From Roseicyclus sp. (GTDB taxonomy: Bacteria > Pseudomonadota > Alphaproteobacteria > Rhodobacterales > Rhodobacteraceae): a DNA stretch of 64,000 nt. The stretch spans positions 434,001 through 498,000 of the forward strand of contig NZ_JAGYJN010000001.1 of the NCBI RefSeq assembly GCF_018402035.1. Reading direction: 5' to 3'. How positions within the stretch are numbered: the stretch's first letter is position 1; each line of letters begins with the position of its first letter. This document shows positions 1 through 64,000 of the stretch, in pieces. The notes under the pieces were generated by a model, which was not told where the DNA came from, did not search any database, and saw nothing but the letters and a program-made list of their open reading frames with translations. The translations under genes were made by a program, and so were the position numbers.

Positions 1-242
1 AGATGCAGCTTGGCGCTGTCGCTGCCCGCTTGCGAGAGCCCGGCCAGATCGCCCTTCACATCTGACAGAAACACCGGCACGCCCGCGGCCGAGAAGCTTT
101 CGGCCAAGATCTGCAAGGTCACGGTCTTGCCAGTGCCTGTCGCCCCCGCGATCAAGCCATGGCGATTGGCGTATTTCAGCAAAAGCTGCTGCGGCTGGGT
201 ATAATCCGCCCCACCACCGCCGATGAAAATCCCGTGATCCAT
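1..242 (-). CDS. HerA-like helicase/ATPase (DUF853 family), N-terminal part only
   Basis: Partial gene running off the left edge; about 80 N-terminal codons are visible. The ATG at 242 follows a good ribosome site (GTGAGGAG, 6 nt spacing). The protein opens [10 protein letters not shown] and carries a Walker A loop GATGTGKT near residue 40, followed by [10 protein letters not shown], the start typical of DUF853 proteins annotated as HerA-C-domain ATPases. These are cytoplasmic hexameric DNA-translocase-like ATPases whose role in most bacteria is unproven. The frame was read by hand on the minus strand; the plus-strand ORFs listed here are shadows. Family assignment is fairly sure, function is not. 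Confidence 0.8.
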
Positions 243-650
243 GCGCGCTCCTCACTCGTTACATGGGGCGACAATACATTCTTAACCTTTTTGCGCCAGT
301 CTCTGCGAACAGCCGATGCAATGCGCGCGGCTGTCTTCCTCCCTGTTGACTGGCCGCGCCTGAAAGGGCGCGGTTTTTTCTTGGTCGCCCGCGCTTTGCA
401 AAGACATTCATTGCAGTGTTGACGAATTTAAATCTCTGACATAGCGTCCCAGCTACGAAGTCGGCCAGTCCGACAGGGAGAGAAAAAAATTCCAGAAAGG
501 GTCCGATCTTCGGGCCCTTTCGCCTTTTGGGGCGGGCCGCGCAAAAGCCCGCCGCAAGGGGCGGTTCGCTGGATTTTGCCCCTGACAGGGCGCATGGCAC
601 ATGCTAGCCAAGGCCCAACCGGCCGCCGCGCCGATAAAGGAGTTTGCTTG
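243..650. other. 408-nt intergenic region with orphan terminator and hairpin
   Basis: No protein gene is supported here. It holds an intrinsic terminator at 354-379 on the plus strand with no plus-strand gene upstream, a promoter-like pair TTGACG (419-424) and TAGCGT (442-447) spaced 17 nt, and a second hairpin at 496-520 (AAAGGGTCCGA/TCGGGCCCTTT). This could be a small RNA plus the leader of the IalB gene. Seen directly: the inverted repeats. Inferred: transcription. Confidence 0.4.
354..379 (+). terminator. Rho-independent terminator without an upstream gene
   Basis: Perfect 7-bp stem CCGCGCC/GGCGCGG, loop TGAAAG, followed by six T. It points rightward although the only gene to the left is transcribed leftward, so it may end a small RNA starting around 260-320. 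Confidence 0.6.
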
Positions 651-1283
651 ATGCCCTATCACCCCGCCCTGCGCGCCGGATTGGCAATTGTCGCGATTGC
701 ATGCGCACCAACCCTTGCGGTGGCCCAAACCACGGGGGCGGCTGATGCCTTGCCCACAGGCCAAACGCCCGTCGGGGCAACCTATGTCGCGGAAACGCAT
801 GGCGATTGGGAAATCCGCTGCATCCGCGCCGAGGAAGGGCAACCTGAACCCTGCCAGCTTTACCAGCTGATGCGCGACAGCCAAGGCGGGGCCGTGGCCG
901 AGTTCAACGTTTTCGACATTCCCGATGAGGGCCAGCTTGTCGCCGGTGCCACGATTGTCACCCCGCTTGAGACATTGCTGACGCCCGGTATCCGCTTGCG
1001 CGTGGATGAGGGGAATTGGTCGGAATACCCGTTTGCCTTTTGTCAGCCGATTGGCTGTTTCGCGCGTCTTGGGCTGACCGAAGAAGACCTGACCGCCCTG
1101 CGCCGTGGATCGCGCGCGACGGTTGCCTTGGTGCCGCTACCCGCACCTGACCAGCTGGTACAGATCTCGGCCTCGCTCAGCGGCTTTACCGCAGGCTTCG
1201 CAGCGCTTGAGGCGCGCAATGACGCCGCGCTGAGCTTGCTTGAACAACTGCGCCAAGAAACAGGCAGCCCGCCCGCGCAGTAA
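651..1283 (+). CDS. Invasion-associated locus B (IalB) family exported protein
   Basis: 210-residue exported protein. A signal peptide (LAIVAIACAPTLAVAQ) occupies the first ~25 residues. The mature part has the GDWEIRC opening and four cysteines (IRC, EPC, FAFC, IGC) typical of IalB proteins, which probably form two disulfides in the periplasm. The ATG at 651 was chosen because GGAG lies about 8 nt upstream and it begins the signal peptide; the track ORF from 576 adds 25 non-conserved residues. IalB was named from Bartonella, but in free-living Rhodobacteraceae the role is unknown and no virulence function is implied. It is transcribed toward the convergent KAS gene. Confidence 0.85.
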   Translation: MPYHPALRAGLAIVAIACAPTLAVAQTTGAADALPTGQTPVGATYVAETHGDWEIRCIRAEEGQPEPCQLYQLMRDSQGGAVAEFNVFDIPDEGQLVAGATIVTPLETLLTPGIRLRVDEGNWSEYPFAFCQPIGCFARLGLTEEDLTALRRGSRATVALVPLPAPDQLVQISASLSGFTAGFAALEARNDAALSLLEQLRQETGSPPAQ

Positions 1284-1303
1284 GCCTTGGCGGCGCGCCA
1301 ACC

Positions 1304-2515
1304 CTAAGGTGCGCGGCGCAGCGCCAGCACCGCGTTGAACCCGCCAAAAGCAAAAGCGTTGGACAAGCACGCCTCGACGCGCACCTCGCGCGCCTCATTC
1401 GGCACGACATCAAGCGCGCATTCAGGATCATGTTCCTCATAGCCGATGGTCGGCGCGATCACCCCATCCTTCAGCGCCATGATACAGGCCAACAGCTCAA
1501 CCGCGCCGGTGCCGCCGATCAAATGCCCATGCATGGATTTCGTCGAAGAGATCATCAACTCATCAGCGTGATGGCCAAAAGCATCGGCAACGGCCGCACA
1601 TTCGACCTTGTCATTGGCCGCCGTCCCCGTGCCATGGGCATTGATATAGGCCACATCCGAAGGGTTGAGCCGCGCATCTTTCAATGCGCCCGCAATGGTG
1701 CGCGCGGCCCCCTGTTTCGAGGGCATGACGATATCGGCCGCATCCGAGGTCATGGCAAACCCCACCACCTCGGCCAAAATATCGGCACCGCGCTTTTTGG
1801 CATGCTCATATTCTTCAAAGACGAAAACCGCCGCCCCCTCGCCCTGCACCATGCCGTTGCGATTGGCGCTAAAGGGGCGGCAGGCGTCCTTGGACATGAC
1901 GCGCAACCCCTCCCATGCCTTGATGCCGCCAAACGACAGCATCGCCTCGGACCCGCCCGTGACCATCACATCGACAGCACCGCCCCGGATCAGCTGAAAG
2001 GCCAGCCCCATCGCGTGGTTCGAAGAGGCACAGGCCGTGGCGACCGAAAAGCTCGGCCCCTTGAGGTTCCATTCCATCGACACATGCGAGGCGGCGGCAT
2101 TGTTCATCAGTTTCGGCACGACAAAGGGGTGAACGCGGTTCTTCCCCTCTTCATAGACGGTGCGGTAATTCTCATCCCAAGTGTTCACGCCGCCACCGGC
2201 CGTGCCTAGCACCACGCCCGAGCGGACGGCCAATTCACCCGCAAAAGACAGGCCGCAGCCATCCATCGCTTGGCGCGCGGCGATCAAGGTGAATTGGGTG
2301 AAACGGTCGTAAAGCGCGATCTGTTGGCGGTTAAACAGCGCCTCGGGATCATAGCCCTTGACCTGTGCGCCGATCCGCACCGAAAGCCGCTCAACATCGC
2401 GCAGTTCCAATTCAGCAATCCCGCAACGCCCCTCGCGCATCGCGGCCAAGGTCTGTGGCACATCTTGGCCAAGCGCGTTGATCGTGCCTTGGCCGGTGAT
2501 GACGACGCGGCGCAT
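1304..2515 (-). CDS. Beta-ketoacyl-ACP synthase, FabF/KAS II-like
   Basis: 403-residue thiolase-fold condensing enzyme that would extend an acyl chain on acyl carrier protein by decarboxylative condensation with malonyl-ACP. The catalytic triad is visible: Cys in VATACASSN, His in INAHGTGT and His in KSMHGHLIGGTG. The length fits the family. It starts 6 nt after the stop of the ACP gene, and LpxD and LdtD-like genes lie upstream on the same strand, so it looks like the last gene of a dedicated lipid module. Housekeeping fabF normally sits next to acpP/fabG, so I infer a paralogue making a special acyl chain, perhaps for an envelope lipid. Substrate unknown. Confidence 0.88.
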   Translation of the reverse strand: MRRVVITGQGTINALGQDVPQTLAAMREGRCGIAELELRDVERLSVRIGAQVKGYDPEALFNRQQIALYDRFTQFTLIAARQAMDGCGLSFAGELAVRSGVVLGTAGGGVNTWDENYRTVYEEGKNRVHPFVVPKLMNNAAASHVSMEWNLKGPSFSVATACASSNHAMGLAFQLIRGGAVDVMVTGGSEAMLSFGGIKAWEGLRVMSKDACRPFSANRNGMVQGEGAAVFVFEEYEHAKKRGADILAEVVGFAMTSDAADIVMPSKQGAARTIAGALKDARLNPSDVAYINAHGTGTAANDKVECAAVADAFGHHADELMISSTKSMHGHLIGGTGAVELLACIMALKDGVIAPTIGYEEHDPECALDVVPNEAREVRVEACLSNAFAFGGFNAVLALRRAP

Positions 2516-2521
2516 CGCGGC

Positions 2522-2791
2522 TCAGACGCCTTTTTGGGCGGCAACCAAACCCTCGACCGCCGCGATGATGGCATCGACCGAGGAGATGTCGAAATCGCTT
2601 TGATCGGGTTCATTCGCGTTGAAAGGGATCTGGATATCAAAGGCCTCTTCGATGGCAAAGATCGACTCGACCAACCCAAGGCTATCGATCCCCAAATCGG
2701 GCAGCGTCGCCGTGGGCGTGATGTCACCGGGCTCTAGTACCGCCTGCTCGGCGATGATCGCGATCACCTTTTCCCTGACACTGTCGGTCAT
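2522..2791 (-). CDS. Specialised acyl carrier protein
   Basis: 89-residue acidic acyl carrier protein. The phosphopantetheine attachment motif is DSLGLVE, with Ser at residue 37, in the usual LGIDSLG context. It is somewhat longer than AcpP (~77 aa) and diverges after the motif, recalling specialised ACPs such as rhizobial AcpXL that carry acyl chains for lipid A. CGGAG lies upstream of the ATG. It is followed after 6 nt by the KAS gene and preceded by lpxD with 30 nt between, so these three are probably co-transcribed. Its role as carrier for the neighbouring KAS is inference from context. Confidence 0.85.
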   Translation of the reverse strand: MTDSVREKVIAIIAEQAVLEPGDITPTATLPDLGIDSLGLVESIFAIEEAFDIQIPFNANEPDQSDFDISSVDAIIAAVEGLVAAQKGV

Positions 2792-2821
2792 GGCATCACT
2801 CCGTTATGCTACGCGGGTCAA

Positions 2822-3919
2822 TTACGGCGTCTTGTCGCCCTTGAAAACGGCTTTCTTCACCTCGGCAACCGCTTGCGCGAGCCGGGGCAAGCGGCGCAGG
2901 TTTTTGTACATCGCAACCTGCGTTTCCATCCGCACCGCCGGATAGCCCAACATCGCGCGCCCCGGTGGCACGGTGGACAAGATGATGGTCGAGGCACCAG
3001 TAACCACATCTGATCCGATCTCGAGGTTATCGGCGACACCTGTTTGGCCGCCCAAAACTACCCGATCCCCGATCTTGACCGATCCCGCGATCCCCACCTG
3101 ACCGCAGAGCAGGCAATCGCGCCCGATGCGCACATTATGGCCCACATGAACCATGTTATCGAGCTTGGTGCCATCACCGATCACGGTGTCGGCAATTGTG
3201 CCCCGGTCGATGGTGGCATTGGCCCCGATCTCCACATCATCGCCAATTATGACCGCACCCAGCGAATGGATGCGTCGCCAGCTTTGTGGCGGCACCGCTC
3301 CATCCTCTTGCCCAAGGCTGTGACGGATGCGCTCAACCTGGCTGGTCTCGGGGGTGACAAAGCTAAAGCCATCGGCACCGATCACGCAGTTGGGCTGCAA
3401 AATGGCGCGCTGCCCAATGCGCACCCGCGCCCCTATCCGCGCCCCTTGCAAGATCAGCGCATCATCGCCGATCCGCGCCCCCTCAGCGATCGAGACATGG
3501 CTGGCGATCCGCGCATGCGCGCCGATCACCACATCCGCGCCGATCACGACAAAGGGACCGATAGCCGCCCCCGCCCCGATCTGGGCGCTGGCATCGATCA
3601 CGGCGGTTGGATGAACGCCTAGCGCGATGTCGGGGCCGCGATCCATGATCTGCGTCACACCCGCCATGGCGAGCCTTGGGCGCGGCACGACAATGGCCGC
3701 CTCCAGCCCCAAGGCGCGCCAATCCATATCCGCCCCGATCAAGGCGGCGCGCGCGCGCCCCTTGGCCAGATCCGCCGCGTAAGACGCGCGCATCGCCATG
3801 GCCAAATCATCTGGCCCCGCCGCCGCAGGCTCGGCCAAGCCCGTCACCACGATATCGCCCGCGCCAAATGCCTGCGCGCCCAATGCTGCTGCGATTGCCG
3901 TGATGCTATGCCCTGCCAT
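2822..3919 (-). CDS. lpxD: LpxD-like UDP-3-O-acylglucosamine N-acyltransferase
   Basis: About 365 residues; a left-handed beta-helix acyltransferase with many hexapeptide repeats ([14 protein letters not shown] and similar) from about residue 100 to 320. The active-site region [10 protein letters not shown] carries the His expected of LpxD, which transfers a hydroxyacyl chain from ACP to UDP-3-O-acylglucosamine in lipid A synthesis. I chose the ATG at 3919 ([10 protein letters not shown]); the track start at 4084 overlaps the upstream gene and adds unrelated sequence, and an ATG at 3943 is an alternative. LpxD is normally next to bamA/fabZ/lpxA. Here it sits with its own ACP and KAS, suggesting a second copy with special chain use. 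Whether another lpxD exists lies outside the window. Confidence 0.85.
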
Positions 3920-3960
3920 CTTGCCCTTGCGCCCCGCAGCCATGCTTTGCAGGGTCACGA

Positions 3961-5562
3961 TTAGCTGGAAGCCTCGGGCATGACCACCCCAAGCGACATG
4001 ATCGCGCGGCTCAAGATCGCGTTGCGCCCATAGATATCGGGCCTTGTCTGCAAATGACCATCGCTTTCCACCCAAGCCGTCCAATAGGTCAGATGCACCG
4101 GGATATGCTGATCGAGATGCAGATAGGTCTCTTGGCCAGAGGCAAGTATCCCTTGGAACAGCCCCACCGGATCATCGCTTTGACGCGCGAGCAAATGATA
4201 GGCGAAGTCATGCGGATCAGCCAAACGGATGCAGCCCGAGGAATAGGCCCGCACCGGGCGCTGCATCAAATGCTGCTCGGGCGTGTCATGCAGATAGATG
4301 GCATGGCGATTGGGGAACATAAACTTTACCGTGCCAAGCGCATTGTTCGGCCCCGGCGGCTGACGCAGGTCGAAGGGAAAGCTTGCGACAGAGAATTGGC
4401 TCATATCAACGCTCGAGCGGTCGATGACGCGCCCGTTCGACATCAGCTGCATATAGTTGCTGCCACCTTCCAAGATGCCCGCGATATAGCTGCGCTGCGC
4501 AATCGAACGCGGCACATACCAGCTTGGGTTGATGACCATATGCTCCATCTCGTCCGAGAACTCGGGCGTCTGGCGGTCGGGCGCGCCGATCACCGAGCGG
4601 GTGATGAAACTCACCTCGCCATTGTCGATGACACGGGTGTGGAAATCGGTCAGATTGACGAAAATCAGCCGATCATGCACCTTTCCGTCATTGAGCCAGC
4701 GATGCCGCTCCATCGCCAGCACCACTGCGTTCCAGTGATCCTCGACCGAGGTGTTGACCGCGGCAATCGTGTCGGCCCCCGCCACCCCATCAGCCGCGAG
4801 GCCGTTGTTGACCTGAAACGCCACCACCGCCGCTTGTAGCCGCGCATCATATTCGGCGGTGGCCGCACGCGCCAAATACCCCATGCGGATCAAACGGTTG
4901 CGTAGCTGGATCACCGCAGCACCGCTATCGCCGGGGCCAAGCCGCGTGGCTTGCACCTGAGGCCCGTAGCCGCCATCGCGCGCCAAAGCCTCGAGCGACA
5001 GCTTCATCCGCATCAACCGGTTATAGCCCGGGCTTTGCGGGGGCAGCGTGGCCATGAACCGATGCGGCTCAGTTTCGAGAAGACCCGCCATCAAGGCATA
5101 GGGGTCACGATGCGGCTGATCTTGGAAGATGTCGGGGATCAGGCGCGCGGGGTCGAGAAAGCCGCCATGCACATCGCGCGCGTAGCGCAAGAAGATGCGG
5201 CTTGCCATGACATCGGCCTGTCCGCGCATCCAAGGATTTGTCGCCGCAGCAAAGGCCGCGCGCAGCCCCGCGAGATCATACCGCGCGACAGGCAGGCCGT
5301 GATGCCCGGCTTTCTCAAGCGCACGCACAAGTGCGCTGCGCCGTGCCTCATCATCCGGACCGGTCCAGACAGGGGCAAAATCGCGGTCGCGGTAAAAAGC
5401 CACCAGCGCCTCATCCGCGGCGGCAGCCTCGGCAATCGATTGCCGTTCGGCAGAGAAGGCCTGCGCCATGGCAGGCTGGACTGTCAGCGCCCCAAGACCA
5501 AAGGCACTTATGCCAAAAATCGCTGAGAAGAGGAACATCTTGGCAAAGCGAAGGGTCGTCAC
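3961..5562 (-). CDS. L,D-transpeptidase, LdtD/YcbB family
   Basis: About 533 residues. It makes 3-3 cross-links in peptidoglycan in the periplasm. A signal peptide ([20 protein letters not shown]) is followed by a YcbB scaffold domain, a peptidoglycan-binding PG_binding_1 domain ([19 protein letters not shown]) and the YkuD catalytic domain with the motif [10 protein letters not shown], whose Cys is the nucleophile. The GTG at 5562 was chosen because AAGGA sits 7 nt upstream; an ATG at 5538 (MFLFSAIFG) is the alternative. The track ORF to 5760 runs into the intergenic region. The divergent neighbour is a MepK-like peptidase, the same pairing as E. coli ycbB-ycbK. Confidence 0.9.
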
Positions 5563-5924
5563 AGCATCATCCTTCAAAAACCGAGGTACAGATCCCAAGA
5601 ATTTTCCGCAGATTGCGACGGGATTTTTACAATGTGACAAGGCATTGGCCCCAACATCCAGAGCGCGCAACAGTATTCTTTCGCGCTGTTGCGCCAAGGC
5701 CGCATGGCTTGGGCGCAGCGAGTCTTGCCATTTTTGATCGTCGATCTGTGCCAAAACCATGGAAAGTGGCGGAAAATTGCCGAAAATCGAAAAATCGTCT
5801 CAAAGTTGATCACAGACTCTTTTCCAAATGTGTCGTCTATGTCATCACTTGGTTGCGCCTGTGGGGGGAATGCAAAAAACGACCTCGAAATAAGGGGGTC
5901 GCCAGGTGACGAAGGAAAGACGAC
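5563..5924. other. 362-nt divergent intergenic region (ldtD-like / mepK-like)
   Basis: No gene of useful size. It contains a perfect 9-bp inverted repeat GCGCAACAG/CTGTTGCGC with a 12-nt loop at 5665-5694, about 100 nt upstream of the transpeptidase start, and a short repeat CGACC...GGTCG just before the upstream ORF. Both divergent promoters must lie here; I cannot assign clear -35/-10 boxes. Confidence 0.45.
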
Positions 5925-5945
5925 ATGGGGCGTTCTGACCAATGA
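5925..5945 (+). CDS. Six-codon upstream ORF (MGRSDQ) coupled to the peptidase gene
   Basis: ATG at 5925 is preceded by GAAGGAAAG at good distance, reads MGRSDQ and stops at TGA 5943-5945. That stop overlaps the ATG (5942) of the next gene in an ATGA arrangement. The downstream ATG has no ribosome site of its own, so its translation probably depends on termination of this mini-ORF. Too short for the ORF track. The sequence is clear; the regulatory role is inferred. Confidence 0.5.
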   Translation: MGRSDQ

Positions 5946-6502
5946 TTGAAGCAAAGGTAACGCGCCGTGCGCTTTTGCGCGCTTTTGCAGCTACGGCTGT
6001 GACAGCGGCACCTGTGATGGCAAATGCAGCGGGTTTGTTGCGCGGTGCGGGCGATATTCGCCGCCTGCGCATGCACAATGGCCGCGCGGGCGAAAGCCTC
6101 GACATGATCTACTGGATTGAGGGTGAATATATCCAACCGGCATTGGATGAGATTGCTCATTTCATGCGCGATTGGCGCAACGGGCGTGTGCATCGCATCG
6201 ATCCGCGCACCATCGATATCATGACCGCCGCGCATAACCTTCTCGATACGTCCGAGCCCTACACGCTCCTCTCGGGTTATCGCAGCGCCGAGACCAACGC
6301 GATGCTGCGCCGCCAATCGTCGGGCGTTGCGCGCAACTCGCTGCATGTGCGCGGCGAAGCGGCCGATCTGCGCCTGTCCTCGCGCAGCGTGACGCAGATC
6401 TTTAATGCCGCGCGCGCCTGTAATGCCGGTGGCGTTGGGCGGTATTCGCGTTCGAATTTCGTGCATATGGACTGCGGCGATGTCCGCGCTTGGGGCGGCT
6501 GA
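5942..6502 (+). CDS. MepK-like murein endopeptidase (DUF882, peptidase M15 family)
   Basis: 186 residues. The N-terminus has a twin-arginine-like export signal (TRRALLRAFAATAVTAAP) ending near ANAA. The DUF882 domain follows with LLSGYRSAETNAMLRR, SLHVRGEAADLRL and FVHMDCG, which supply the zinc-binding His/Asp residues of M15 peptidases. E. coli MepK (YcbK) cuts 3-3 peptidoglycan cross-links, the bonds made by the divergent L,D-transpeptidase, so the two genes plausibly form a make/cut pair. Start at 5942 overlaps the stop of a six-codon upstream ORF. A strong terminator follows at 6530. Confidence 0.88.
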   Translation: MIEAKVTRRALLRAFAATAVTAAPVMANAAGLLRGAGDIRRLRMHNGRAGESLDMIYWIEGEYIQPALDEIAHFMRDWRNGRVHRIDPRTIDIMTAAHNLLDTSEPYTLLSGYRSAETNAMLRRQSSGVARNSLHVRGEAADLRLSSRSVTQIFNAARACNAGGVGRYSRSNFVHMDCGDVRAWGG

Positions 6503-6529
6503 TCGCTGCTGCACATTCCATTGCTGAAC

Positions 6530-6563
6530 GAAAACGCCCAACCTTCATCGGTTGGGCGTTTTC
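6530..6563. terminator. Strong terminator after the MepK-like gene
   Basis: Perfect 14-bp stem GAAAACGCCCAACC/GGTTGGGCGTTTTC with 6-nt loop TTCATC. Flanking A and T runs make it usable in either direction. Confidence 0.85.
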
Positions 6564-6635
6564 ACATTGGGATGATTGGACAGCGCAAGCCATGCGCCCC
6601 ATATAGTCACGGGAACGCCAAGATCAGGGATACCC

Positions 6636-7085
6636 ATGACCCGCTACACCAAAAATCCCGACATCATCGCCGCCTTGAGCGCCGCGCAATTCCATGTGAC
6701 CCAGCAATCGGGGACCGAGCGTCCGGGAACCGGCGCTTATCTCTATAACAAGGAACCGGGCATCTATGTCGATGTCGTCTCGGGTGAGCCGCTTTTTGCC
6801 TCATCCGACAAATTCGAGTCTGGTTGTGGCTGGCCCAGCTTCGTGAAGCCCATAGAACCCGCCCATGTGATCGAGCTGCGCGATATCAGCCACGGGATGA
6901 TCCGCACCGAGGTGCGCTCGAAACATGGCGATAGCCATTTGGGCCATGTCTTTCCCGATGGTCCGCGCGACCGGGGTGGCTTGCGCTATTGCATCAACTC
7001 GGCCTCGCTGCGCTTTGTGCATCGCGATGATATGATGGCAGAGGGGTATGGGGATTATCTCGATCAGCTGGAGGATATCGCATGA
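6636..7085 (+). CDS. msrB: Peptide-methionine (R)-S-oxide reductase MsrB
   Basis: 149 residues, cytoplasmic. Reduces the R epimer of methionine sulfoxide in oxidised proteins. The catalytic Cys is in [11 protein letters not shown] near the C-terminus; SGCGWPSF and GHVFPDGP are the other family signatures. The two CxxC zinc pairs present in many MsrB proteins are not seen, so this is the zinc-free type. Start at 6636 (MTRYTKNP) gives family length; the track extension to 6576 runs into the upstream terminator region. Its stop overlaps the msrA start (ATGA), so the pair is co-translated. Confidence 0.95.
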
Positions 7086-7591
7086 GTTCCGCGCGCGCCG
7101 TTTTGGCAGGTGGTTGTTTTTGGGGGATGCAGGAATTGATCCGGCACACGCCCGGCGTGATCGATACACGGGTGGGCTATACGGGCGGCGATGTGGCCAA
7201 TGCCACCTATCGCAATCACGGCACCCATGCCGAGGGGATCGAGATCATCTTTGACCCAAGCGTGATCAGTTACCGTCAGATCCTCGAATTCTTCTTTCAG
7301 ATCCACGATCCGACCACGCCCAACCGCCAAGGCAATGATCGCGGGCCAAGTTACCGCTCAGCGATTTACTACGTCGATGAGGCGCAACGCCTTTGCGCCG
7401 AAGAGACCATCGCCGATGTGAATGCATCCCGCCTTTGGCCCGGCCCTGTGGTGACCGAACTCGCCCCCGCAGGCCCGTTTTGGGAGGCAGAGCCAGAGCA
7501 TCAAGATTACCTCCAGCGCTTGCCGCATGGCTATACCTGCCACTTCATTCGCCCCGGCTGGGTTCTGCCCAAGCGCCAAGCGGCGGAATGA
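7082..7591 (+). CDS. msrA: Peptide-methionine (S)-S-oxide reductase MsrA
   Basis: 169 residues, cytoplasmic. Reduces the S epimer of methionine sulfoxide and complements MsrB encoded immediately upstream (4-nt overlap). The active-site motif is GGCFWGMQ (most homologues have GCFWGVE or similar); [20 protein letters not shown] is the conserved core. A further Cys in GYTCHF near the C-terminus may act in recycling. A strong terminator follows at 7594. Methionine repair is useful to an aerobic phototroph exposed to singlet oxygen, but no stress promoter could be assigned. Confidence 0.95.
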
Positions 7592-7593
7592 CA

Positions 7594-7625
7594 AAAGGCC
7601 GGGCGCGATGCCCGGCCTTTCGTTT
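7594..7625. terminator. Bidirectional terminator between msrA and the puc operon
   Basis: Perfect 11-bp stem AAAGGCCGGGC/GCCCGGCCTTT with loop GCGAT, followed by CGTTTT on the plus strand and TTTTG on the minus strand. It ends msrBA and the convergent puc operon. Confidence 0.85.
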
Positions 7626-7639
7626 TCAAGGGCACGCGG

Positions 7640-8311
7640 TTAGGCGCGCTTGGACAATGTCGGCCAGCCGAAAAGTTCGCTGATGCGCGGATGCCCGGTC
7701 AAGATCTTGCTCCGGCTGCGATGCGCGCTCACGCTGCGGGCCGAGGTCAAGAAATGCCGCCGCCCCGAGATCACGCGCGATGCGCGCGGCTTGTCGCTCA
7801 GCAGCTTGCCGGGCCAAAACAGCCGCGACATCGGCCCCCTGCCCTTGAGCAGGTTATCGGGTGCCTCGCGGCGGCGGGTAACAGTGGGCCAGCCCAAAGT
7901 ATGGGTCGCGCGCCACTCGGCCCAGCCGGAACCCGCGTAATCCTCGCGTGTCATCATCATCGGATGGCTGGTCAGCACACTGTTGAGATGCTGCTCAAGC
8001 TTTGGCTCTTGGCGGATATAGCTGTTATCAGCGGCCAGCGCCGTGGCGCTATCGGCAACCTCCATCGCACGGCGCGCCGCGCCAAAGGGCGTAAAGGGCG
8101 CGCGGCACACCAGCACCGCTTGGCCGGCCTGTATTTGGCGCACATAGTTGCTTGCGACGCCTGCTGGCACGCCGGCGGCGGTCATGGCGGCAAGATCGGC
8201 GCTTGTCACGACCGCAATGGTTTGTTCCGGAAAACCGTCGCTGCGCAATTGCGCGGCCACGCGGTTGGCGGTGTCGACCTGATCATAAAGCCGTGAGACG
8301 ACTGTCGTCAT
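7640..8311 (-). CDS. Fourth gene of the puc operon, unknown function, GSP17M/YflT-like N-domain
   Basis: 223 residues, not recognised as a named protein. Residues 1-95 (VVSRLYDQVDTANRVAAQL, then an acidic strand and VPAGVASNYVRQIQAGQAVL) resemble the general-stress YflT/GSP17M fold. The C-terminal 110 residues are rich in Arg, Ser and Trp and repeat short motifs: LTSHP/LTGHP and GWPTVTRR/GWPTLSKR. No signal peptide or membrane span is evident. The start overlaps the end of pucC by 29 nt and has AGGAG upstream, so it is translated with the antenna genes. It occupies the place of pucD/pucE in other puc operons, but identity with them is not shown. A role in LH2 assembly or stability is inference. 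Confidence 0.75.
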   Translation of the reverse strand: MTTVVSRLYDQVDTANRVAAQLRSDGFPEQTIAVVTSADLAAMTAAGVPAGVASNYVRQIQAGQAVLVCRAPFTPFGAARRAMEVADSATALAADNSYIRQEPKLEQHLNSVLTSHPMMMTREDYAGSGWAEWRATHTLGWPTVTRRREAPDNLLKGRGPMSRLFWPGKLLSDKPRASRVISGRRHFLTSARSVSAHRSRSKILTGHPRISELFGWPTLSKRA

Positions 8312-9794
8312 GGGGCTCTTCTCCTGTTGGCCGCCTGTCGCGCGGCTGGGGGTCAGTAAAGGCGGCGGGCCGTTCCGGTCGTCCCAACGCGCGATGATAG
8401 TGCTTGGTCTGGAAAAGTCCCGCCTCGCGGCGGCGCAAAGCGATCAAAACCGCACCCGTGGCCAACAAAAATGCCAACTCAAGGGCGAAAACCGGGGTAT
8501 AGGGTGCCTCTGGGCGCATGAATTGCGCCGCGGGCAACGCCGCGACCGTGTCACGGATCACGCCGCCAAGTGCGACCGCGATCCCCGCCGCCGTTGCCTG
8601 CACAGCGCCCCAAGCGCCGAGCGCAAGCCCCACCTGTGCGCGCGGTGCAGCCCGCATCGTGGCCGTCAGCGTGCCATGCCCGAACAGCCCCGCCCCAAGG
8701 CCCGCAAGCCCGGTGCCCATAACAAACAGCGACACCATCCCCAAAGGCCCCGCCGCGATGATCATCGCGAAAGCGGGCAAACCGATCAGCGTGCCCCACC
8801 ATGCGACTTGCACAGGTGCTACCCCGTCCAGCAACACGCGTGAGGCGATGGCAAAACCCAATAGCCCGCCTGCCGCCAGCACCGCGGTCAACCGCGTGGT
8901 CGCACCGACCGCCATATTCAGCACTTGCCCGCCATAGGGCTCGAGCACGACATCGGCCATGCCGAAACCCATGGTGCCAAGCGCGATCACGACCAAAAGC
9001 CCCACCGCCGCGCGGCCCTGCACGAACAGGCGCCATGCATCGCGAAACTCGGGCTGTGTTTCGACGCGGGTAGCACGCGCGCGGTCGCGCGGCTCTTGCT
9101 TCCAAAGTGCTAGCAGGTTCAGCGCCACGGTGATCACGGCGGCCCCTTGCACCACTTGGATCAAGCGGCCCGGCGTATAGGGTTCAAGCAGCCAGCCAAA
9201 GATCAGCGCCGATCCGATCATGCCCAACAAAAGCATGACATACATCAGCCCCACGACCTTGGGTTGCTCGTCGACGCTGACGAGATCGGTGGCCAAGGCC
9301 AGCCCCACGGTCTGAACGGTATGGATCCCCGCCCCCACCAGCAAAAACGCCAAGGCCGCCGCAGAATGGCCGATCCAGATCGGCGCATCGGCTGCCTGAT
9401 CATAGCCCGACAGCACCAAGAGCGCGAAGGGCATGATGGCAAAGCCACCAAATTGCAGCATCGTCCCCTTCCAGATGTAGGGAACACGCCGCCAGCCAAG
9501 CGCGGATTTATGAATATCGGATTTATACCCAATCAGCGCGCGAAACGGTGCAAAGACCAGCGGCAGCGCGATCATCAGCCCCACCAAGCTGGCAGGCACG
9601 CCCAGCTCTACGATCATCACGCGGTTCAGCGTGCCGACCAAAAGCACCAGCGCCATGCCGACAGTCACTTGGAACAGCGACAAACGCAACAGCCGCGACA
9701 GCGGCACCGCCTCGGTCGCGACATCCGCAAAGGGCAGAAATCGCGGGCCGATGGTCTGGATCTTGCGCAGCGCGCTATCGCGTAAACTGGCCAT
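8283..9794 (-). CDS. pucC: PucC, light-harvesting complex assembly protein (MFS/LhaA family)
   Basis: About 503 residues with some 12 hydrophobic segments; inner-membrane protein of the bacteriochlorophyll delivery (BCD)/PucC branch of the major facilitator superfamily, required for LH2 accumulation. Typical sequence includes FAPFRALIGYKSDIHKSALG and RRVPYIWKGTMLQFGGFA. ATG at 9794 was chosen because AAGG lies 8 nt upstream; the track start at 9818 adds eight residues. It follows pucBA on the same strand after a structured spacer and overlaps the next gene. The C-terminal tail after about residue 465 is polar and poorly conserved. Confidence 0.93.
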   Translation of the reverse strand: MASLRDSALRKIQTIGPRFLPFADVATEAVPLSRLLRLSLFQVTVGMALVLLVGTLNRVMIVELGVPASLVGLMIALPLVFAPFRALIGYKSDIHKSALGWRRVPYIWKGTMLQFGGFAIMPFALLVLSGYDQAADAPIWIGHSAAALAFLLVGAGIHTVQTVGLALATDLVSVDEQPKVVGLMYVMLLLGMIGSALIFGWLLEPYTPGRLIQVVQGAAVITVALNLLALWKQEPRDRARATRVETQPEFRDAWRLFVQGRAAVGLLVVIALGTMGFGMADVVLEPYGGQVLNMAVGATTRLTAVLAAGGLLGFAIASRVLLDGVAPVQVAWWGTLIGLPAFAMIIAAGPLGMVSLFVMGTGLAGLGAGLFGHGTLTATMRAAPRAQVGLALGAWGAVQATAAGIAVALGGVIRDTVAALPAAQFMRPEAPYTPVFALELAFLLATGAVLIALRRREAGLFQTKHYHRALGRPERPAAFTDPQPRDRRPTGEEPHDDSRLTAL

Positions 9795-9839
9795 CTTATC
9801 CGCCTTCTTTCCGCCCATTGACCGGGGGCAGGCCGGGAT

Positions 9840-9876
9840 CGGGTCGGGGGTGCGCTTAGGCGCGGCCTCCGACCCG
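9840..9876 (-). other. Stem-loop between pucA and pucC
   Basis: 8-bp stem CGGGTCGG/CCGACCCG enclosing an inner GCGC-TTAG-GCGC hairpin, without a U tract. In puc operons an intercistronic structure at this place is known to stabilise the abundant pucBA message and limit read-through into pucC; the same role is inferred here. Confidence 0.6.
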
Positions 9877-9908
9877 TATGTTACGGTCGTTCAGCATCAG
9901 ATCGGTCC

Positions 9909-10244
9909 TTACCGCAAGGCGGCTTGGGTCAGATCGTCAACTACCAGTGTTGCCGTGCGCCCATCGGGCAAAATCACCCGCATGGATTGGGTGCCATCGG
10001 CCTGTGCTTCCAGATACATGGGAAGCGAGGTCGCCGCATGTGCCGTTGCGGGCAAAATCGCCTGCTCGGTCTGCAACGCCGCGCTGCCGCTTGCAGCGGA
10101 TGCGCCAGAGAGGAAATCGGCAACCCATGTCGTATTGCTCAACACCGCCACATGGACAGCGAAAGAGCCCACGGCAACAGCGCCAAGGAACAGCGGCACG
10201 CCCACGGTCGGCTTCACCACGAGCCACATCTTTGCGTTATTCAT
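9909..10244 (-). CDS. pucA: LH2 antenna alpha subunit PucA with long C-terminal extension
   Basis: 111 residues against 50-60 for usual LH2 alpha chains. Residues 1-47 align without gaps to R. sphaeroides Puc[15 protein letters not shown], one membrane helix, His31 as bacteriochlorophyll ligand, then TTW. Positions 44-45, Tyr-Tyr in R. sphaeroides B850, are Phe-Leu (ADFLSG), the pair found in blue-shifted B800-820 LH3 complexes. After residue ~54 comes an Ala-rich linker and a segment [20 protein letters not shown] that looks like a small beta unit on the periplasmic face. The ATG has GGGAGG 7 nt upstream; pucB ends 12 nt before. The gene call is certain; the spectral prediction is inference. 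Confidence 0.95.
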
Positions 10245-10256
10245 GATGTGCCTCCC

Positions 10257-10412
10257 TCAGCCAAGCCACGGTGTGGAGACGGCCACCAACACATGCGCCA
10301 AAAGCGCAATCGCGCCGAAGACACGTGTGCCGTCGATGAGGTAGCTATGCACCTCTTCTGCTTCTTTCAGGGTCAGGCCAGTTGGCCATACCTTATCGGG
10401 ATCGTTGGACAT
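10257..10412 (-). CDS. pucB: LH2 antenna beta subunit PucB
   Basis: 51 residues, below the ORF-track cut-off and read by hand. It matches LH2 beta chains: KVWPTGLTLKEAEEVHSYLI, then GTRVFGAIALLAHVLVAVST and the ending PWLG. His in EEVHSY and the central His in LLAHVL are the conserved positions; the latter ligates the B850-type bacteriochlorophyll. Single membrane helix, cytoplasmic N-terminus. AAAGGAGG lies 8 nt upstream of the ATG, consistent with high expression. First gene of the puc operon; pairs with PucA encoded 12 nt downstream. Confidence 0.97.
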   Translation of the reverse strand: MSNDPDKVWPTGLTLKEAEEVHSYLIDGTRVFGAIALLAHVLVAVSTPWLG

Positions 10413-10509
10413 CCTACGCCCCTCCTTTCTCTTCTTGTCAAAGGCGGGCGGGATGCCACGCCGCTCATGAGGCCACGCCTGAGGAGTGCACGGTCCTCTA
10501 AAGAGAGAG

Positions 10510-10527
10510 TGTCATGCTAAGTTTACA
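10510..10527. promoter_or_regulatory. PpsR/CrtJ operator, puc-proximal
   Basis: TGTCATGCTAAGTTTACA fits TGT-N12-ACA exactly, the operator for the aerobic photosynthesis repressor PpsR/CrtJ. It is 97 nt upstream of the pucB start codon. Confidence 0.75.
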
Positions 10528-10535
10528 ACTTCAAC

Positions 10536-10553
10536 TGTAATTTTTACGTGACA
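10536..10553. promoter_or_regulatory. PpsR/CrtJ operator, puc-distal
   Basis: TGTAATTTTTACGTGACA is a second exact TGT-N12-ACA, separated by 8 nt from the first. Tandem, closely spaced sites are what PpsR/CrtJ needs for cooperative repression under oxygen. Confidence 0.75.
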
Positions 10554-10742
10554 TATCTGACGCCTAACCTCACGATATGTCTATATAACATGGCAACAGC
10601 ACCCAAAAAGCGTGCAAGAGATTTCGCAAAAGCCAAGAAAATCTTCCGATTCTCCACCCGCAAGCGCCAAGCCGCTTTACCCGATATGCCGCGCGGCGCT
10701 ATAGCGGTCGGGCGAAACGAAATAGATGGAAAGACTTGCACC

Positions 10743-11372
10743 ATGTCGATTGCGCAAACCGTCTATGCGGCATTCATCGATGGCTTGCGCATTGGCACCT
10801 ACCTGCCCGGTGATCGCATCCGCGCCGAAGATGTGGCCAAAACCTTCGACGTCTCGCGCACCCCAGTGCGCGAGGCGCTGTCACGGCTGCAAGAGCGTGG
10901 GCTATTGCAGATGACCGCCACGGGCCTTGCGGTGACGCAGCTTGACCGCACCGCCGTGCTCGAGCTTTACGCCGTGCGCGAATTGATGGAGGGGTCAGCG
11001 GCGCGCTTTGCCGCCCAGCATGCCTCGCCCTCGGATCTGTTCACCATGCGCCAGATCGCCGAAGCCTTTGCCGCCACCCCCGCCGATGATCCGGCCCGCG
11101 TGGCGCAGCTCAACCGCGCCTTTCATGCTGCGCTCTATGAGGCGGCGCATAACAAATTCCTGCTCACCATCCTTGATGGGATGCATGACACGCTGATGCT
11201 GTTGCCCTCGACCACCTTTGCCGTGGGCGGGCGGCAAGGCGACGCGGTGGGCGAGCATCTGGCCATTCTGGATGCCATCGAGCGCCGCGATCCGGACGCG
11301 GCCGAAGATCACGCGCGCAGCCATATCCGCCATGCCCGCGACACGCGGCTGGGGATGATGTTTCAATATTGA
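10743..11372 (+). CDS. GntR-family transcriptional regulator (FCD/FadR type)
   Basis: 209 residues. An N-terminal winged helix (LPGDRIRAEDVAKTFDVSRTPVREALSRL) is followed by an all-alpha FCD ligand-binding domain with the metal/effector histidines (NRAFHAALYEAAHN, GEHLAILDAI, ARSHIRHAR). ATG 10743 has GGAAAG upstream; the track extension adds basic non-conserved sequence. It precedes convergent and downstream genes for a 2-oxoacid dehydrogenase and an aldolase, so it probably controls a sugar-acid or aromatic-acid route. It is divergent from puc only by position; there is no evidence that it controls photosynthesis. Confidence 0.88.
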   Translation: MSIAQTVYAAFIDGLRIGTYLPGDRIRAEDVAKTFDVSRTPVREALSRLQERGLLQMTATGLAVTQLDRTAVLELYAVRELMEGSAARFAAQHASPSDLFTMRQIAEAFAATPADDPARVAQLNRAFHAALYEAAHNKFLLTILDGMHDTLMLLPSTTFAVGGRQGDAVGEHLAILDAIERRDPDAAEDHARSHIRHARDTRLGMMFQY

Positions 11373-11376
11373 GCCA

Positions 11377-12438
11377 TCAAAGCCCTTGTGGCAGGGCAAA
11401 TCCCTTGGCGCGCGCCAAATCCACCAACGGGGCCAGATCAGCGCGGGCGTAAGGGATGCCGTCGATCAGCCGCGCGGCTTCACGCCGGGCTTCGATCTCG
11501 CCGGGCATGTAGATTTCATCGACACCGGCGGCCTTGGGGTTGGCTTTGACCCGCGCCACCAGATCACCCATGCGCGCGGCCACCTCCTCGGCGGAGAGGA
11601 ATAGATCGGGGCGCATCACCAAGATGAAATGGCCCACGCCTTGCGGCCGGTCAAAGCGCTTGTATTGATCGCCCACCTCGCCGCCATAGCGCGCGCCGGT
11701 CAGCACGCCGCAGAGGATATCAAGCATCATCGACAGACCCGCCCCCTTGGGCCCGCCGATGGGCAGCAGCACGCCCCCCGCCATCGCAGCGCTTGCATCG
11801 GTCGTATCCCGCCCCTCGGCATCAAGCGCCCAGCCTTGGGGGATGGGCTTTCCGTCGCGCGCGGCCTTGCGGATCTTGCCGCGTGCCACGACCGTGGGGG
11901 CCATATCCAGCACGAAAGGCACCGATCCGGGCGCTGGCACCCCCACCGCAAAGGGCGAGGTGCCAAACATCTCGCCCCGCCCACCCCAAGGCGGCAGCGC
12001 AGGCGAGGCATTGGTATAGACCATCGCGGCAAAGCCCGCCTCGATCGCCTGCAACAGATAGGTGGCGGCCATGCCATAATGGGTGGAGTTGCGCACCCCG
12101 ATCAGGCCCAGACCCATCTCGCGCGCCATTGCGATGCCGTGATCCACCGCGCGGGTCGCCACGACGAAACCCAGACCATTCTTGCCGTCGAGCCTTGCCG
12201 CATTGGGGGCCACAGCCTCAAAATCCAACTTTGGCGCGGGATCGACCAGCCCCTTGGCGATGCGGTCCAGATATCCGGGAAGCCGCACCATGCCGTGAGT
12301 ATCGACACCGCGCAGATCGGCACGCACCAAGCAGCGCGCGGCGATGGCGGCGTCGGCCTCGGGCACGCCCGCATCAAGGAGAAAGGGGATGGCGAAACCC
12401 TCGGCCGCGGCGCGGGTCAGTATCAATGTCTCGGTCAT
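11377..12438 (-). CDS. Malate/L-lactate/ureidoglycolate dehydrogenase family (LDH2) oxidoreductase
   Basis: 353 residues, cytoplasmic NAD(P)-dependent oxidoreductase of the LDH2 fold. Signatures: CLVRADLRGVDTHGMVRL with the catalytic-region His, RNSTHYGMAATYLL, and GGPKGAGLSMMLDILCGVLT. Family members oxidise or reduce 2-hydroxy/2-oxo acids (malate, lactate, ureidoglycolate, 2,3-diketogulonate). ATG 12438 was chosen for AGGGG upstream; the track ORF from 12507 adds 23 extra residues. It is divergent from the HpaI aldolase and convergent with gntR, suggesting one pathway. The substrate cannot be told from sequence. Confidence 0.85.
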   Translation of the reverse strand: MTETLILTRAAAEGFAIPFLLDAGVPEADAAIAARCLVRADLRGVDTHGMVRLPGYLDRIAKGLVDPAPKLDFEAVAPNAARLDGKNGLGFVVATRAVDHGIAMAREMGLGLIGVRNSTHYGMAATYLLQAIEAGFAAMVYTNASPALPPWGGRGEMFGTSPFAVGVPAPGSVPFVLDMAPTVVARGKIRKAARDGKPIPQGWALDAEGRDTTDASAAMAGGVLLPIGGPKGAGLSMMLDILCGVLTGARYGGEVGDQYKRFDRPQGVGHFILVMRPDLFLSAEEVAARMGDLVARVKANPKAAGVDEIYMPGEIEARREAARLIDGIPYARADLAPLVDLARAKGFALPQGL

Positions 12439-12528
12439 CGCTGCCCCTGCGCGTCTTGCCCTGCTGGACACGGATGAATACACCTGCATGCAGGATTGTC
12501 GAGCCACCGCCGCACCGAAAGGGCCATC

Positions 12529-13320
12529 ATGTCAGCCGCAAGCTATCACAACCCGCTCAAGGCCAAGCTGGCATCAGGGGCCGCCGTCTTGGGCATGAGC
12601 GTGCGGATGGTGCGCACGGGCGAAATCGCGCGGATCGCGCGCGCCTCAAACCATGATTTCTTGTTCATCGACACGCAGCACGCGATTTTCGGGCTGGAAT
12701 CGATCCACGCCATCGCCCAGACCGCGATCGAGGTGGGTGTTGCCCCCTTGGTCCGCGTGCGCGGCTTGGACGACCCCGATGTGTCGCTCATGCTCGACAA
12801 CGGGGTGCAGGGGATCATCTATCCCGACATCGACACCCCAGAACAGGCCGCGCGCGCGGTCGCCATCTGCCGCTTTCCGCCCTTGGGCAAGCGCGCCGTG
12901 TCTGGTGGCTACATGATGTTCGATTTCGAAGGCCTGCCCCTGTCGCAGACCATCCCCGCGCTTGAGGCCGCGACGCTGGTGGGGGTGATGATCGAAACAC
13001 CCGAAGGTCTTGAGAATGTCGAGAAAATCGCCGCCGTGCCGGGTATTGATGTGATCCATGTCGGCACCAATGATCTACTGGTGAATATGGGCCTTCCTGG
13101 TCAGTTCGATACGCCCGAGATCTTGGCCGCCCAAGCGCGCGTCAATCGCGCCTGCGCGGCCAATGGCATTATCGCGGGATGTGGCGGCAATCGCTCGGTT
13201 GACCGCCAAGCCGCCGCGATCAAGGGCGGGGCGCGGTTCTTGACGACACAGACCGATGTGGCGTTTCTGTCAGGCGCGGCCAAGGCTTGGACCCAAGGCC
13301 TGCGCGCGGCAAGCAGCTAA
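12529..13320 (+). CDS. HpcH/HpaI-type class II aldolase
   Basis: 263 residues, metal-dependent aldolase that cleaves 2-oxo-3-deoxy acids or 4-hydroxy-2-oxo acids to pyruvate and an aldehyde. Visible features: FLFIDTQHAIFG (catalytic His; the usual Glu before it is Gln here), MIETPEGLENV with the metal-binding Glu and GTNDLLVNMG with the metal-binding Asp. ATG 12529 has AAAGGG upstream. Divergent partner of the LDH2 oxidoreductase. Likely substrates are aldaric/aldonic acid derivatives given the enolase-superfamily dehydratase nearby, but this is inference. Confidence 0.88.
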   Translation: MSAASYHNPLKAKLASGAAVLGMSVRMVRTGEIARIARASNHDFLFIDTQHAIFGLESIHAIAQTAIEVGVAPLVRVRGLDDPDVSLMLDNGVQGIIYPDIDTPEQAARAVAICRFPPLGKRAVSGGYMMFDFEGLPLSQTIPALEAATLVGVMIETPEGLENVEKIAAVPGIDVIHVGTNDLLVNMGLPGQFDTPEILAAQARVNRACAANGIIAGCGGNRSVDRQAAAIKGGARFLTTQTDVAFLSGAAKAWTQGLRAASS

Positions 13321-13841
13321 ACCAACCCCAGCGCCCCCAAGACCGCGGCCAAGGACAAGATCGCAAGCGGCGGCAATCGCGTGCGCAGCGACAGTGCCGC
13401 TGCACCCCCCGTGACGCCAAGCGCCATCGGGCTCACCGCCGAGGTTTGCGTCAACAAGGCCGCGCTTGAGGCAAGTAACCCCACCGTCACCGGCACCAAG
13501 CCCTTGCGCAGCAGATCAAACCACCGCTCATCGGCCCAGCGTGACCAGCCGCGCGCCAAAAGCACCGACAAGATGAACGAGGGCAGAACAAAGACGCAGA
13601 TCGCCAAGGCGCCAGCCCATAATCCCGCCATGCGCCAGCCCACCAGCGCCACAAAGATCGTATTCGGCCCCGGCGCGGCCTGTGCAAGCGCGAAAAGCGC
13701 CGCGAAATCCTCGGCCTCGATCCAGCCATTCTCGACCACGACCACTCGCTGCAACTCGGCCACCACGACATAGATGCCGCCGATTGCCATCAGCGATTGC
13801 GCCAACAAATGCCCAAACAGGCTGAGGATCGCGTCATCCAT
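13317..13841 (-). CDS. Chromate-transporter (CHR/ChrA) family protein, second half
   Basis: 174 residues with about five or six membrane spans. It has the CHR half-domain signature AQAAPGPNTIFVALVGWRMAG. It corresponds to one half of a long ChrA; the other half is the adjacent upstream gene, overlapping by 8 nt, so the two make a heterodimeric short-chain CHR transporter. Such pairs may export chromate or other anions; chromate resistance is not demonstrated by sequence. The gene end overlaps the stop of the convergent aldolase gene by 4 nt. Confidence 0.85.
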   Translation of the reverse strand: MDDAILSLFGHLLAQSLMAIGGIYVVVAELQRVVVVENGWIEAEDFAALFALAQAAPGPNTIFVALVGWRMAGLWAGALAICVFVLPSFILSVLLARGWSRWADERWFDLLRKGLVPVTVGLLASSAALLTQTSAVSPMALGVTGGAAALSLRTRLPPLAILSLAAVLGALGLV

Positions 13842-14433
13842 GCGCGCGCCTCCGCCACCATGTCAGCGCGATAGAAACCGGCCCAAGCATAGCCAAAACC
13901 CAAAGCAGTGGCATGCGGAACCACGCAATCGCGATCAAAACCAAAAGCCCGATCCCGATGGCCACCGGATTGGCGCGCTGCGGCCAGAAAAGCCGCGCGG
14001 TGATCGCGATCAAAAGCCCCGCCGCCGCCGCCGCGATAGACCGCACCGCCCCTTCGACGGCGGGAAGATGCACGAAACTCGTATAAAGCGCGCCTAAAGC
14101 CAGCACCAAGATCACCGGCAACAACAAAAGCCCCAGAACCGAGACGAACGCCCCCGATAGCCCACATGTGCGCATGCCCATGACCATCGACATATTCACG
14201 ATATTGGGGCCGGGCAGCACTTGGCACACGGCCAGAAGTTCGGTGAATTCCTCTTGATCAAGCCATGCGCGCTTGCGCACCACCTCATGCACGAACACCG
14301 GCAAGACACCGCCAAAGCCGGTGACGCCGACGATCAGAAAACAGCGAAACAACCCCTGCCGCGTGATGCCGCGCTGCGTCAGGTCACGCGGCGGCGCATC
14401 GGTGCGTGGCACCGCAGATATGTCAGGGGGCAA
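13834..14433 (-). CDS. Chromate-transporter (CHR/ChrA) family protein, first half
   Basis: 199 residues, inner-membrane, about six hydrophobic segments. CHR signatures GVTGFGGVLPVFVHEVVRKR and AVCQVLPGPNIVNMSMVMG are clear. It pairs with the following overlapping CHR gene. The N-terminal 25 residues are polar. In this neighbourhood a sugar-acid or anion substrate is as plausible as chromate. Confidence 0.85.
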   Translation of the reverse strand: MPPDISAVPRTDAPPRDLTQRGITRQGLFRCFLIVGVTGFGGVLPVFVHEVVRKRAWLDQEEFTELLAVCQVLPGPNIVNMSMVMGMRTCGLSGAFVSVLGLLLLPVILVLALGALYTSFVHLPAVEGAVRSIAAAAAGLLIAITARLFWPQRANPVAIGIGLLVLIAIAWFRMPLLWVLAMLGPVSIALTWWRRRAHG

Positions 14434-14600
14434 GATCAGTCATCCATCAAGATTGCCCGCAAAGGCAACAGCAAGACGGCCAGTCAGCATGGCGCCAGCC
14501 GACCGCCGGGCAGGCGCAAATCCTTGCGGATACACCTGAATTCTGTCGTATCCATTCTACCGCGTCAAGCAGCAGGGCGCGCGCGCGCCCCGCTCTTTGA

Positions 14601-15821
14601 TCAATCGGCTGCACCACCTGCAAAGGCATTGCCATTCCTCCAATCGCACGGTGCCTCCTGCATCTGAAGATGCAGGCCGTTGCCGGTGTAAGGATTGGCA
14701 AGGGCCACCGCATCATTGAGCTCGATCCCCAAGCCCGGCGCAGTCGGCGCATCGACAAAGCCACCCTCGACCTTGGGCCTGCCCGTGACCAGCGCCTCGT
14801 GAAACGGTGTCTCGATTGCCTCGACCATCAACAGGTTCGGACAAGCCACGCCCAGATGCACATTGGCCGCCCATTCGACGGGTCCAGCATAAAGATGCGG
14901 CGCAATCTGCGCGCCATGCGCCTCGGCCAGAAGGGCGATCTTGCGCCCCTCCCAAATGCCGCCTGCGCGGCCCAAGGCGGGCTGCACGATACGCACGCCA
15001 GCGCGCAGCGCGGCCATGAATTCCATCTTGCCGCACAAACGCTCACCCACCGCGACGGGGATAGATGTTGCGCGCGCCACCTCGGCCAGCCCTGCGATAT
15101 CATCGGGGGGGATGGGTTCTTCATACCACAGCGGGTCATGCACCTCGAGCGCGCGGGCAAGCCGGATCGCATGGCCCGGCGTGAACTGCCCATGGGTTCC
15201 AAAGAGCAGATCGGCCCGATCCCCCACCGCTTGCCGGATCAAGCCGCAAAACTCGGCCGAGCGCGTGATATCGGACATGGCGGGCGCATGACCGCCCCGG
15301 ATCGTATAGGGGCCTGCAGGGTCGAATTTGACCGCCGTCCAGCCTTCGGCCACGCATTTTGCGGCAGCCTCGGCCTGTGCCGGGCCATCGACCCAAAAGC
15401 TGGGGCTTTCGCGGCCAGGTTCGGGATAAAGATAGGTATAGGCCCGCACCCGCGCGTTCATCTGCCCCCCCAAAAGCGCCCAAACAGGCCGCTCACGGGC
15501 TTTGCCCAAGATATCCCAACAGGCCATCTCAAGCCCGGCAAAGGCACCAAAAGCGGTCGGATCGGGCCGCTGGGTAAAGCCCGACGACCAAACGCGGCGC
15601 GACATCAACTCGATATTCTCGGGGGTCTCACCCTGCATATGGCGGGCAAAGACATCTTCGATCACCGCATGCATCGCCTTGGGGCCAACAGCGGCGGCAT
15701 AGACCTCACCCAAGCCCGTGATGCCACAAGCGGTGGTGACGCGAACGATCAGCCAATAGCGCCCACCCCAGCCGGGCGGTGGCGGTGCCACGGTGAAAAT
15801 CTCGAGATCGCTAAGCCGCAT
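14601..15821 (-). CDS. Mandelate racemase/muconate lactonizing enzyme family protein
   Basis: 406-residue enolase-superfamily enzyme with N-terminal capping domain (residues 1-125) and TIM barrel. Seen: AVKFDPAGPY (Lys base region), WYEEPIPPDD and AVGERLCGK (metal Glu residues), and IAPHLYAGPVEWAANVHL. The first metal ligand, usually Asp, is not obvious: that strand reads LLFGTHGQF. Start 15821 has GGGAGG upstream; the track start adds 24 residues. Family members dehydrate or cycloisomerise acid sugars, fitting the HpaI aldolase and LDH2 dehydrogenase nearby. Exact substrate unknown. Confidence 0.85.
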   Translation of the reverse strand: MRLSDLEIFTVAPPPPGWGGRYWLIVRVTTACGITGLGEVYAAAVGPKAMHAVIEDVFARHMQGETPENIELMSRRVWSSGFTQRPDPTAFGAFAGLEMACWDILGKARERPVWALLGGQMNARVRAYTYLYPEPGRESPSFWVDGPAQAEAAAKCVAEGWTAVKFDPAGPYTIRGGHAPAMSDITRSAEFCGLIRQAVGDRADLLFGTHGQFTPGHAIRLARALEVHDPLWYEEPIPPDDIAGLAEVARATSIPVAVGERLCGKMEFMAALRAGVRIVQPALGRAGGIWEGRKIALLAEAHGAQIAPHLYAGPVEWAANVHLGVACPNLLMVEAIETPFHEALVTGRPKVEGGFVDAPTAPGLGIELNDAVALANPYTGNGLHLQMQEAPCDWRNGNAFAGGAAD

Positions 15822-15918
15822 CGCATCCTCCCTTGCGCCAACAAGGGTAAGGCTATCGCGGCAAAGCGCAGGCCACCAGCGCGAAGGCGACACGCCAAAG
15901 CATCATTGCGCCGTGATG

Positions 15919-16368
15919 TCAGGTTCCCGGCGCGCTTTCGCGATAGACGCCTTGGGCCTCAAGCGCGTCGATCACCTCGGCGGGCATGTATTCCTCATCA
16001 TGGCGGGCCAAGATCTCGGTCGCCTCGAACACACCATTGACCAGCCGCCCGGTGCCGACCATCCCCTGCCCCTCGCCGAACAGATCAGGCAAGATGCCGG
16101 TATAGGTCACGGGAACTTCTGCGCCGCCATCTGTGACCAAGAAATGGATCGTCTCACCCGCATCGCGCACAAGGCTGCCTTCGGCGACCAAGCCACCAAT
16201 GCGGAAAACCTCATCAGGCGGCGGCGGGTTTTCAGCCACCTCGGAGGGGGGGCGAAAGAAATTGATCCCGTCGCGCATCGCGTAACCAATAAGCGAGGCG
16301 GAAAGCACAAGGGCCAAGGTCGCCAGCATGACGATCTGGATACGACGCTGTTTCTTTAACCCCCGCAT
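15919..16368 (-). CDS. ccmE: Cytochrome c maturation protein CcmE, heme chaperone
   Basis: 149 residues. One N-terminal membrane anchor (IVMLATLALVLSASLIGYAM) then an OB-fold periplasmic domain. The heme-binding His lies in ILARHDEEYMP, the standard H-x-x-x-Y motif. CcmE accepts heme from CcmABCD and hands it to CcmFH for attachment to CxxCH motifs; cytochromes c at 53.2 and 53.7 kb are possible clients. No other ccm gene is in the window, so it is unlinked from ccmABCDG here. Confidence 0.95.
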   Translation of the reverse strand: MRGLKKQRRIQIVMLATLALVLSASLIGYAMRDGINFFRPPSEVAENPPPPDEVFRIGGLVAEGSLVRDAGETIHFLVTDGGAEVPVTYTGILPDLFGEGQGMVGTGRLVNGVFEATEILARHDEEYMPAEVIDALEAQGVYRESAPGT

Positions 16369-16477
16369 GGGTGGCCCCCCTCAATATCGGTTCACGCAAA
16401 CGCGCACTGGCGCACAATCTGTGCGCGAATGGTTCGTTTGTGAAGGGGGCGCGGCAATTTGGGCCACAACTGACCCA

Positions 16478-17299
16478 TCAGGTCGCAGGCGCGCTTTGAA
16501 ACTCGATCCGGCGGCGTAGGAATTGCGTGGCCTTGTTCGACACCGATTTCGGATCGCCCGTGGTCAGGAATGTCGCCCCCTGCCCCGGCCCAACCTTGCC
16601 CGGATGACGCGTCAGGTAATCGGCCAAGGCCTCGGCCACCAGCTTGGGCTGGGAATACACGGCCACATCAGCCCCAAGCGCGTCGCGAAACACCTCTTCG
16701 ACCAGCGGGTAATGGGTGCATCCAAGGATCGCGGCCTGTGGGCGCGGCATCCGGCGCATCAGCGATTCCACATGGCTGCGCACCAGCGCATCGGCCAAGA
16801 TCATATCGCCCATCTCGATGGCATCGACGACACCGGCGCAAGGCTGTGCCTCGACATCGACACCGATGGCGCGAAATGCCAACTCGCGCTGAAAGGCGCG
16901 GCTTGACACGGTGGCAGGGGTGGCAAACAGCGCGACAGTCTGCACCGCCACGGGCCGCGGCGGGGAATTGTCCCCCCATTTCCGTTCGGTCAGCGCCTCG
17001 ATCAGCGGCACGAAAACGCCCAAGACCCGCTTGTCCTTGGGCACCCAGCCCTCTTGCATCCGGCGCAGCGCCGCCGCCGAGGCAGTGTTGCAGGCCAAGA
17101 TCACCAGATCGCATCCCGCATCAAAAAGCGCCTGCACCCCGCGCGTTGTCAGGTCGTAAATATCATCGGCATCGCGCACCCCGTAAGGCGCATGGGCATT
17201 ATCGCCGAAATAGACCAGCGGCACATCAGGCAGGCGCGCGACCACCGCATCAAGCACGGTCAACCCGCCCAAGCCACTATCGAAAATGCCAACCGCCAT
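16478..17299 (-). CDS. murI: Glutamate racemase
   Basis: 273 residues, cytoplasmic cofactor-independent racemase making D-glutamate for peptidoglycan. The two catalytic cysteines are in ILACNTASA and [20 protein letters not shown] is the N-terminal signature. The ATG shares its A with the TGA stop of the upstream acyltransferase (TGATG), so the two are translationally coupled. Confidence 0.95.
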
Positions 17300-18243
17300 C
17301 AGTAGCGATCCCCCAAGATCTTGCGCTTGCGCCCCTCATTCTCTTCAGGCGAGCGGTGACGCTGCTCAAACTCGAAACCGCGCGCCGATGCGTCCAAGGG
17401 GCGCGGGCTAAGACCATAGGTGGTTTCACGCAAAAATTCCATCATCGCGCGCGCGTCACCGGCATAGTCATCAAGCGCCGCGCGCGGGATCGGCTGGCCA
17501 ACCACCACATCGACCGGGCTATTCAAACGGGCGCGAAACTCCTTGATCAATAGCCCCATGCGCAACGTGGTGTGCAAATGGCTCATCAATTGGAACAGCC
17601 GTGAATTATGGCCATCGAAAAACACCGGCACCACGGTCGCCTCGGATTTCGCGATCATCCGCGCGGTGAAACTGCGCCAGCCCGGATCCATCGGCCGCCC
17701 AAAGGGCTTTGCCGCGGTCGAGACGGTGCCGCCGGGGAAAATCCCAATCGCGCCGCCTTGGGCCAGATAGGCCAGCGCGGTCTTGCGCGTCTCGATATTC
17801 AGCGCCAGCGCCTCTTTCGTCTCGTCAAAGGAGATGGGCAAAATCACCCGCTCAAGATCTTCGGCCTTACGAAAGACCCGGTGCGCCATGATCCGAAAAT
17901 CACCGCGTACAAGGCTGAGAATATGGCCCATCATCAGCCCGTCGAGAATACCGTAGGGGTGATTGGCGATCAAGATCAGCGGCCCCTCGCGCGGGATCAA
18001 ATCGAGCGAACCACCCACCACCCGCAAGTTAAGGCCGTAGCGTTCAACAATCACCTGCCAGAAATCGCGCCCCAGCCGCACCTCGTCATCATAACCACTG
18101 GCCCGCTTGATCAGCTCGAGCCGCCCCGTGGCATTCTCCATCACCCGGATCATCGCCCGCCCCCCGCGTGACGCGGCGGATGAGGCATAAGAAATCTCGC
18201 GCGCAATGGCACGGCGCGGATCGTTTTTGGAAAGACGCGGCAT
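17299..18243 (-). CDS. Lysophospholipid acyltransferase-like protein (PlsC superfamily)
   Basis: 314 residues. The acyltransferase motif NHPYGILDG (NHx4D-type) and a later [11 protein letters not shown] block place it with PlsC-type/hemolysin-like acyltransferases acting at the inner face of the inner membrane on lysophosphatidic acid or lyso-ornithine lipid. The C-terminal tail after residue 285 is charged ([18 protein letters not shown]). AAGGG precedes the ATG at some distance. Coupled to murI. OlsA-like function is possible, but no OlsB is adjacent, so the substrate remains open. Confidence 0.8.
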
Positions 18244-18278
18244 GGTGGCTTAAGCCCTTTTCATTATCCTGTTACGAT

Positions 18279-19277
18279 CTAACCTGTTACCGATGAGTCG
18301 GTCCAGCGCTGAGCGTCGCGCCGCGTCCAACCCCAAAGACAGATCAACTCCATCGCAACATGGGCTGCGGCCACTGCGGTGATATCGGCGTGATCATAAG
18401 GCGGGCAGACCTCGACCACATCGCCGCCCACAAGGTTGATCCCCGCCAAGCCACGCAAAAGCCCTGCCGCTTGCGCGCTCGACAAGCCACCCCAAACGGG
18501 CGTGCCGGTTCCCGGCGCAAAGGCCGGATCAAGCGCATCGATATCAAAACTTAAGTAGACGGGTCGCCCCCCCACACGCGCGCGCAGATCGGCCGCAACC
18601 GCATCGGCCCCGCGCAGATGCAGCTCGCGCACATCATGGATCTTGATGCCCAGATTATCGGCCACAACAGTGCGGATGCCGACATGCGCCGAAGCCGCGA
18701 CATCGATCAGCCCCTCTTGCACCGCCTTGTAGCAAAATGTGCCGTGATCGAACCGGGTTGCATCATCATCGGGCCAGGTATCGGTATGCGCATCGCACTG
18801 GATCAAGGCCACAGGCCCGTATTTGGCAGCATGCGCGCGCAAAATGGGCAAGGTGATCGCGTGATCGCCCCCCAGCGTGATACACGCGGCGCCTGCGTCC
18901 AAGATCTCTGTCACATGGGCGGTAATCAGCCCCGGCACATCGGCGCTTTTGGCATAATCAAAGGCCATATCGCCATAATCGGCGATGGCGAATGCCTCCA
19001 AGGGCGAGAACCCGTCCCAACCATAAGGCGGGTCATATGGCTGCAAGCTCGACGCCGCCCGGATCGCGCGTGGCCCCAAACGCGCGCCGGGCCGGTTGGT
19101 GACCGCTTGATCAAAGCCAATGCCCGTGACCGCCAGATCGACGCCGCGCAGATCCTTGCTATAGCGGCGGCGCAAGAAACTCGGCGCCCCGCCAAAGGCG
19201 TTCTCAAAGGCCAAACCCTTGAAACCCGGGCGCGTGAATGCGCCATCCACATCACGCTTTGCATCTTCCAAGCTCAT
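18279..19277 (-). CDS. speB: Agmatinase/ureohydrolase family protein
   Basis: 332 residues of the arginase/agmatinase fold. Manganese ligands are seen in TLGGDHAIT, IQCDAHTDTW and YLSFDIDALDP. The family hydrolyses guanidino compounds (agmatine, guanidinobutyrate, proclavaminate and others) to urea plus amine; the long N-terminal part is like agmatinases in this group. No speA decarboxylase is in the window, so the physiological substrate is not fixed. Divergent from the flavin reductase gene across a 141-nt spacer. Confidence 0.85.
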   Translation of the reverse strand: MSLEDAKRDVDGAFTRPGFKGLAFENAFGGAPSFLRRRYSKDLRGVDLAVTGIGFDQAVTNRPGARLGPRAIRAASSLQPYDPPYGWDGFSPLEAFAIADYGDMAFDYAKSADVPGLITAHVTEILDAGAACITLGGDHAITLPILRAHAAKYGPVALIQCDAHTDTWPDDDATRFDHGTFCYKAVQEGLIDVAASAHVGIRTVVADNLGIKIHDVRELHLRGADAVAADLRARVGGRPVYLSFDIDALDPAFAPGTGTPVWGGLSSAQAAGLLRGLAGINLVGGDVVEVCPPYDHADITAVAAAHVAMELICLWGWTRRDAQRWTDSSVTG

Positions 19278-19418
19278 GGCTCACCCTCCATCTCGACGCT
19301 GCTTCGCCTGCCCAAAGTTGCAAGAAAACGCAAGCGCCGACGTGATTTTTGCACCCTTGCCCCTCGCTGCACCATAAGGCAGTTAGCCCTTTGTGCGATC
19401 ACCCCAAGGAGACTGGCC

Positions 19419-19937
19419 ATGAGCAACACGACCGGGCCGCGTGACGCCCTGCGCGCAGCCTTTCTTGAAGGCATGAGCCGGGCGGCAAGCGCTGTCAGCG
19501 TGGTCACCACCGATGGCCCCGCAGGTCGCGCCGGCGTGACCGTTTCGGCGATGACCTCAGTCTCGGCCGATGGCGAAGCGCCGACCATGCTGACCTGCCT
19601 CAACGCAACCTCCTCGGTGCTGCCCTTGGTGCTCGAGAATGGCTGTTTTTGCATCAACCTGCTGCAAAGCGAGCAAACCGCGATCTCTGATATCTTCTCC
19701 TCGCGCAGCCCCGCGCCGGGTGGCGACAAATTCGCCGCCGTCGAGATTTTTACCGCCGCCACCGGCGCGCCATGCTTGGCGCAAGCGCTTGTCAGCTTTG
19801 ACTGCACGCTGCTGTCGGCCGAACGGATCGGCACACATCATATCTGCATCGGCGCTGTCAAAGCGGTCCATGTCGCAGCCGAAGGTGCGCCACTCCTTTA
19901 TGGCATGCGCCGCTACCTGCGCGCCGTGGCACATTAA
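19419..19937 (+). CDS. Flavin reductase domain protein (HpaC/RutF type)
   Basis: 172 residues. FMN-binding split-barrel reductase that would supply reduced flavin to a partner monooxygenase. The pattern SAVSVVTTDGPAGRAGVTVSAM with NGCFCINLLQ is typical. AAGGAG lies 7 nt before the ATG at 19419; the 439-aa track ORF is an antisense extension through speB. No flavin-dependent monooxygenase is next to it, so the partner is unknown. Confidence 0.88.
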   Translation: MSNTTGPRDALRAAFLEGMSRAASAVSVVTTDGPAGRAGVTVSAMTSVSADGEAPTMLTCLNATSSVLPLVLENGCFCINLLQSEQTAISDIFSSRSPAPGGDKFAAVEIFTAATGAPCLAQALVSFDCTLLSAERIGTHHICIGAVKAVHVAAEGAPLLYGMRRYLRAVAH

Positions 19938-19981
19938 GGCCATCTTTGCTTCATAAATACTCCGGGGGGCCCGGAACGGGC

Positions 19982-20059
19982 GGGGGCAGCGCCCCCCAAA
20001 CAAACAGCGTCGCGCGCATGGCGCGCGGCCTTGATGCGAATTTTCGTACGAAAATTCGC
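19982..20059. repeat. Mosaic of three palindromes between convergent genes
   Basis: Three inverted repeats in a row: GGGGGC-AGC-GCCCCC (19982-19996), CGCGCGC-ATG-GCGCGCG (20011-20027) and the 24-bp perfect palindrome GCGAATTTTCGTACGAAAATTCGC, 20036-20059. It sits between the stop codons of the flavin reductase and M20 genes, so it can terminate both. The arrangement looks like a mobile intergenic repeat. Confidence 0.7.
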
Positions 20060-20062
20060 GCC

Positions 20063-21229
20063 CTACCCCGCGACAGGCAAGGCGCGCTCGGCCAGCCGCG
20101 CCAAAAGGCTCGCACCGATCGGCAAAATCTCGTCGTTGAAATCATACCCCGCATGATGCAGCCCCGGCCCCGCGCCTGCGCCCAAGAACAGATAGGCGCC
20201 AGGACGGGCTTGCAGCATATAAGAAAAATCCTCCGCCCCCATCTCGCGGCCTGCCGCTGCATCAACGCGGTCGGCACCGACAAGCTCGGCTGCGACCTCG
20301 GCTGCGAATGCGGTGCGCGCGGGGTCGTTGATCGTGGCCGGATAGCCGATGGCATAGTCCAAGCGGGCTTCCACCCCGAAACTGGCCGCTTGGCCTGTTA
20401 CGATATCGCGCATCCGCGCCATCACCATGGCCTGCACCTCGGGCGCAAAGCTGCGCACCGTGCCGTTGATCATGGCGCTTCCGGGGATCACGTTGTCGGT
20501 CGTGCCCGCATGGATTTGCGTGACCGAGACGACCAGATCTTGCAGCGCGTGATGATTGCGCGACACGATGGTCTGGATCGCTTGCACCATGCTGACGGCC
20601 GCGGGGATCGGATCAATGGTCTCATGCGGCATCGCGCCATGGCCGCCGCGCCCTTCGATCTGGATGGTAAACTCATCGACCGCCGCCATGATCGGGCCGG
20701 GCGTGGTGAAAATGCGCCCCGCCTCTTGGCCCGGCGCATTATGCAGCGCATAGACCTCGGCGATGTCGAAACGGTCCATGATCCCTTCCGCGACCATCAC
20801 GCGCGCGCCGCCGCCATCCTCCTCTGCGGGCTGAAAGATCAGCGCGACACGGCCGCGAAAACTGCGCGTCTCGGCCAAGTACTTCGCCGCCCCCAAAAGC
20901 ATCGCCGTATGCCCGTCATGACCACAAGCATGCATCTTGCCCGGCGTTTTCGAGGCATAGTCAGCCCCCGTTTCCTCAAGGATCGGCAGCGCGTCCATAT
21001 CGGCGCGCAATCCCACGACCGGCCCCGCGCCTTGGCCATTGATGATCGCCACAATCCCGCTTTGCGCGATGCCCGTGTGGATCTCATCCACCCCAATCTC
21101 CGCCAGCCGCGCGGCCACGAAAGCCGCCGTCTCAAAGCACTCAAAGGCCAGTTCGGGATGGGCGTGCAGATGCCTGCGCCATGCGGTCATCTCGGGCGCA
21201 AGCCCTGCGATACGATTGATAATGGGCAT
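20063..21229 (-). CDS. M20 family amidohydrolase (hippurate/N-acyl amino acid hydrolase type)
   Basis: 388 residues, cytoplasmic metallo-amidohydrolase. Metal-site motifs: LRADMDALPI, KMHACGHDGHTAMLLG, FQPAEEDGGGA and, near the C-terminus, GAEDFSYM. The dimerisation lid domain begins around IQIEGRGGHGAMPH. Members hydrolyse N-acyl amino acids or indole-acetyl/hippuryl amides; the true substrate cannot be read. Followed by the palindromic mosaic. Confidence 0.9.
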   Translation of the reverse strand: MPIINRIAGLAPEMTAWRRHLHAHPELAFECFETAAFVAARLAEIGVDEIHTGIAQSGIVAIINGQGAGPVVGLRADMDALPILEETGADYASKTPGKMHACGHDGHTAMLLGAAKYLAETRSFRGRVALIFQPAEEDGGGARVMVAEGIMDRFDIAEVYALHNAPGQEAGRIFTTPGPIMAAVDEFTIQIEGRGGHGAMPHETIDPIPAAVSMVQAIQTIVSRNHHALQDLVVSVTQIHAGTTDNVIPGSAMINGTVRSFAPEVQAMVMARMRDIVTGQAASFGVEARLDYAIGYPATINDPARTAFAAEVAAELVGADRVDAAAGREMGAEDFSYMLQARPGAYLFLGAGAGPGLHHAGYDFNDEILPIGASLLARLAERALPVAG

Positions 21230-21292
21230 GGCTGGACTCCTTGGAACGCTTTAGGTCTAACGCAGAGCTGACCCAATCGCCATGGTTTCGCA

Positions 21293-22093
21293 ATGGACGC
21301 TCTTTCCCGCCTTCCACCCATCGACCGACTGCGCGCCATCATGGCGCGGCTGCGCGACCCTGTGACGGGCTGCCCTTGGGATGTCGCACAGGATTTCGCC
21401 ACCATCGCCCCCTACACCATCGAAGAGGCCTATGAGGTCGCCGATGCGATCGAGCGCCAAGCTTGGGATGAGTTGAAGGGCGAATTGGGCGATCTGTTGT
21501 TTCAATCCGTCTTTCACGCCCGTATGGCCGAAGAGGCGGGGCTGTTCGACCTCGACGATGTCGCAACCGCCATCGCCGACAAGATGATCGCGCGCCACCC
21601 CCATGTCTTCGGCGATGAAAGCAACGCCAAATCCGCCGATCAACAGGTTGCTGATTGGGAAAAGCTCAAGGCAGCCGAGCGCGCGGCCAAGGCCAAGGGC
21701 GGTGTGCTGGATGATGTTGCTTTGGGCCTGCCTGCCCTCATGCGCGCTGAAAAACTGCAAAAGCGCGCCGCGCGCGTGGGCTTTGACTGGCCCGATATCG
21801 CCATGGTCATCGACAAGATCGCCGAAGAGGCGCGCGAATTGGCCGAGGCGCGCGCAACCCTGCCGCAAGACAAGATCGCCGAGGAGATGGGCGATCTGTT
21901 GTTCGTCATGGCCAATCTCGCCCGCCATCTCAAGGTCGATCCCGAAGATGCGCTGCGCCGCGCCAATGCGAAATTCACCCGCCGTTTCGCCTTTATCGAG
22001 GCCGAACTCACCAAGCGGGGCAAGCGACCCGATGACAGCGATCTGGCCGAAATGGACGCGCTGTGGGACAGCGCCAAGCGCGAAGGGCTTTAG
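21293..22093 (+). CDS. mazG: Nucleoside triphosphate pyrophosphohydrolase MazG
   Basis: 266 residues with two MazG all-alpha domains. The metal-binding E-x-x-E pairs are seen in YTIEEAYEVADAI and ELKGELGDLLFQ, and again in KIAEEARELAEA and KIAEEMGDLLFV. It hydrolyses NTPs to NMP and PPi, cleaning the nucleotide pool. Start ATG follows the divergent M20 gene by 63 nt. The downstream DMT transporter lies 63 nt away on the same strand. Confidence 0.93.
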   Translation: MDALSRLPPIDRLRAIMARLRDPVTGCPWDVAQDFATIAPYTIEEAYEVADAIERQAWDELKGELGDLLFQSVFHARMAEEAGLFDLDDVATAIADKMIARHPHVFGDESNAKSADQQVADWEKLKAAERAAKAKGGVLDDVALGLPALMRAEKLQKRAARVGFDWPDIAMVIDKIAEEARELAEARATLPQDKIAEEMGDLLFVMANLARHLKVDPEDALRRANAKFTRRFAFIEAELTKRGKRPDDSDLAEMDALWDSAKREGL

Positions 22094-22156
22094 CGCACTT
22101 GCCCTTGCCCGTGAAACCGGGCATCGCGTGAGTATGCCCAAGGACACACAGGCAAG

Positions 22157-23056
22157 ATGACACAGACCGCCACGGCCAGCCCCCCGGAACCAACCAACCA
22201 ACCGCTGCGCGCGGCCTTGTGGATGATTGGGGCCATCGTGGCGTTTTCGGCGATGGCGGTGGCCGGGCGTGCGGCCTCGCTCGAGCTTGATACATTCGAG
22301 ATGATGACCTACCGCTCGATGATCGGGGTCGTGATCGTGCTCGTGGTGGCGCGCGTTGCGGGCACTTTGGGCCAAGTGACACGCCGAAATATGGGCCTGC
22401 ATCTGGCGCGCAACCTGTTTCATTTTACCGGCCAAAACCTGTGGTTTTACGCCATCACCGTGGCCCCCTTGGCCTTGGTCTTTGCGCTGGAATTCACCTC
22501 GCCGCTTTGGACCATGGCCTTTGCCGCGCTGTTTCTGGGCGAGCGGCTGACCCTGTGGAAGGTGATCGCAGGGCTTGTGGGGTTTTTGGGCGTGCTGGCC
22601 GTGGTGCAACCCGGCGTGCAACCCATCTCGGCGGGCATGATCACGGCAGCCATCGGCGCGGTGTTCTTCGCAGGCACCGCAATCCTGACCAAGCGGCTGA
22701 CGCGGACCGAGACGATCACCTGCATCTTGTTTTGGCTGACCACGATGCAGCTGGTCATTGGCCTGATCGCCTGCCTATGGGACGGGGACATGGCCATCCC
22801 CTCGGCGGCAATGCTGCCTTGGATCGTGGTGATCGGGCTTGGCGGGCTGACCGCGCATTTTTGCCTGACCACCGCGCTGTCCATCGCGCCTGCCTCGGTT
22901 GTCATGCCGATGGATTTTGCCCGCCTGCCGGTGATCGCGGTGGTGGGCATCGTGCTTTACGCCGAGCCGTTAGAATGGGGTGTCTTGTTTGGGGCAGCGA
23001 TGATTTTCGCGGCAAACTACATCAATATCCTGACCAGCCAGCGCAAAACGGCCTGA
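22157..23056 (+). CDS. DMT superfamily transporter (two EamA domains)
   Basis: 299 residues with about ten membrane spans, organised as two EamA halves (residues 25-155 and 165-295). An inner-membrane metabolite exporter or permease; substrate unknown. The stop codon lies within a perfect 10-bp tandem duplication (GCCTGACTTG twice, 23051-23070). Same strand as mazG. Confidence 0.88.
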   Translation: MTQTATASPPEPTNQPLRAALWMIGAIVAFSAMAVAGRAASLELDTFEMMTYRSMIGVVIVLVVARVAGTLGQVTRRNMGLHLARNLFHFTGQNLWFYAITVAPLALVFALEFTSPLWTMAFAALFLGERLTLWKVIAGLVGFLGVLAVVQPGVQPISAGMITAAIGAVFFAGTAILTKRLTRTETITCILFWLTTMQLVIGLIACLWDGDMAIPSAAMLPWIVVIGLGGLTAHFCLTTALSIAPASVVMPMDFARLPVIAVVGIVLYAEPLEWGVLFGAAMIFAANYINILTSQRKTA

Positions 23057-23241
23057 CTTGGCCTGACTTGGCATGCTTGGGCGTATCGGGCCCTGTTTGG
23101 CCTGTGTAGCAAAACCGTCACATTCCCTTTCCTGCACTGAATAACACGGCGCCTTGACGTAGCGGCAGAATTTACCTTTCGCCCCTTTTTAATCTTTAGT
23201 TCGTTTTTATCATCTTTTGTTGTGTTTTTGGGGAGAGAGAC

Positions 23242-24384
23242 ATGAACCGCATCGCAGTCGCCTCGGCGGCATTCTTGGCATCGACCGCTGTCGCACAGGC
23301 TGACATTAGCCGCACAGATCAATCCATGCGCCTGATGTTCGAGAATGTTGGACCGAGCGGCAATTACGTCGAGCTTTCCTTCGGAAACGTGCGGCCCGAA
23401 GCAGGTGCCACGGGGATCGAGAACCCCCTGCGGGATTACCAGTTGCCCGGCTTTGGCTTCCTGCACCGCTTTGACGAGACACTTGCCATCGGTTTGATCT
23501 ATGACACGCCCTATGGCGCGGCTGTCCGCTACGCGCCTGCACCCGGCATCTTCAACGGCGGTGGTGCGACAGTCGAAACCGATGCGCTGACCTTGATCGG
23601 TCGCTACAATTTCAATGCAAATGTAAGCGCACATGTCGGTATTCGCGCCTTGCGCAGCGAAGGCGTGATCAACACCTTCTTCGCAAATGACCCGAATGTG
23701 ACGAATATCCCGTTGAACATGGCACCAGCCTTGCCAGGTAACCTGACCGGAAGCAGTGATACGGGCTATGGTTACCTGATCGGGGCGGCCTATGAGATCC
23801 CCGAGATCGCGTTGCGCATGGCCTTGACATATCACAGCCCGATCTCGCTGTCCTTCGCCGCGACAGAGGCGACCGCGGCAGCCTTTGCCGCGCCGGCCAG
23901 CCGCCCCTTCGAGCTTGAGTTCCCCGAGGCGGTCAATCTGGAATTTCAGTCGGGCGTTGCAGCAGATACGCTGGTCTTTGGTTCGGTGCGTTACCAGATG
24001 TGGAAGGGTTTCAACCTGACCGTTCCAAATTCTGTCGTGCCGGGTCAGACCAACGCGCGCTATGTGAACTTCACCTCTGACTCCACAACCTACAACATCG
24101 GGGTTGGCCGCCGCATCAATGAAAACTGGTCGGCGTCAGTGTCGTATACGCATCGTACCGCTGGCACCAAGCCCAGCGACACCTCGCTTGCGCCGACCAC
24201 CGGCCTCGATAGCTTGGCACTTGGCGGTCAGTACACAAAAGACGCGATGACCATTTCGGGCGGTCTGACCTATGGCATTCCGGGCGATCAGAACGTGTTG
24301 AACCCCCGCGCACCGGGTGGCCAAGTCAGCTTTGACGACAACAGCGTCGTCGGTCTTGGCCTGCGGATCGGTTTCCGTTTCTAA
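23242..24384 (+). CDS. FadL/OmpP1-like outer membrane protein
   Basis: 380 residues. A signal peptide (ASAAFLASTAVAQA) is followed by a beta-barrel with alternating hydrophobic strands and a C-terminal Phe (LGLRIGFRF), typical for Bam-inserted proteins. The ISRTDQSMRLMFE start and later SPISLSF region recall the FadL/TodX family of long-chain fatty acid or hydrocarbon channels. GGGGAGAGAGAC precedes the ATG. A promoter-like TTGACG is at 23154. A strong terminator follows. Confidence 0.85.
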   Translation: MNRIAVASAAFLASTAVAQADISRTDQSMRLMFENVGPSGNYVELSFGNVRPEAGATGIENPLRDYQLPGFGFLHRFDETLAIGLIYDTPYGAAVRYAPAPGIFNGGGATVETDALTLIGRYNFNANVSAHVGIRALRSEGVINTFFANDPNVTNIPLNMAPALPGNLTGSSDTGYGYLIGAAYEIPEIALRMALTYHSPISLSFAATEATAAAFAAPASRPFELEFPEAVNLEFQSGVAADTLVFGSVRYQMWKGFNLTVPNSVVPGQTNARYVNFTSDSTTYNIGVGRRINENWSASVSYTHRTAGTKPSDTSLAPTTGLDSLALGGQYTKDAMTISGGLTYGIPGDQNVLNPRAPGGQVSFDDNSVVGLGLRIGFRF

Positions 24385-24405
24385 TCGGCTTGAAAGCACG
24401 AACCA

Positions 24406-24438
24406 CCCCCGCGCCGACCCGCGCGGGGGTTTTCTTTT
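24406..24438 (+). terminator. Terminator after the FadL-like gene
   Basis: 9-bp stem CCCCCGCGC/GCGCGGGGG, loop CGACCC, followed by TTTTCTTTT. Confidence 0.9.
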
Positions 24439-24514
24439 GGGAAATGGCACCCTTTACGCCCCGCGTCCCTTTCCTTATATCTTCACTCAGGAATTCCGCG
24501 GAAGGCACGATCCC

Positions 24515-24877
24515 ATGTCAGAGCATGACCCGCTGCTTGAGGGCACACCGCTTATCAAGCCATCCAGCACCGAGCACCCGCTCTACGACCGCGTGGTCGA
24601 GGCGTGCCGCAGTGTCTATGACCCTGAAATCCCGGTGAATATCTTCGATCTTGGGCTGGTCTATACCATCGATATCAACCCCGAAAACGAAGTGCGCGTG
24701 ACCATGACCTTGACCGCACCGGGTTGCCCCGTGGCGGGCGAGATGCCCGGTTGGGTCGCCGATGCGGTCGAACCGCTCGAAGGGGTCAAGCATGTCGATG
24801 TGGAACTGACATGGGATCCGCCTTGGGGCATGGATATGATGTCGGACGAGGCGCGGCTGGAACTGGGCTTTATGTGA
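24515..24877 (+). CDS. SufT-like iron-sulfur assembly factor (DUF59/MIP18 domain)
   Basis: 120 residues. DUF59 fold with VYDPEIPVNIFDLGLVYTI and the conserved Cys in TAPGCPVAGEMP. SufT-type proteins help mature Fe-S clusters. Start ATG 24515 was chosen from the conserved N-terminus; the track ORF from 24317 runs back through the terminator. It is followed after 84 nt by an A-type Fe-S carrier, supporting the assignment. The sufBCDS core is not in the window. Confidence 0.88.
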   Translation: MSEHDPLLEGTPLIKPSSTEHPLYDRVVEACRSVYDPEIPVNIFDLGLVYTIDINPENEVRVTMTLTAPGCPVAGEMPGWVADAVEPLEGVKHVDVELTWDPPWGMDMMSDEARLELGFM

Positions 24878-24961
24878 TGGCCCATCGCGCGCGCCCCCTT
24901 GAGCCAAAGCGCGACACCGCCTATCTTTCCCCTATCGCAGCAGCGACAAGGAGCTGACGCC

Positions 24962-25348
24962 ATGTTCGGCATCCCCGGCAAACAAGCGATCTCGATCACA
25001 CCGGCAGCGGCGGCGCAGATCCAGCGCCTGATGACCCGCGAGGGCCACCAAGGCCTGCGCATCGGCATCAAGAAAGGTGGCTGTGCGGGCATGGAATACA
25101 CGATGGATTACGTCAGCGAGATCAACCCGCATGACGAGATCGTCGAGCAAGACGGCGCGCGGGTGATGATCGCGCCCACAGCCCAGATGTTCCTTTTCGG
25201 CACCGAGATCGATTATGAGACCAGCCTGCTTGAGGCGGGCTTCAAATTCCGCAATCCCAATGTGGCCGATGCCTGTGGTTGCGGCGAGTCGATCAAGTTC
25301 AAGGATGTGGCCGAGCTTGCGGGTGCACAAAACGTCACTGAGCGTTAA
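24962..25348 (+). CDS. A-type iron-sulfur carrier (SufA/IscA/ErpA family)
   Basis: 128 residues. The three cluster-binding cysteines are present: KKGGCAGMEY and DACGCGES. It carries and delivers Fe-S clusters to apo-proteins such as LipA (54.6 kb) in the cytoplasm. Start at 24962 after an AAGGAG-type site; the first eight residues precede the domain. Works with the SufT-like protein just upstream. Confidence 0.92.
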   Translation: MFGIPGKQAISITPAAAAQIQRLMTREGHQGLRIGIKKGGCAGMEYTMDYVSEINPHDEIVEQDGARVMIAPTAQMFLFGTEIDYETSLLEAGFKFRNPNVADACGCGESIKFKDVAELAGAQNVTER

Positions 25349-25401
25349 TCGGCTCAAGCAAAGACCGCGCCCCGCGCCGCAGATCGCCAAGAAAGCCGTC
25401 A

Positions 25402-26148
25402 ATGCCCCGTAAGATCGCCGCCGGAAACTGGAAGATGCATGGCGATGGCGCAAGCTTGGCCGAAATTGACGCGCTTCTGCAGGCGCATCCTGCCCCCGGC
25501 GTCGAGATTGTCATCTGCCCGCCCGCGACGCTGATCTATCGCATGGCCAACCATATCGGCGCGCGCCCGATTGCGGTGGGCGGTCAATTTTGCCACGCCG
25601 CCACAAAGGGCGCGCATACCGGCGATATCGCCGCCTCCATGCTGGTCGAGGCAGGGGCAACCCATGTCATCTTGGGCCATTCCGAGCGCCGCGCGGATCA
25701 CGGCGAAAGCGATGCGATCATCCGCGCACAGGTCGCGACCGCGCTGGCAGCCGGGCTGAGCGTCATCCTCTGTGTGGGCGAGACCGAGGCCCAGTATAAG
25801 GCGGGCCAAACCCAAAGCATCGTCGCCACCCAGCTGGCCAATGCCCTGCCCCAGACCGATACGCCCGCGCGTCTCATCATCGCCTATGAGCCCGTTTGGG
25901 CCATCGGCACGGGGCTGGTGCCACAAGACCATGAAATCGCGGCGGTGCATGCAGCGATCCGAGAAATCTTATACAACAACTTTGGCGCAGAAGGCACGGC
26001 GATGTCGATCCTTTACGGCGGCTCGGTCAAGCCCGAGAATGCCGCCGCGATCTTTGCCATCGCAAATGTCGATGGCGCCTTGGTCGGCGGTGCCTCGCTG
26101 AGCGCGGCGGCTTTTTCGCCGATCATCAGCGCGCTTGCGCGTGCTTGA
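25402..26148 (+). CDS. tpiA: Triose-phosphate isomerase
   Basis: 248 residues, cytoplasmic TIM barrel interconverting dihydroxyacetone phosphate and glyceraldehyde 3-phosphate. Catalytic residues: Lys in AGNWKMHG, His in ILGHSERR, Glu in AYEPVWAIGTG; phosphate loop LYGGSVKPEN. Its stop is 2 nt from the stop of the convergent secreted-protein gene. Confidence 0.96.
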   Translation: MPRKIAAGNWKMHGDGASLAEIDALLQAHPAPGVEIVICPPATLIYRMANHIGARPIAVGGQFCHAATKGAHTGDIAASMLVEAGATHVILGHSERRADHGESDAIIRAQVATALAAGLSVILCVGETEAQYKAGQTQSIVATQLANALPQTDTPARLIIAYEPVWAIGTGLVPQDHEIAAVHAAIREILYNNFGAEGTAMSILYGGSVKPENAAAIFAIANVDGALVGGASLSAAAFSPIISALARA

Positions 26149-26150
26149 CC

Positions 26151-27416
26151 TTAGGGGGCAGCCCGCAGGTAGCGGGTCAGCGTCAAGCGGATAAGCCCTT
26201 CATCCTCCTCACCGAATTGGCGCAGGGCCACGATGTAGCGCCCCGCTTGCACCGGCAAGGCATGCTGGGCATTCACGCTACCATTGGCGTCGTCATTGCC
26301 ACCCACCCATGTACCGTCCGCATCAAAGACATCCAGCATCGGATCGCCATCGCCAACCGCATCGGCGGTGATCAAGATCAACCCCTCGGTCGGGCTGTCG
26401 AAAACGAACCATTGCGCTTGATCGCCCGGCACATGCCAATCCAGCGTCATGGTCGTGGACAATGGCCCCAAATCCTCGACCGGCCATGACCCATCAAGGG
26501 GCGGCGCCACTTCGGCGCTTGCATAGGCCAAAACGGCGGCCTCTTGCAGATCGCGGGATGAAACAGTCACCCGGATCGGCGAAGTGCGGTCGGACAAGGC
26601 CCGCATGCCGATGCAATACTCCCCCGCGGCCAAGGGGCGCAGAACATCAATCCGGCTGTTCAGGCCAACCGCATCGTCATTCTCGGCCAGAACCATGCCC
26701 GAAGCATCGAAAAGATAGATGTAAGGATCGGCCAACTCATTGGTGGCCCGGATCGACAGCGCTTGTGGCGCTGCAAGGCTGAAACGATAGTAAGGCACCG
26801 CATCGACGCTATTGGCCATGCTTACGCCTTTGGCGAGGTCCGCATCAATCGGCCCCGCGCCAAGCCTCACCGCAGGGGTTTCGGGCAGGCAGGGATCGAT
26901 CCCCACAAAAGGCGCGCCACCCTGCCAATCGCCAAAACCGCCCGCTAACCCGGCGGTGAGTGCGGGCATATCAAGGCGGCTGACGCGCAGATCGGCACTG
27001 ACCGCCGCGCCACCAAACCCCATCACGGCCAAGCAATAGCTTCCCGCCTCAAGCGCAAGTTCAGCGCGGCTCGACACCCCACCGCCGCTGTCATCATCAA
27101 CGACAACAAGCCGCCCATCGGCATCGAACAACTCGATGATCGTGTCGCCACCTGCTGCCGTTGGCGCGGCCTCCACCCGTATATCCATCGCGGTGCCAAG
27201 CGAAAACAGCCCGACCGCGCGCGCGCCCGCCTGCGAGATAACCGCCAAATCCAAGGGCCCCTGCGCACTTGCGATATCCGCGCTTGCCTGCCCCTGCCCC
27301 ATCCACTGCCCTGTATCGCCAAGCCCGGCACATAGGCCGCTTTGCGCCAACGCGGGCGCGCCAAAGACAAGACAGGATATCGCGGTGAGGGCATAGGCGG
27401 GTCGAAGATGGCACAT
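26151..27416 (-). CDS. Secreted protein with three PPC-like (pre-peptidase C-terminal) repeats
   Basis: 421 residues with signal peptide (LTAISCLVFGAPALAQ). Three repeats of a PPC-like beta-sandwich motif are seen: IIELFDADGRLVVVDDDSGG, YIYLFDASGMVLAENDDAVG and MLDVFDADGTWVGGNDDANG, each followed by a GxYC/GRY strand. The acidic turns suggest calcium binding. No catalytic domain is attached. Start ATG 27416 has GGAG 6 nt upstream; the track start at 27428 is TTG. Function unknown; probably periplasmic or surface. Divergent from dctB. Confidence 0.8.
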   Translation of the reverse strand: MCHLRPAYALTAISCLVFGAPALAQSGLCAGLGDTGQWMGQGQASADIASAQGPLDLAVISQAGARAVGLFSLGTAMDIRVEAAPTAAGGDTIIELFDADGRLVVVDDDSGGGVSSRAELALEAGSYCLAVMGFGGAAVSADLRVSRLDMPALTAGLAGGFGDWQGGAPFVGIDPCLPETPAVRLGAGPIDADLAKGVSMANSVDAVPYYRFSLAAPQALSIRATNELADPYIYLFDASGMVLAENDDAVGLNSRIDVLRPLAAGEYCIGMRALSDRTSPIRVTVSSRDLQEAAVLAYASAEVAPPLDGSWPVEDLGPLSTTMTLDWHVPGDQAQWFVFDSPTEGLILITADAVGDGDPMLDVFDADGTWVGGNDDANGSVNAQHALPVQAGRYIVALRQFGEEDEGLIRLTLTRYLRAAP

Positions 27417-27570
27417 AACAAACTCCAATTACCAAGGGACGCTGCCGCCCTTTATACCTTCATCGTAGCCGTAGCCGCCCGTGCAAGAAAGTCGAAATCC
27501 ATCGCAAGGCTTGGCATGATCGCTTCACCCTCTGGTCAGCGCGGCCGCGTCGTCGCATATACTGGCACCC

Positions 27571-29460
27571 ATGAGCATGGACCAAGGCGCGCGCGATATC
27601 ACGATCCCCGCAGGGCCCGCGCGGTCAAGCGCCCGGCAGCTCGGCCCGCTGATCGGCGGCGCGCTGGCGCTGATCTGTCTGGCTGCGCTCTTTGCCTATC
27701 CACGGCTTGAACGCGCCTATGCCATTGCCATCGGCGACCGCGACCGCGCCACGCTGGACCTCGCGGTGCAAAACCTGCGCGGCGCGCTGGACAAGGCCGA
27801 GGTGCTGCCCGCGCTTTTGGCCGAACGCGCCAGCATCGCGCGGCTTTTGCGCGACCCCGACAATTCCGGGCTTTTGCCCTTCGTCAATGAACAACTCCGC
27901 CAGACGGCGTTGTCGCTGGATGTCTCGGATGTCTATGTGATGGACGCCACCGGGCTGACCATCGCGGCCTCATCTTATCGAACGGATCGCTCATTCGTCG
28001 GGCGCAACTTTGCCTATCGCCCCTATTTCACCGAGGCGATCGCGGGTGGGATCGGGCGGTTTCACGCCCTTGGCACCACATCGGGCGAGCGGGGCTATTT
28101 CTTTGCCGCCCCCGTGATTGACGGCACCGAGAAGACCGGCGTTGTTGCGGTCAAGATCACGCTCGATGATTTCGAAGCAACCTGGGCCGAAGGTGCCACG
28201 ACGGTCATCGTGCAAGACATGGCCAATGTGATCTTTCTATCAGACAGGCAAAATTGGCATTTCCGCACTTTCGGCCCGATGCCCGAGGCGGCGCTGGAAA
28301 GCATCGTGACCACGCGCCAATACCCCGTCGCCGCCTTGCGCAACCTGCCCGCGCGCCGCGAGCGATTAGCCAATTCCGGTTACGAAACTGTGACCTTTGC
28401 CATGGCCGATGGGGGCAGCTCTTATATTATGCAAACCGGGCTGATCGCCGCCGCCGGATGGCGCGTGTCGATCCTGTCGCCGCTTGCGCCTGCACAGTTG
28501 CAAGCCGCCAATACGCTGACGATCGCGCTCTTGGTGGCGCTGTTTCTCTTGCTGATTGCCACTGCGATCTGGCAGCGGCGCATCCAACTCGAGGATCGGC
28601 TGGCCGCACGCGAAGATGCGCGCGCACGGCTCGAGGCGCGGGTGCGCGAACGCACTGCCGAGCTTGACGAGACCAATACGCTTTTGCGTGAACAGATCGA
28701 AGAGCGCGTGCGCGCCGAGGCGCAGCTGCGCCGCACACAGGCCGAACTGGTGCAGGCAGGCAAGCTTGCCGGTTTGGGCCAGATGTCGGCCGCACTCAGC
28801 CATGAGTTCAACCAACCCCTCGCCGCCGTCAAAGCCTATGCCGAGAATGCCGCCACCTTTCTCGACCGTGGCCGCGAGGGTGAGGCGCGCGAGAATATCC
28901 GCCTGATCTCGGCGATGACGGACCGGATGGCCGCGATCTCCAAGCATTTGCGCAATTTTGCCCGCCGCCCACAAGACAAGACCGGCCCTGTTCTGGTCCA
29001 CGCGGTCGTCGACGATGCGCTGGCCTTGATGGCGCCACGCCTTGCGGCGGCAAAGGCGGTGCTGACCAACACACTGCCCGATCATGATCTTTGGGTGATC
29101 GGTGGGCGGGTCCGGCTGCAACAGGTGATCGTCAACCTGATTAGCAATGCGCTTGATGCGATGGAGGGGGTGGCGCGCCCCGTGATCGCCCTGTCCTTGG
29201 CGGTGACGGATGGGCGCGTCAAATTGATGGTGCGCGATATCGGCCCGGGGCTCAGCGATGAGGCGCTGGCGCAAGCTTTTGATCCCTTCTTCACCACCAA
29301 GCCACCCGGTCAAGGTTTGGGCCTTGGGCTGTCAATCTCCTATAATATCGTGCGCGATTTCAACGGGCGTTTGACGGCCGCCAACCATCCCGAGGGTGGC
29401 GCGCTTTTCACCGTTGAGCTTGACCTAAGCGCAGCGCCAGACAAGATCGCCGCCCAATGA
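27571..29460 (+). CDS. dctB: DctB-type C4-dicarboxylate sensor histidine kinase
   Basis: 629 residues. First membrane span about 25-45, a periplasmic double-PDC sensor domain to about 305 (YRPYFTEAIAGGIGRFHALG is the ligand-side motif), second span about 312-332, coiled coil, then HisKA with LSHEFNQPLAAVKAYAENA (His is the phosphate site) and HATPase with NLISNALDAMEG and GLGLGLSIS. Matches DctB, which senses C4-dicarboxylates. The stop is involved in an 11-bp tandem duplication at the dctD start. A TAXI-TRAP transporter follows dctD. Confidence 0.9.
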   Translation: MSMDQGARDITIPAGPARSSARQLGPLIGGALALICLAALFAYPRLERAYAIAIGDRDRATLDLAVQNLRGALDKAEVLPALLAERASIARLLRDPDNSGLLPFVNEQLRQTALSLDVSDVYVMDATGLTIAASSYRTDRSFVGRNFAYRPYFTEAIAGGIGRFHALGTTSGERGYFFAAPVIDGTEKTGVVAVKITLDDFEATWAEGATTVIVQDMANVIFLSDRQNWHFRTFGPMPEAALESIVTTRQYPVAALRNLPARRERLANSGYETVTFAMADGGSSYIMQTGLIAAAGWRVSILSPLAPAQLQAANTLTIALLVALFLLLIATAIWQRRIQLEDRLAAREDARARLEARVRERTAELDETNTLLREQIEERVRAEAQLRRTQAELVQAGKLAGLGQMSAALSHEFNQPLAAVKAYAENAATFLDRGREGEARENIRLISAMTDRMAAISKHLRNFARRPQDKTGPVLVHAVVDDALALMAPRLAAAKAVLTNTLPDHDLWVIGGRVRLQQVIVNLISNALDAMEGVARPVIALSLAVTDGRVKLMVRDIGPGLSDEALAQAFDPFFTTKPPGQGLGLGLSISYNIVRDFNGRLTAANHPEGGALFTVELDLSAAPDKIAAQ

Positions 29461-29474
29461 GTGCCCAATGAGTG
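29453..29474 (+). repeat. 11-bp tandem duplication at the dctB/dctD junction
   Basis: CCCAATGAGTG occurs twice head to tail (29453-29463, 29464-29474). The first copy keeps an ATGA overlap with the dctB stop but now reads only MSAQ before a stop; the second copy supplies the real dctD start at 29468. Confidence 0.9.
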
Positions 29475-30859
29475 CCATGCCCCCCATCCTTTTCGTCGAT
29501 GACGAAGCGCCGCTGCGCCATGCCGCTGCCCAAGCCTTGATGCTGGCCGACCATCAGGTGATCGCCTGCGCCGATGCGGCCAGCGCGCTGGCCCAGCTTG
29601 GGCGGGATTTCCCCGGCGTTTTGGTCACCGATATCCGCATGCCCGGCATGGATGGGCTGAGCTTGATGGCCGAGGCGCTCAAGATCGATGCCGAATTGCC
29701 CGTGATCTTGGTCACCGGACATGGCGATGTCGATCTGGCGGTCCAATCGATGCGCGACGGGGCTTATGATTTCCTTGAAAAACCCTATGCGCCCGCCCGG
29801 CTTGTCCAAGCGGTCGGGCGCGCCTTGGAAAAGCGGCGACTAACCTTGGAAAACCGCCGCCTGCGCGCCGTGGCGGGGCCTGATCTTGGGGGCGATCTTG
29901 TCGCCACGCGGCTTTTGGGGCGCTCGGCGGTGATGACGCGGCTGCGCGCCAGCTTGCGCGGCGTGGCCGCGACCGAGGCCGATGTGCTGATCGAGGGGGC
30001 CACCGGCACCGGCAAGACCATCATGGCACAGACCCTCCATGATATCAGCGCGCGCGCCACCCGCCCCTTTGTCGGGGTCAATTGCGCGGCCTTGCCCACC
30101 GCGCTGATCGAAAGCGAGCTTTTCGGCCATGAGGCAGGCGCATTCCCCGGTGCCACGCGCCCGCGCTATGGCAAATTCGAGCATGCGCGCGGCGGCACCT
30201 TGTTTCTTGATGAGATCGATAGCCTGCCCCTGACACTGCAAGGCAAGCTGTTGCATGCGATTGAGCATCGCGTGATCACGCGGCTTGGCTCAAACGACCC
30301 CATCGCGCTCGACCTGCGGATCGTTGCGTCCAGCAAGGGCGATCTGGTCGCCGCGGTGCGCGCGGGGCAGTTTCGGGGCGATCTGCTCTATCGGCTCAAC
30401 GTCGTCACATTGCGCCTGCCGACCTTGGCCGAACGGCGCGACGATATCCCGATGCTGTTTTCCGCCCTTCTGACGGCAATCGCCACACGCGAAGGGCGCA
30501 GCCCGCCCGATGTGCCCGGTGCGCTGCTCTCGGCGCTGACCATGCGCGATTGGCCCGGCAATGTGCGCGAGTTGCGCAATGCCGCTGAACGGATGGCCCT
30601 TGGCCTTGACCCTGATTTCGCGCGCGCCGAGGCGCAGGGCGATGACAGCTTGGCCGCACAGGTCGCCGCCCATGAGCGCCGCGTGATCGCCGCCGCACTC
30701 GTGGCCAACGGCGGCAGTATCAAGGCGACCTATGCCGCACTCCGCCTGAGCCGGAAAGCGCTCTACGAAAAGATGCAGCGCCATGGACTAAGCCGTGATG
30801 ATTTCCGCGTTGACGGGGCCACTATCGGCGACGCGCGGCCCGATGTGTCGAAAACGTAA
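29468..30859 (+). CDS. dctD: DctD-type response regulator, AAA+ activator with GAFPGA loop
   Basis: 463 residues. Receiver domain (VDDEAPLR, phospho-Asp in LVTDIRMPGMDG, Lys in FLEKPY), AAA+ domain with Walker A GATGTGKT and GTLFLDEIDSL, and a Fis-type HTH at the C-terminus (SIKATYAALRLSRKALYEKM). It should activate transcription when phosphorylated by DctB. The sigma54-contacting loop reads GAFPGA rather than GAFTGA, and the Walker A has Ala where Glu is common, so normal sigma54 activation is uncertain. The next genes are a TAXI-TRAP transporter, its likely target. Confidence 0.88.
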   Translation: MSAMPPILFVDDEAPLRHAAAQALMLADHQVIACADAASALAQLGRDFPGVLVTDIRMPGMDGLSLMAEALKIDAELPVILVTGHGDVDLAVQSMRDGAYDFLEKPYAPARLVQAVGRALEKRRLTLENRRLRAVAGPDLGGDLVATRLLGRSAVMTRLRASLRGVAATEADVLIEGATGTGKTIMAQTLHDISARATRPFVGVNCAALPTALIESELFGHEAGAFPGATRPRYGKFEHARGGTLFLDEIDSLPLTLQGKLLHAIEHRVITRLGSNDPIALDLRIVASSKGDLVAAVRAGQFRGDLLYRLNVVTLRLPTLAERRDDIPMLFSALLTAIATREGRSPPDVPGALLSALTMRDWPGNVRELRNAAERMALGLDPDFARAEAQGDDSLAAQVAAHERRVIAAALVANGGSIKATYAALRLSRKALYEKMQRHGLSRDDFRVDGATIGDARPDVSKT

Positions 30860-30904
30860 CATCGTAGCGCCGGATTGGGGTCGCTTTCGACCCACGACAC
30901 ATCG
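30841..30904. repeat. Nested inverted repeats between dctD and the TAXI gene
   Basis: Outer arms CGATGTGTCG (30841-30850) and CGACACATCG (30895-30904) enclose an inner hairpin GGGTCG-CTTT-CGACCC (30878-30893). The left arm includes the last dctD codons. It may be a terminator-like structure or an operator; no U tract follows. Confidence 0.55.
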
Positions 30905-31030
30905 AAAACCCAAGGCTTTCTTGCAAGCCGGACATGCAGCCCTTGCATAGCGGGGATGCGCGCGCCACATCTGCGATCAGGCGGCCCGGCGGGGATCTGG
31001 GCGCTTGATCTATTCACAAGGGAGAGAAAC

Positions 31031-32023
31031 ATGACGTTCACCCGTCTCGCCGCCTTCGCGGCGACCACAGCACTCACCACTACGGCTGCTTTCGCAGGTG
31101 GCCATATCGACCGCACCGGCTGGCCGGCAAGCTTCACCGTCGGCACCGGCTCGCAGGGCGGCGCCTTCTTCGTTTACGGCTCGGGTTGGGCTGGTCTTGC
31201 TGCTGAGCAACTCGGCCTTTCGGGCAGCGGTGAAGTCACCGGCGGCCCGATGCAGAATATGGCGCTGGTGCATACCGGCGAATTGCCGCTCGGCATGACC
31301 ACCATGGGCCCTGCCGCCGAGTCGCTTGCGGGCAACAACCCGATCGCGCCCGGCCTGCAAATGACCAATGCCTGCGCGATGTTCCCGATGTATCAGACGC
31401 CCTTCAGCGTCACGACGCTGGCCTCCTCGGGCATCACCTCGATCGCTGATATCCCGGCGGGCGCGCGTATCGGTTTCGGCCCCGCAGGCTCGACCTCGGA
31501 TACCTACTTCCCGGCGATACTTGAAGGCCTTGGCTTGACCTTCGAGCGTCTGAACGGTGGTTGGGATGACCTTGGCGGCCAGCTTCAGGATGGCCTGCTC
31601 GATGTGATCGCCTTCGCCGCTGGCGTTCCGATCCCGACCGTTGCGCAACTGGAAGTGCAGACCGAGATCAACATCTTGGGCTTCACCGACGAACAGCGTG
31701 CGGCCATCACCGCAGCCTTCCCGGTGTCGAATTTCGACATCGCGCCTGAAACCTACACCACCCTGACCGAGCCCGCACCGGCTGTGGCCATGTGGAACTT
31801 CGCCATCGCAAATTGCGACCTGCCCGAAAGCTTCGTGCATGCCATCGTCGATGTCGTGATGTCGGACAATGCGCGTATGGTCGGCATCCACTCTGCCGCC
31901 CGTGAAACCCTGCCCGAGCATTGGGACAAGAACACCGCGATGATGTGGCACCCCGGTGCGGCCCGCTGGTTCACCGAAAACGCCGGTGCGACCATTCCCG
32001 CCGACAAGATCCACGGCATGTAA
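31031..32023 (+). CDS. TAXI-family TRAP transporter solute-binding protein
   Basis: 330 residues, periplasmic. Signal peptide FAATTALTTTAAFAGG, then the TAXI signature FTVGTGSQGGAFFVYGSGWA. Binds an organic acid or amino acid (glutamate/2-oxoglutarate in known cases) and delivers it to the membrane component. GGGAGAGAAAC precedes the ATG at 31031. A strong hairpin separates it from the permease gene, which fits higher expression of the binding protein. DctBD upstream may regulate it. Confidence 0.9.
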   Translation: MTFTRLAAFAATTALTTTAAFAGGHIDRTGWPASFTVGTGSQGGAFFVYGSGWAGLAAEQLGLSGSGEVTGGPMQNMALVHTGELPLGMTTMGPAAESLAGNNPIAPGLQMTNACAMFPMYQTPFSVTTLASSGITSIADIPAGARIGFGPAGSTSDTYFPAILEGLGLTFERLNGGWDDLGGQLQDGLLDVIAFAAGVPIPTVAQLEVQTEINILGFTDEQRAAITAAFPVSNFDIAPETYTTLTEPAPAVAMWNFAIANCDLPESFVHAIVDVVMSDNARMVGIHSAARETLPEHWDKNTAMMWHPGAARWFTENAGATIPADKIHGM

Positions 32024-32044
32024 TTTCCGCTAGTGACGAAAACC

Positions 32045-32075
32045 GGGGCCGCGCCTGTCAATCGGGCGCGGCCCC
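32045..32075 (+). other. Intercistronic stem-loop between TAXI SBP and permease
   Basis: Perfect 11-bp stem GGGGCCGCGCC/GGCGCGGCCCC with 9-nt loop and no U tract. Likely stabilises the upstream message or gives partial termination. Confidence 0.65.
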
Positions 32076-32128
32076 TCTCACAACAGACCGCATAATGGCG
32101 CAAGCACGGCCATGGGGGGACGACAGCC

Positions 32129-34426
32129 ATGACAACCGAACAGACAACACGCTCAGCCGATGCAAATGATGACCAGACAGATGGTCCGATCAGCGTCGAG
32201 GGTGTCGATGACGACTTGGTCGAAGCAAACCGCAGGCTGTTTTCCGGATGGGCCTATATGGCGGTTGCGACTGTCGCGATCGTCTATGCCGCCTTTCACA
32301 TGCTGGCCCTCAATGGCGTGTCGATCCGCAACCTGACCGGGCTGGATATTCCGTTTCTGCCAAGGTTTCCGATGGAAACCTGGAGCTTTCGGATTATCCA
32401 CATCGCGGGCGCGCTGGGGCTTGGGTTTTTACTCTTTTCTGCCTATTCCTTCACCGACAAGACGACATCAGCCCGCGATACCCGGCTGATCAGCCTGCTG
32501 GCGCTATTGCTGGCTATCCCTGCGCTGATCGCAGGGGCGACGGCCATCGGCTTTGATCAAACCATCGCCTCGGGGACTTTGCCGCAAATGGGCGGGCGTA
32601 CGACATGGGTCGCGTTCCCAGGGACCGAGATTTACAATACGGAACTTTATTGGTTCGGCATCCCGCTGTTGATTGCCACCTTTGGCGCGATCATGACGGG
32701 CTGGTTTGAGCGGCGTGCGCGCAGCAGTTTCACCGCCTCCGACATCGTGCTGGCGCTCTGTGGCGTGGTGGTTGCGATCTACTTGATCGCGATCTATGGC
32801 ACGGCGGCGCGCAATTCCGTGGGCACGCCTTTTGTGCCGATCGGCGTGGCCTTTGCCGCGACCGCAGGATCAGCGCTGATCTTAGAGCTCACACGGCGCG
32901 TGGCGGGGATGGCGCTGGTCGTGATTACCGGCATCTTCCTGCTCTACACCTTTACTGCGCATCTTTTGCCCGGCCTTTTGGCCGTTGACCGCGCCTATAG
33001 CTGGCAGCGTTTCTTTGGGCATGTCTATTCGGATGCGGGCATCCTTGGACCGACGACGGCGGTATCCTCGACCTATATCATCTTGTTCATCATCTTCGCG
33101 GCCTTCTTGCAGGCGTCGAAGGTGGGCGAATATTTTGTCAATTTCGCCTTTGCCGCAGCGGGCCGCTCGCGCGGGGGGCCAGCCAAGGTGGCGATCTTTG
33201 GCTCGGGCCTGATGGGCATGATCAACGGCACAAGCGCTGGCAATGTGGTGGCGACAGGCTCGCTGACCATCCCGCTGATGAAAAAGGTAGGATACGACAA
33301 AAAGACATCCGGCGCGATCGAGGCGGCCGCTTCGACAGGTGGCCAGATCATGCCGCCGATCATGGGCGCTGGTGCCTTCATCATGGCCGAGGTGACCGGC
33401 ATCCCCTATCAAGATATTGCCATCGCAGCCATCATCCCCGCCTTTCTCTACTTTGCCTCGGTGTATTTCATGGTGGATTTCGACGCCGCCAAACTGGGTA
33501 TGCGCGGCATGCGCGAGGATGAGCTGCCGAAATTCAGCCGCATGATCCGGCAGGTCTATCTGTTCATCCCGATCATCATCCTGATCGCCGCCCTCTTTAT
33601 GGGCTATTCAGTGATCCGCGCGGGCACATTGGCCACGGTGGCGGCTGCGATGGTCAGTTGGCTGACGCCTTACCGCATGAATATCCGCGCGATCCTCAAG
33701 GCGTTTGAACTGGCGGGCATCATGTCGATCCAGATCATCGCGGTTTGTGCTTGTGCGGGCATTATCGTGGCGGTGATTTCGCTGACCGGGGTGGGCGCGC
33801 GCTTTTCCAACGTGCTTTTGGACATGGCGGGGGTCAGCCAGCTTTTGGCGCTGTTCTTTGCGATGTGTATCGCGATCTTGTTGGGAATGGGCATGCCCAC
33901 GACGGCCGCCTATGCGGTGGCGGCAGCAGTGGTTGCACCGGGCCTTGTGCAGCTTGGCATCCCGGTCCTGACTGCGCATTTCTTTGTCTTCTACTTCGCT
34001 GTCGTCTCGGCCATTACGCCACCCGTGGCCTTGGCCAGTTACGCGGCGGCTGGCATATCGGGCGCCAATCCGATGGAGACATCCGTCGCCTCATTCCGCA
34101 TCGGCATCGCGGCTTTCATCGTGCCCTTCATGTTCTTCTACAATTCGGCACTTTTGATGGATGGCACGGTGGTTGAGATCATTCGCGCCACGATCACTGC
34201 GACCTTCGGGGTGTTCTTGCTCTCTGCCGGGGTTCAGGGCTGGTTCATGGGCGGGCGCTCGGTCTGGTACATCCGCTTGGGCTTGATCTTAGCTGCACTC
34301 TTCTTGATCGAAGGTGGCGTTTTGACTGATTTGATTGGTCTGGGTGCGGCATGCGGGCTTTTCTTGATCCAACGCCTCATCAAACCCCGCGAGAACGCCG
34401 CCATCCCGGTGCGCGGCGCAGACTAA
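32129..34426 (+). CDS. TRAP transporter fused membrane subunit (DctQM type, TAXI partner)
   Basis: 765 residues with many membrane spans: a DctQ-like four-helix part at the N-terminus fused to a DctM-like part (GLMGMINGTSAGNVVATGSL, ASTGGQIMPPIMGAGAFIMA, LLGMGMPTTAAYAVAAAVVA are signatures). Sodium-driven uptake with the TAXI binding protein encoded just upstream. The first 35 residues are acidic and cytoplasmic. GGGGGGA precedes the ATG. A hairpin without a U tract follows at 34442. Confidence 0.93.
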   Translation: MTTEQTTRSADANDDQTDGPISVEGVDDDLVEANRRLFSGWAYMAVATVAIVYAAFHMLALNGVSIRNLTGLDIPFLPRFPMETWSFRIIHIAGALGLGFLLFSAYSFTDKTTSARDTRLISLLALLLAIPALIAGATAIGFDQTIASGTLPQMGGRTTWVAFPGTEIYNTELYWFGIPLLIATFGAIMTGWFERRARSSFTASDIVLALCGVVVAIYLIAIYGTAARNSVGTPFVPIGVAFAATAGSALILELTRRVAGMALVVITGIFLLYTFTAHLLPGLLAVDRAYSWQRFFGHVYSDAGILGPTTAVSSTYIILFIIFAAFLQASKVGEYFVNFAFAAAGRSRGGPAKVAIFGSGLMGMINGTSAGNVVATGSLTIPLMKKVGYDKKTSGAIEAAASTGGQIMPPIMGAGAFIMAEVTGIPYQDIAIAAIIPAFLYFASVYFMVDFDAAKLGMRGMREDELPKFSRMIRQVYLFIPIIILIAALFMGYSVIRAGTLATVAAAMVSWLTPYRMNIRAILKAFELAGIMSIQIIAVCACAGIIVAVISLTGVGARFSNVLLDMAGVSQLLALFFAMCIAILLGMGMPTTAAYAVAAAVVAPGLVQLGIPVLTAHFFVFYFAVVSAITPPVALASYAAAGISGANPMETSVASFRIGIAAFIVPFMFFYNSALLMDGTVVEIIRATITATFGVFLLSAGVQGWFMGGRSVWYIRLGLILAALFLIEGGVLTDLIGLGAACGLFLIQRLIKPRENAAIPVRGAD

Positions 34427-34441
34427 CAGGGCCAAACAACC

Positions 34442-34470
34442 GCGCCGCCCCGCAGATCGCTGGGCGGCGC
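34442..34470 (+). terminator. Hairpin after the TRAP permease
   Basis: 9-bp stem GCGCCGCCC/GGGCGGCGC with 11-nt loop. The following AAGGTTGC lacks a T run, so termination efficiency is doubtful. Confidence 0.45.
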
Positions 34471-34549
34471 AAGGTTGCACCTTCACCTTTCCAAAAATAC
34501 GCCTGCAAGCCGCTGGCAAAGCACGTGATCGCCTGCCATCTTGTCACCC

Positions 34550-35719
34550 ATGCAGCGGCTTTCCCAATCCCCGACCGATCCCGGCTTTGTCCAAGACCCC
34601 TACCCGTTTTATGCAAGGGCGCGGGCGGCGGGCGATCTGGTTTGGTGGGATGATTACGCCATGCCCATGGCCACCACCCACCGGGCGGTCAACACCATCC
34701 TGCGCGACCGCCGCTTTGGGCGCGCGCCGATTGCGCCGATAGAATTTCCTGCCCATCTCGCCCCCTTCTACGCGGTCGAGGCCCATTCGATGCTTGAGCT
34801 AGAGCCGCCACGCCATACGCGATTGCGGGGTCTGGTGCTGCGCGCCTTTACCTCGCGGCGGATTGCGGCCCTTGGCCCCGAGATTGCGGCGCTGGCCCAT
34901 GATCTGGCCACGGCCCTGCCGCAGGGTGAGGCATGCGACCTGCTTGATGCTTACTGCCGCCCGATCCCGGTGATCATCATCGCCCGGCTGTTAGGCGTGC
35001 CCGAGGCGATGGCCCCCGCGCTGCTGCGCTGGTCAGGCGCGATGGTGCAGATGTATCAAGCAGGCCGCACAAAGCACCAAGAGGAGGAGGCCGCAACAGC
35101 GGCCGAAGACTTCGCCACCTTCCTGCGCGGCTATGTGGCCGCGCGGCGCAGCGAGCCGCGCGACGATCTGATCAGCGCGCTCATCGCAGCCGAGGATGAT
35201 GGCACCACGCTTTCAACCGACGAGTTGATCTCGACCTGTATCTTGCTGCTCAACGCAGGCCATGAGGCGACGGTCCATAGCCTTGGCAACGGTGTTAAAC
35301 TCTGCCTCGAGACGGGCGCGCGCCCCAACGCCGACCCCGCCCCCTTGGTCGAGGAGATCCTGCGCTACGATCCGCCGCTGCATATGTTCACGCGCTATGC
35401 CTATGCGGATATGACGCTTTTCGATCATGACATAAAGCGGGGCGACCAAGTCGGGCTTTTGCTGGCATCGGCCAATCGCTGTGGCGCGGCCTATGCGCAA
35501 GCGGATCACTTCCTGCCAAACCGCAGCGACGGGCCGGTCAACCAAGCCTTTGGCGCGGGGCTGCATTTTTGCGTCGGCGCGGCGCTGGCGCGGCTGGAAC
35601 TCCAGATCGCCCTCCCGATCCTGTTCGACCGCCACCCGCAGCTTCGCCTCGCCGCGCCGCCGCAATACGCCGATATCTACCACTTCCACGGGCTCGCCGC
35701 GCTGCAGGTCACGGCCTAA
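34550..35719 (+). CDS. Cytochrome P450
   Basis: 389 residues, soluble bacterial-type P450. Seen: I-helix LNAGHEATVHSLGN, the K-helix EILRYDPP (E-x-x-R) and heme-binding loop FGAGLHFCVGAALARLE with the Cys ligand. Would hydroxylate a hydrophobic substrate using a ferredoxin partner not found nearby. ATG at 34550 was preferred over TTG 34541; neither has a good ribosome site. It converges on ntrX with 6 nt between stops. Confidence 0.92.
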   Translation: MQRLSQSPTDPGFVQDPYPFYARARAAGDLVWWDDYAMPMATTHRAVNTILRDRRFGRAPIAPIEFPAHLAPFYAVEAHSMLELEPPRHTRLRGLVLRAFTSRRIAALGPEIAALAHDLATALPQGEACDLLDAYCRPIPVIIIARLLGVPEAMAPALLRWSGAMVQMYQAGRTKHQEEEAATAAEDFATFLRGYVAARRSEPRDDLISALIAAEDDGTTLSTDELISTCILLLNAGHEATVHSLGNGVKLCLETGARPNADPAPLVEEILRYDPPLHMFTRYAYADMTLFDHDIKRGDQVGLLLASANRCGAAYAQADHFLPNRSDGPVNQAFGAGLHFCVGAALARLELQIALPILFDRHPQLRLAAPPQYADIYHFHGLAALQVTA

Positions 35720-35725
35720 GCAGGC

Positions 35726-37138
35726 TCAATCCTCGTCGTCTTCTTCCATCTGGGCGATCCGCGCGCCCGATTTCGAAGTGGTCACAACGCCAAGCGATTT
35801 CAGTTTCCGATGCAGCGCCGAGCGTTCCATACCCACGAAACTCGCCGTGCGGCTGATGTTGCCGCCGAAACGGTTGATCTGCGCCATGAGATATTGGCGT
35901 TCGAACAATTCGCGCGCCTCGCGCAGCGGCAAAGTGGTCAGGCGCGCCGACAGCCCCATCCCGTCATCGGCGGCACCCGCGCCCGCATCGCCCTGACCGG
36001 GCAGATCGGCGGCTTGAATCGGGCCGGTGTCATCGCCCAAGATCAGCACCCGCTCGATCATGTTGCGCAGTTGGCGCACATTGCCCGGCCAGCGCATGGT
36101 TTGCAAAAGCGTCACCGCATCATCGCCCAACTCACGCACGGCCAAGCCCTGTTCGCGGTTGAACTCGGCGATGAAATGACGGGCCAATTCCGGGATATCG
36201 TCGCGCCGATCCTCAAGGCTTGGCACCTCGATCGGGACGACGTTCAGCCGGTGGTACAGCTCTTCGCGGAACCGCCCCTCGGCGATCTCGGCCACAAGAT
36301 CGCGCGAGGTGGAGGAGATGACGCGCAGATCGACCCGCACCTTGGCCGTGCCGCCCACCCGGCTGAAACTTTGATCGACCAATACGCGCAAGATCTTGGA
36401 CTGGGTGCCAAGCGGCATATCGGCGACCTCGTCGAAATAGATCACCCCGCCATGGGCCTGTTCCAAAAGCCCCTGCTCGGTGCCGCGCTCGGCGCTTTCG
36501 CGACCGAAAAGCTTGACCTCCATCTCCTCGGGTTGGATCGCGGCGGATGAGGCGACGACAAAGGGCGCATCGGCGCGGTTGGAATTGGCATGCACATAGC
36601 GCGCGACCATTTCCTTGCCCGCACCCGGCCCGCCCGTCAGCATGACGCGCCCGTTGGATTTCGTTACCTTGTCGAGCTGCGATTTCAGTGCGCGAAAGGC
36701 CGCCCCACTGCCGACCATCTCGGCCGAAGGCCCATCTTGGCGGCGCAGCGAGGCATTCTCGCGCCTGAGCTTCGATGCCTCCATCGCGCGGCGGATAACG
36801 ACCAAAAGCTGGTCGATATTGAAGGGTTTCTCGATGAAATCATAAGCGCCTTGCTTGATCGCGGCGACCGCGATCTCGATATTGCCATGACCCGAGATGA
36901 TCACCACCGGCACTTCGGGGTTGTCGCGTTTGACATGGGACAGGATATCAATCCCATCCATGTTGCTGTCCTTGAGCCAGATATCGAGGATCATCAGCCC
37001 GGGGGCCGCGCGGTTCAATTCGGCCATGCATTCATCCGAATTCCCGGCCATGCGGGTGCTATAGCCCTCATCGCGCAGGATGTCGCAGATCAACTCGCGG
37101 ATATCGCGTTCGTCATCAACGACCAGAATATCACTCAT
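35726..37138 (-). CDS. ntrX: Nitrogen regulation response regulator NtrX
   Basis: 470 residues: receiver domain (LVVDDERDIREL; phospho-Asp in LMILDIWLKDSNMDG; FIEKPF), AAA+ domain with Walker A GGPGAGKE, and C-terminal Fis HTH (NISRTASFVGMERSALHRKL). The GAFTGA loop is absent: the region reads LFGRESAERGTEQG. NtrX proteins in this group act in nitrogen and redox/respiration control. The ATG overlaps the stop of ntrY by 4 nt. Confidence 0.93.
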   Translation of the reverse strand: MSDILVVDDERDIRELICDILRDEGYSTRMAGNSDECMAELNRAAPGLMILDIWLKDSNMDGIDILSHVKRDNPEVPVVIISGHGNIEIAVAAIKQGAYDFIEKPFNIDQLLVVIRRAMEASKLRRENASLRRQDGPSAEMVGSGAAFRALKSQLDKVTKSNGRVMLTGGPGAGKEMVARYVHANSNRADAPFVVASSAAIQPEEMEVKLFGRESAERGTEQGLLEQAHGGVIYFDEVADMPLGTQSKILRVLVDQSFSRVGGTAKVRVDLRVISSTSRDLVAEIAEGRFREELYHRLNVVPIEVPSLEDRRDDIPELARHFIAEFNREQGLAVRELGDDAVTLLQTMRWPGNVRQLRNMIERVLILGDDTGPIQAADLPGQGDAGAGAADDGMGLSARLTTLPLREARELFERQYLMAQINRFGGNISRTASFVGMERSALHRKLKSLGVVTTSKSGARIAQMEEDDED

Positions 37139-39384
37139 ACCAAGTCTCCGTTGTGCAAGATGGGCAATGTGATGCGGGCCGCAGCGCCCACATGGGCATT
37201 GGGGCCAAAGGGTTCAGCATCGATCAGATCGAGCGTGCCGGCATGTTCCTCGACGATCTTCTTGACGATGGGCAGGCCAAGCCCCGTGCCTTTGTCGCGG
37301 GTCGTGACATAAGGTTCGAACAGCTTGGCGCGATCAGCAGGCAGGCCGATCCCGTTATCGGCAATCGTGATCACGGCCATGCCATCGGCCAGCGCAAGGC
37401 TGATGCGCAACTGCGGCTCATAGCCCTGTGGCGCGCCTTTTTCTTGAAGCGTTTCAATTGCTTCCCCGCCGTTCTTGATCAAGTTTGTAAGCGCTTGACC
37501 GATCATCGTGGCGTCAATCTCGGCCATCACTGGCGTCTCGGGGATATCGGTGACGAACCGCACGCCGGGCTGGCCCGCGCGCTGCAAAGTCACCGCCTCC
37601 CGCGTGAGGCGGGCCAGATCCTCGGCCTTGGTCTGGGGTTCGGGCATGCGGGCGAATTTTGAAAACTCATCGACGATCCGGCGCAGGTCGTTGGTCTGGC
37701 GCACGATGATCTCGGTCATTTCTTCAAGGCGCAGCTTATCCTCGCCCTCTAGATCGCGGGCATAGCGGCGCTTGATCCGCTCGGCTGACAATTGGATCGG
37801 CGTCAGCGGATTCTTGATCTCATGGGCGATGCGGCGCGCGACATCACCCCATGCCGCCATGCGCTGCGCGCTGACCAGCTGGGTGACATCGTCAAAGGCC
37901 ACAACGTAACCCTCGAGCGCCTCATCGACATTGCGTCGGGTCGACATGCGCACAAGCAGGCTTTCTTGCTTGCCGCCGCGTGTCAATTTGATCTCTTCTT
38001 GCACGCTTTCGGCGGTGGATTTCTGTAACCGCTCGAAAAGGGCCGCAAACTCCGGCACCGCCGCCGAAAGGCTCAGCCCGTGATCGCGCTGATCGACCAG
38101 TTGCAACAGCCGGAGCGCCGAGCGGTTCATGAAATCGATCCGCCCCCCTTCGGTCAGGCCGATGACACCCGCTGTCACCGAGCTGAGCACCGAATCAAAC
38201 AGCCGCCGCCGCGCCTCGGTCGCGTCGTTTTGCTCAACCATCGCGTCGCGCTGCCCTTTAAGTTGGCGGGTCATCTGGTTAAACAACTGGCCCAGCATCG
38301 CGATCTCATCATCGCCGCCATCGTCTGGCACGCGCACATCCAGATCGCCTTGGCCCACGCGCTGCGCGGCCCCCGCCAATTGGCCCACGGGGCGCGACAG
38401 GCGTTCGGCAAACCACAGGCCAAGCCAGATCGCGGCCAGCACCATGATGATCGCAAAGCCCAGATAAAGCAGGCCAAACTCGAACAGCACCCGGCCACGC
38501 TCGGATTCAAGCTGGCGGTAAAGCCGCACGGTCTGTTGGGTTTCATCCAGCAGCGCAAGAATTTCGCCATCCACCTCGCGGCTGACGTAAAGATAGCGGT
38601 CAGGATAAGCATCAAGGCGGTAGAGCGCGCGAAACTCGTTTTGTGTGCGATCCTCGATCAGCACCAACTCGCCACCTTCGGCGCGCGCGATATCGGCCGG
38701 ATCGGGGCGTTCGAAATCAAACAGATAGCTCGATTCGCCCCGCGCGCGGATGTCGCCCAGCCCGTCGATGACAAAAGCCTCTTCCAAGCCGCGCTGGATG
38801 CGGCTTTGGCCTTGGCTCAAGACTTGACGCAGATCGCCATCGGTCTGCAAAAGCGCGGCGCGCCGGTTGAGGTTCAAGAAATTGGCCAGCGCCAGCGTGT
38901 CGGTCGCCAAATCATCGCGATGCTCTTGGCTATAGGCGACGGCTGCATCGACCGAATTGCCCAAGGCGCGCGAGACGCGGTCCGAAAACCACCCCTCTAG
39001 CCCCATGTTCACGGTGATCGTGGCAAACACGGCCACAAGGATCGTCGGCACCAGCGCCACGATGGTGAACACGCCCGTCAGCCGCAGATGCAACCGCGAG
39101 CCCGCCGAGCGCGCGCGCCGCGAGGCCAAGATCCGCGCCACCTCGCGCATCACCAGCGCTGCGACCAAAAGGATATAGATCAGATCGGCCAGCAAGATCA
39201 GCCGCAGACCCGGCGCATCGGCCAAATCCGACAAAGGCCCAAGCACAAGGAAGGTGAGGAACGCCAGCAATGGCCCAAGCAGCACCAAACCCAAGGTGGC
39301 CGCGCTTCGCACGTTCGGGTTGTTCTTGAACCGCCATAACCGGTCCATCACACCGCCGGCCTGCCTGTCCGCGGTCTTGTCCAA
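37135..39384 (-). CDS. ntrY: Nitrogen regulation sensor histidine kinase NtrY
   Basis: 749 residues. Two N-terminal membrane spans plus a third near residue 105 and a fourth after a periplasmic region; HAMP (RLSRPVGQLAGAAQRVGQGD), PAS domain, HisKA with ARRIAHEIKNPLTPIQLSAE and HATPase (NLIKNGGEAIE, GTGLGLPIVKK). Phosphorylates NtrX. The track start at 39384 is TTG with GGGGGAG 6 nt upstream; an ATG at 39348 (MDRLWRF) is possible. Lies 69 nt after ntrC. Confidence 0.92.
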   Translation of the reverse strand: MDKTADRQAGGVMDRLWRFKNNPNVRSAATLGLVLLGPLLAFLTFLVLGPLSDLADAPGLRLILLADLIYILLVAALVMREVARILASRRARSAGSRLHLRLTGVFTIVALVPTILVAVFATITVNMGLEGWFSDRVSRALGNSVDAAVAYSQEHRDDLATDTLALANFLNLNRRAALLQTDGDLRQVLSQGQSRIQRGLEEAFVIDGLGDIRARGESSYLFDFERPDPADIARAEGGELVLIEDRTQNEFRALYRLDAYPDRYLYVSREVDGEILALLDETQQTVRLYRQLESERGRVLFEFGLLYLGFAIIMVLAAIWLGLWFAERLSRPVGQLAGAAQRVGQGDLDVRVPDDGGDDEIAMLGQLFNQMTRQLKGQRDAMVEQNDATEARRRLFDSVLSSVTAGVIGLTEGGRIDFMNRSALRLLQLVDQRDHGLSLSAAVPEFAALFERLQKSTAESVQEEIKLTRGGKQESLLVRMSTRRNVDEALEGYVVAFDDVTQLVSAQRMAAWGDVARRIAHEIKNPLTPIQLSAERIKRRYARDLEGEDKLRLEEMTEIIVRQTNDLRRIVDEFSKFARMPEPQTKAEDLARLTREAVTLQRAGQPGVRFVTDIPETPVMAEIDATMIGQALTNLIKNGGEAIETLQEKGAPQGYEPQLRISLALADGMAVITIADNGIGLPADRAKLFEPYVTTRDKGTGLGLPIVKKIVEEHAGTLDLIDAEPFGPNAHVGAAARITLPILHNGDLV

Positions 39385-39453
39385 GTGCTACTCCCCCAAC
39401 AGTGCGCAGCGCTTTTTGGGATGTCTCCCATCGGCCACGCGACTGTTGCGGTT

Positions 39454-40839
39454 TTACATCAACTTGCGGCGGCGAGTCACGCGGATATCAAGCTCGGTGA
39501 TCTTTTTTCGCAAGGTATTGCGGTTGATGCCCAGCAGATCAGCACATTTTGCTTGGTTGCCGCCGGTGGCATCCAGCGCGATTTCGATCAGCGGTGCCTC
39601 GACCTCGCGCAAAATGCGGGTGTGAAGGCCGGGTGGCGGCAAAACACCGCCATGCAGATCGAAGTAGCGGCGCAGATGTTTGGCCACCGAGGCCGACAGC
39701 TTGTCGCCATCGCCCATGCCCATCAGCGGCTCGACCGCTGGTTGGTTGCCCAAAACGATCTCGACCTCGGTCTTGGTGATCTCTTCGGATTGGCTGGTGA
39801 CGGTCAGCCGCTTGATGGTGTTTTCAAGCTGGCGCACATTGCCCGGCCATGAATAGGCGCGGACCAGCTCCATCGCATCGCCCGAAAACCGGCGTAGCGC
39901 CATGCCGTCGCGCTCAACCCGGGCAAGAAAATGTGCGGCCAGTAGCGGGATATCATCGACCCTTTCGCGCAAGGCAGGCACCGACAAGGTCACGCCGCCC
40001 AAGCGGTAGAACAGATCTTGGCGAAAGCGGCCCGCCTCCATCTTTTCCATCAGGTCGCGCTGCGATGTGGCCATCGCGCGGGGGGCCGCATCGCCGAACG
40101 CATCAAGCATGCGCACGATCTTAGCCTGTGCCTCTTCGGTCAGATCGCTGACCTCATCGAAAAGAATCGATCCACCACGTGCGCGCGACAAGACCGCCGA
40201 TGGGCCATCCATCCCCTCCAGATCAGCGCCCGAGGCGACGACAAAAGGCAACGTGCGCCGGTCCGAGAAATCATGGATCGCGCGTGCGATCAGCGATTTT
40301 CCCGTGCCACTTTCACCGGTGATCAGCACTGGCAGATCGGTGTTCATCACGCGCGCGACCAGCCGGTAAAGCGCCTGCATCGCCGCCGTGCGACCCACCA
40401 GCGGCAGATCCTCGCGCGCCGACAGCATCGCGGGGCTTGGCCCCTCGTCCATCGCGCGGGTGGGTTTGGTGCGCCGCTTCAGATCAAGCGCGCGCGCCGC
40501 CCGTTTCATCAGATCGGGCAGATCGAAGGGCTTGGGCAGGTAATCATAGGCGTCCTTCTCGGTCGCTTGGATCGCCGTCATGATCGTGTTTTGCGCCGAG
40601 ATGATAATCACCGGCAGGCCGGGCCGCTTTTCGGTGATTTGCGGCAAAGTCTCTAGCCCATTGCCATCAGGCATCATCACATCCGAGATGACCAGATCGC
40701 CTTTGCCCTCTTCGACCCAGCGCATCAGCGTCATCAGGCTGGAGGTGGCGTGCACCTTACAGCCCGCGCGCGTCAATGCCTGCGTGAGAACGGTACGGAT
40801 GGTGCGATCATCATCGGCGACTAGTACGGTTCCGTCCAT
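39454..40839 (-). CDS. ntrC: Nitrogen regulation response regulator NtrC lacking GAFTGA
   Basis: 461 residues. Receiver ([30 protein letters not shown]), AAA+ domain with Walker A GESGTGKS and [12 protein letters not shown], Fis-type HTH ([21 protein letters not shown]). The stretch that should carry GAFTGA is deleted ([13 protein letters not shown]). This matches Rhodobacter capsulatus NtrC, known to activate the sigma70 enzyme rather than sigma54. Targets probably include amtB at 45.4 kb and nitrogen assimilation genes. Confidence 0.95.
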
Positions 40840-40886
40840 GGCTCAGTTCTCTTTGCTAAACGGGAAGATATGTGGCGCGTTTTGGG

Positions 40887-41954
40887 TCATTGGGCCTCTT
40901 TCGGCGCGATGGGCAGCGAGAGGCGAAACACCGTGCGCCCCGGCACGCTATCGACCGCGATCCAGCCGTCATGGTCCGAAATGATCTTGCTGACCAAGGC
41001 AAGGCCAAGGCCCGTGCCATTCTCACGGCCCGAGACGAAGGGTTCGAACAGATCCTCGGCGATATCGGGGGCGATGCCGGGGCCGTCATCGATCACCTCG
41101 ATCTGCAAGGGCACGGCCGCACCTGACCCGTCGCGGCGGCGCACCTTGAGGCTGAGTTCATAAAATGTCCGCAGCCGGATGGTGCCGCCTGCGCGCCCCG
41201 CTTCGGCCGCGTTCTTGATCAGGTTCAAAAACACCTGCTGCAACTGGTCGGGATCGGCCCAAGTGGGCGGCAGCGAGGGGTCATACTCATCCTCGATCCG
41301 CATATGGGCGGCAAAGCCGATGGCGGCCGATTTGCGCGCCCGATCAAGGATGTCGTGGATATTGATCGCGCGCCTGTCGGGGGGGCGCACATTGCCGAAT
41401 TCTTCGACTTGGCTCAAAAGCTTGAGGATGCGGCGGGTCTCTTCGACGATCAGATCGGTCAATTCGCGATCCTCGCCCGATGCATTCATCGCGATCAACT
41501 GCGCCGCCCCGGTAATGCCCGCCAGCGGGTTCTTGATCTCATGGGCGAGCATTTCTGCCATGCCGATGGCCGATTTCGCGGCTGTCTTGGACGACATCGC
41601 CCGGTCAAGCCGCCCGGCCAATTCGCGGTTCTCCAAGAGCACCAGCACATGATCAGGCTTGTCGGCCAAAGGCGCGACCTGCACATCGCAAGAGACGGGC
41701 TTGCGGCTGCCCGTGCCGACATCGACGGCATTGACGAACAAAGGGGCGCTGGCCTCGCGCACGCGGGCAAAGGCCTCTTCCAGCGGTGCATCGACAAAAA
41801 TCTTGTCCCAGACGGGATAACCCTCAAGCGCCTTTTTCGACGCATTGAGAAAGAGTTCAGCGGCAGGGTTCACGTCGAGGATGCAATTGCCGGCATCACA
41901 AATCACCGCCGGGATCGGCAGCGAGGCCCAAAGGCTTGTGGTCACTTTCGTCAT
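40887..41954 (-). CDS. ntrB: Nitrogen regulation histidine kinase NtrB
   Basis: 355 residues, cytoplasmic. PAS domain (LPIPAVICDAGNCILDVNPA), HisKA with LAHEIKNPLAGITGAAQLI and HATPase with NLIKNAAEAG and GTGLGLALVSKI. Phosphorylates/dephosphorylates NtrC under PII control. Its start overlaps the dusB stop by 4 nt and ntrC follows after 47 nt. Confidence 0.95.
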   Translation of the reverse strand: MTKVTTSLWASLPIPAVICDAGNCILDVNPAAELFLNASKKALEGYPVWDKIFVDAPLEEAFARVREASAPLFVNAVDVGTGSRKPVSCDVQVAPLADKPDHVLVLLENRELAGRLDRAMSSKTAAKSAIGMAEMLAHEIKNPLAGITGAAQLIAMNASGEDRELTDLIVEETRRILKLLSQVEEFGNVRPPDRRAINIHDILDRARKSAAIGFAAHMRIEDEYDPSLPPTWADPDQLQQVFLNLIKNAAEAGRAGGTIRLRTFYELSLKVRRRDGSGAAVPLQIEVIDDGPGIAPDIAEDLFEPFVSGRENGTGLGLALVSKIISDHDGWIAVDSVPGRTVFRLSLPIAPKEAQ

Positions 41955-42937
41955 GCCGCCGCCCTTTCCGGCGCATGGGCCAAGGCGTCGGGCAAATGCG
42001 CCAGCACCATATCCGGGCTTTTGGCGGTCAGAACGGCGCGGCGCAGATCAGCAGGTGTCAGCGCTTCATCCATATACCAGCCCAGATGCTTGCGCGCGAC
42101 GCGCAGGCCCAGATCGCGGCCATAAAAGCCCAAGATCGCGGTGTAATGCGCCCCGATCATCTCGCACAGCGCCGCCCCTTGCGGGATCTGCGGCGCGGGC
42201 GTGCCGTAAAGTGCGGCGGCGATCTGGGCCAAGACCCACGGGCGACCCTGCGCACCGCGCCCCACCATCACGCCTTGCGCACCTGATTGCGCCAGCGCAA
42301 GGCGCGCGCTTGGCGCATCGATGATATCGCCATTGGCGATGACGGGGATCGTGACCGCGTCGCTGACCGCGCGGATCGCGGCCCAATCGGCCTGACCCTT
42401 GTAGAACTGACAGCGCGTGCGCCCGTGAATGGTGATCATCTGCACCCCTGCGCTTTCGGCGCGCGCAGCGATTTGGGGCGCGTTTCGCATCGCATCATCC
42501 CAGCCGAGCCTTGTCTTGAGCGTGACCGGCACCTTGACCGCCCCCACCACCGCCGCGATCAAGGACAGCGCATGGTCAGGATCGCGCATCAGCGCCGAGC
42601 CGGAATAGCCATTCGTCACCTTCTTGGCCGGACAGCCCATGTTGATATCGATGATGGCGGCACCTTGCGCCTCGGCAATGCGGGCGGCCTCGGCCATCCA
42701 ATGGGCCTCGCGGCCAGCGATCTGCACCGCGGTGCGGCCCGCGTCATAGCCAAGCTCGGCGCGCGCGCGCACCGAAGGCTTGGCCATCACCATCTCTGCG
42801 CTTGCCACCATCTCGGATACCACGAGGCCCGCCCCAAAGCGCGCCACAAGATCACGAAAGGGCCGGTCCGTGATGCCCGCCATCGGCGCCAGCAAGACCG
42901 GCGGCGTAAGGGGCACATTCGCCAATTGAAAAGTCAC
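41951..42937 (-). CDS. dusB: tRNA-dihydrouridine synthase DusB (NifR3)
   Basis: 328 residues, FMN-dependent. Signatures MAGITDRPFRDLVARFG, NMGCPAKKVTNGYSGSALM (catalytic Cys) and HGRTRCQFYKG. Reduces uridine in tRNA D-loops. First gene of the dusB-ntrB-ntrC-ntrY-ntrX operon, the standard layout in Rhodobacteraceae. The start is GTG at 42937 with AAGGA 8 nt upstream. Confidence 0.95.
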   Translation of the reverse strand: MTFQLANVPLTPPVLLAPMAGITDRPFRDLVARFGAGLVVSEMVASAEMVMAKPSVRARAELGYDAGRTAVQIAGREAHWMAEAARIAEAQGAAIIDINMGCPAKKVTNGYSGSALMRDPDHALSLIAAVVGAVKVPVTLKTRLGWDDAMRNAPQIAARAESAGVQMITIHGRTRCQFYKGQADWAAIRAVSDAVTIPVIANGDIIDAPSARLALAQSGAQGVMVGRGAQGRPWVLAQIAAALYGTPAPQIPQGAALCEMIGAHYTAILGFYGRDLGLRVARKHLGWYMDEALTPADLRRAVLTAKSPDMVLAHLPDALAHAPERAAA

Positions 42938-43130
42938 GTGCTCAATCCTTGTGCACTCAGCCTTTGGGGTTAGGCCGATCCCCCCCGAAATTCAAAAGAA
43001 ACTCTTGTAACATAACGTGGGGCGCGACGCCTAGCTGAAGCGAATGATTAAATTTTCATCGTTTAGATTAATTTTTATGCATTTACTGTGTACCGTTGTG
43101 CCGCGCGCGTCCAGAGAATATCACCCAAGC

Positions 43131-44294
43131 ATGGTTGATCGGCTCGCATACCCACGCCCAAAGATCGCCGCGCTGATCGTCGCGGCGGGCAAAGGTGTGC
43201 GCGCGGGCGGCGGGGTGGCCAAGCAATGGCGTAAGATCGGCACCAAAACCATCGCGCAGCACACGCTTGATGCCTTTGACGCGCATCCCTTGGTCGACAT
43301 GATCATGCTGGTGGTGGCCCCTGACAGCGACCCGGCCCTTTGGCCGCGCACCACGCGCAGCGATCTGGCGATTGCCAAAGGGGGGGCCACGCGCGCCGCC
43401 TCGGTCCTTGCGGGCCTTCACGCGCTGGAGGGTCAGGCCGATCTGGTCTTGATCCATGATGTGGCCCGCCCCGGCATTCCCGCCCATGTGATCGACGCGG
43501 TCATCACGGCGCTGTCCCGCCATCAGGGTGCGGCCCCTGCCCTGCCTGTCACCGATGCGCTCTGGCGCGGTGATGATCTGGTCACAGGCACGGTTGATCG
43601 TGAGGGGCTTTGGCGGGCGCAAACACCGCAGGGCTTTCACCTGAACGCGATCTTGGCCGCGCACCGCGCCCATAGTGGCGAGGCCGCCGATGATGTCGCG
43701 GTCGCGCGCGCCGCCGGGATTGATGTCGCCATCGTGCCGGGTGACGCCGCGAATATGAAGATCACAGGCCCCGGCGATTTCGCCCGCGCGGCCAAGATAT
43801 TGGAGACAGGCCAGATGGATATCCGCACCGGGAACGGCTTTGATGTGCATGCTTTTGGGCCGGGCGATCATGTCATGCTCTGCGGTGTGGCCATTCCGCA
43901 TGAGCGCGGGCTATTGGGCCATTCCGATGCCGATGTGGGGCTTCATACCGTCACCGATGCGATCTATGGCGCGCTGGCCATGGGCGATATCGGCACGCAT
44001 TTCCCCCCCTCTGACCCGCAGTGGAAGGGGGCGGAAAGCCATATCTTCCTGACCCATGCGGTGGATATGGCCGCAAGCCAAGGCTTCACCATCACCCATG
44101 CGGACCTGACCCTGATCTGCGAGCGACCCAAGATCGGCCCGCATGCAGCCGCCATGCGCGCACGCCTTTCGGAGCTTTTGCGCATCGAGATCACCCGCGT
44201 CTCGGTCAAGGCGACGACGACCGAGCAGCTTGGCTTTACCGGGCGCGAGGAAGGTATCGCCGCCATGGCAACCGTCACGCTGGTGCGGCCATGA
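43131..44294 (+). CDS. ispDF: Bifunctional IspD/IspF isoprenoid enzyme
   Basis: 387 residues: N-terminal IspD ([29 protein letters not shown]) making CDP-methylerythritol, C-terminal IspF ([39 protein letters not shown]; the Asp/His zinc site is in FDVHAF) making the cyclodiphosphate. The MEP pathway supplies carotenoid and bacteriochlorophyll side chains. Start 43131 (MVDRLAYP) chosen; the upstream AT-rich part is the promoter region. The stop overlaps pgpA (ATGA). Confidence 0.95.
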
Positions 44295-44785
44295 TGCGCA
44301 CCATCGCCACGCTTGGCCCCATCGGCCATCTGCGCCCCGGCCCCGGCACATGGGGCAGTGCGGCGGCGATCTTGCTGGCATGGGCAATCCATGCGCTTGG
44401 CGGTTTCGGGCTCTTTTTCGCAGCCACGCTTGCGGTGACGGGTTTGGGCTGGTGGGCCGTGTCCGAGGCGACGCGCGGCCAAGCCGACAAAGACCCGTCT
44501 GAGATCGTGATCGACGAGGTGGCGGGCCAATGGATCGCGCTTTGGCCCGTCTCATTGGGTGCGCAGATGGCGGGAACGGATTTCTGGGCGCTGTGGCCGG
44601 GCATTGTGACGGCCTTTATCGCCTTTCGCCTGTTCGATATCCTCAAGCCCGGCCCGGTCGGTTGGGCGGATCGGCAAGAGGGTGCCTTTGGCGTCATGGC
44701 CGATGATGTGATCGCGGGTTGGCTGGCGGCGATGGTGGTGGCGGTCTTGGCCGTGATCGCGCATCTGCCGATGGGCGGGTCATGA
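44291..44785 (+). CDS. pgpA: Phosphatidylglycerophosphatase A
   Basis: 164 residues, inner-membrane, about four spans. Motifs [17 protein letters not shown] and [15 protein letters not shown], then [17 protein letters not shown]. Dephosphorylates phosphatidylglycerophosphate to phosphatidylglycerol. ATG 44291 overlaps the ispDF stop; cinA overlaps its end by 4 nt. The track ORF from 44021 is an out-of-gene extension. Confidence 0.93.
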
Positions 44786-45255
44786 CCGCCGCCGATGTGC
44801 TTTCTGCGCTGCGCCATCGCGGTTGGCGTCTGGCCACGGCCGAAAGCTGCACCGGCGGGCTGATCGCCGCCGCGCTGACCGAGGTGGCCGGTGCATCGGA
44901 TGTGTTTGACCGTGGTTTTGTGACCTATTCCAACGCGGCCAAGATCGACATGCTGGGCGTGCGGGCGGCCACGCTCGCCGCCCATGGCGCGGTCTCTGAG
45001 GCCGTCGCCGCTGAAATGGCCGCAGGTGCGCTTGCGCGCGCGGATGCCCAGATCGCGATGTCCGTGACCGGCATCGCTGGCCCCGGCGGGTCGGACCACA
45101 AGCCCGAGGGGCGGGTGTGTTTCGGGCTGGCCTATGGCGACGCGGTGCTGACCGAGACGCGCGAGTTCGGCGCATTGGGGCGCAGCAATGTGCGCGCGGC
45201 TGCGGTTACGCATGGCTTGGCGATGCTGATGGCTGCGTGTTTCGCGCGGCCGTGA
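44782..45255 (+). CDS. CinA-like nicotinamide-nucleotide amidase
   Basis: 157 residues, the CinA C-terminal amidohydrolase alone (PncC type). LATAESCTGGLIAAALTEV has the catalytic Ser region, SVTGIAGPGGSDHKPEGRV the second signature. Deamidates NMN to nicotinate mononucleotide in NAD recycling. Coupled to pgpA (ATGA). Confidence 0.92.
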   Translation: MTAADVLSALRHRGWRLATAESCTGGLIAAALTEVAGASDVFDRGFVTYSNAAKIDMLGVRAATLAAHGAVSEAVAAEMAAGALARADAQIAMSVTGIAGPGGSDHKPEGRVCFGLAYGDAVLTETREFGALGRSNVRAAAVTHGLAMLMAACFARP

Positions 45256-45303
45256 TCGGCGCTTCACGTTTCGCCCAAATCAGATGCAACTACACCCGTT
45301 GAC

Positions 45304-45320
45304 CGCCTAACTTTCAGGCG
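45304..45320. promoter_or_regulatory. Inverted repeat upstream of amtB, candidate regulator site
   Basis: CGCC-TAACTTTCA-GGCG, 119 nt upstream of amtB, starting inside a promoter-like TTGACC (45299-45304). Its position suits an NtrC operator, but the match to a proven Rhodobacter NtrC site was not checked. Confidence 0.35.
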
Positions 45321-45438
45321 CTTTATGAATTGCCCAGTTTCTTTGCACCCTTTCGCCCGGTTGCCGCTTTTTCTTGCAAGCAAGACGCGCTTTGCAGCGC
45401 GCGAACACAGGGACATCTTGCGGAAGGGACAATCCGAG

Positions 45439-46620
45439 ATGAACGGAGCGGATACAGCATGGATCATCGTCGCCACGGCGCTGGTCCTATTCATGACATT
45501 GCCGGGGCTGGCACTGTTTTACGGCGGGCTGGTGCGGGCGCGCAACGTGCTGAGCGTGTTTCTACACTGCTACGCGATTGCCTGCGTGATGAGCATTCTT
45601 TGGCTGGCCTTGGGCTATTCCATCGCCTTTGGCCCCGGCGAAAGCGGGCTTTGGGGTGGGCTTGATCGCGCCTTCCTGAACGGGGTCACGACAGATAGCC
45701 TGTCGGGCAGCCTGCCCGAGGTGTTGTTTTTCGCCTTTCAGATGACCTTTGCCATCATCACGCCTGCGCTGATCGTGGGCGCATATGTGGAACGTGTGGG
45801 CTTTGGCTTTGTATTATTGTTCTCAGCGCTTTGGATGCTGATCTGCTACGCCCCTGTGGTGCATTGGATCTGGGGCGGCGGCATCTTGGCCGATGGCGGT
45901 ATCTTGGGCGAGACCGGCGTGCGCGATTTCGCGGGCGGCATCGTGGTGCATGAAACCGCAGGTCTGGCCGCGCTCGTTTTGGCGGTTTTCCTTGGTGCCC
46001 GGCGCAACCAGACGACACCGCCGCATAACCCCGGCATGGTGATGATCGGGGCGGCGATGCTGTGGGTCGGCTGGTTCGGCTTTAACGGCGGCAGCCAGTT
46101 GGCCGCCGATGGCGGGGCCGCCATGGCGATCACGGTCACGCATATCTCGGCTGCTGCCGCATCGCTCAGCTGGGGTCTGTGGGAGCAGGTGAAATACGGC
46201 AAGGTCAGCCTTGTGGGCGTTGTCACCGGCACCATCGCGGGGCTTGCCTCGATCACGCCTGCCTCGGGCTTTGTCGGCCCGGTCGCGGCGCTGATCATCG
46301 GCGGGATCGCGGGCATCTTGTGCCAGGAAGCGGTGGGGCTGATCCGCAACAAGCTGCGCATTGATGACACGCTCGATGTCTTTGCCGTGCATGGCGTGGG
46401 CGGCATTTTCGGCACCATCATGATCGCCGTTTTCGGCCAAGGTGCATGGGTCGCGCAACTAGGCGGGCTGGCCATCGTGGGGCTTTACACGGTCATCGTC
46501 ACCGTCGTTTTGATCAAGCTGGTCGGCGCCATCACACCGCTGCGCGTGGATGAAGAGACCGAGCAAGGCGGGCTTGATCTGGCCGTGCATGGCGAGCGGG
46601 CCTACGACATCTCGTCCTGA
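45439..46620 (+). CDS. amtB: Ammonium transporter AmtB
   Basis: 393 residues, eleven membrane spans. Twin His of the pore in VVHWIWGGGILA and DVFAVHGVGGIFGT; FNGGSQLAADG and the C-terminal cytoplasmic tail (DEETEQGGLDLAVHGERAYD) that PII binds. GAAGGGAC precedes the ATG at 45439; the track extension upstream is not coding. glnK, usually adjacent, is not seen here. Strong terminator after. Confidence 0.95.
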   Translation: MNGADTAWIIVATALVLFMTLPGLALFYGGLVRARNVLSVFLHCYAIACVMSILWLALGYSIAFGPGESGLWGGLDRAFLNGVTTDSLSGSLPEVLFFAFQMTFAIITPALIVGAYVERVGFGFVLLFSALWMLICYAPVVHWIWGGGILADGGILGETGVRDFAGGIVVHETAGLAALVLAVFLGARRNQTTPPHNPGMVMIGAAMLWVGWFGFNGGSQLAADGGAAMAITVTHISAAAASLSWGLWEQVKYGKVSLVGVVTGTIAGLASITPASGFVGPVAALIIGGIAGILCQEAVGLIRNKLRIDDTLDVFAVHGVGGIFGTIMIAVFGQGAWVAQLGGLAIVGLYTVIVTVVLIKLVGAITPLRVDEETEQGGLDLAVHGERAYDISS

Positions 46621-46642
46621 GGGCGACCCCATCGCGCGACAT

Positions 46643-46681
46643 GATCGCCGCCCCACCTTTCGGTGTGGGCGGCGATCTTTT
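46643..46681 (+). terminator. Terminator after amtB
   Basis: 11-bp GATCGCCGCCC/GGGCGGCGATC stem with an inner CAC/GTG pairing, followed by TTTT. Confidence 0.9.
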
Positions 46682-46759
46682 GACACCGCCTGCGCAACGC
46701 GATAGGGTTCGGCGTAAGATGGCGGCAGGTCATATCGCGAGCTGAGAACAGGCAAGTCA

Positions 46760-47191
46760 ATGACCGAGTTACCCGAGTATTATTTCCGTGTGCGTGAAAC
46801 CGGTGCCGTGGTGTTCCACATCTCGACCAATAACAAGCACCGCCGCATCGAGATGGACGAGATCGCCACCGTCAATATCCGCAACGGCAATATCCGCCCC
46901 CATGGTGAGCGGGTGCTCAACGCCGATGAAACTTCCATCATCACGGAATGGATCGCGGCGCGGCGCGCGGTGCTGGCAGAGCGCGATATCGACGATATCC
47001 ACCGCGCGGTCGATTACCTCAACCTGACAACACAATGGGCGCAATCGCGCGCAACGGCTGCCGATCTTGAGGAGGTGACGGATCGCTTGCTCTTAGCGAT
47101 GCATGATCTGCGCAGTGTCTTGGTGCGCAAAAAGACCGAGCGGATCATGAACGACGATGCCACCCCGATGATCGAAGAAAGCCAAGCCTGA
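46760..47191 (+). CDS. Conserved hypothetical protein, Rhodobacteraceae type
   Basis: 143 residues, no signal or membrane segment. A beta-rich first half (YYFRVRETGAVVFHI; RIEMDEIATVNIRNGNI) and helical second half (NLTTQWAQSRATAADLEEV; MHDLRSVLVRKK). Looks like a small conserved cytoplasmic protein of this family group, function unknown. Followed by a TetR gene 1 nt after the stop, so they may be co-transcribed. Confidence 0.75.
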   Translation: MTELPEYYFRVRETGAVVFHISTNNKHRRIEMDEIATVNIRNGNIRPHGERVLNADETSIITEWIAARRAVLAERDIDDIHRAVDYLNLTTQWAQSRATAADLEEVTDRLLLAMHDLRSVLVRKKTERIMNDDATPMIEESQA

Positions 47192-47192
47192 G

Positions 47193-47735
47193 ATGGCGGG
47201 ACTATTGAACAAAGCCGATCTTTTGGCTGCAATGGCCGCCCATGTGCGCCATGTCGGTTTGGCCGGTGCCAGCCTGCGGCCCTTGGCGCGCGCGGCGGGC
47301 ACCTCTGATCGGATGCTGATCTATCACTTTGGCAACAAGGCCAATCTGATCGAGGCGCTGCTTGCACGTTTGGCCGATGAGATGCTGGGGGCAATGAACG
47401 CGATCTTGCCCGACGCACCCGCGGCCAGTGAAGCGGATCTGATCGGCGAGATCATCGCGCTTTACCGCACGCCGACCTTTCAACCCTATCGTCGCATCTG
47501 GTTTGACATCTTGTCGGCCACGATGGGCGACAAACCCGTGCATGGCGCGGTGGCACATCGCATCTTGGTGGGTCAGGTGGCATGGATCGCCGCCCGACTG
47601 CCTGTTGGCACGCAAAACCCGACCGCGCAGGCCAAAGCGATGCTGGCCGTGATCCAAGGCGCGTTGGTGCTTGATCTGGTGGGGATGCACCGTGCCGCCA
47701 ATCTTGGGATTGATCTGGCCTATCCGCCACGCTGA
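47193..47735 (+). CDS. TetR/AcrR-family regulator
   Basis: 180 residues. N-terminal HTH: LRPLARAAGTSDRMLIYHFGNKANL. The C-terminal ligand domain is not assignable. Convergent with and slightly overlapping the DUF6314 pseudogene. Its operator is not identified. Confidence 0.85.
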   Translation: MAGLLNKADLLAAMAAHVRHVGLAGASLRPLARAAGTSDRMLIYHFGNKANLIEALLARLADEMLGAMNAILPDAPAASEADLIGEIIALYRTPTFQPYRRIWFDILSATMGDKPVHGAVAHRILVGQVAWIAARLPVGTQNPTAQAKAMLAVIQGALVLDLVGMHRAANLGIDLAYPPR

Positions 47736-48143
47736 AACCGGCTGAGGATCGACATATTCTTGCGCGGTCCCTGCACCTGCCAGCTTTGGGTCCAAAGGGG
47801 CCATTGGCTGAAATCGTAACGCACATCATAAATATCGGGGTCGCAGTAATGGCGGTCCGACAGATGGTCGGGGCCAAGCCTGTGAAAGGGTCGCCCATCG
47901 TCGAAGAAAACGACAAGCCCTTCCCCGTCAGCCTGCCAAAGATAGCGGCGATGCGCCTGCATCGGGGGGGCATCGGCGTAGTGCAAAAGGCCGCTCTCTT
48001 CTTGGCGCAGGCCATCTGTCCTCAGGCCACCAGTGGCACTGGCCGACAAAGCGCCCCTCGCGCCCGCCCAGATGGTCGATGATCCGGCGTGTGAGCATCC
48101 ACTGCCCGGCCAGATCGGCCAAAGTGATCATCCCATCCGTCAT
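47720..48143 (-). pseudogene. DUF6314-family protein, broken by a frameshift
   Basis: The N-terminus (MITLADLAGQWMLTRRIIDH; ATG 48143 or 48131) is in one frame and the rest (LLHYADAPPMQAHRRYLWQA; ending QGPRKNMSILSRF) in another. The frames cross near 48030, at CAC TGG TGG CCT; joining them needs a +1 shift. Together they make a full DUF6314 protein of about 140 residues, so one extra base is the simplest explanation. Either real inactivation or a sequence error. The family function is unknown. Confidence 0.75.
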
Positions 48144-48225
48144 CTTGCGCCACAGCTTGCCTTGTTCCCGCACCTTATGCCGCCTATGAGAGCGCCACGC
48201 ATGCAAGAAAGGCAAGGTCACGCCC

Positions 48226-49533
48226 ATGATCCCCCGTTATTCCCGCCCCGAAATGGTCGCCCTCTGGGAGCCCGCCACCAAGTTCCGCATCTGGTTCGAG
48301 ATCGAGGCCCATGCCTGTGACGCGATGGCAGAGCTGGGCGTGATCCCCAAGGCCAATGCCGAGGCTGTTTGGAAAGCACGCGATGTGGAATTCAACGTGG
48401 CGCGTATCGACGAGATCGAGGCGGTCACAAAGCATGATGTCATCGCCTTTCTGACCCATCTGGCCGAGATCGTGGGGGCCGATGAGGCGCGGTTTGTCCA
48501 TCAGGGCATGACGTCTTCGGATGTGCTGGATACGACCTTCAATATCCAGCTTGCGCGGGCGAGCGATCTGCTCCTCGCTGATCTCGATCAGCTCCTCGCC
48601 GCCCTCAAGCGGCGCGCGATGGAACATAAGATGACCATGCGCATCGGGCGCAGCCATGGCATCCATGCCGAACCCGTGACCATGGGGCTGACCTTCGCCC
48701 GTTTCTATGCCGAGATGGCGCGCAATCGGAACCGTCTGGAAAAGGCCCGCTGGGAGATTGCCACAGGTGCGATTTCAGGCGCTGTCGGCACATTTGCCAA
48801 TATCGATCCGCGCGTCGAGGCCCATGTTTGCGACAAGCTGGGCCTGCGCCCCGAGCCCATTTCAACGCAGGTGATCCCGCGCGACCGGCACGCGATGTTC
48901 TTTGCCACGCTGGGCGTCATCGCCAGTTCCATCGAGAATATCGCGATCGAGATCCGCCATATGCAGCGCACCGAGGTGTTGGAGGCCGAGGAGTTCTTTT
49001 CCGCCGGTCAAAAGGGCTCGTCCGCGATGCCGCATAAGCGCAACCCCGTTCTGACCGAGAACCTGACGGGGCTGGCGCGCATGGTGCGCGCGGCCGTGGT
49101 GCCCGCGATGGAGAATGTGGCGCTGTGGCATGAGCGCGATATCTCGCACAGTTCGGTTGAGCGAATGATCGGCCCTGATGCCACGATCACGCTCGATTTC
49201 GCGCTCGCGCGTCTGACAAGCGTGATCGACAAGCTGGTGATCTATCCCGACAACATGCTTGCCAATATGAACAAGTTCCGCGGGCTGGTGCATTCGCAGC
49301 GCGTGCTTTTGGCGCTGACGCAAGCCGGTGTCAGCCGCGAGGACAGCTATCGCCTTGTGCAGCGCAACGCGATGAAGGTCTGGGAGGAAGGCCGCGATTT
49401 CCAAACCGAGCTTTTGGCTGACCCGGAAGTGACCGCCGCACTCAGCCCCGCGCAGATCGCCGAGAAATTCGATCTGGCCTATCACACCAAGCATGTGGAC
49501 ACGATCTTTGCCCGGGTTTTCAGCGAAAACTGA
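48226..49533 (+). CDS. purB: Adenylosuccinate lyase
   Basis: 435 residues, fumarase/aspartase superfamily. Signature [16 protein letters not shown] and [12 protein letters not shown], with catalytic His in [12 protein letters not shown]. Works twice in purine synthesis (SAICAR to AICAR; adenylosuccinate to AMP). AAGG lies upstream of the ATG at 48226. Other purine genes in the window: hpt and guaA. Confidence 0.97.
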
Positions 49534-49682
49534 ACAAACGACGCCTTGCAGGGTCTTGTTTTCATGCAGCAATAAAAGAACTTTTGGCATTACGGCCAAG
49601 GTCATTGTTTTTCGACCGCGCCGTGCTACCATTTCAATTGCAACCATGACGACCAGACCGCAGCAGAAACGGGAGACGTGAC

Positions 49683-49847
49683 ATGCGTATCAAGACCCTC
49701 CTGGCCGCCTTTGTCCTGATGGCCGTGCCGGGCTTTGCCTATGCCGAATGTTCTTGGGGACGCGCTCATGAAGTGACCATGAGCTGTTCCGAAGGCACGA
49801 CTTGGGATGCCGCGTCCCAAAGCTGCGTGACCTCAGCGACAAGCTGA
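49683..49847 (+). CDS. Small exported cysteine protein
   Basis: 54 residues, too short for the track. Signal peptide MRIKTLLAAFVLMAVPGFAYA, then about 33 mature residues with three Cys (AEC, MSCSEG, QSCV). The C-terminal part CSEGTTWDAASQSCV resembles the N-terminal part of the next gene product (CPDGQVWDIDAAECV). GGGAG precedes the ATG. Unknown function. Confidence 0.75.
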   Translation: MRIKTLLAAFVLMAVPGFAYAECSWGRAHEVTMSCSEGTTWDAASQSCVTSATS

Positions 49848-49878
49848 GCGCAAACGCCGCCAGACCAGCAGCATCAGC

Positions 49879-49910
49879 GCGCGCCGGCTTTGCCCGGCGC
49901 GCGTTCTGCT
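49879..49910 (+). terminator. Hairpin after the small exported protein gene
   Basis: 9-bp stem GCGCGCCGG/CCGGCGCGC with loop CTTTGC, then GTTCTGCTTT; the T content is modest. Confidence 0.55.
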
Positions 49911-49996
49911 TTGTAGGGTTTCACGAAAGCGTCACTTGCCACCCCGATCGCGCGACCCACTTTCCCCGTTCATCATTGCAAAAGAGGCGAGGGAAC

Positions 49997-50548
49997 ATGC
50001 GCGGGTTTTATGTCGGGGCTGTGATGCTTTTGGGCGTGGCCAATATGGCGGCCGCCGTGGGGATGGACGATGACGCGCCCCCGACGCCGACGCAGACAAC
50101 GACCATCTGCCCCGATGGGCAGGTCTGGGATATCGATGCGGCCGAATGTGTGCCGATTGATGAGACGGGCCTTGTCACTGATCCGGCCAGCTTGATCGGT
50201 GTCGCACGCGAACTGGCCTATGCCGGGCGCCATAGCGATGCGCTGGCGCTTTTGGCACGCGCACCTGACCAAGATGACACGATGGTGCAAACATATTTGG
50301 GCTATTCGCTGCGCAGCATGGGCGACATGGCGCGCGGGCTTGATCATTACGGGCGCGCCTTGGCGCTTGATCCTGACAATCTCTTGGCGCGATCCTATCT
50401 GGGCATGGCGCATCTGACCCGCGGCAAACCCGAAGAGGCCGCCGTGCAACTGGCCGAGATCCGGGCGCGCGGCGGTGCGGGGCGTTGGCCAGAGCGCGCC
50501 TTGGCCGCGGCCATCGCGCAGGGCGCGACCACGGGCTATGATTATTGA
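49997..50548 (+). CDS. Exported TPR-repeat protein with Cys motif
   Basis: 183 residues. Signal peptide AVMLLGVANMAAAV, a 15-residue Cys pair region CPDGQVWDIDAAECV, then TPR-like helices (LAYAGRHSDALALLARAP; MVQTYLGYSLRSMGDMARGL; ARSYLGMAHLTRGKPEEAA). Probably periplasmic, protein-protein contacts; role unknown. ATG 49997 has GAGGCGAGGG upstream. Track extension upstream is unsupported. Confidence 0.8.
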   Translation: MRGFYVGAVMLLGVANMAAAVGMDDDAPPTPTQTTTICPDGQVWDIDAAECVPIDETGLVTDPASLIGVARELAYAGRHSDALALLARAPDQDDTMVQTYLGYSLRSMGDMARGLDHYGRALALDPDNLLARSYLGMAHLTRGKPEEAAVQLAEIRARGGAGRWPERALAAAIAQGATTGYDY

Positions 50549-50673
50549 GCAGGGCTTTGTGACCGCGGCAATTCGCAACAAATCCGCGACGTATCGCGCC
50601 CTTCCGTCAGCGCGCCGTTAACACCCCTACCTGATCCTCGCCCTTGGGTGTGTAACAAGGGAACGGGTGGGGT

Positions 50674-51729
50674 ATGAGCCTGCATCATGATTGGGATATC
50701 GCGGCCGAGGCATCGATGCGGGTGGTCACCCCCCCTGCCCGGCTGAGTGCAAAGCAAAAGGCCGCCGTGATCGTGCGGTTGTTGTTGACGCAGAACCTTT
50801 CGCCGGGGATTGCGCGGTTGCACCCGCAACTTCAGGCCGATCTGGCCCGCACCATGGCACAGCTTGGCCCGGTCAACCGCGCAACCCTTGCGCAGGTGGT
50901 GCAAGACTTTACCGCCGAACTCGATGCGATGGCGCTGATCGCCCCACATGGGCTGTCGGCGGCGCTATCGCTGTTGGAGCCGCATCTCTCCCCGCAAGCG
51001 CGCGACGGCCTGCGCGCCGAGGCTGAGGCGGGTGATCAGACCGACCCTTGGGCGCGGCTAAACACGGTCGAGGTTGCGCGGCTGGCCCCGCTCCTGATGT
51101 CCGAAAGCGCCGAGGTGGGGGCGATCTTGCTGTCCAAGCTTGGCGTGGCCAAGGCGGCGGGGCTATTGGCCGAGCTGCCCGCCGACCGCGCCGAGATGAT
51201 CGCCCATGCCATGGCGCTGACAGCCACGGTGACACCCGCCATGGTGGCGCGGATCGGTGATCACCTGCTTGGGCAATTGCGCGCAGCACCCCAAAGCTCG
51301 TTTCGTGCAAGCCCCGTTGACCGGGTCGGCGCGATCCTCAATGCCGTCAATGCAGGTCTGCGCGACACGCTTTTGGGCGGGCTGGAGATGCGCGATGCGC
51401 AATTCGCCACTGAGGTGCGGCGCGCGATCTTTACCTTTCAGCATATCCCCAAGCGGGTCGAACCCGCCGATGTGCCCAAGATCTTGCGCCGGGTCGATGG
51501 CAACACCGTCACGCGCGCCATCGCCGCAGGGATGGAATCGGCCAAGATCACGGTTGAATTCTTGCTGGAGAACATGTCGCGCCGCTTGGCCGAACAGATC
51601 CGTGGCGAGGCCGAGAATATGGGCAAGATCCGCCCTGATGAGGGTGAGGCCGCGATGGGGGCCATCGTCTTTGCCATCCGCAACCTCGAGGAAGAGGGGG
51701 AGATACGCCTGATCCCGCCCGAGGATTGA
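50674..51729 (+). CDS. fliG: Flagellar motor switch protein FliG-like
   Basis: 351 residues. Middle and C-terminal FliG domains with LNTVEVARLAPLLMSESAEV and VEPADVPKILRRVDGNTVTR; the C-terminal charged helix (MGKIRPDEGEAAMGAIVFAI) would contact the stator. Works in the cytoplasmic switch complex with FliM/FliN. No other flagellar gene is in the window, so it is unlinked; a divergent FliG in this group is known to be scattered or paralogous, but I cannot tell which here. Confidence 0.8.
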   Translation: MSLHHDWDIAAEASMRVVTPPARLSAKQKAAVIVRLLLTQNLSPGIARLHPQLQADLARTMAQLGPVNRATLAQVVQDFTAELDAMALIAPHGLSAALSLLEPHLSPQARDGLRAEAEAGDQTDPWARLNTVEVARLAPLLMSESAEVGAILLSKLGVAKAAGLLAELPADRAEMIAHAMALTATVTPAMVARIGDHLLGQLRAAPQSSFRASPVDRVGAILNAVNAGLRDTLLGGLEMRDAQFATEVRRAIFTFQHIPKRVEPADVPKILRRVDGNTVTRAIAAGMESAKITVEFLLENMSRRLAEQIRGEAENMGKIRPDEGEAAMGAIVFAIRNLEEEGEIRLIPPED

Positions 51730-51734
51730 GGCGT

Positions 51735-52199
51735 TCAGCCTGCGTTTGACCCGTAAAGCGCCTGCGCGCGCGCCTCAAACGCGCGCACGATCCGCTGCAT
51801 CGCCTCTTGAAAAAACAGCCCCGCCGCCCCTTGCAAGATCTTGTTGCGAAACTCGAAATCCACGGCAAAGCGCACATCGCAGCCCGGCCCACCATCGGCG
51901 GGGGGCGCGAATTCCCAATTCGAAATCATGTGCTTGAAGGGGCCATCGACATATTCGGTATCGATGCGGCGCGGCCCTTCCCACAAGGTGACGCGGCTTA
52001 AGAACCGCTCGCGGAACATTTTGAAACCAACGACCAGATCGGCCAGCATCACCGCGTGATCGCCCTCGGGCGTGACCGAGCGCACGCGCGCGGCACTGAT
52101 CCAGGGGATGAATTGCGGGTAATGCGCGACATCGGCCACCAGCGCATACATCTGGTCAGGGCTATAGGGCAGCCTGCGGGTTTCGGAATGGGTCGGCAT
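51735..52199 (-). CDS. Coenzyme Q-binding COQ10/RatA-like START-domain protein
   Basis: 154 residues, SRPBCC fold. Signatures YSPDQMYALVADVAHYPQFI and VDFEFRNKILQGAAGLFF. Members bind ubiquinone or other lipids; the E. coli homologue RatA. ATG 52199 (MPTHSETRRL) chosen; the track start adds 11 residues. Convergent with fliG. Confidence 0.85.
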   Translation of the reverse strand: MPTHSETRRLPYSPDQMYALVADVAHYPQFIPWISAARVRSVTPEGDHAVMLADLVVGFKMFRERFLSRVTLWEGPRRIDTEYVDGPFKHMISNWEFAPPADGGPGCDVRFAVDFEFRNKILQGAAGLFFQEAMQRIVRAFEARAQALYGSNAG

Positions 52200-52289
52200 G
52201 TGCGCCTTTCGCCTTTCGCCTGAACCCTCCATGTCCTAAAATGGGCGCCGGAAATCAAGGGGTTCAGGCCGGGATGGCCGGGGGGCATT

Positions 52290-52862
52290 ATGGCGCAGTC
52301 GTCAAGCGGGCCAAACACCACACCGCGCTATGAGGTGGTGCAGATGATTTCGGCCAAATCCATCGCCGCAAGGATCGAGGATCTGGCCCGCGAGATCGAG
52401 GCGGTGTTTTCCGGCACCGACAAGCTTGTTGTGGTGGGCTTGCTACGCGGCAGCTTCGTTTTCATCGCCGATCTGGTGCGCGAGCTGAACCTGCCCGTCG
52501 AGGTCGATTTTCTTGAAGCGTCAAGCTATGGCAATGCCATGCAATCAAGCCGCGAGGTGCGCATCCTCAAGGATCTGCGCGGCGAAATCGCAGGGCGCGA
52601 TGTGCTGGTGGTCGAGGATATCGTCGATACGGGCCACACGCTTCATCATGTGATCAACCTGTTGAAATCAAAAGGGCCTGCGCGGATGAAGACCATCGCG
52701 CTCTTGGATAAGCCGACCCGGCGCGAGGTTGAGATCCGCGCCGATTGGACGGGCTTTGAGATCCCCGATGAATTCGTCGTGGGCTACGGCATCGACTATG
52801 CGCAGCGCAACCGCAACCTGCCCTATATCGGCAAGGTCCGGATGTTGGATGATCACGCCTGA
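52290..52862 (+). CDS. hpt: Hypoxanthine phosphoribosyltransferase
   Basis: 190 residues. PRPP-binding loop [14 protein letters not shown], flexible loop and [13 protein letters not shown] are clear. Salvages hypoxanthine/guanine to IMP/GMP. A start at residue 19 ([14 protein letters not shown]) is also possible. Stop overlaps the following small gene. Confidence 0.93.
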
Positions 52863-53047
52863 TGCCCCCATTCTTGATCCGGATGTTGCTCTGGGTGCGT
52901 AACCCGCCATCGCGCAATCAGCAGATCGCGATTGCCGTGATCTGCGGTATTGGTCTGTCGATGGCGGCAGTTGAGTATTTTCTCGGCTGGCCCGCATGGC
53001 TACGCGCCGAGCGGGTGCCGCATGGGCCACGGTTGATCCTGCCCTGA
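52862..53047 (+). CDS. Small membrane protein coupled to hpt
   Basis: 61 residues with one membrane span (IAIAVICGIGLSMAAVEYFLG) between basic N- and C-terminal parts (WVRNPPSRNQQ; WLRAERVPHG). The ATG shares a base with the hpt stop. Small proteins of this kind occur beside housekeeping genes in this group; function unknown. Confidence 0.65.
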   Translation: MPPFLIRMLLWVRNPPSRNQQIAIAVICGIGLSMAAVEYFLGWPAWLRAERVPHGPRLILP

Positions 53048-53180
53048 CATATGCCGCCCTGTGCGGTTTTTCTGACCCGCCCCTGCGCTTGGTAACAAAA
53101 GCATCATTTGACCCTTGGGCCAATGAGCCTAGCCTATAGGGTGACGACCCGCTCCGTGAACCCTTGAGAGAGTATCGCAT

Positions 53181-53648
53181 ATGAACACCCGTAGCATGAT
53201 CGCCGCCATCGCCGCCGTGGCTGGCATTGCCATCACCACCACCGCAACCTTTGCGCAAGATGTGCCCGCCGCCGTGGGCGCGCGTCAGGGCCAGTTCAAG
53301 CTTATGGCGCTGAATGTCGGCGTTTTGGGCAATATGGCACGCGGCAACACCGCCTATGACGCAACGCAAGCCTCGGCTGCGGCGGCCAATCTGGTTGCCA
53401 TCTCGATGCTGGACCAATCCTTTCACTGGCCCGAAGGCACCGATGAGATGAGCATCGAGGGCACCCGCGCCCTGCCTGCGATCTGGGAAAACCTGCCCGA
53501 TGTCGTGATGAAGTGGCAGGCCTTTGGCGCGGCCGCCACGGGTCTTGCAGCCGAGGCGGGCAATGGGCTTGACGCGATGCGCACGGCCCTTGGCCCGGTG
53601 GGCGGCACCTGTGGCGCGTGCCACGATGCCTACCGCGCGCCGCAGTAA
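53181..53648 (+). CDS. Cytochrome c' / c556-type protein
   Basis: 155 residues. Signal peptide ending FAQ, a four-helix bundle and a C-terminal CGACH heme motif, typical for cytochrome c'/c556, which binds NO or transfers electrons in the periplasm. Heme attachment would need the Ccm system (ccmE at 15.9 kb). Promoter-like TTGACC is at about 53108. Confidence 0.9.
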   Translation: MNTRSMIAAIAAVAGIAITTTATFAQDVPAAVGARQGQFKLMALNVGVLGNMARGNTAYDATQASAAAANLVAISMLDQSFHWPEGTDEMSIEGTRALPAIWENLPDVVMKWQAFGAAATGLAAEAGNGLDAMRTALGPVGGTCGACHDAYRAPQ

Positions 53649-53699
53649 GTCTTGGCGCGATCAGGGCGCGCGCTTTTGCGCCCTGATCCGCACCGCAAG

Positions 53700-54594
53700 A
53701 TGCGCCTTATCCTGATCTCATTGGCCGCCATGGGCGCGATCGCCATTGGCGGGGCATGGCTTGCCACACAGCCCGCGACGCTATCACAAGGCGCATTGGC
53801 GGGGCTGACGGGCGATCCCGTGGCGGGTGAGGCCGTGTTTTGGGCGGCTGGCTGCGCCTCGTGCCATGCGGGTGCAGATGCGAGGGGTGAGGCACGGCTG
53901 ATCTTGGCGGGTGGACAGCGCTTTGCCTCGGATTTCGGGACATTCGTCGCCCCCAATATCTCCATGCATCCCGAGCAGGGCATTGGGCGTTGGACGCAAG
54001 CTGAGTTCATCACCGCCCTACAGCATGGCACCAGCCCCGATGGGCGGCATTATTACCCGGCCTTTCCCTATACCGCTTATCGCTTGGCCAAGGCGCAAGA
54101 TCTGGTCGATCTTTGGGCGTTCTGGCAAGGGCTCCCGTCATCTGACACCCCCAGCCTGCCGCATGAGATCGGCTTTCCCTTCAACATCCGGCGCGCGGTC
54201 GGCGCGTGGAACCTTTTGAACCTGCAAGATGATTTCGTAATCACCGGCGATCTGACCGAAGCGCAAGCGCGTGGCCGCTATCTGGCCGAGGCGCTCGCGC
54301 ATTGCGCCGAATGTCACACGCCGCGCAACGCTTTGGGCGGGCTTGATCGGAACCGCATGGATGGCGGGGGCGCCCAACCCATCCGGCACGGGCGTGATAC
54401 CGGCCCTGACGCCGGACAAGCTGACATGGTCGCAGGCCGAGATCGCGGCCTATCTCAACGACGGCTTCACCCCCGATTTCGACAGCGCGGGCGGGCATAT
54501 GGTGTCGGTCATCGCCAACATGGCGATGCTGCCCGAGGCCGACAGGCTGGCCATCGCCGCCTATCTCAAGGCACTGCCGCCGGTGGTGGAGTAA
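53700..54594 (+). pseudogene. Diheme cytochrome c, interrupted by a +1 frameshift
   Basis: Signal anchor LILISLAAMGAIAIGGAWLA, first heme motif CASCH, second CAECH. The frame holds to GGLDRNR (54354-54356) and the homologous rest (MAGAPNPSGTGVIPALTPDK ... IAAYLKALPPVVE) continues in the +1 frame from 54358, so an extra A at 54357 explains it. Related to periplasmic diheme cytochromes of dehydrogenase systems. Broken gene or sequence error; both heme motifs remain in the first piece. Directly follows the cytochrome c' gene. Confidence 0.78.
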
Positions 54595-54597
54595 CCC

Positions 54598-55548
54598 CTA
54601 CCCTCGCCCCAGCTTGGCCAGCCGCGCATCGCGCAGCCGCGCGAAATCATCGCCTGCGTGATAAGATGACCGGGTGAGCGGCGTGGCGGACACCATCAAG
54701 AAGCCCTTGCCATAGGCGGCTTTTTCATAGGCCGCAAATTCATCAGGATGCACGAAGCGGTCGATGGCGTGGTGTTTCGGCGTGGGTTGCAGATATTGCC
54801 CGATGGTCAGGAAATCGACATCGGCCGCGCGCATGTCATCCATCACTTGCAAGACGGATTGGCGATCCTCGCCCAAGCCCACCATGATGCCCGATTTGGT
54901 GAACATGCCCGGATCAAGCTCTTTCACGCGCTGCAACAGGCGCAAGGAGTGGAAATAGCGCGCGCCGGGGCGCACCTCGGGGTATAAGCCCGGCACGGTT
55001 TCAAGGTTGTGATTGAAGACATCGGGGCGTGCTTCGACCACGGTTTCCAGAACGCTTGGCGCGCATTTCAGGAAATCGGGGGTCAAGATCTCGATCGTGG
55101 TCTCGGGGGCGCGTTTGCGGATCGCGCGGATAGTCATCGCGAAATGCTCGGCCCCGCCATCATCCAGATCATCGCGGTCCACCGATGTGATCACCACATG
55201 GCTCAGCCCAAGCTTGGCCACCGCGTCACCCACACGCCCCGGCTCGAACAGGTCGAGCGCCTTGGGCTTGCCGGTGGCGACATTGCAAAAGGTGCAGCCG
55301 CGCGTGCAGATCTCGCCCATGATCATCATGGTGGCGTGGCCTTGGCTCCAGCATTCACCGACGTTGGGACAGCCCGCCTCTTCGCAGACTGTCACCAGCT
55401 TGTTCTCGCGGATGATCCGGCTTGTGTCCTGATAGCCCTTGCCGCTAGGGGCCTTGACCCTGATCCAATCGGGTTTCTTGGGCTGGGCATTGTCGGGACG
55501 ATGCGCCTTTTCGGGGTGGCGCTGGTCGGGGATCTTCAGATCGCGCAT
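54598..55548 (-). CDS. lipA: Lipoyl synthase
   Basis: 316 residues, radical SAM. The auxiliary cluster motif [13 protein letters not shown] and radical-SAM [10 protein letters not shown] are both seen. Inserts sulfur into octanoyl-protein to make lipoate for PDH, OGDH and GCV. Depends on Fe-S delivery by the A-type carrier at 25 kb. Preceded by a 96-nt gap from the DUF6456 gene stop. Confidence 0.97.
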
Positions 55549-55644
55549 TGGGTGGGCCTCGTTCCTCCGGATGGGGCTTGTTTACCCCATCCGGACCCTT
55601 TGCACATGACATTTTTCGACAAGCCGATTTGCGCCGGGCGCAAG

Positions 55645-56802
55645 TCATTCGCGCAGCGCCGGGACAAAGCCGTGGCGCTCCGCGTAATGGGCCAGCAAGC
55701 GTTGCAGGCCGATTTTCAGAACGATCTTGCCCGAGCGCGCCGACCAGCCAAGCCGTTTCTCGGCCGATTCGAGCCCTTCGAGAAAGCAACAGACGCGCAA
55801 GACAACATCGGCCAATCCCGGCCCCAGATCGTCAAGCGCGTCCGAGACGCGCGCGCGTGCGGCGCGCGGCCCCTCGGCCAGACCGCTATCGTTGAGAAAG
55901 CCGCCACGGTCGCCCCCGGTCAGGAAACGGTCCCAATTCTGGCCAACGCGCGGGCCCATCTGGGCGCGCTCGAAATCCTCGCGCAGCTTTTCGCCGGCCT
56001 GCACCAGCGCGGGGCTGAGGAATGGCTGCCCATCGGGGCCCTTGCGCCGCCCCAATATCGCAAGCGGTGATTCGGCAAGGTTGACGCGTAGCTTGCGGCT
56101 TTTGCCGCCTTCGGTCACGCGGGCCACGCCCCAAACCGCATGTTGGGCCTGAAAGGGGGTCGCGGCCTCGGCAAAGCCAAGGGCGGCTTGGCGGCGGCGA
56201 CGATCCTCGTCAAGCAAGCGGCGCAGCGCGGCCTTGCCTGCGGCGGTGATGGTATAACGCGCGATGCGGCCCGCCTTGAGACAGGAAATCCAATCCTTCA
56301 CCAAAAAGGCTTGTGCCACGCTGCGATCCACCACGGCGGTGCGGGTTTGTTCGCCATCCGGGCCGGGGCGCAGCACCACGGCACGATCAAGGTCTTGCGC
56401 CACGGCAAGCACGGCGTCGGTTTCACATAGACGCCGCAAGATGCGGCGCGCCTCGCGGGCGATGGTTCCTTCATCGCCTTGGGGCGATCTGAAAGGGGCG
56501 GTCATGGTCGTTGGCTCCTCTGCATGGGTCTGGGTCTGGTGCAGTTGCGCCACCTCTGCGCCAAGCAAACGCAGAGCTTCGTCGAAAAGCGGATCGTCTC
56601 GACGGTCTTCGATACGACGGATCCGGCGGCAAATCGTTGAGGGAGCCTCGCCCGTCACACGCGCGATCTCGCGCAGCGATTGACCGGCGGCGGTATGGGC
56701 AAGGTATTGGCGTGTGGGTTCAGATAGCCAATCAGCAAGATGCAGCACAGCGCAGCAGTGATCAGGCAAAATTCGGCCGGTTCCGGCAATCGCCGAAGTC
56801 AT
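55645..56802 (-). CDS. DUF6456 / helix-turn-helix protein
   Basis: 385 residues. N-terminal HTH-like region (AGQSLREIARVTGEAPSTICRR), a middle MarR-like winged-helix stretch (YTITAAGKAALRRLLDEDRR), and a C-terminal DUF6456 region (ESPLAILGRRKGPDGQPFLS; GLESAEKRLGWSARSGKIVL). Probably a DNA-binding regulator; targets unknown. AGGGG precedes the ATG at 56802. Divergent to the DUF6477 gene across a region with DnaA-box-like motifs. Confidence 0.78.
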   Translation of the reverse strand: MTSAIAGTGRILPDHCCAVLHLADWLSEPTRQYLAHTAAGQSLREIARVTGEAPSTICRRIRRIEDRRDDPLFDEALRLLGAEVAQLHQTQTHAEEPTTMTAPFRSPQGDEGTIAREARRILRRLCETDAVLAVAQDLDRAVVLRPGPDGEQTRTAVVDRSVAQAFLVKDWISCLKAGRIARYTITAAGKAALRRLLDEDRRRRQAALGFAEAATPFQAQHAVWGVARVTEGGKSRKLRVNLAESPLAILGRRKGPDGQPFLSPALVQAGEKLREDFERAQMGPRVGQNWDRFLTGGDRGGFLNDSGLAEGPRAARARVSDALDDLGPGLADVVLRVCCFLEGLESAEKRLGWSARSGKIVLKIGLQRLLAHYAERHGFVPALRE

Positions 56803-56873
56803 AACACACCCCTACTCGTTACAAGGCAACGTCGGAAGGATTTGGGCGAATTGATTACTGAATGGTTAAATTC

Positions 56874-56936
56874 TGTGGATAATCGCGAATTTGTTGCCAA
56901 ATCGTAAACGGATAGCAGCCAGCGCGCGGTGGATAA
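56874..56936. promoter_or_regulatory. Two DnaA-box-like motifs in the DUF6456/DUF6477 intergenic
   Basis: TGTGGATAA (56874-56882) is the exact complement of TTATCCACA; GGTGGATAA (56928-56936) differs at one position. Both have the same orientation, 54 nt apart, in a 205-nt divergent promoter region. Confidence 0.45.
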
Positions 56937-57007
56937 GCCTGTGAGCAACACCATGCGCGCCGGGGTCAGCATGGTCTTTGGGTTTTTGCTCCCAAGGAGG
57001 CTGACAC

Positions 57008-57259
57008 GTGACCGAATTGACCAAGACACTCGCCGCCATGCTGCGCCCGCGCCTGTTGATCACAGCGGCGCGCATGGCGGCGCTGACGCATGATGCGCAA
57101 CGCCGCGCCAAGCGCCGCCCTGTTGCCGTCTTGCTGGCAGAAGAAGACAAGCTCAACACCGCGCGCCTTGGCGATGGCTTGGGCTATTCCCCCAGCCGCC
57201 ATGTCGCGGTGATGAGCGCGCTGTTATGCGCGGCCCGCAATCAAGCAGGCGCGCGCTAG
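57008..57259 (+). CDS. DUF6477-family small protein
   Basis: 83 residues, basic, mostly helical (MLRPRLLITAARMAALTHDA; LAEEDKLNTARLGDGLGYSP). GTG start at 57008 with AAGGAGG upstream. Conserved in Rhodobacteraceae next to DUF6456 proteins; function unknown. Its stop is 3 nt from the convergent mttB stop. Confidence 0.7.
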   Translation: MTELTKTLAAMLRPRLLITAARMAALTHDAQRRAKRRPVAVLLAEEDKLNTARLGDGLGYSPSRHVAVMSALLCAARNQAGAR

Positions 57260-57262
57260 CCC

Positions 57263-58813
57263 TTACATGAAGGCGTCAGGCATCGAGGCTTTCTTTTGGG
57301 CCATATAGGCCTTGAGCGCTTCGTCGATGGCGGGATCAAGATAGGGCTGCTGGTAGTCGCCCAGCATCTTGTCAAGCTTGACGGCGGCCAGCGCCTCGGT
57401 CGAGCGGCCCCCCTCTTCGGACCATGTCTCGTAGGGTTTGTAGTCCAGCACGCCGGTACGCCAAAAGGCAGCCGCATAGTTTTCTTGCGTATGCGCGCAG
57501 CCCAAGTAATGCCCGCCCGGCCCCACCTCGCGGATGGCACCCATGGCTTGGGCATTCTCGTCATAGGCCACGCCTTCGGCCAGCTTGTGCAAAATGCCAA
57601 GCTGGTCGGCATCCATGACGAATTTCTCGGGGCTGGCGACAAGCCCGCCTTCAAGCCAGCCACAGGCATGCAGCATGAAATTCACACCCGACAAAAGCGC
57701 CGAGTTCAGCGAATTGGCGGTTTCATAAGCCGCCTGCGCATCGGGCAGCTTCGAGCCGGTGAACGACCCGCCCGAGCGATAGGGCAGGTTCAGACGCCGC
57801 GCGAGTTGGCCCGCGCCATAGGTGATCTGGCTGGCCTCAGGCGTGCCAAAGGTGGGCGCGCCGGAATTCATGTCGATCGAGGTGACGAAGGCCCCGAAAA
57901 TCACCGGTGAGCCCGCGCGCACAAGCTGGCTATAAGCCACGCCTGCCAGCACTTCGGCCAGCACTTGCGTCAGCGTGCCCGTGACAGACACGGGCGCCAT
58001 CGCACCGCCCACGATAAAGGGCGAGATGATGCTGGCTTGGCCTGCCGCGGCATAAACCTCGAGCGCGCCCATCATGGTGGCGTCAAAGGTCAAGGGCGAG
58101 TTGATATTGATCAGCGAGGTCATGACGCAGTTCTGATCAACGACATCAGACCCGAACAAAATGCGCGACATCTCGACCGAATCGGCCGCACGCACGGGTT
58201 CAGTGACCGAGCCCATATAGGGTTTGTCGCTCAGCGACATATGCGCATAAAGCATGTCGAGATGGCGCTTGTTGACCGGGATATCGGTCGGCTCGCAAAT
58301 CGTGCCGCCCGAATGATGCAGCCATTTCGACATATAGCCCAGTTTCACGAACATCTCGAAATCGGCCATGGTGGCGTAGCGTCGACCACCCTCGCGGTCG
58401 CGCACAAAGGGGGGGCCATAGACCGGTGCTAAGACCAGCGTGTTGCCGCCAATCTCGACATTGCGCGCGGGGTTGCGCGCGATCTGGGTGAACCGCGACG
58501 GGGCTGTCGCGATCAATTTGCGCGCAAGCCCACGGGGGATATGCACCCGCTCGCCGCGCACATCGGCACCTGCCGCGCGCCAGCGATCAAGCGCTGCGGG
58601 GTTCTCGACGAAATTGACGCCGATCTCTTCTAGGATGGTTTCGGCATTATATTCGATGATCTCGATCGCCTCGGCGTTCAGGATCTCAAAATTGGGGATA
58701 TTGCGCTCGATAAAGCGCGCGGTCTCGAAGCTGACCGCCGAACGCGAGGCGCGCCGCGCCGCGCCGCCACCACCGCGTACCCGCCGTGCCGCTGTCTGTT
58801 CTTCTACCGACAT
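57263..58813 (-). CDS. MttB-family (trimethylamine methyltransferase-like) protein, non-pyrrolysine
   Basis: 516 residues, COG5598 TIM-barrel methyltransferase. It reads through without an internal TAG, so pyrrolysine is not used; such members demethylate glycine betaine or related quaternary amines by transfer to a corrinoid protein. Signature area ITYGAGQLARRLNLPYRSGG. No corrinoid protein or reductive activator gene is adjacent, so the partner is elsewhere. Substrate not determined. Confidence 0.85.
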   Translation of the reverse strand: MSVEEQTAARRVRGGGGAARRASRSAVSFETARFIERNIPNFEILNAEAIEIIEYNAETILEEIGVNFVENPAALDRWRAAGADVRGERVHIPRGLARKLIATAPSRFTQIARNPARNVEIGGNTLVLAPVYGPPFVRDREGGRRYATMADFEMFVKLGYMSKWLHHSGGTICEPTDIPVNKRHLDMLYAHMSLSDKPYMGSVTEPVRAADSVEMSRILFGSDVVDQNCVMTSLININSPLTFDATMMGALEVYAAAGQASIISPFIVGGAMAPVSVTGTLTQVLAEVLAGVAYSQLVRAGSPVIFGAFVTSIDMNSGAPTFGTPEASQITYGAGQLARRLNLPYRSGGSFTGSKLPDAQAAYETANSLNSALLSGVNFMLHACGWLEGGLVASPEKFVMDADQLGILHKLAEGVAYDENAQAMGAIREVGPGGHYLGCAHTQENYAAAFWRTGVLDYKPYETWSEEGGRSTEALAAVKLDKMLGDYQQPYLDPAIDEALKAYMAQKKASMPDAFM

Positions 58814-58974
58814 ATCCCAAAGTCCCCCTCATGAGGTGATGATGCGCTCTCCTACCGCGATGCGCGCGCGGCGAGGGCGGATTGCGGCACCTCGCGCGGG
58901 AAAGCGACATGGGGGCTGCATCCCGCCCCCCGGTGGGCTTGCAAGGATCGCCGCCGGGGCATAATGCACTGCCC

Positions 58975-60561
58975 ATGAGCACGCATGCCGCCCCCGCCCC
59001 GCACGACCATGACCGCCTGCTGATCATCGATTTCGGCAGCCAGGTGACGCAACTGATCGCCCGCCGCCTGCGCGAGCTCAAGGTCTATTGCGAAATCCAC
59101 CCCTATCAAAACGTCACCGACGCCTTTCTGGACGATTTCGCGCCCAAGGCGGTGATCTTTTCGGGCGGCCCAGATAGCGTCACGCGCGATGGCTCACCGC
59201 GCCCGCCTGCCTCGGTCTATGCGCGCGGCCTGCCCATTTTGGGCATCTGCTATGGCCAGCAGGTGATGATGCAAGATCTGGGCGGCAAGGTTGAGGCAGG
59301 CGAACATGCCACCGCCGAGTTTGGCCGCGCCTTTGTCACGCCAGCGGGTGACACGGCGGATTTCCTCAAGGGCTGGTTTACGGACGGCGGGCGCGAGCAG
59401 GTCTGGATGAGCCATGGCGACCATGTCTCGGCCATTGCACCCGGTTTTGAGGTCTTTGGGACATCGCCCGGCGCGCCCTTTGCCATCACCGCCGATCTCG
59501 CGCGCCGCTTTTTCGCCGTGCAGTTCCACCCCGAGGTGCATCACACCCCCAATGGCGCAAAGCTTTACGAGAACTTCGTGCGTATGGCGGGGTTCAAGGG
59601 CGATTGGACCATGGGCGCCTACCGCGAAGAGGCGATTGCGCGCATCCGCGAACAGGTGGGCGATGCGCGTGTCATCTGTGGCCTGTCGGGCGGGGTCGAT
59701 TCATCGGTCGCGGCCGTGTTGATTCATGAGGCGATTGGCGATCAGCTGACCTGCGTCTTTGTCGATCACGGGCTGTTGCGCCAAGACGAGGCCGAACAGG
59801 TCGTCACCATGTTCCGCGATCACTACAACATGCCGCTGATCCATGCCGAAGAAAGCGAACGGTTCTTGAGCGCGCTTGAGGGTGTTTCCGACCCAGAGGT
59901 CAAGCGTAAAACCATCGGTAAGCTTTTCATCGATGTGTTCCAGCATTACGCGGATGGAATCGAGGGGGCGGCGTTTTTGGCGCAAGGCACGCTTTACCCC
60001 GATGTCATCGAGTCCGTCAGCTTTTCGGGCGGGCCATCGGTTACGATCAAATCGCACCATAATGTCGGCGGCCTACCTGAAAAGATGGGGCTAAAGCTGG
60101 TCGAGCCGCTGCGCGAACTCTTCAAGGACGAGGTGCGCGCGCTTGGCCGTGAGCTTGGCCTGCCCGATCAATTCATTGGCCGCCACCCCTTCCCCGGCCC
60201 CGGCCTTGCCATCCGCTGCCCCGGCGAGATCACGCGCGAGAAACTCGATATCTTGCGCAAGGCTGATGCGGTGTTCATCGACCAGATCCGCCGCCACGGG
60301 CTATATGATGAGATCTGGCAAGCTTTCGTCGCGATCTTGCCCGTGCGCACGGTGGGCGTGATGGGCGATGGGCGGACCTATGATTTCGCCTGCGCGCTGC
60401 GCGCGGTCACATCGGTCGATGGGATGACTGCGGATTACTACCCGTTCAGCCATGAGTTCTTGGGCGAAACCGCCACGCGGATCATCAACGAGGTCAAGGG
60501 GATCAACCGCGTGACCTATGACATCACCTCGAAGCCCCCCGGGACGATCGAGTGGGAATAG
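58975..60561 (+). CDS. guaA: GMP synthase (glutamine-hydrolysing)
   Basis: 528 residues. Glutamine amidotransferase domain with [11 protein letters not shown] (Cys nucleophile) and [14 protein letters not shown]-pyrophosphatase domain with [14 protein letters not shown] (PP-loop), C-terminal dimerisation domain ending PPGTIEWE. Makes GMP from XMP. Start 58975 ([10 protein letters not shown]) chosen; the track extension is upstream leader. Overlaps the following GTG-start gene by 10 nt. Confidence 0.97.
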
Positions 60562-61202
60562 CGCAAATCGGTCGATTGATCCGTGCGGGCCTGCTGCTAT
60601 GGGCGGCGGGGCTTGTCGCGATCTTGCTTTGGACCTTTCTTTGGCCGATGGATCGCCCCCTGCCCCAAGGGGATGCGATTATCTGCTTGGGGGCTGGTGT
60701 CGATACCGCCGGGCGGATCGATCAGGCCAGCACCAAGCGCGCGGAGGCTTGCGCGGAACTGGCGCGTGCGGGTGCCGCGCCCATCGTGGTGTTCTCCGGC
60801 GGGCCAAGGCGGGCTGGCCTGCCCACGGCGGCGGTCGGCATGGCCGATGTCGCAAATGCGGCCGGCATGGGCGGGGCCTTGGTTCTACTGGAAGATGCCT
60901 CTTACTCGACGCTGCACAATGCGCTTTATAGCCTTGAGATGGTCGCGCCCACAGCGCGGTTGATCCTTGTGACCGAGGCGTTTCATCTGCCCCGCTCTTG
61001 GGCATCCTTCAGGGTAATGGGCGCAAGCGATCTGGTGCTTTACCCCTCTGAACGGCTGCGCCGCAGCGCGCGTGGCTATGGATGGGGGATGATCTTGCGC
61101 GAAAGCCTTGCGATCTGGTTCAACATCGCACGCTACAGCGCGTGGCGCATCGGCGGCGCTTTGGGTATCGACGCGACCACGCGTGCGACTTGGCTGCATT
61201 AA
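60552..61202 (+). CDS. YdcF/DUF218-family membrane-anchored protein
   Basis: 216 residues. N-terminal membrane span ([19 protein letters not shown]), then the DUF218 domain ([57 protein letters not shown]). The family is linked to envelope polysaccharide functions, but activity is not established. GTG start at 60552 inside the end of guaA. Confidence 0.82.
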
Positions 61203-61214
61203 AGAAAAAACGCC

Positions 61215-62558
61215 TTAGCGGTAGGCGTGAAGCCGCCCCTCGGTGCTGACGACAAGCAGCGTGTCGCCCACAACGATGGGATGGGAAGCCGCACCGCCGC
61301 GCAGATCGAGCGTGCCGACCATCTCGCCGCTTTCGGGTGCAAACATCCGGATCAGCCCATCGCCCGAGGCGATGATCAGCCGCCCACCGGCCAAGATCGG
61401 GCCGTAATGGGTGAACACGGCCTTGCGGCGGCGTTCGCGATTGGCCTCGAACAGCGGCAATTCCGTGCCCCAGATCCGTGCGCCAGTGCCCGCATCAAGG
61501 CGGATCAGCTCATTGCGGTCCGAGACGAAAAAGACGCTGTCGCCCGCGGCCAGAACGGGAGAATAAGCCCCCTCTCGCGCCTGCCACAGCCGCGCGCCTG
61601 TGCGCGCATTCATCGCCACGACCCGCCCCGATTGGTTGCCCGCATAAACCGTGCCGCCCACGACCACGGGATCGGCGGTGATATCGTTCAGCGTGGCATA
61701 GGCCGTTCCCAGACGCCCACCCGCAACAAAGGAGGACCAGAGCGTCACGCCCGTCGCCGGAAAGCTCGCCACGATCTCGCCCGAAGGAAAAGGCAGAAAG
61801 ACCCGGCCATCGGCCACGGCGGGGGCAGCGCCGCCCACCAGCACCGAGGGCGCATCGGTCGAGGGGATAGTCCACCGCAGCCGCCCATCAGCGGCGGAAA
61901 TCGCCCAAGCCTCAGAGTTGCGGCCCACGACATAGATCACATCATCTGCGATGATCGGCGCGCCCAAGACGGTGCCAAGGCGTTGACGCCATTGGATCGC
62001 GCCGTTGCTGGCATCGACCGACAAGACCTCGCCATAAGGGGTGGTCACGACAAGCTGCCCGCCCGCCAACGCCAGACCACCGCCCGAGGCGTTCCCGCCA
62101 CGGTCAAAATCGGGCACCAAGCTGATGGTCCAGAGCGCGCCACCCGTTGCCAAATCGGTGGCTTGCACCTGCCCGCCCGCGTCAATGGTGAAAACCGCGC
62201 TTGCATTGGCCACGGGATCGGTCGCGATGCGGTTGCGGCGCGTGTTGCCTTGCCCGATATCGGCGGTCCAAACCGCCACCGGCGAGGCCGACAATGCGGC
62301 ATGGGGCAAGCGGTTGGCCGCGTCAAAGCCACGGCTGGGCCAAGCATCAAGACGGCTGGCCACGGGAAGCGTTATGGGACGGGACACATCGGCCATCGCG
62401 ACATCAGAGGCGGCGGCGCGGCCATCTTCGCCCGGAACGCTTGCAGCCAAGGGGGTGCGCGTGTCGAAGCGTTCGCCCGGCAAGACCCGCTCACGCTCGC
62501 AGCCTGCGACGATCACCATCGCACAAAGACCAAGCGCCAAGCCGATTTTGCGTTCCAT
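61215..62558 (-). CDS. bamB: BamB, outer-membrane assembly lipoprotein (PQQ-type beta-propeller)
   Basis: 447 residues. Lipobox MVIVAGCERE, then an eight-bladed propeller with repeats such as VYAGNQSGRVVAMNARTGAR and VYVVGRNSEAWAISAADGRL. Part of the BAM complex that folds outer-membrane porins, for example the FadL-like protein here. ATG 62558 (MERKIGLAL) gives a proper lipoprotein signal; the track start at 62630 overlaps the upstream gene. Confidence 0.93.
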   Translation of the reverse strand: MERKIGLALGLCAMVIVAGCERERVLPGERFDTRTPLAASVPGEDGRAAASDVAMADVSRPITLPVASRLDAWPSRGFDAANRLPHAALSASPVAVWTADIGQGNTRRNRIATDPVANASAVFTIDAGGQVQATDLATGGALWTISLVPDFDRGGNASGGGLALAGGQLVVTTPYGEVLSVDASNGAIQWRQRLGTVLGAPIIADDVIYVVGRNSEAWAISAADGRLRWTIPSTDAPSVLVGGAAPAVADGRVFLPFPSGEIVASFPATGVTLWSSFVAGGRLGTAYATLNDITADPVVVGGTVYAGNQSGRVVAMNARTGARLWQAREGAYSPVLAAGDSVFFVSDRNELIRLDAGTGARIWGTELPLFEANRERRRKAVFTHYGPILAGGRLIIASGDGLIRMFAPESGEMVGTLDLRGGAASHPIVVGDTLLVVSTEGRLHAYR

Positions 62559-62626
62559 TCCCGCTTTGCCCTTCGGTCCGGTCATACCCCCGGCCTTCCT
62601 GTTATGCCGCCCTTGCGCGGCGGTCG

Positions 62627-63304
62627 TCACGGTTGCGCGCTGGGCGCGGTATCGATCAGGCTTGCGCCCGCCTCAATGGCCACAATCAACTGCGCGGCGC
62701 GTTCTTGCAAGCCCGGCGTCGCGGCGGCGTTGCGCGCGATTAGCTGAAGCCGCTCGACTGCTGCCGCTGTATCACCGCCGCGCAGATCGAGAAGTGCCAG
62801 CTGTTCCTCGGCCAACATTGCATAAGGTGCGCCGGGTGCAGCCAGCACATCAAAGATCATCCGTGCGGCGGTCGGCTCTGAGGGCGCCAGTAATTCAGCC
62901 TTGAGCACGGCCAGATCGCGGTAGCGCCGGGGTAAATTGCCCGCCTCGGCGGCGGCGCGCAGACCTGCGGCCACATCGGCTGCATCGGCGGCACCCGGCG
63001 CGGTTTCTGCGGCGGCCAAAAGGGCCAGCAAGATCTGTGCTTCAGCATTGTCGGCTGCGATGGCCGAGAGCGCGGCCACACGCGCGCGCGCATCACTACC
63101 ATCAAGCGCCACCAACAGCGCATCGCCAAAGGCTTGCGCTTTGGCGCGCTCTTGCGCGCGGGAATACTCGAACCAAGCAGCCGTTGCGACGATGCCGATC
63201 ACCACCAGAACCGCAAGCCAGCCCCAACGGCGAAACAGCGCGAAAAGCCGATCGCGGCGGACCTCTTCGGTCACCTCATCGATGAAACTGTCGGTATTCG
63301 ACAT
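62627..63304 (-). CDS. YfgM-like TPR protein, membrane-anchored
   Basis: 225 residues. Cytoplasmic N-terminus (MSNTDSFIDEVTEEVRRDR), one membrane span (WLAVLVVIGIVATAAWFEY), then Ala-rich helical repeats. E. coli YfgM is a SecYEG ancillary subunit encoded just before bamB, the same order as here. Role in secretion inferred from synteny. Confidence 0.85.
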   Translation of the reverse strand: MSNTDSFIDEVTEEVRRDRLFALFRRWGWLAVLVVIGIVATAAWFEYSRAQERAKAQAFGDALLVALDGSDARARVAALSAIAADNAEAQILLALLAAAETAPGAADAADVAAGLRAAAEAGNLPRRYRDLAVLKAELLAPSEPTAARMIFDVLAAPGAPYAMLAEEQLALLDLRGGDTAAAVERLQLIARNAAATPGLQERAAQLIVAIEAGASLIDTAPSAQP

Positions 63305-63405
63305 TTGCCCCCGCGCCCCCGGTCACTGCACTGCGTGCTGCGTCTTAGCCCGACGGCCCCCATGGCCGCAAGACCTGCAGCGCCTTGGCCACAGCGGGAT
63401 TTCTA

Positions 63406-63417
63406 AACAGTACGGTT
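63406..63417. promoter_or_regulatory. TetR-like operator, upstream copy
   Basis: AACAG-TA-CGGTT, one mismatch from a perfect palindrome. Related to the second copy 47 bp downstream. Confidence 0.4.
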
Positions 63418-63422
63418 CAGTC

Positions 63423-63451
63423 TTGCGCGGCGGTGCAGAAAAAACTAATCT
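63423..63451 (+). promoter_or_regulatory. Sigma70-type promoter of the efflux adaptor gene
   Basis: TTGCGC (63423-63428), 17-nt spacer, TAATCT (63446-63451). The predicted start falls inside the second operator copy. Confidence 0.5.
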
Positions 63452-63452
63452 G

Positions 63453-63464
63453 AACCGGTCGGTT
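63453..63464. promoter_or_regulatory. TetR-like operator, downstream copy
   Basis: AACCG-GT-CGGTT is a perfect 5-bp palindrome of a form bound by many TetR/AcrR repressors. It sits just after the -10 box, suited to block transcription. Confidence 0.5.
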
Positions 63465-63550
63465 TAGCGTATCTTAGCTAGTCGTCAAAACGCTTAGCCG
63501 CACCGCGATAGGCAGAGCCCGCGATACGGCCCACGGCAAAAAGGGTTAGC

Positions 63551-64000
63551 ATGCGCATCTTTCCGATCATCACCGCGACACTTGTTTGTATCGCGATCTT
63601 CTTTGCCGTTTTTCAACGCGAGACTTTGGTGAACCTCGCCGCTCGCTTTGGCCCGCAAGACACCATCCCGACCGAGGACCAAGGTGGCGTCGTTGTGCAA
63701 GAGACAGCGCAAGCTGATGCAGCCGATACGCGGGTACATGTCTTGGTGCGCCGCTCGACCGCGCAGATTACCGAGAATGCCGTGCCTTTGCGTGGCCGGA
63801 CCGAGGCGATGCGCGCCGTAACGGTGGCCGCCGAAACGGCGGGGCGGATCATCTCGACCCCGATCCGCGCCGGTGCCTATGTCGAAACGGGTACGGTCTT
63901 GTGCCAGATCGACCCCGGCACACGGCTGACCGCGCGCGAGGAGGCTTTGGCCGCCCTTGAATCCGCCCGCGCCCGCCTGCCCGAGGCCGAGGCGCAATTG
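63551..64000 (+). CDS. RND efflux periplasmic adaptor (HlyD/MFP family), N-terminal part
   Basis: 150 codons visible, running off the right edge. Membrane/signal segment IITATLVCIAIFFAVF, then a biotinyl-lipoyl half-motif: VTVAAETAGRIISTPIRAGA and VETGTVLCQIDPGTR, followed by the first hairpin helix. Joins an inner-membrane RND pump to the outer-membrane channel. Promoter with two TetR-like operators upstream; the pump gene should follow outside the window. Confidence 0.88.
   Translation, partial: MRIFPIITATLVCIAIFFAVFQRETLVNLAARFGPQDTIPTEDQGGVVVQETAQADAADTRVHVLVRRSTAQITENAVPLRGRTEAMRAVTVAAETAGRIISTPIRAGAYVETGTVLCQIDPGTRLTAREEALAALESARARLPEAEAQL

Follow-up and report, generated by a model that had tools for sequence, protein, structure and literature searches.

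Organisation of the puc operon

The window analysed here is a stretch of 64,000 nucleotides from Roseicyclus sp., in which pucA lies on the minus strand at 9909..10244 and encodes an LH2 alpha chain of 111 amino acids, comprising a core (residues 1-47), a linker (48-85) and a conserved tail (86-111). The original prediction had placed a PucA reading frame here without naming a strand, and both the translation and a Pfam LHC match (PF00556, E 3.6e-13, above the cut-off) bear it out on the minus strand. Upstream, pucB (10257..10412, minus strand) encodes the 51-residue LH2 beta chain, while downstream pucC (8283..9818, minus strand) encodes the LH2 assembly factor (PUCC, MFS fold). The end of pucC is overlapped by a gene of 223 amino acids (7640..8311, minus strand) that has no confident Pfam or NCBIfam match. 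Because 62 of 80 related loci have a homologue directly behind pucC in the same orientation, this reading frame seems to be a conserved fourth gene of the operon. The window organism is an aerobic anoxygenic phototroph of the Roseicyclus group, its operon consisting of pucBAC plus this conserved fourth gene. The window protein has the marks of an LH2 alpha chain, namely the PF00556 match, the conserved histidine of the transmembrane helix and a place in a pucBA(C) operon. PucB itself (10257-10412) exceeds the cut-off of NCBIfam NF040862, the LH1-beta (pufB) equivalog, with 64.5 against 61 bits, a match that may lead automatic annotation to label it as LH1.

Two TGT-N12-ACA palindromes lie upstream of pucB: a PpsR/CrtJ-type box at 10510..10527 and a second palindrome at 10536..10553, 26 bp from the first. 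At least two such boxes precede pucB in 97 of 120 loci, where mononucleotide shuffles give an expectation of 0.48. Their match to the consensus makes PpsR the putative binding protein. A GntR/FCD regulator gene (10744-11372, plus strand) is divergent to puc; of the 80 related loci, only L040 and L041, both near relatives, gave a match to it.

Four chains of the LHC family score above the cut-off in the genome, corresponding to one pucBA and one pufBA pair, the latter adjoining pufLMC. The search for a further pucBA that the original prediction had proposed returned none in this assembly, whose completeness of 92% makes a second puc copy unlikely. The congeners agree with this result: among 13 genomes of the genus, 11 carry the same four chains, a fragmentary one carries two and one carries none. 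Wherever both operons were recovered from a sampled congener, there is one pucBA and one pufBA.

Residues at the pigment sites of PucA

The alignment of window PucA with the LH2 alpha chain of R. sphaeroides (7pbw) obtained with phmmer is gapless over residues 1-47, as originally predicted. Both chains share His31 and Ser27. The former (codon 10152..10154, minus strand) aligns with the invariant LH2 alpha histidine, is invariant in our alignment A1 and corresponds to the magnesium ligand of B850. Ser27 (codon 10164..10166, minus strand) is likewise invariant in this alignment; in R. sphaeroides LH2 this residue bonds the 13-1 keto group of beta-B850 (PMC9618040).

The two proteins differ at positions 44 and 45 (10110..10115, minus strand), where the window encodes Phe44 (TTC, 10113-10115) and Leu45 (CTC, 10110-10112) in place of the Tyr-Tyr pair of 7pbw and of the R. 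sphaeroides-type gene in locus L143. This substitution, on which the original prediction was built, is correct. Both tyrosines of R. sphaeroides bond 3-acetyl groups of B850 pigments, whereas Phe44 and Leu45 are non-donors (role of the positions from PMC9618040). The third position, Val41 (codon 10122..10124, minus strand), lacks the Tyr41 donor that Rbl. acidophilus 7050 retains in its 820-nm LH3, so that residues 41, 44 and 45 of window PucA are all non-donors.

These residues can be set against the known classes of antenna. B800-850 complexes have two 3-acetyl donors (Tyr44 with Tyr or Trp at 45, or equivalents), and window PucA has Phe44-Leu45 beside a canonical beta chain. LH3 complexes have Phe44, together with Leu45 in strain 7050, and the window protein shares this pair; strain 7050 additionally forms a 3-acetyl hydrogen bond from Tyr41, in contrast to Val41 here. 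The LH4-type combination of F44-L45 with an exclusive peripheral antenna is present, within an assembly that is 92% complete.

Predicted spectral class of the antenna

A comparison of nine LH2 structures links the number of 3-acetyl hydrogen bonds to the position of the band: two bonds give approximately 850 nm, one gives approximately 825 nm and none gives approximately 803 nm (PMC9618040). In the LH3 of Rbl. acidophilus 7050 a single bond remains, from alpha-Tyr41 to alpha-B850, and the band lies at approximately 820 nm; the PucD-LH2 of Rps. palustris has no such bond and a single band at 803 nm (PMC9618040). Applied to the window residues, the rule predicts that these bonds are absent, since Val41, Phe44 and Leu45 would offer no donors where solved close relatives hydrogen-bond the B850 3-acetyl groups. 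Without them, the site energies of the coupled B850 pigments would go up, and the 850-nm band would move to approximately 803-806 nm, where it would fuse with the B800 band.

The closest known proteins point in the same direction. The best PDB match of window PucA is the PucD-LH2 chain 7ze3, which likewise has V41, F44 and a non-donor at position 45, although this is Met45 instead of Leu45, its host has several puc pairs, and the chain carries no long C-terminal extension. Among named genomes, that of Roseicyclus mahoneyensis DSM 16097 has the most similar PucA (84% over 111 amino acids); closer still are the PucAs of the MAG casp40-mb.90 (98%) and of LSUCC0031 (92%). Over alpha residues 1-47, R. 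mahoneyensis and the window are identical at 46 of 47 positions, the sole difference being residue 36, and their PucB chains share 50 of 51 residues. For R. mahoneyensis, a band at 806 nm, an LH1 at 870 nm and no 820 band are listed in a 2025 review that also names F44L45 as the motif of single-band antennas in five aerobic species (PMC12654162). The link between F44L45 and a single band near 800 nm is already published and is thus known in its general form.

That the window LH2 lacks both 3-acetyl hydrogen-bond donors, is blue-shifted and has no normal 850-nm band is well supported. Going further, with Val41, Phe44 and Leu45 all non-donors, the sole puc operon very probably encodes a single-band LH2 of the LH4 ('high-800') type, absorbing at approximately 803-806 nm beside an LH1 near 870 nm. 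We favour the single-band class over LH3 because Val41 is shared with PucD-LH2, the best PDB match, whereas LH3 has Tyr41. Its closest known counterparts would be the LH4 antennas of R. mahoneyensis, Roseobacter denitrificans, R. litoralis and Dinoroseobacter shibae, which also combine F44-L45 with a sole peripheral antenna; the spectrum of the window antenna is predicted from sequence, and its PucA linker diverges.

The original prediction had assigned the complex to the B800-820 (LH3) class, with two bands at approximately 800 and 820-830 nm. Its premises are accurate: Phe44-Leu45 is the pair of the B800-820 chain 1ijd (...WYAAFLQGG...), and the Y44F/Y45L mutant of R. sphaeroides, which keeps Ser27 as in the window, absorbs at 826 nm (PMC9618040). 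The mutant value also counts against the reading of approximately 805 nm: given that the window too has Ser27, residues 27, 44 and 45 are not sufficient to predict a band at 806 nm. The LH3 of strain 7050, however, relies on Tyr41 bonded to alpha-B850, where the window has Val41. In addition, the near-identical R. mahoneyensis is listed with its band at 806 nm and none at 820 nm, and F44L45 is common to single-band aerobic species (PMC12654162). We therefore consider an LH3-like complex improbable, and the class named in the original prediction to be probably wrong, while its blue shift, its missing normal 850-nm band and its mention of aerobic phototrophs with an 806-nm antenna all stand.

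The single band at approximately 805 nm is probably what the window organism displays, judging from the hydrogen-bond rule and the spectrum of R. mahoneyensis. A further point against this reading is Roseicyclus elongatum, comparable by spectrum alone, which is listed at 802 nm with an 850-nm shoulder (PMC12654162); a second source gives 800 and 879 nm only for this species.

The LH4-type complex would be the only peripheral antenna that the cells express, with PpsR-type control. A cell with LH1 only, in which puc is scarcely expressed, is a prospect that we rate as low: several aerobic phototrophs are tabulated without a peripheral band (PMC12654162) and the pair of PpsR-type boxes could hold puc repressed, but purifying selection on the pucA core is very strong (dN/dS 0.015) and expression is described as constitutive in the named LH4 species (PMC12654162). 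An ordinary B800-850 complex, in which other donors such as the beta chain or a nearby polar residue replace the missing bonds, as beta-Trp donors do in Phs. molischianum and Mch. purpuratum (PMC9618040), is scarcely credible given a canonical beta chain nearly identical to that of the 806-nm R. mahoneyensis and a surveyed literature in which none of the species with F44-L45 had a clear 850-nm band.

The C-terminal extension of PucA

Past about residue 54-59, window PucA continues into a long extension that is missing from the solved LH2 alpha chains matched by it, that of R. sphaeroides included. The tail proper, residues 86-111 (9912..9989, minus strand), begins where the variable linker ends. 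Among seven close sequences, dN/dS is 0.31 for linker residues 48-85 and 0.089 for residues 86-111, beside the value of 0.015 for the core; the difference between tail and linker indicates that the tail is maintained by selection. Across 54 sequences, Asp94 and Gly95 do not vary. An AlphaFold2 model of the extension (mean pLDDT 63.6) predicts a disordered linker and three short beta strands of low confidence (blocks of approximately 52-67). A search of the genome for the tail returned no second locus.

Other PucAs of the sample end differently. Those of L140, L144 and L145 are of the R. sphaeroides type, with total lengths of 263-326 amino acids and very long extensions whose apparent richness in Ala and Pro sets them apart from the PDG tail. 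Two frames appear to be broken, by a stop after 66 amino acids in L130 and by a split across two frames in L137; sequencing errors are possible in both.

Val41 and the F44-L45 pair across PucA sequences

The alignment with further PucA sequences that the original prediction had suggested shows that F44-L45 is not a chance feature of the window, since 98 of 123 distinct PucAs carry it, and all 98 have Val41. The sample combines 80 loci from a similarity-ranked list, hence biased to relatives of the query, with 397 genomes of the family that were chosen independently of PucA. The single-contig congener G372 also has an F44-L45 PucA.

We mapped the F44-L45 state on a tree of PucB, PucA residues 1-24 and PucC (117 rows), built by a quick method and with many weak branches. 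The state needs 11 changes on this tree, eight of them forced by the starred branches. Of nine independent pairs taken on starred branches, about seven show Val41 changing in step with Phe44 and none shows the reverse (median p 0.016); the same test for Leu45 gives 4.3 (p 0.125). Because these tests were chosen after the pattern was known and several positions were examined, the tracking of Phe44 and the F44-L45 state by Val41 is suggestive only.

The opposite state occurs within the genus itself. Three of the 12 congeners with a puc match (L045, L047 and L050) have Y41-Y44-V45 and a two-residue insertion in PucA. Their divergence from the window is concentrated in codons 25-50 of pucA (10095..10172, minus strand), with 38-42% identity, and the flanks are similar: 87-91% for pucB, 81-88% for PucA residues 1-24, 76-85% for the tail and 74-81% for pucC. 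When 395 genomes of the order were searched for a donor of this segment, close matches came from inside the genus only. PufA and other PucAs were considered as its source and none was closely alike; a compensated frameshift was unsupported when the other frames were read by eye. The segment may have arisen by recombination or by fast divergence.

Taken globally, the distribution leads to the hypothesis that LH2 colour in this lineage toggles repeatedly as a unit, with residues 41 and 44 shifting jointly between the no-donor state V41-F44-L45 (approximately 805 nm) and the donor state Y41-Y44 (toward 820-850 nm), and that in Roseicyclus the pigment-facing codons 25-50 were exchanged or diverged with the remaining operon left in place. 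We hold this view tentatively, at somewhat under an even chance.

Considered alone, the window antenna would be one more single-band LH2 of approximately 805 nm, and its value lies in comparison. The natural combination of Ser27, Phe44 and Leu45 in R. mahoneyensis is reported at 806 nm and the identical combination in the R. sphaeroides mutant at 826 nm, so something besides positions 27, 44 and 45 must explain this difference of 20 nm. Val41, given how strictly it is paired with Phe44-Leu45, is a candidate for the missing shift, and the congeners that carry Y41-Y44-V45 in an otherwise similar operon provide a natural test of the gap.
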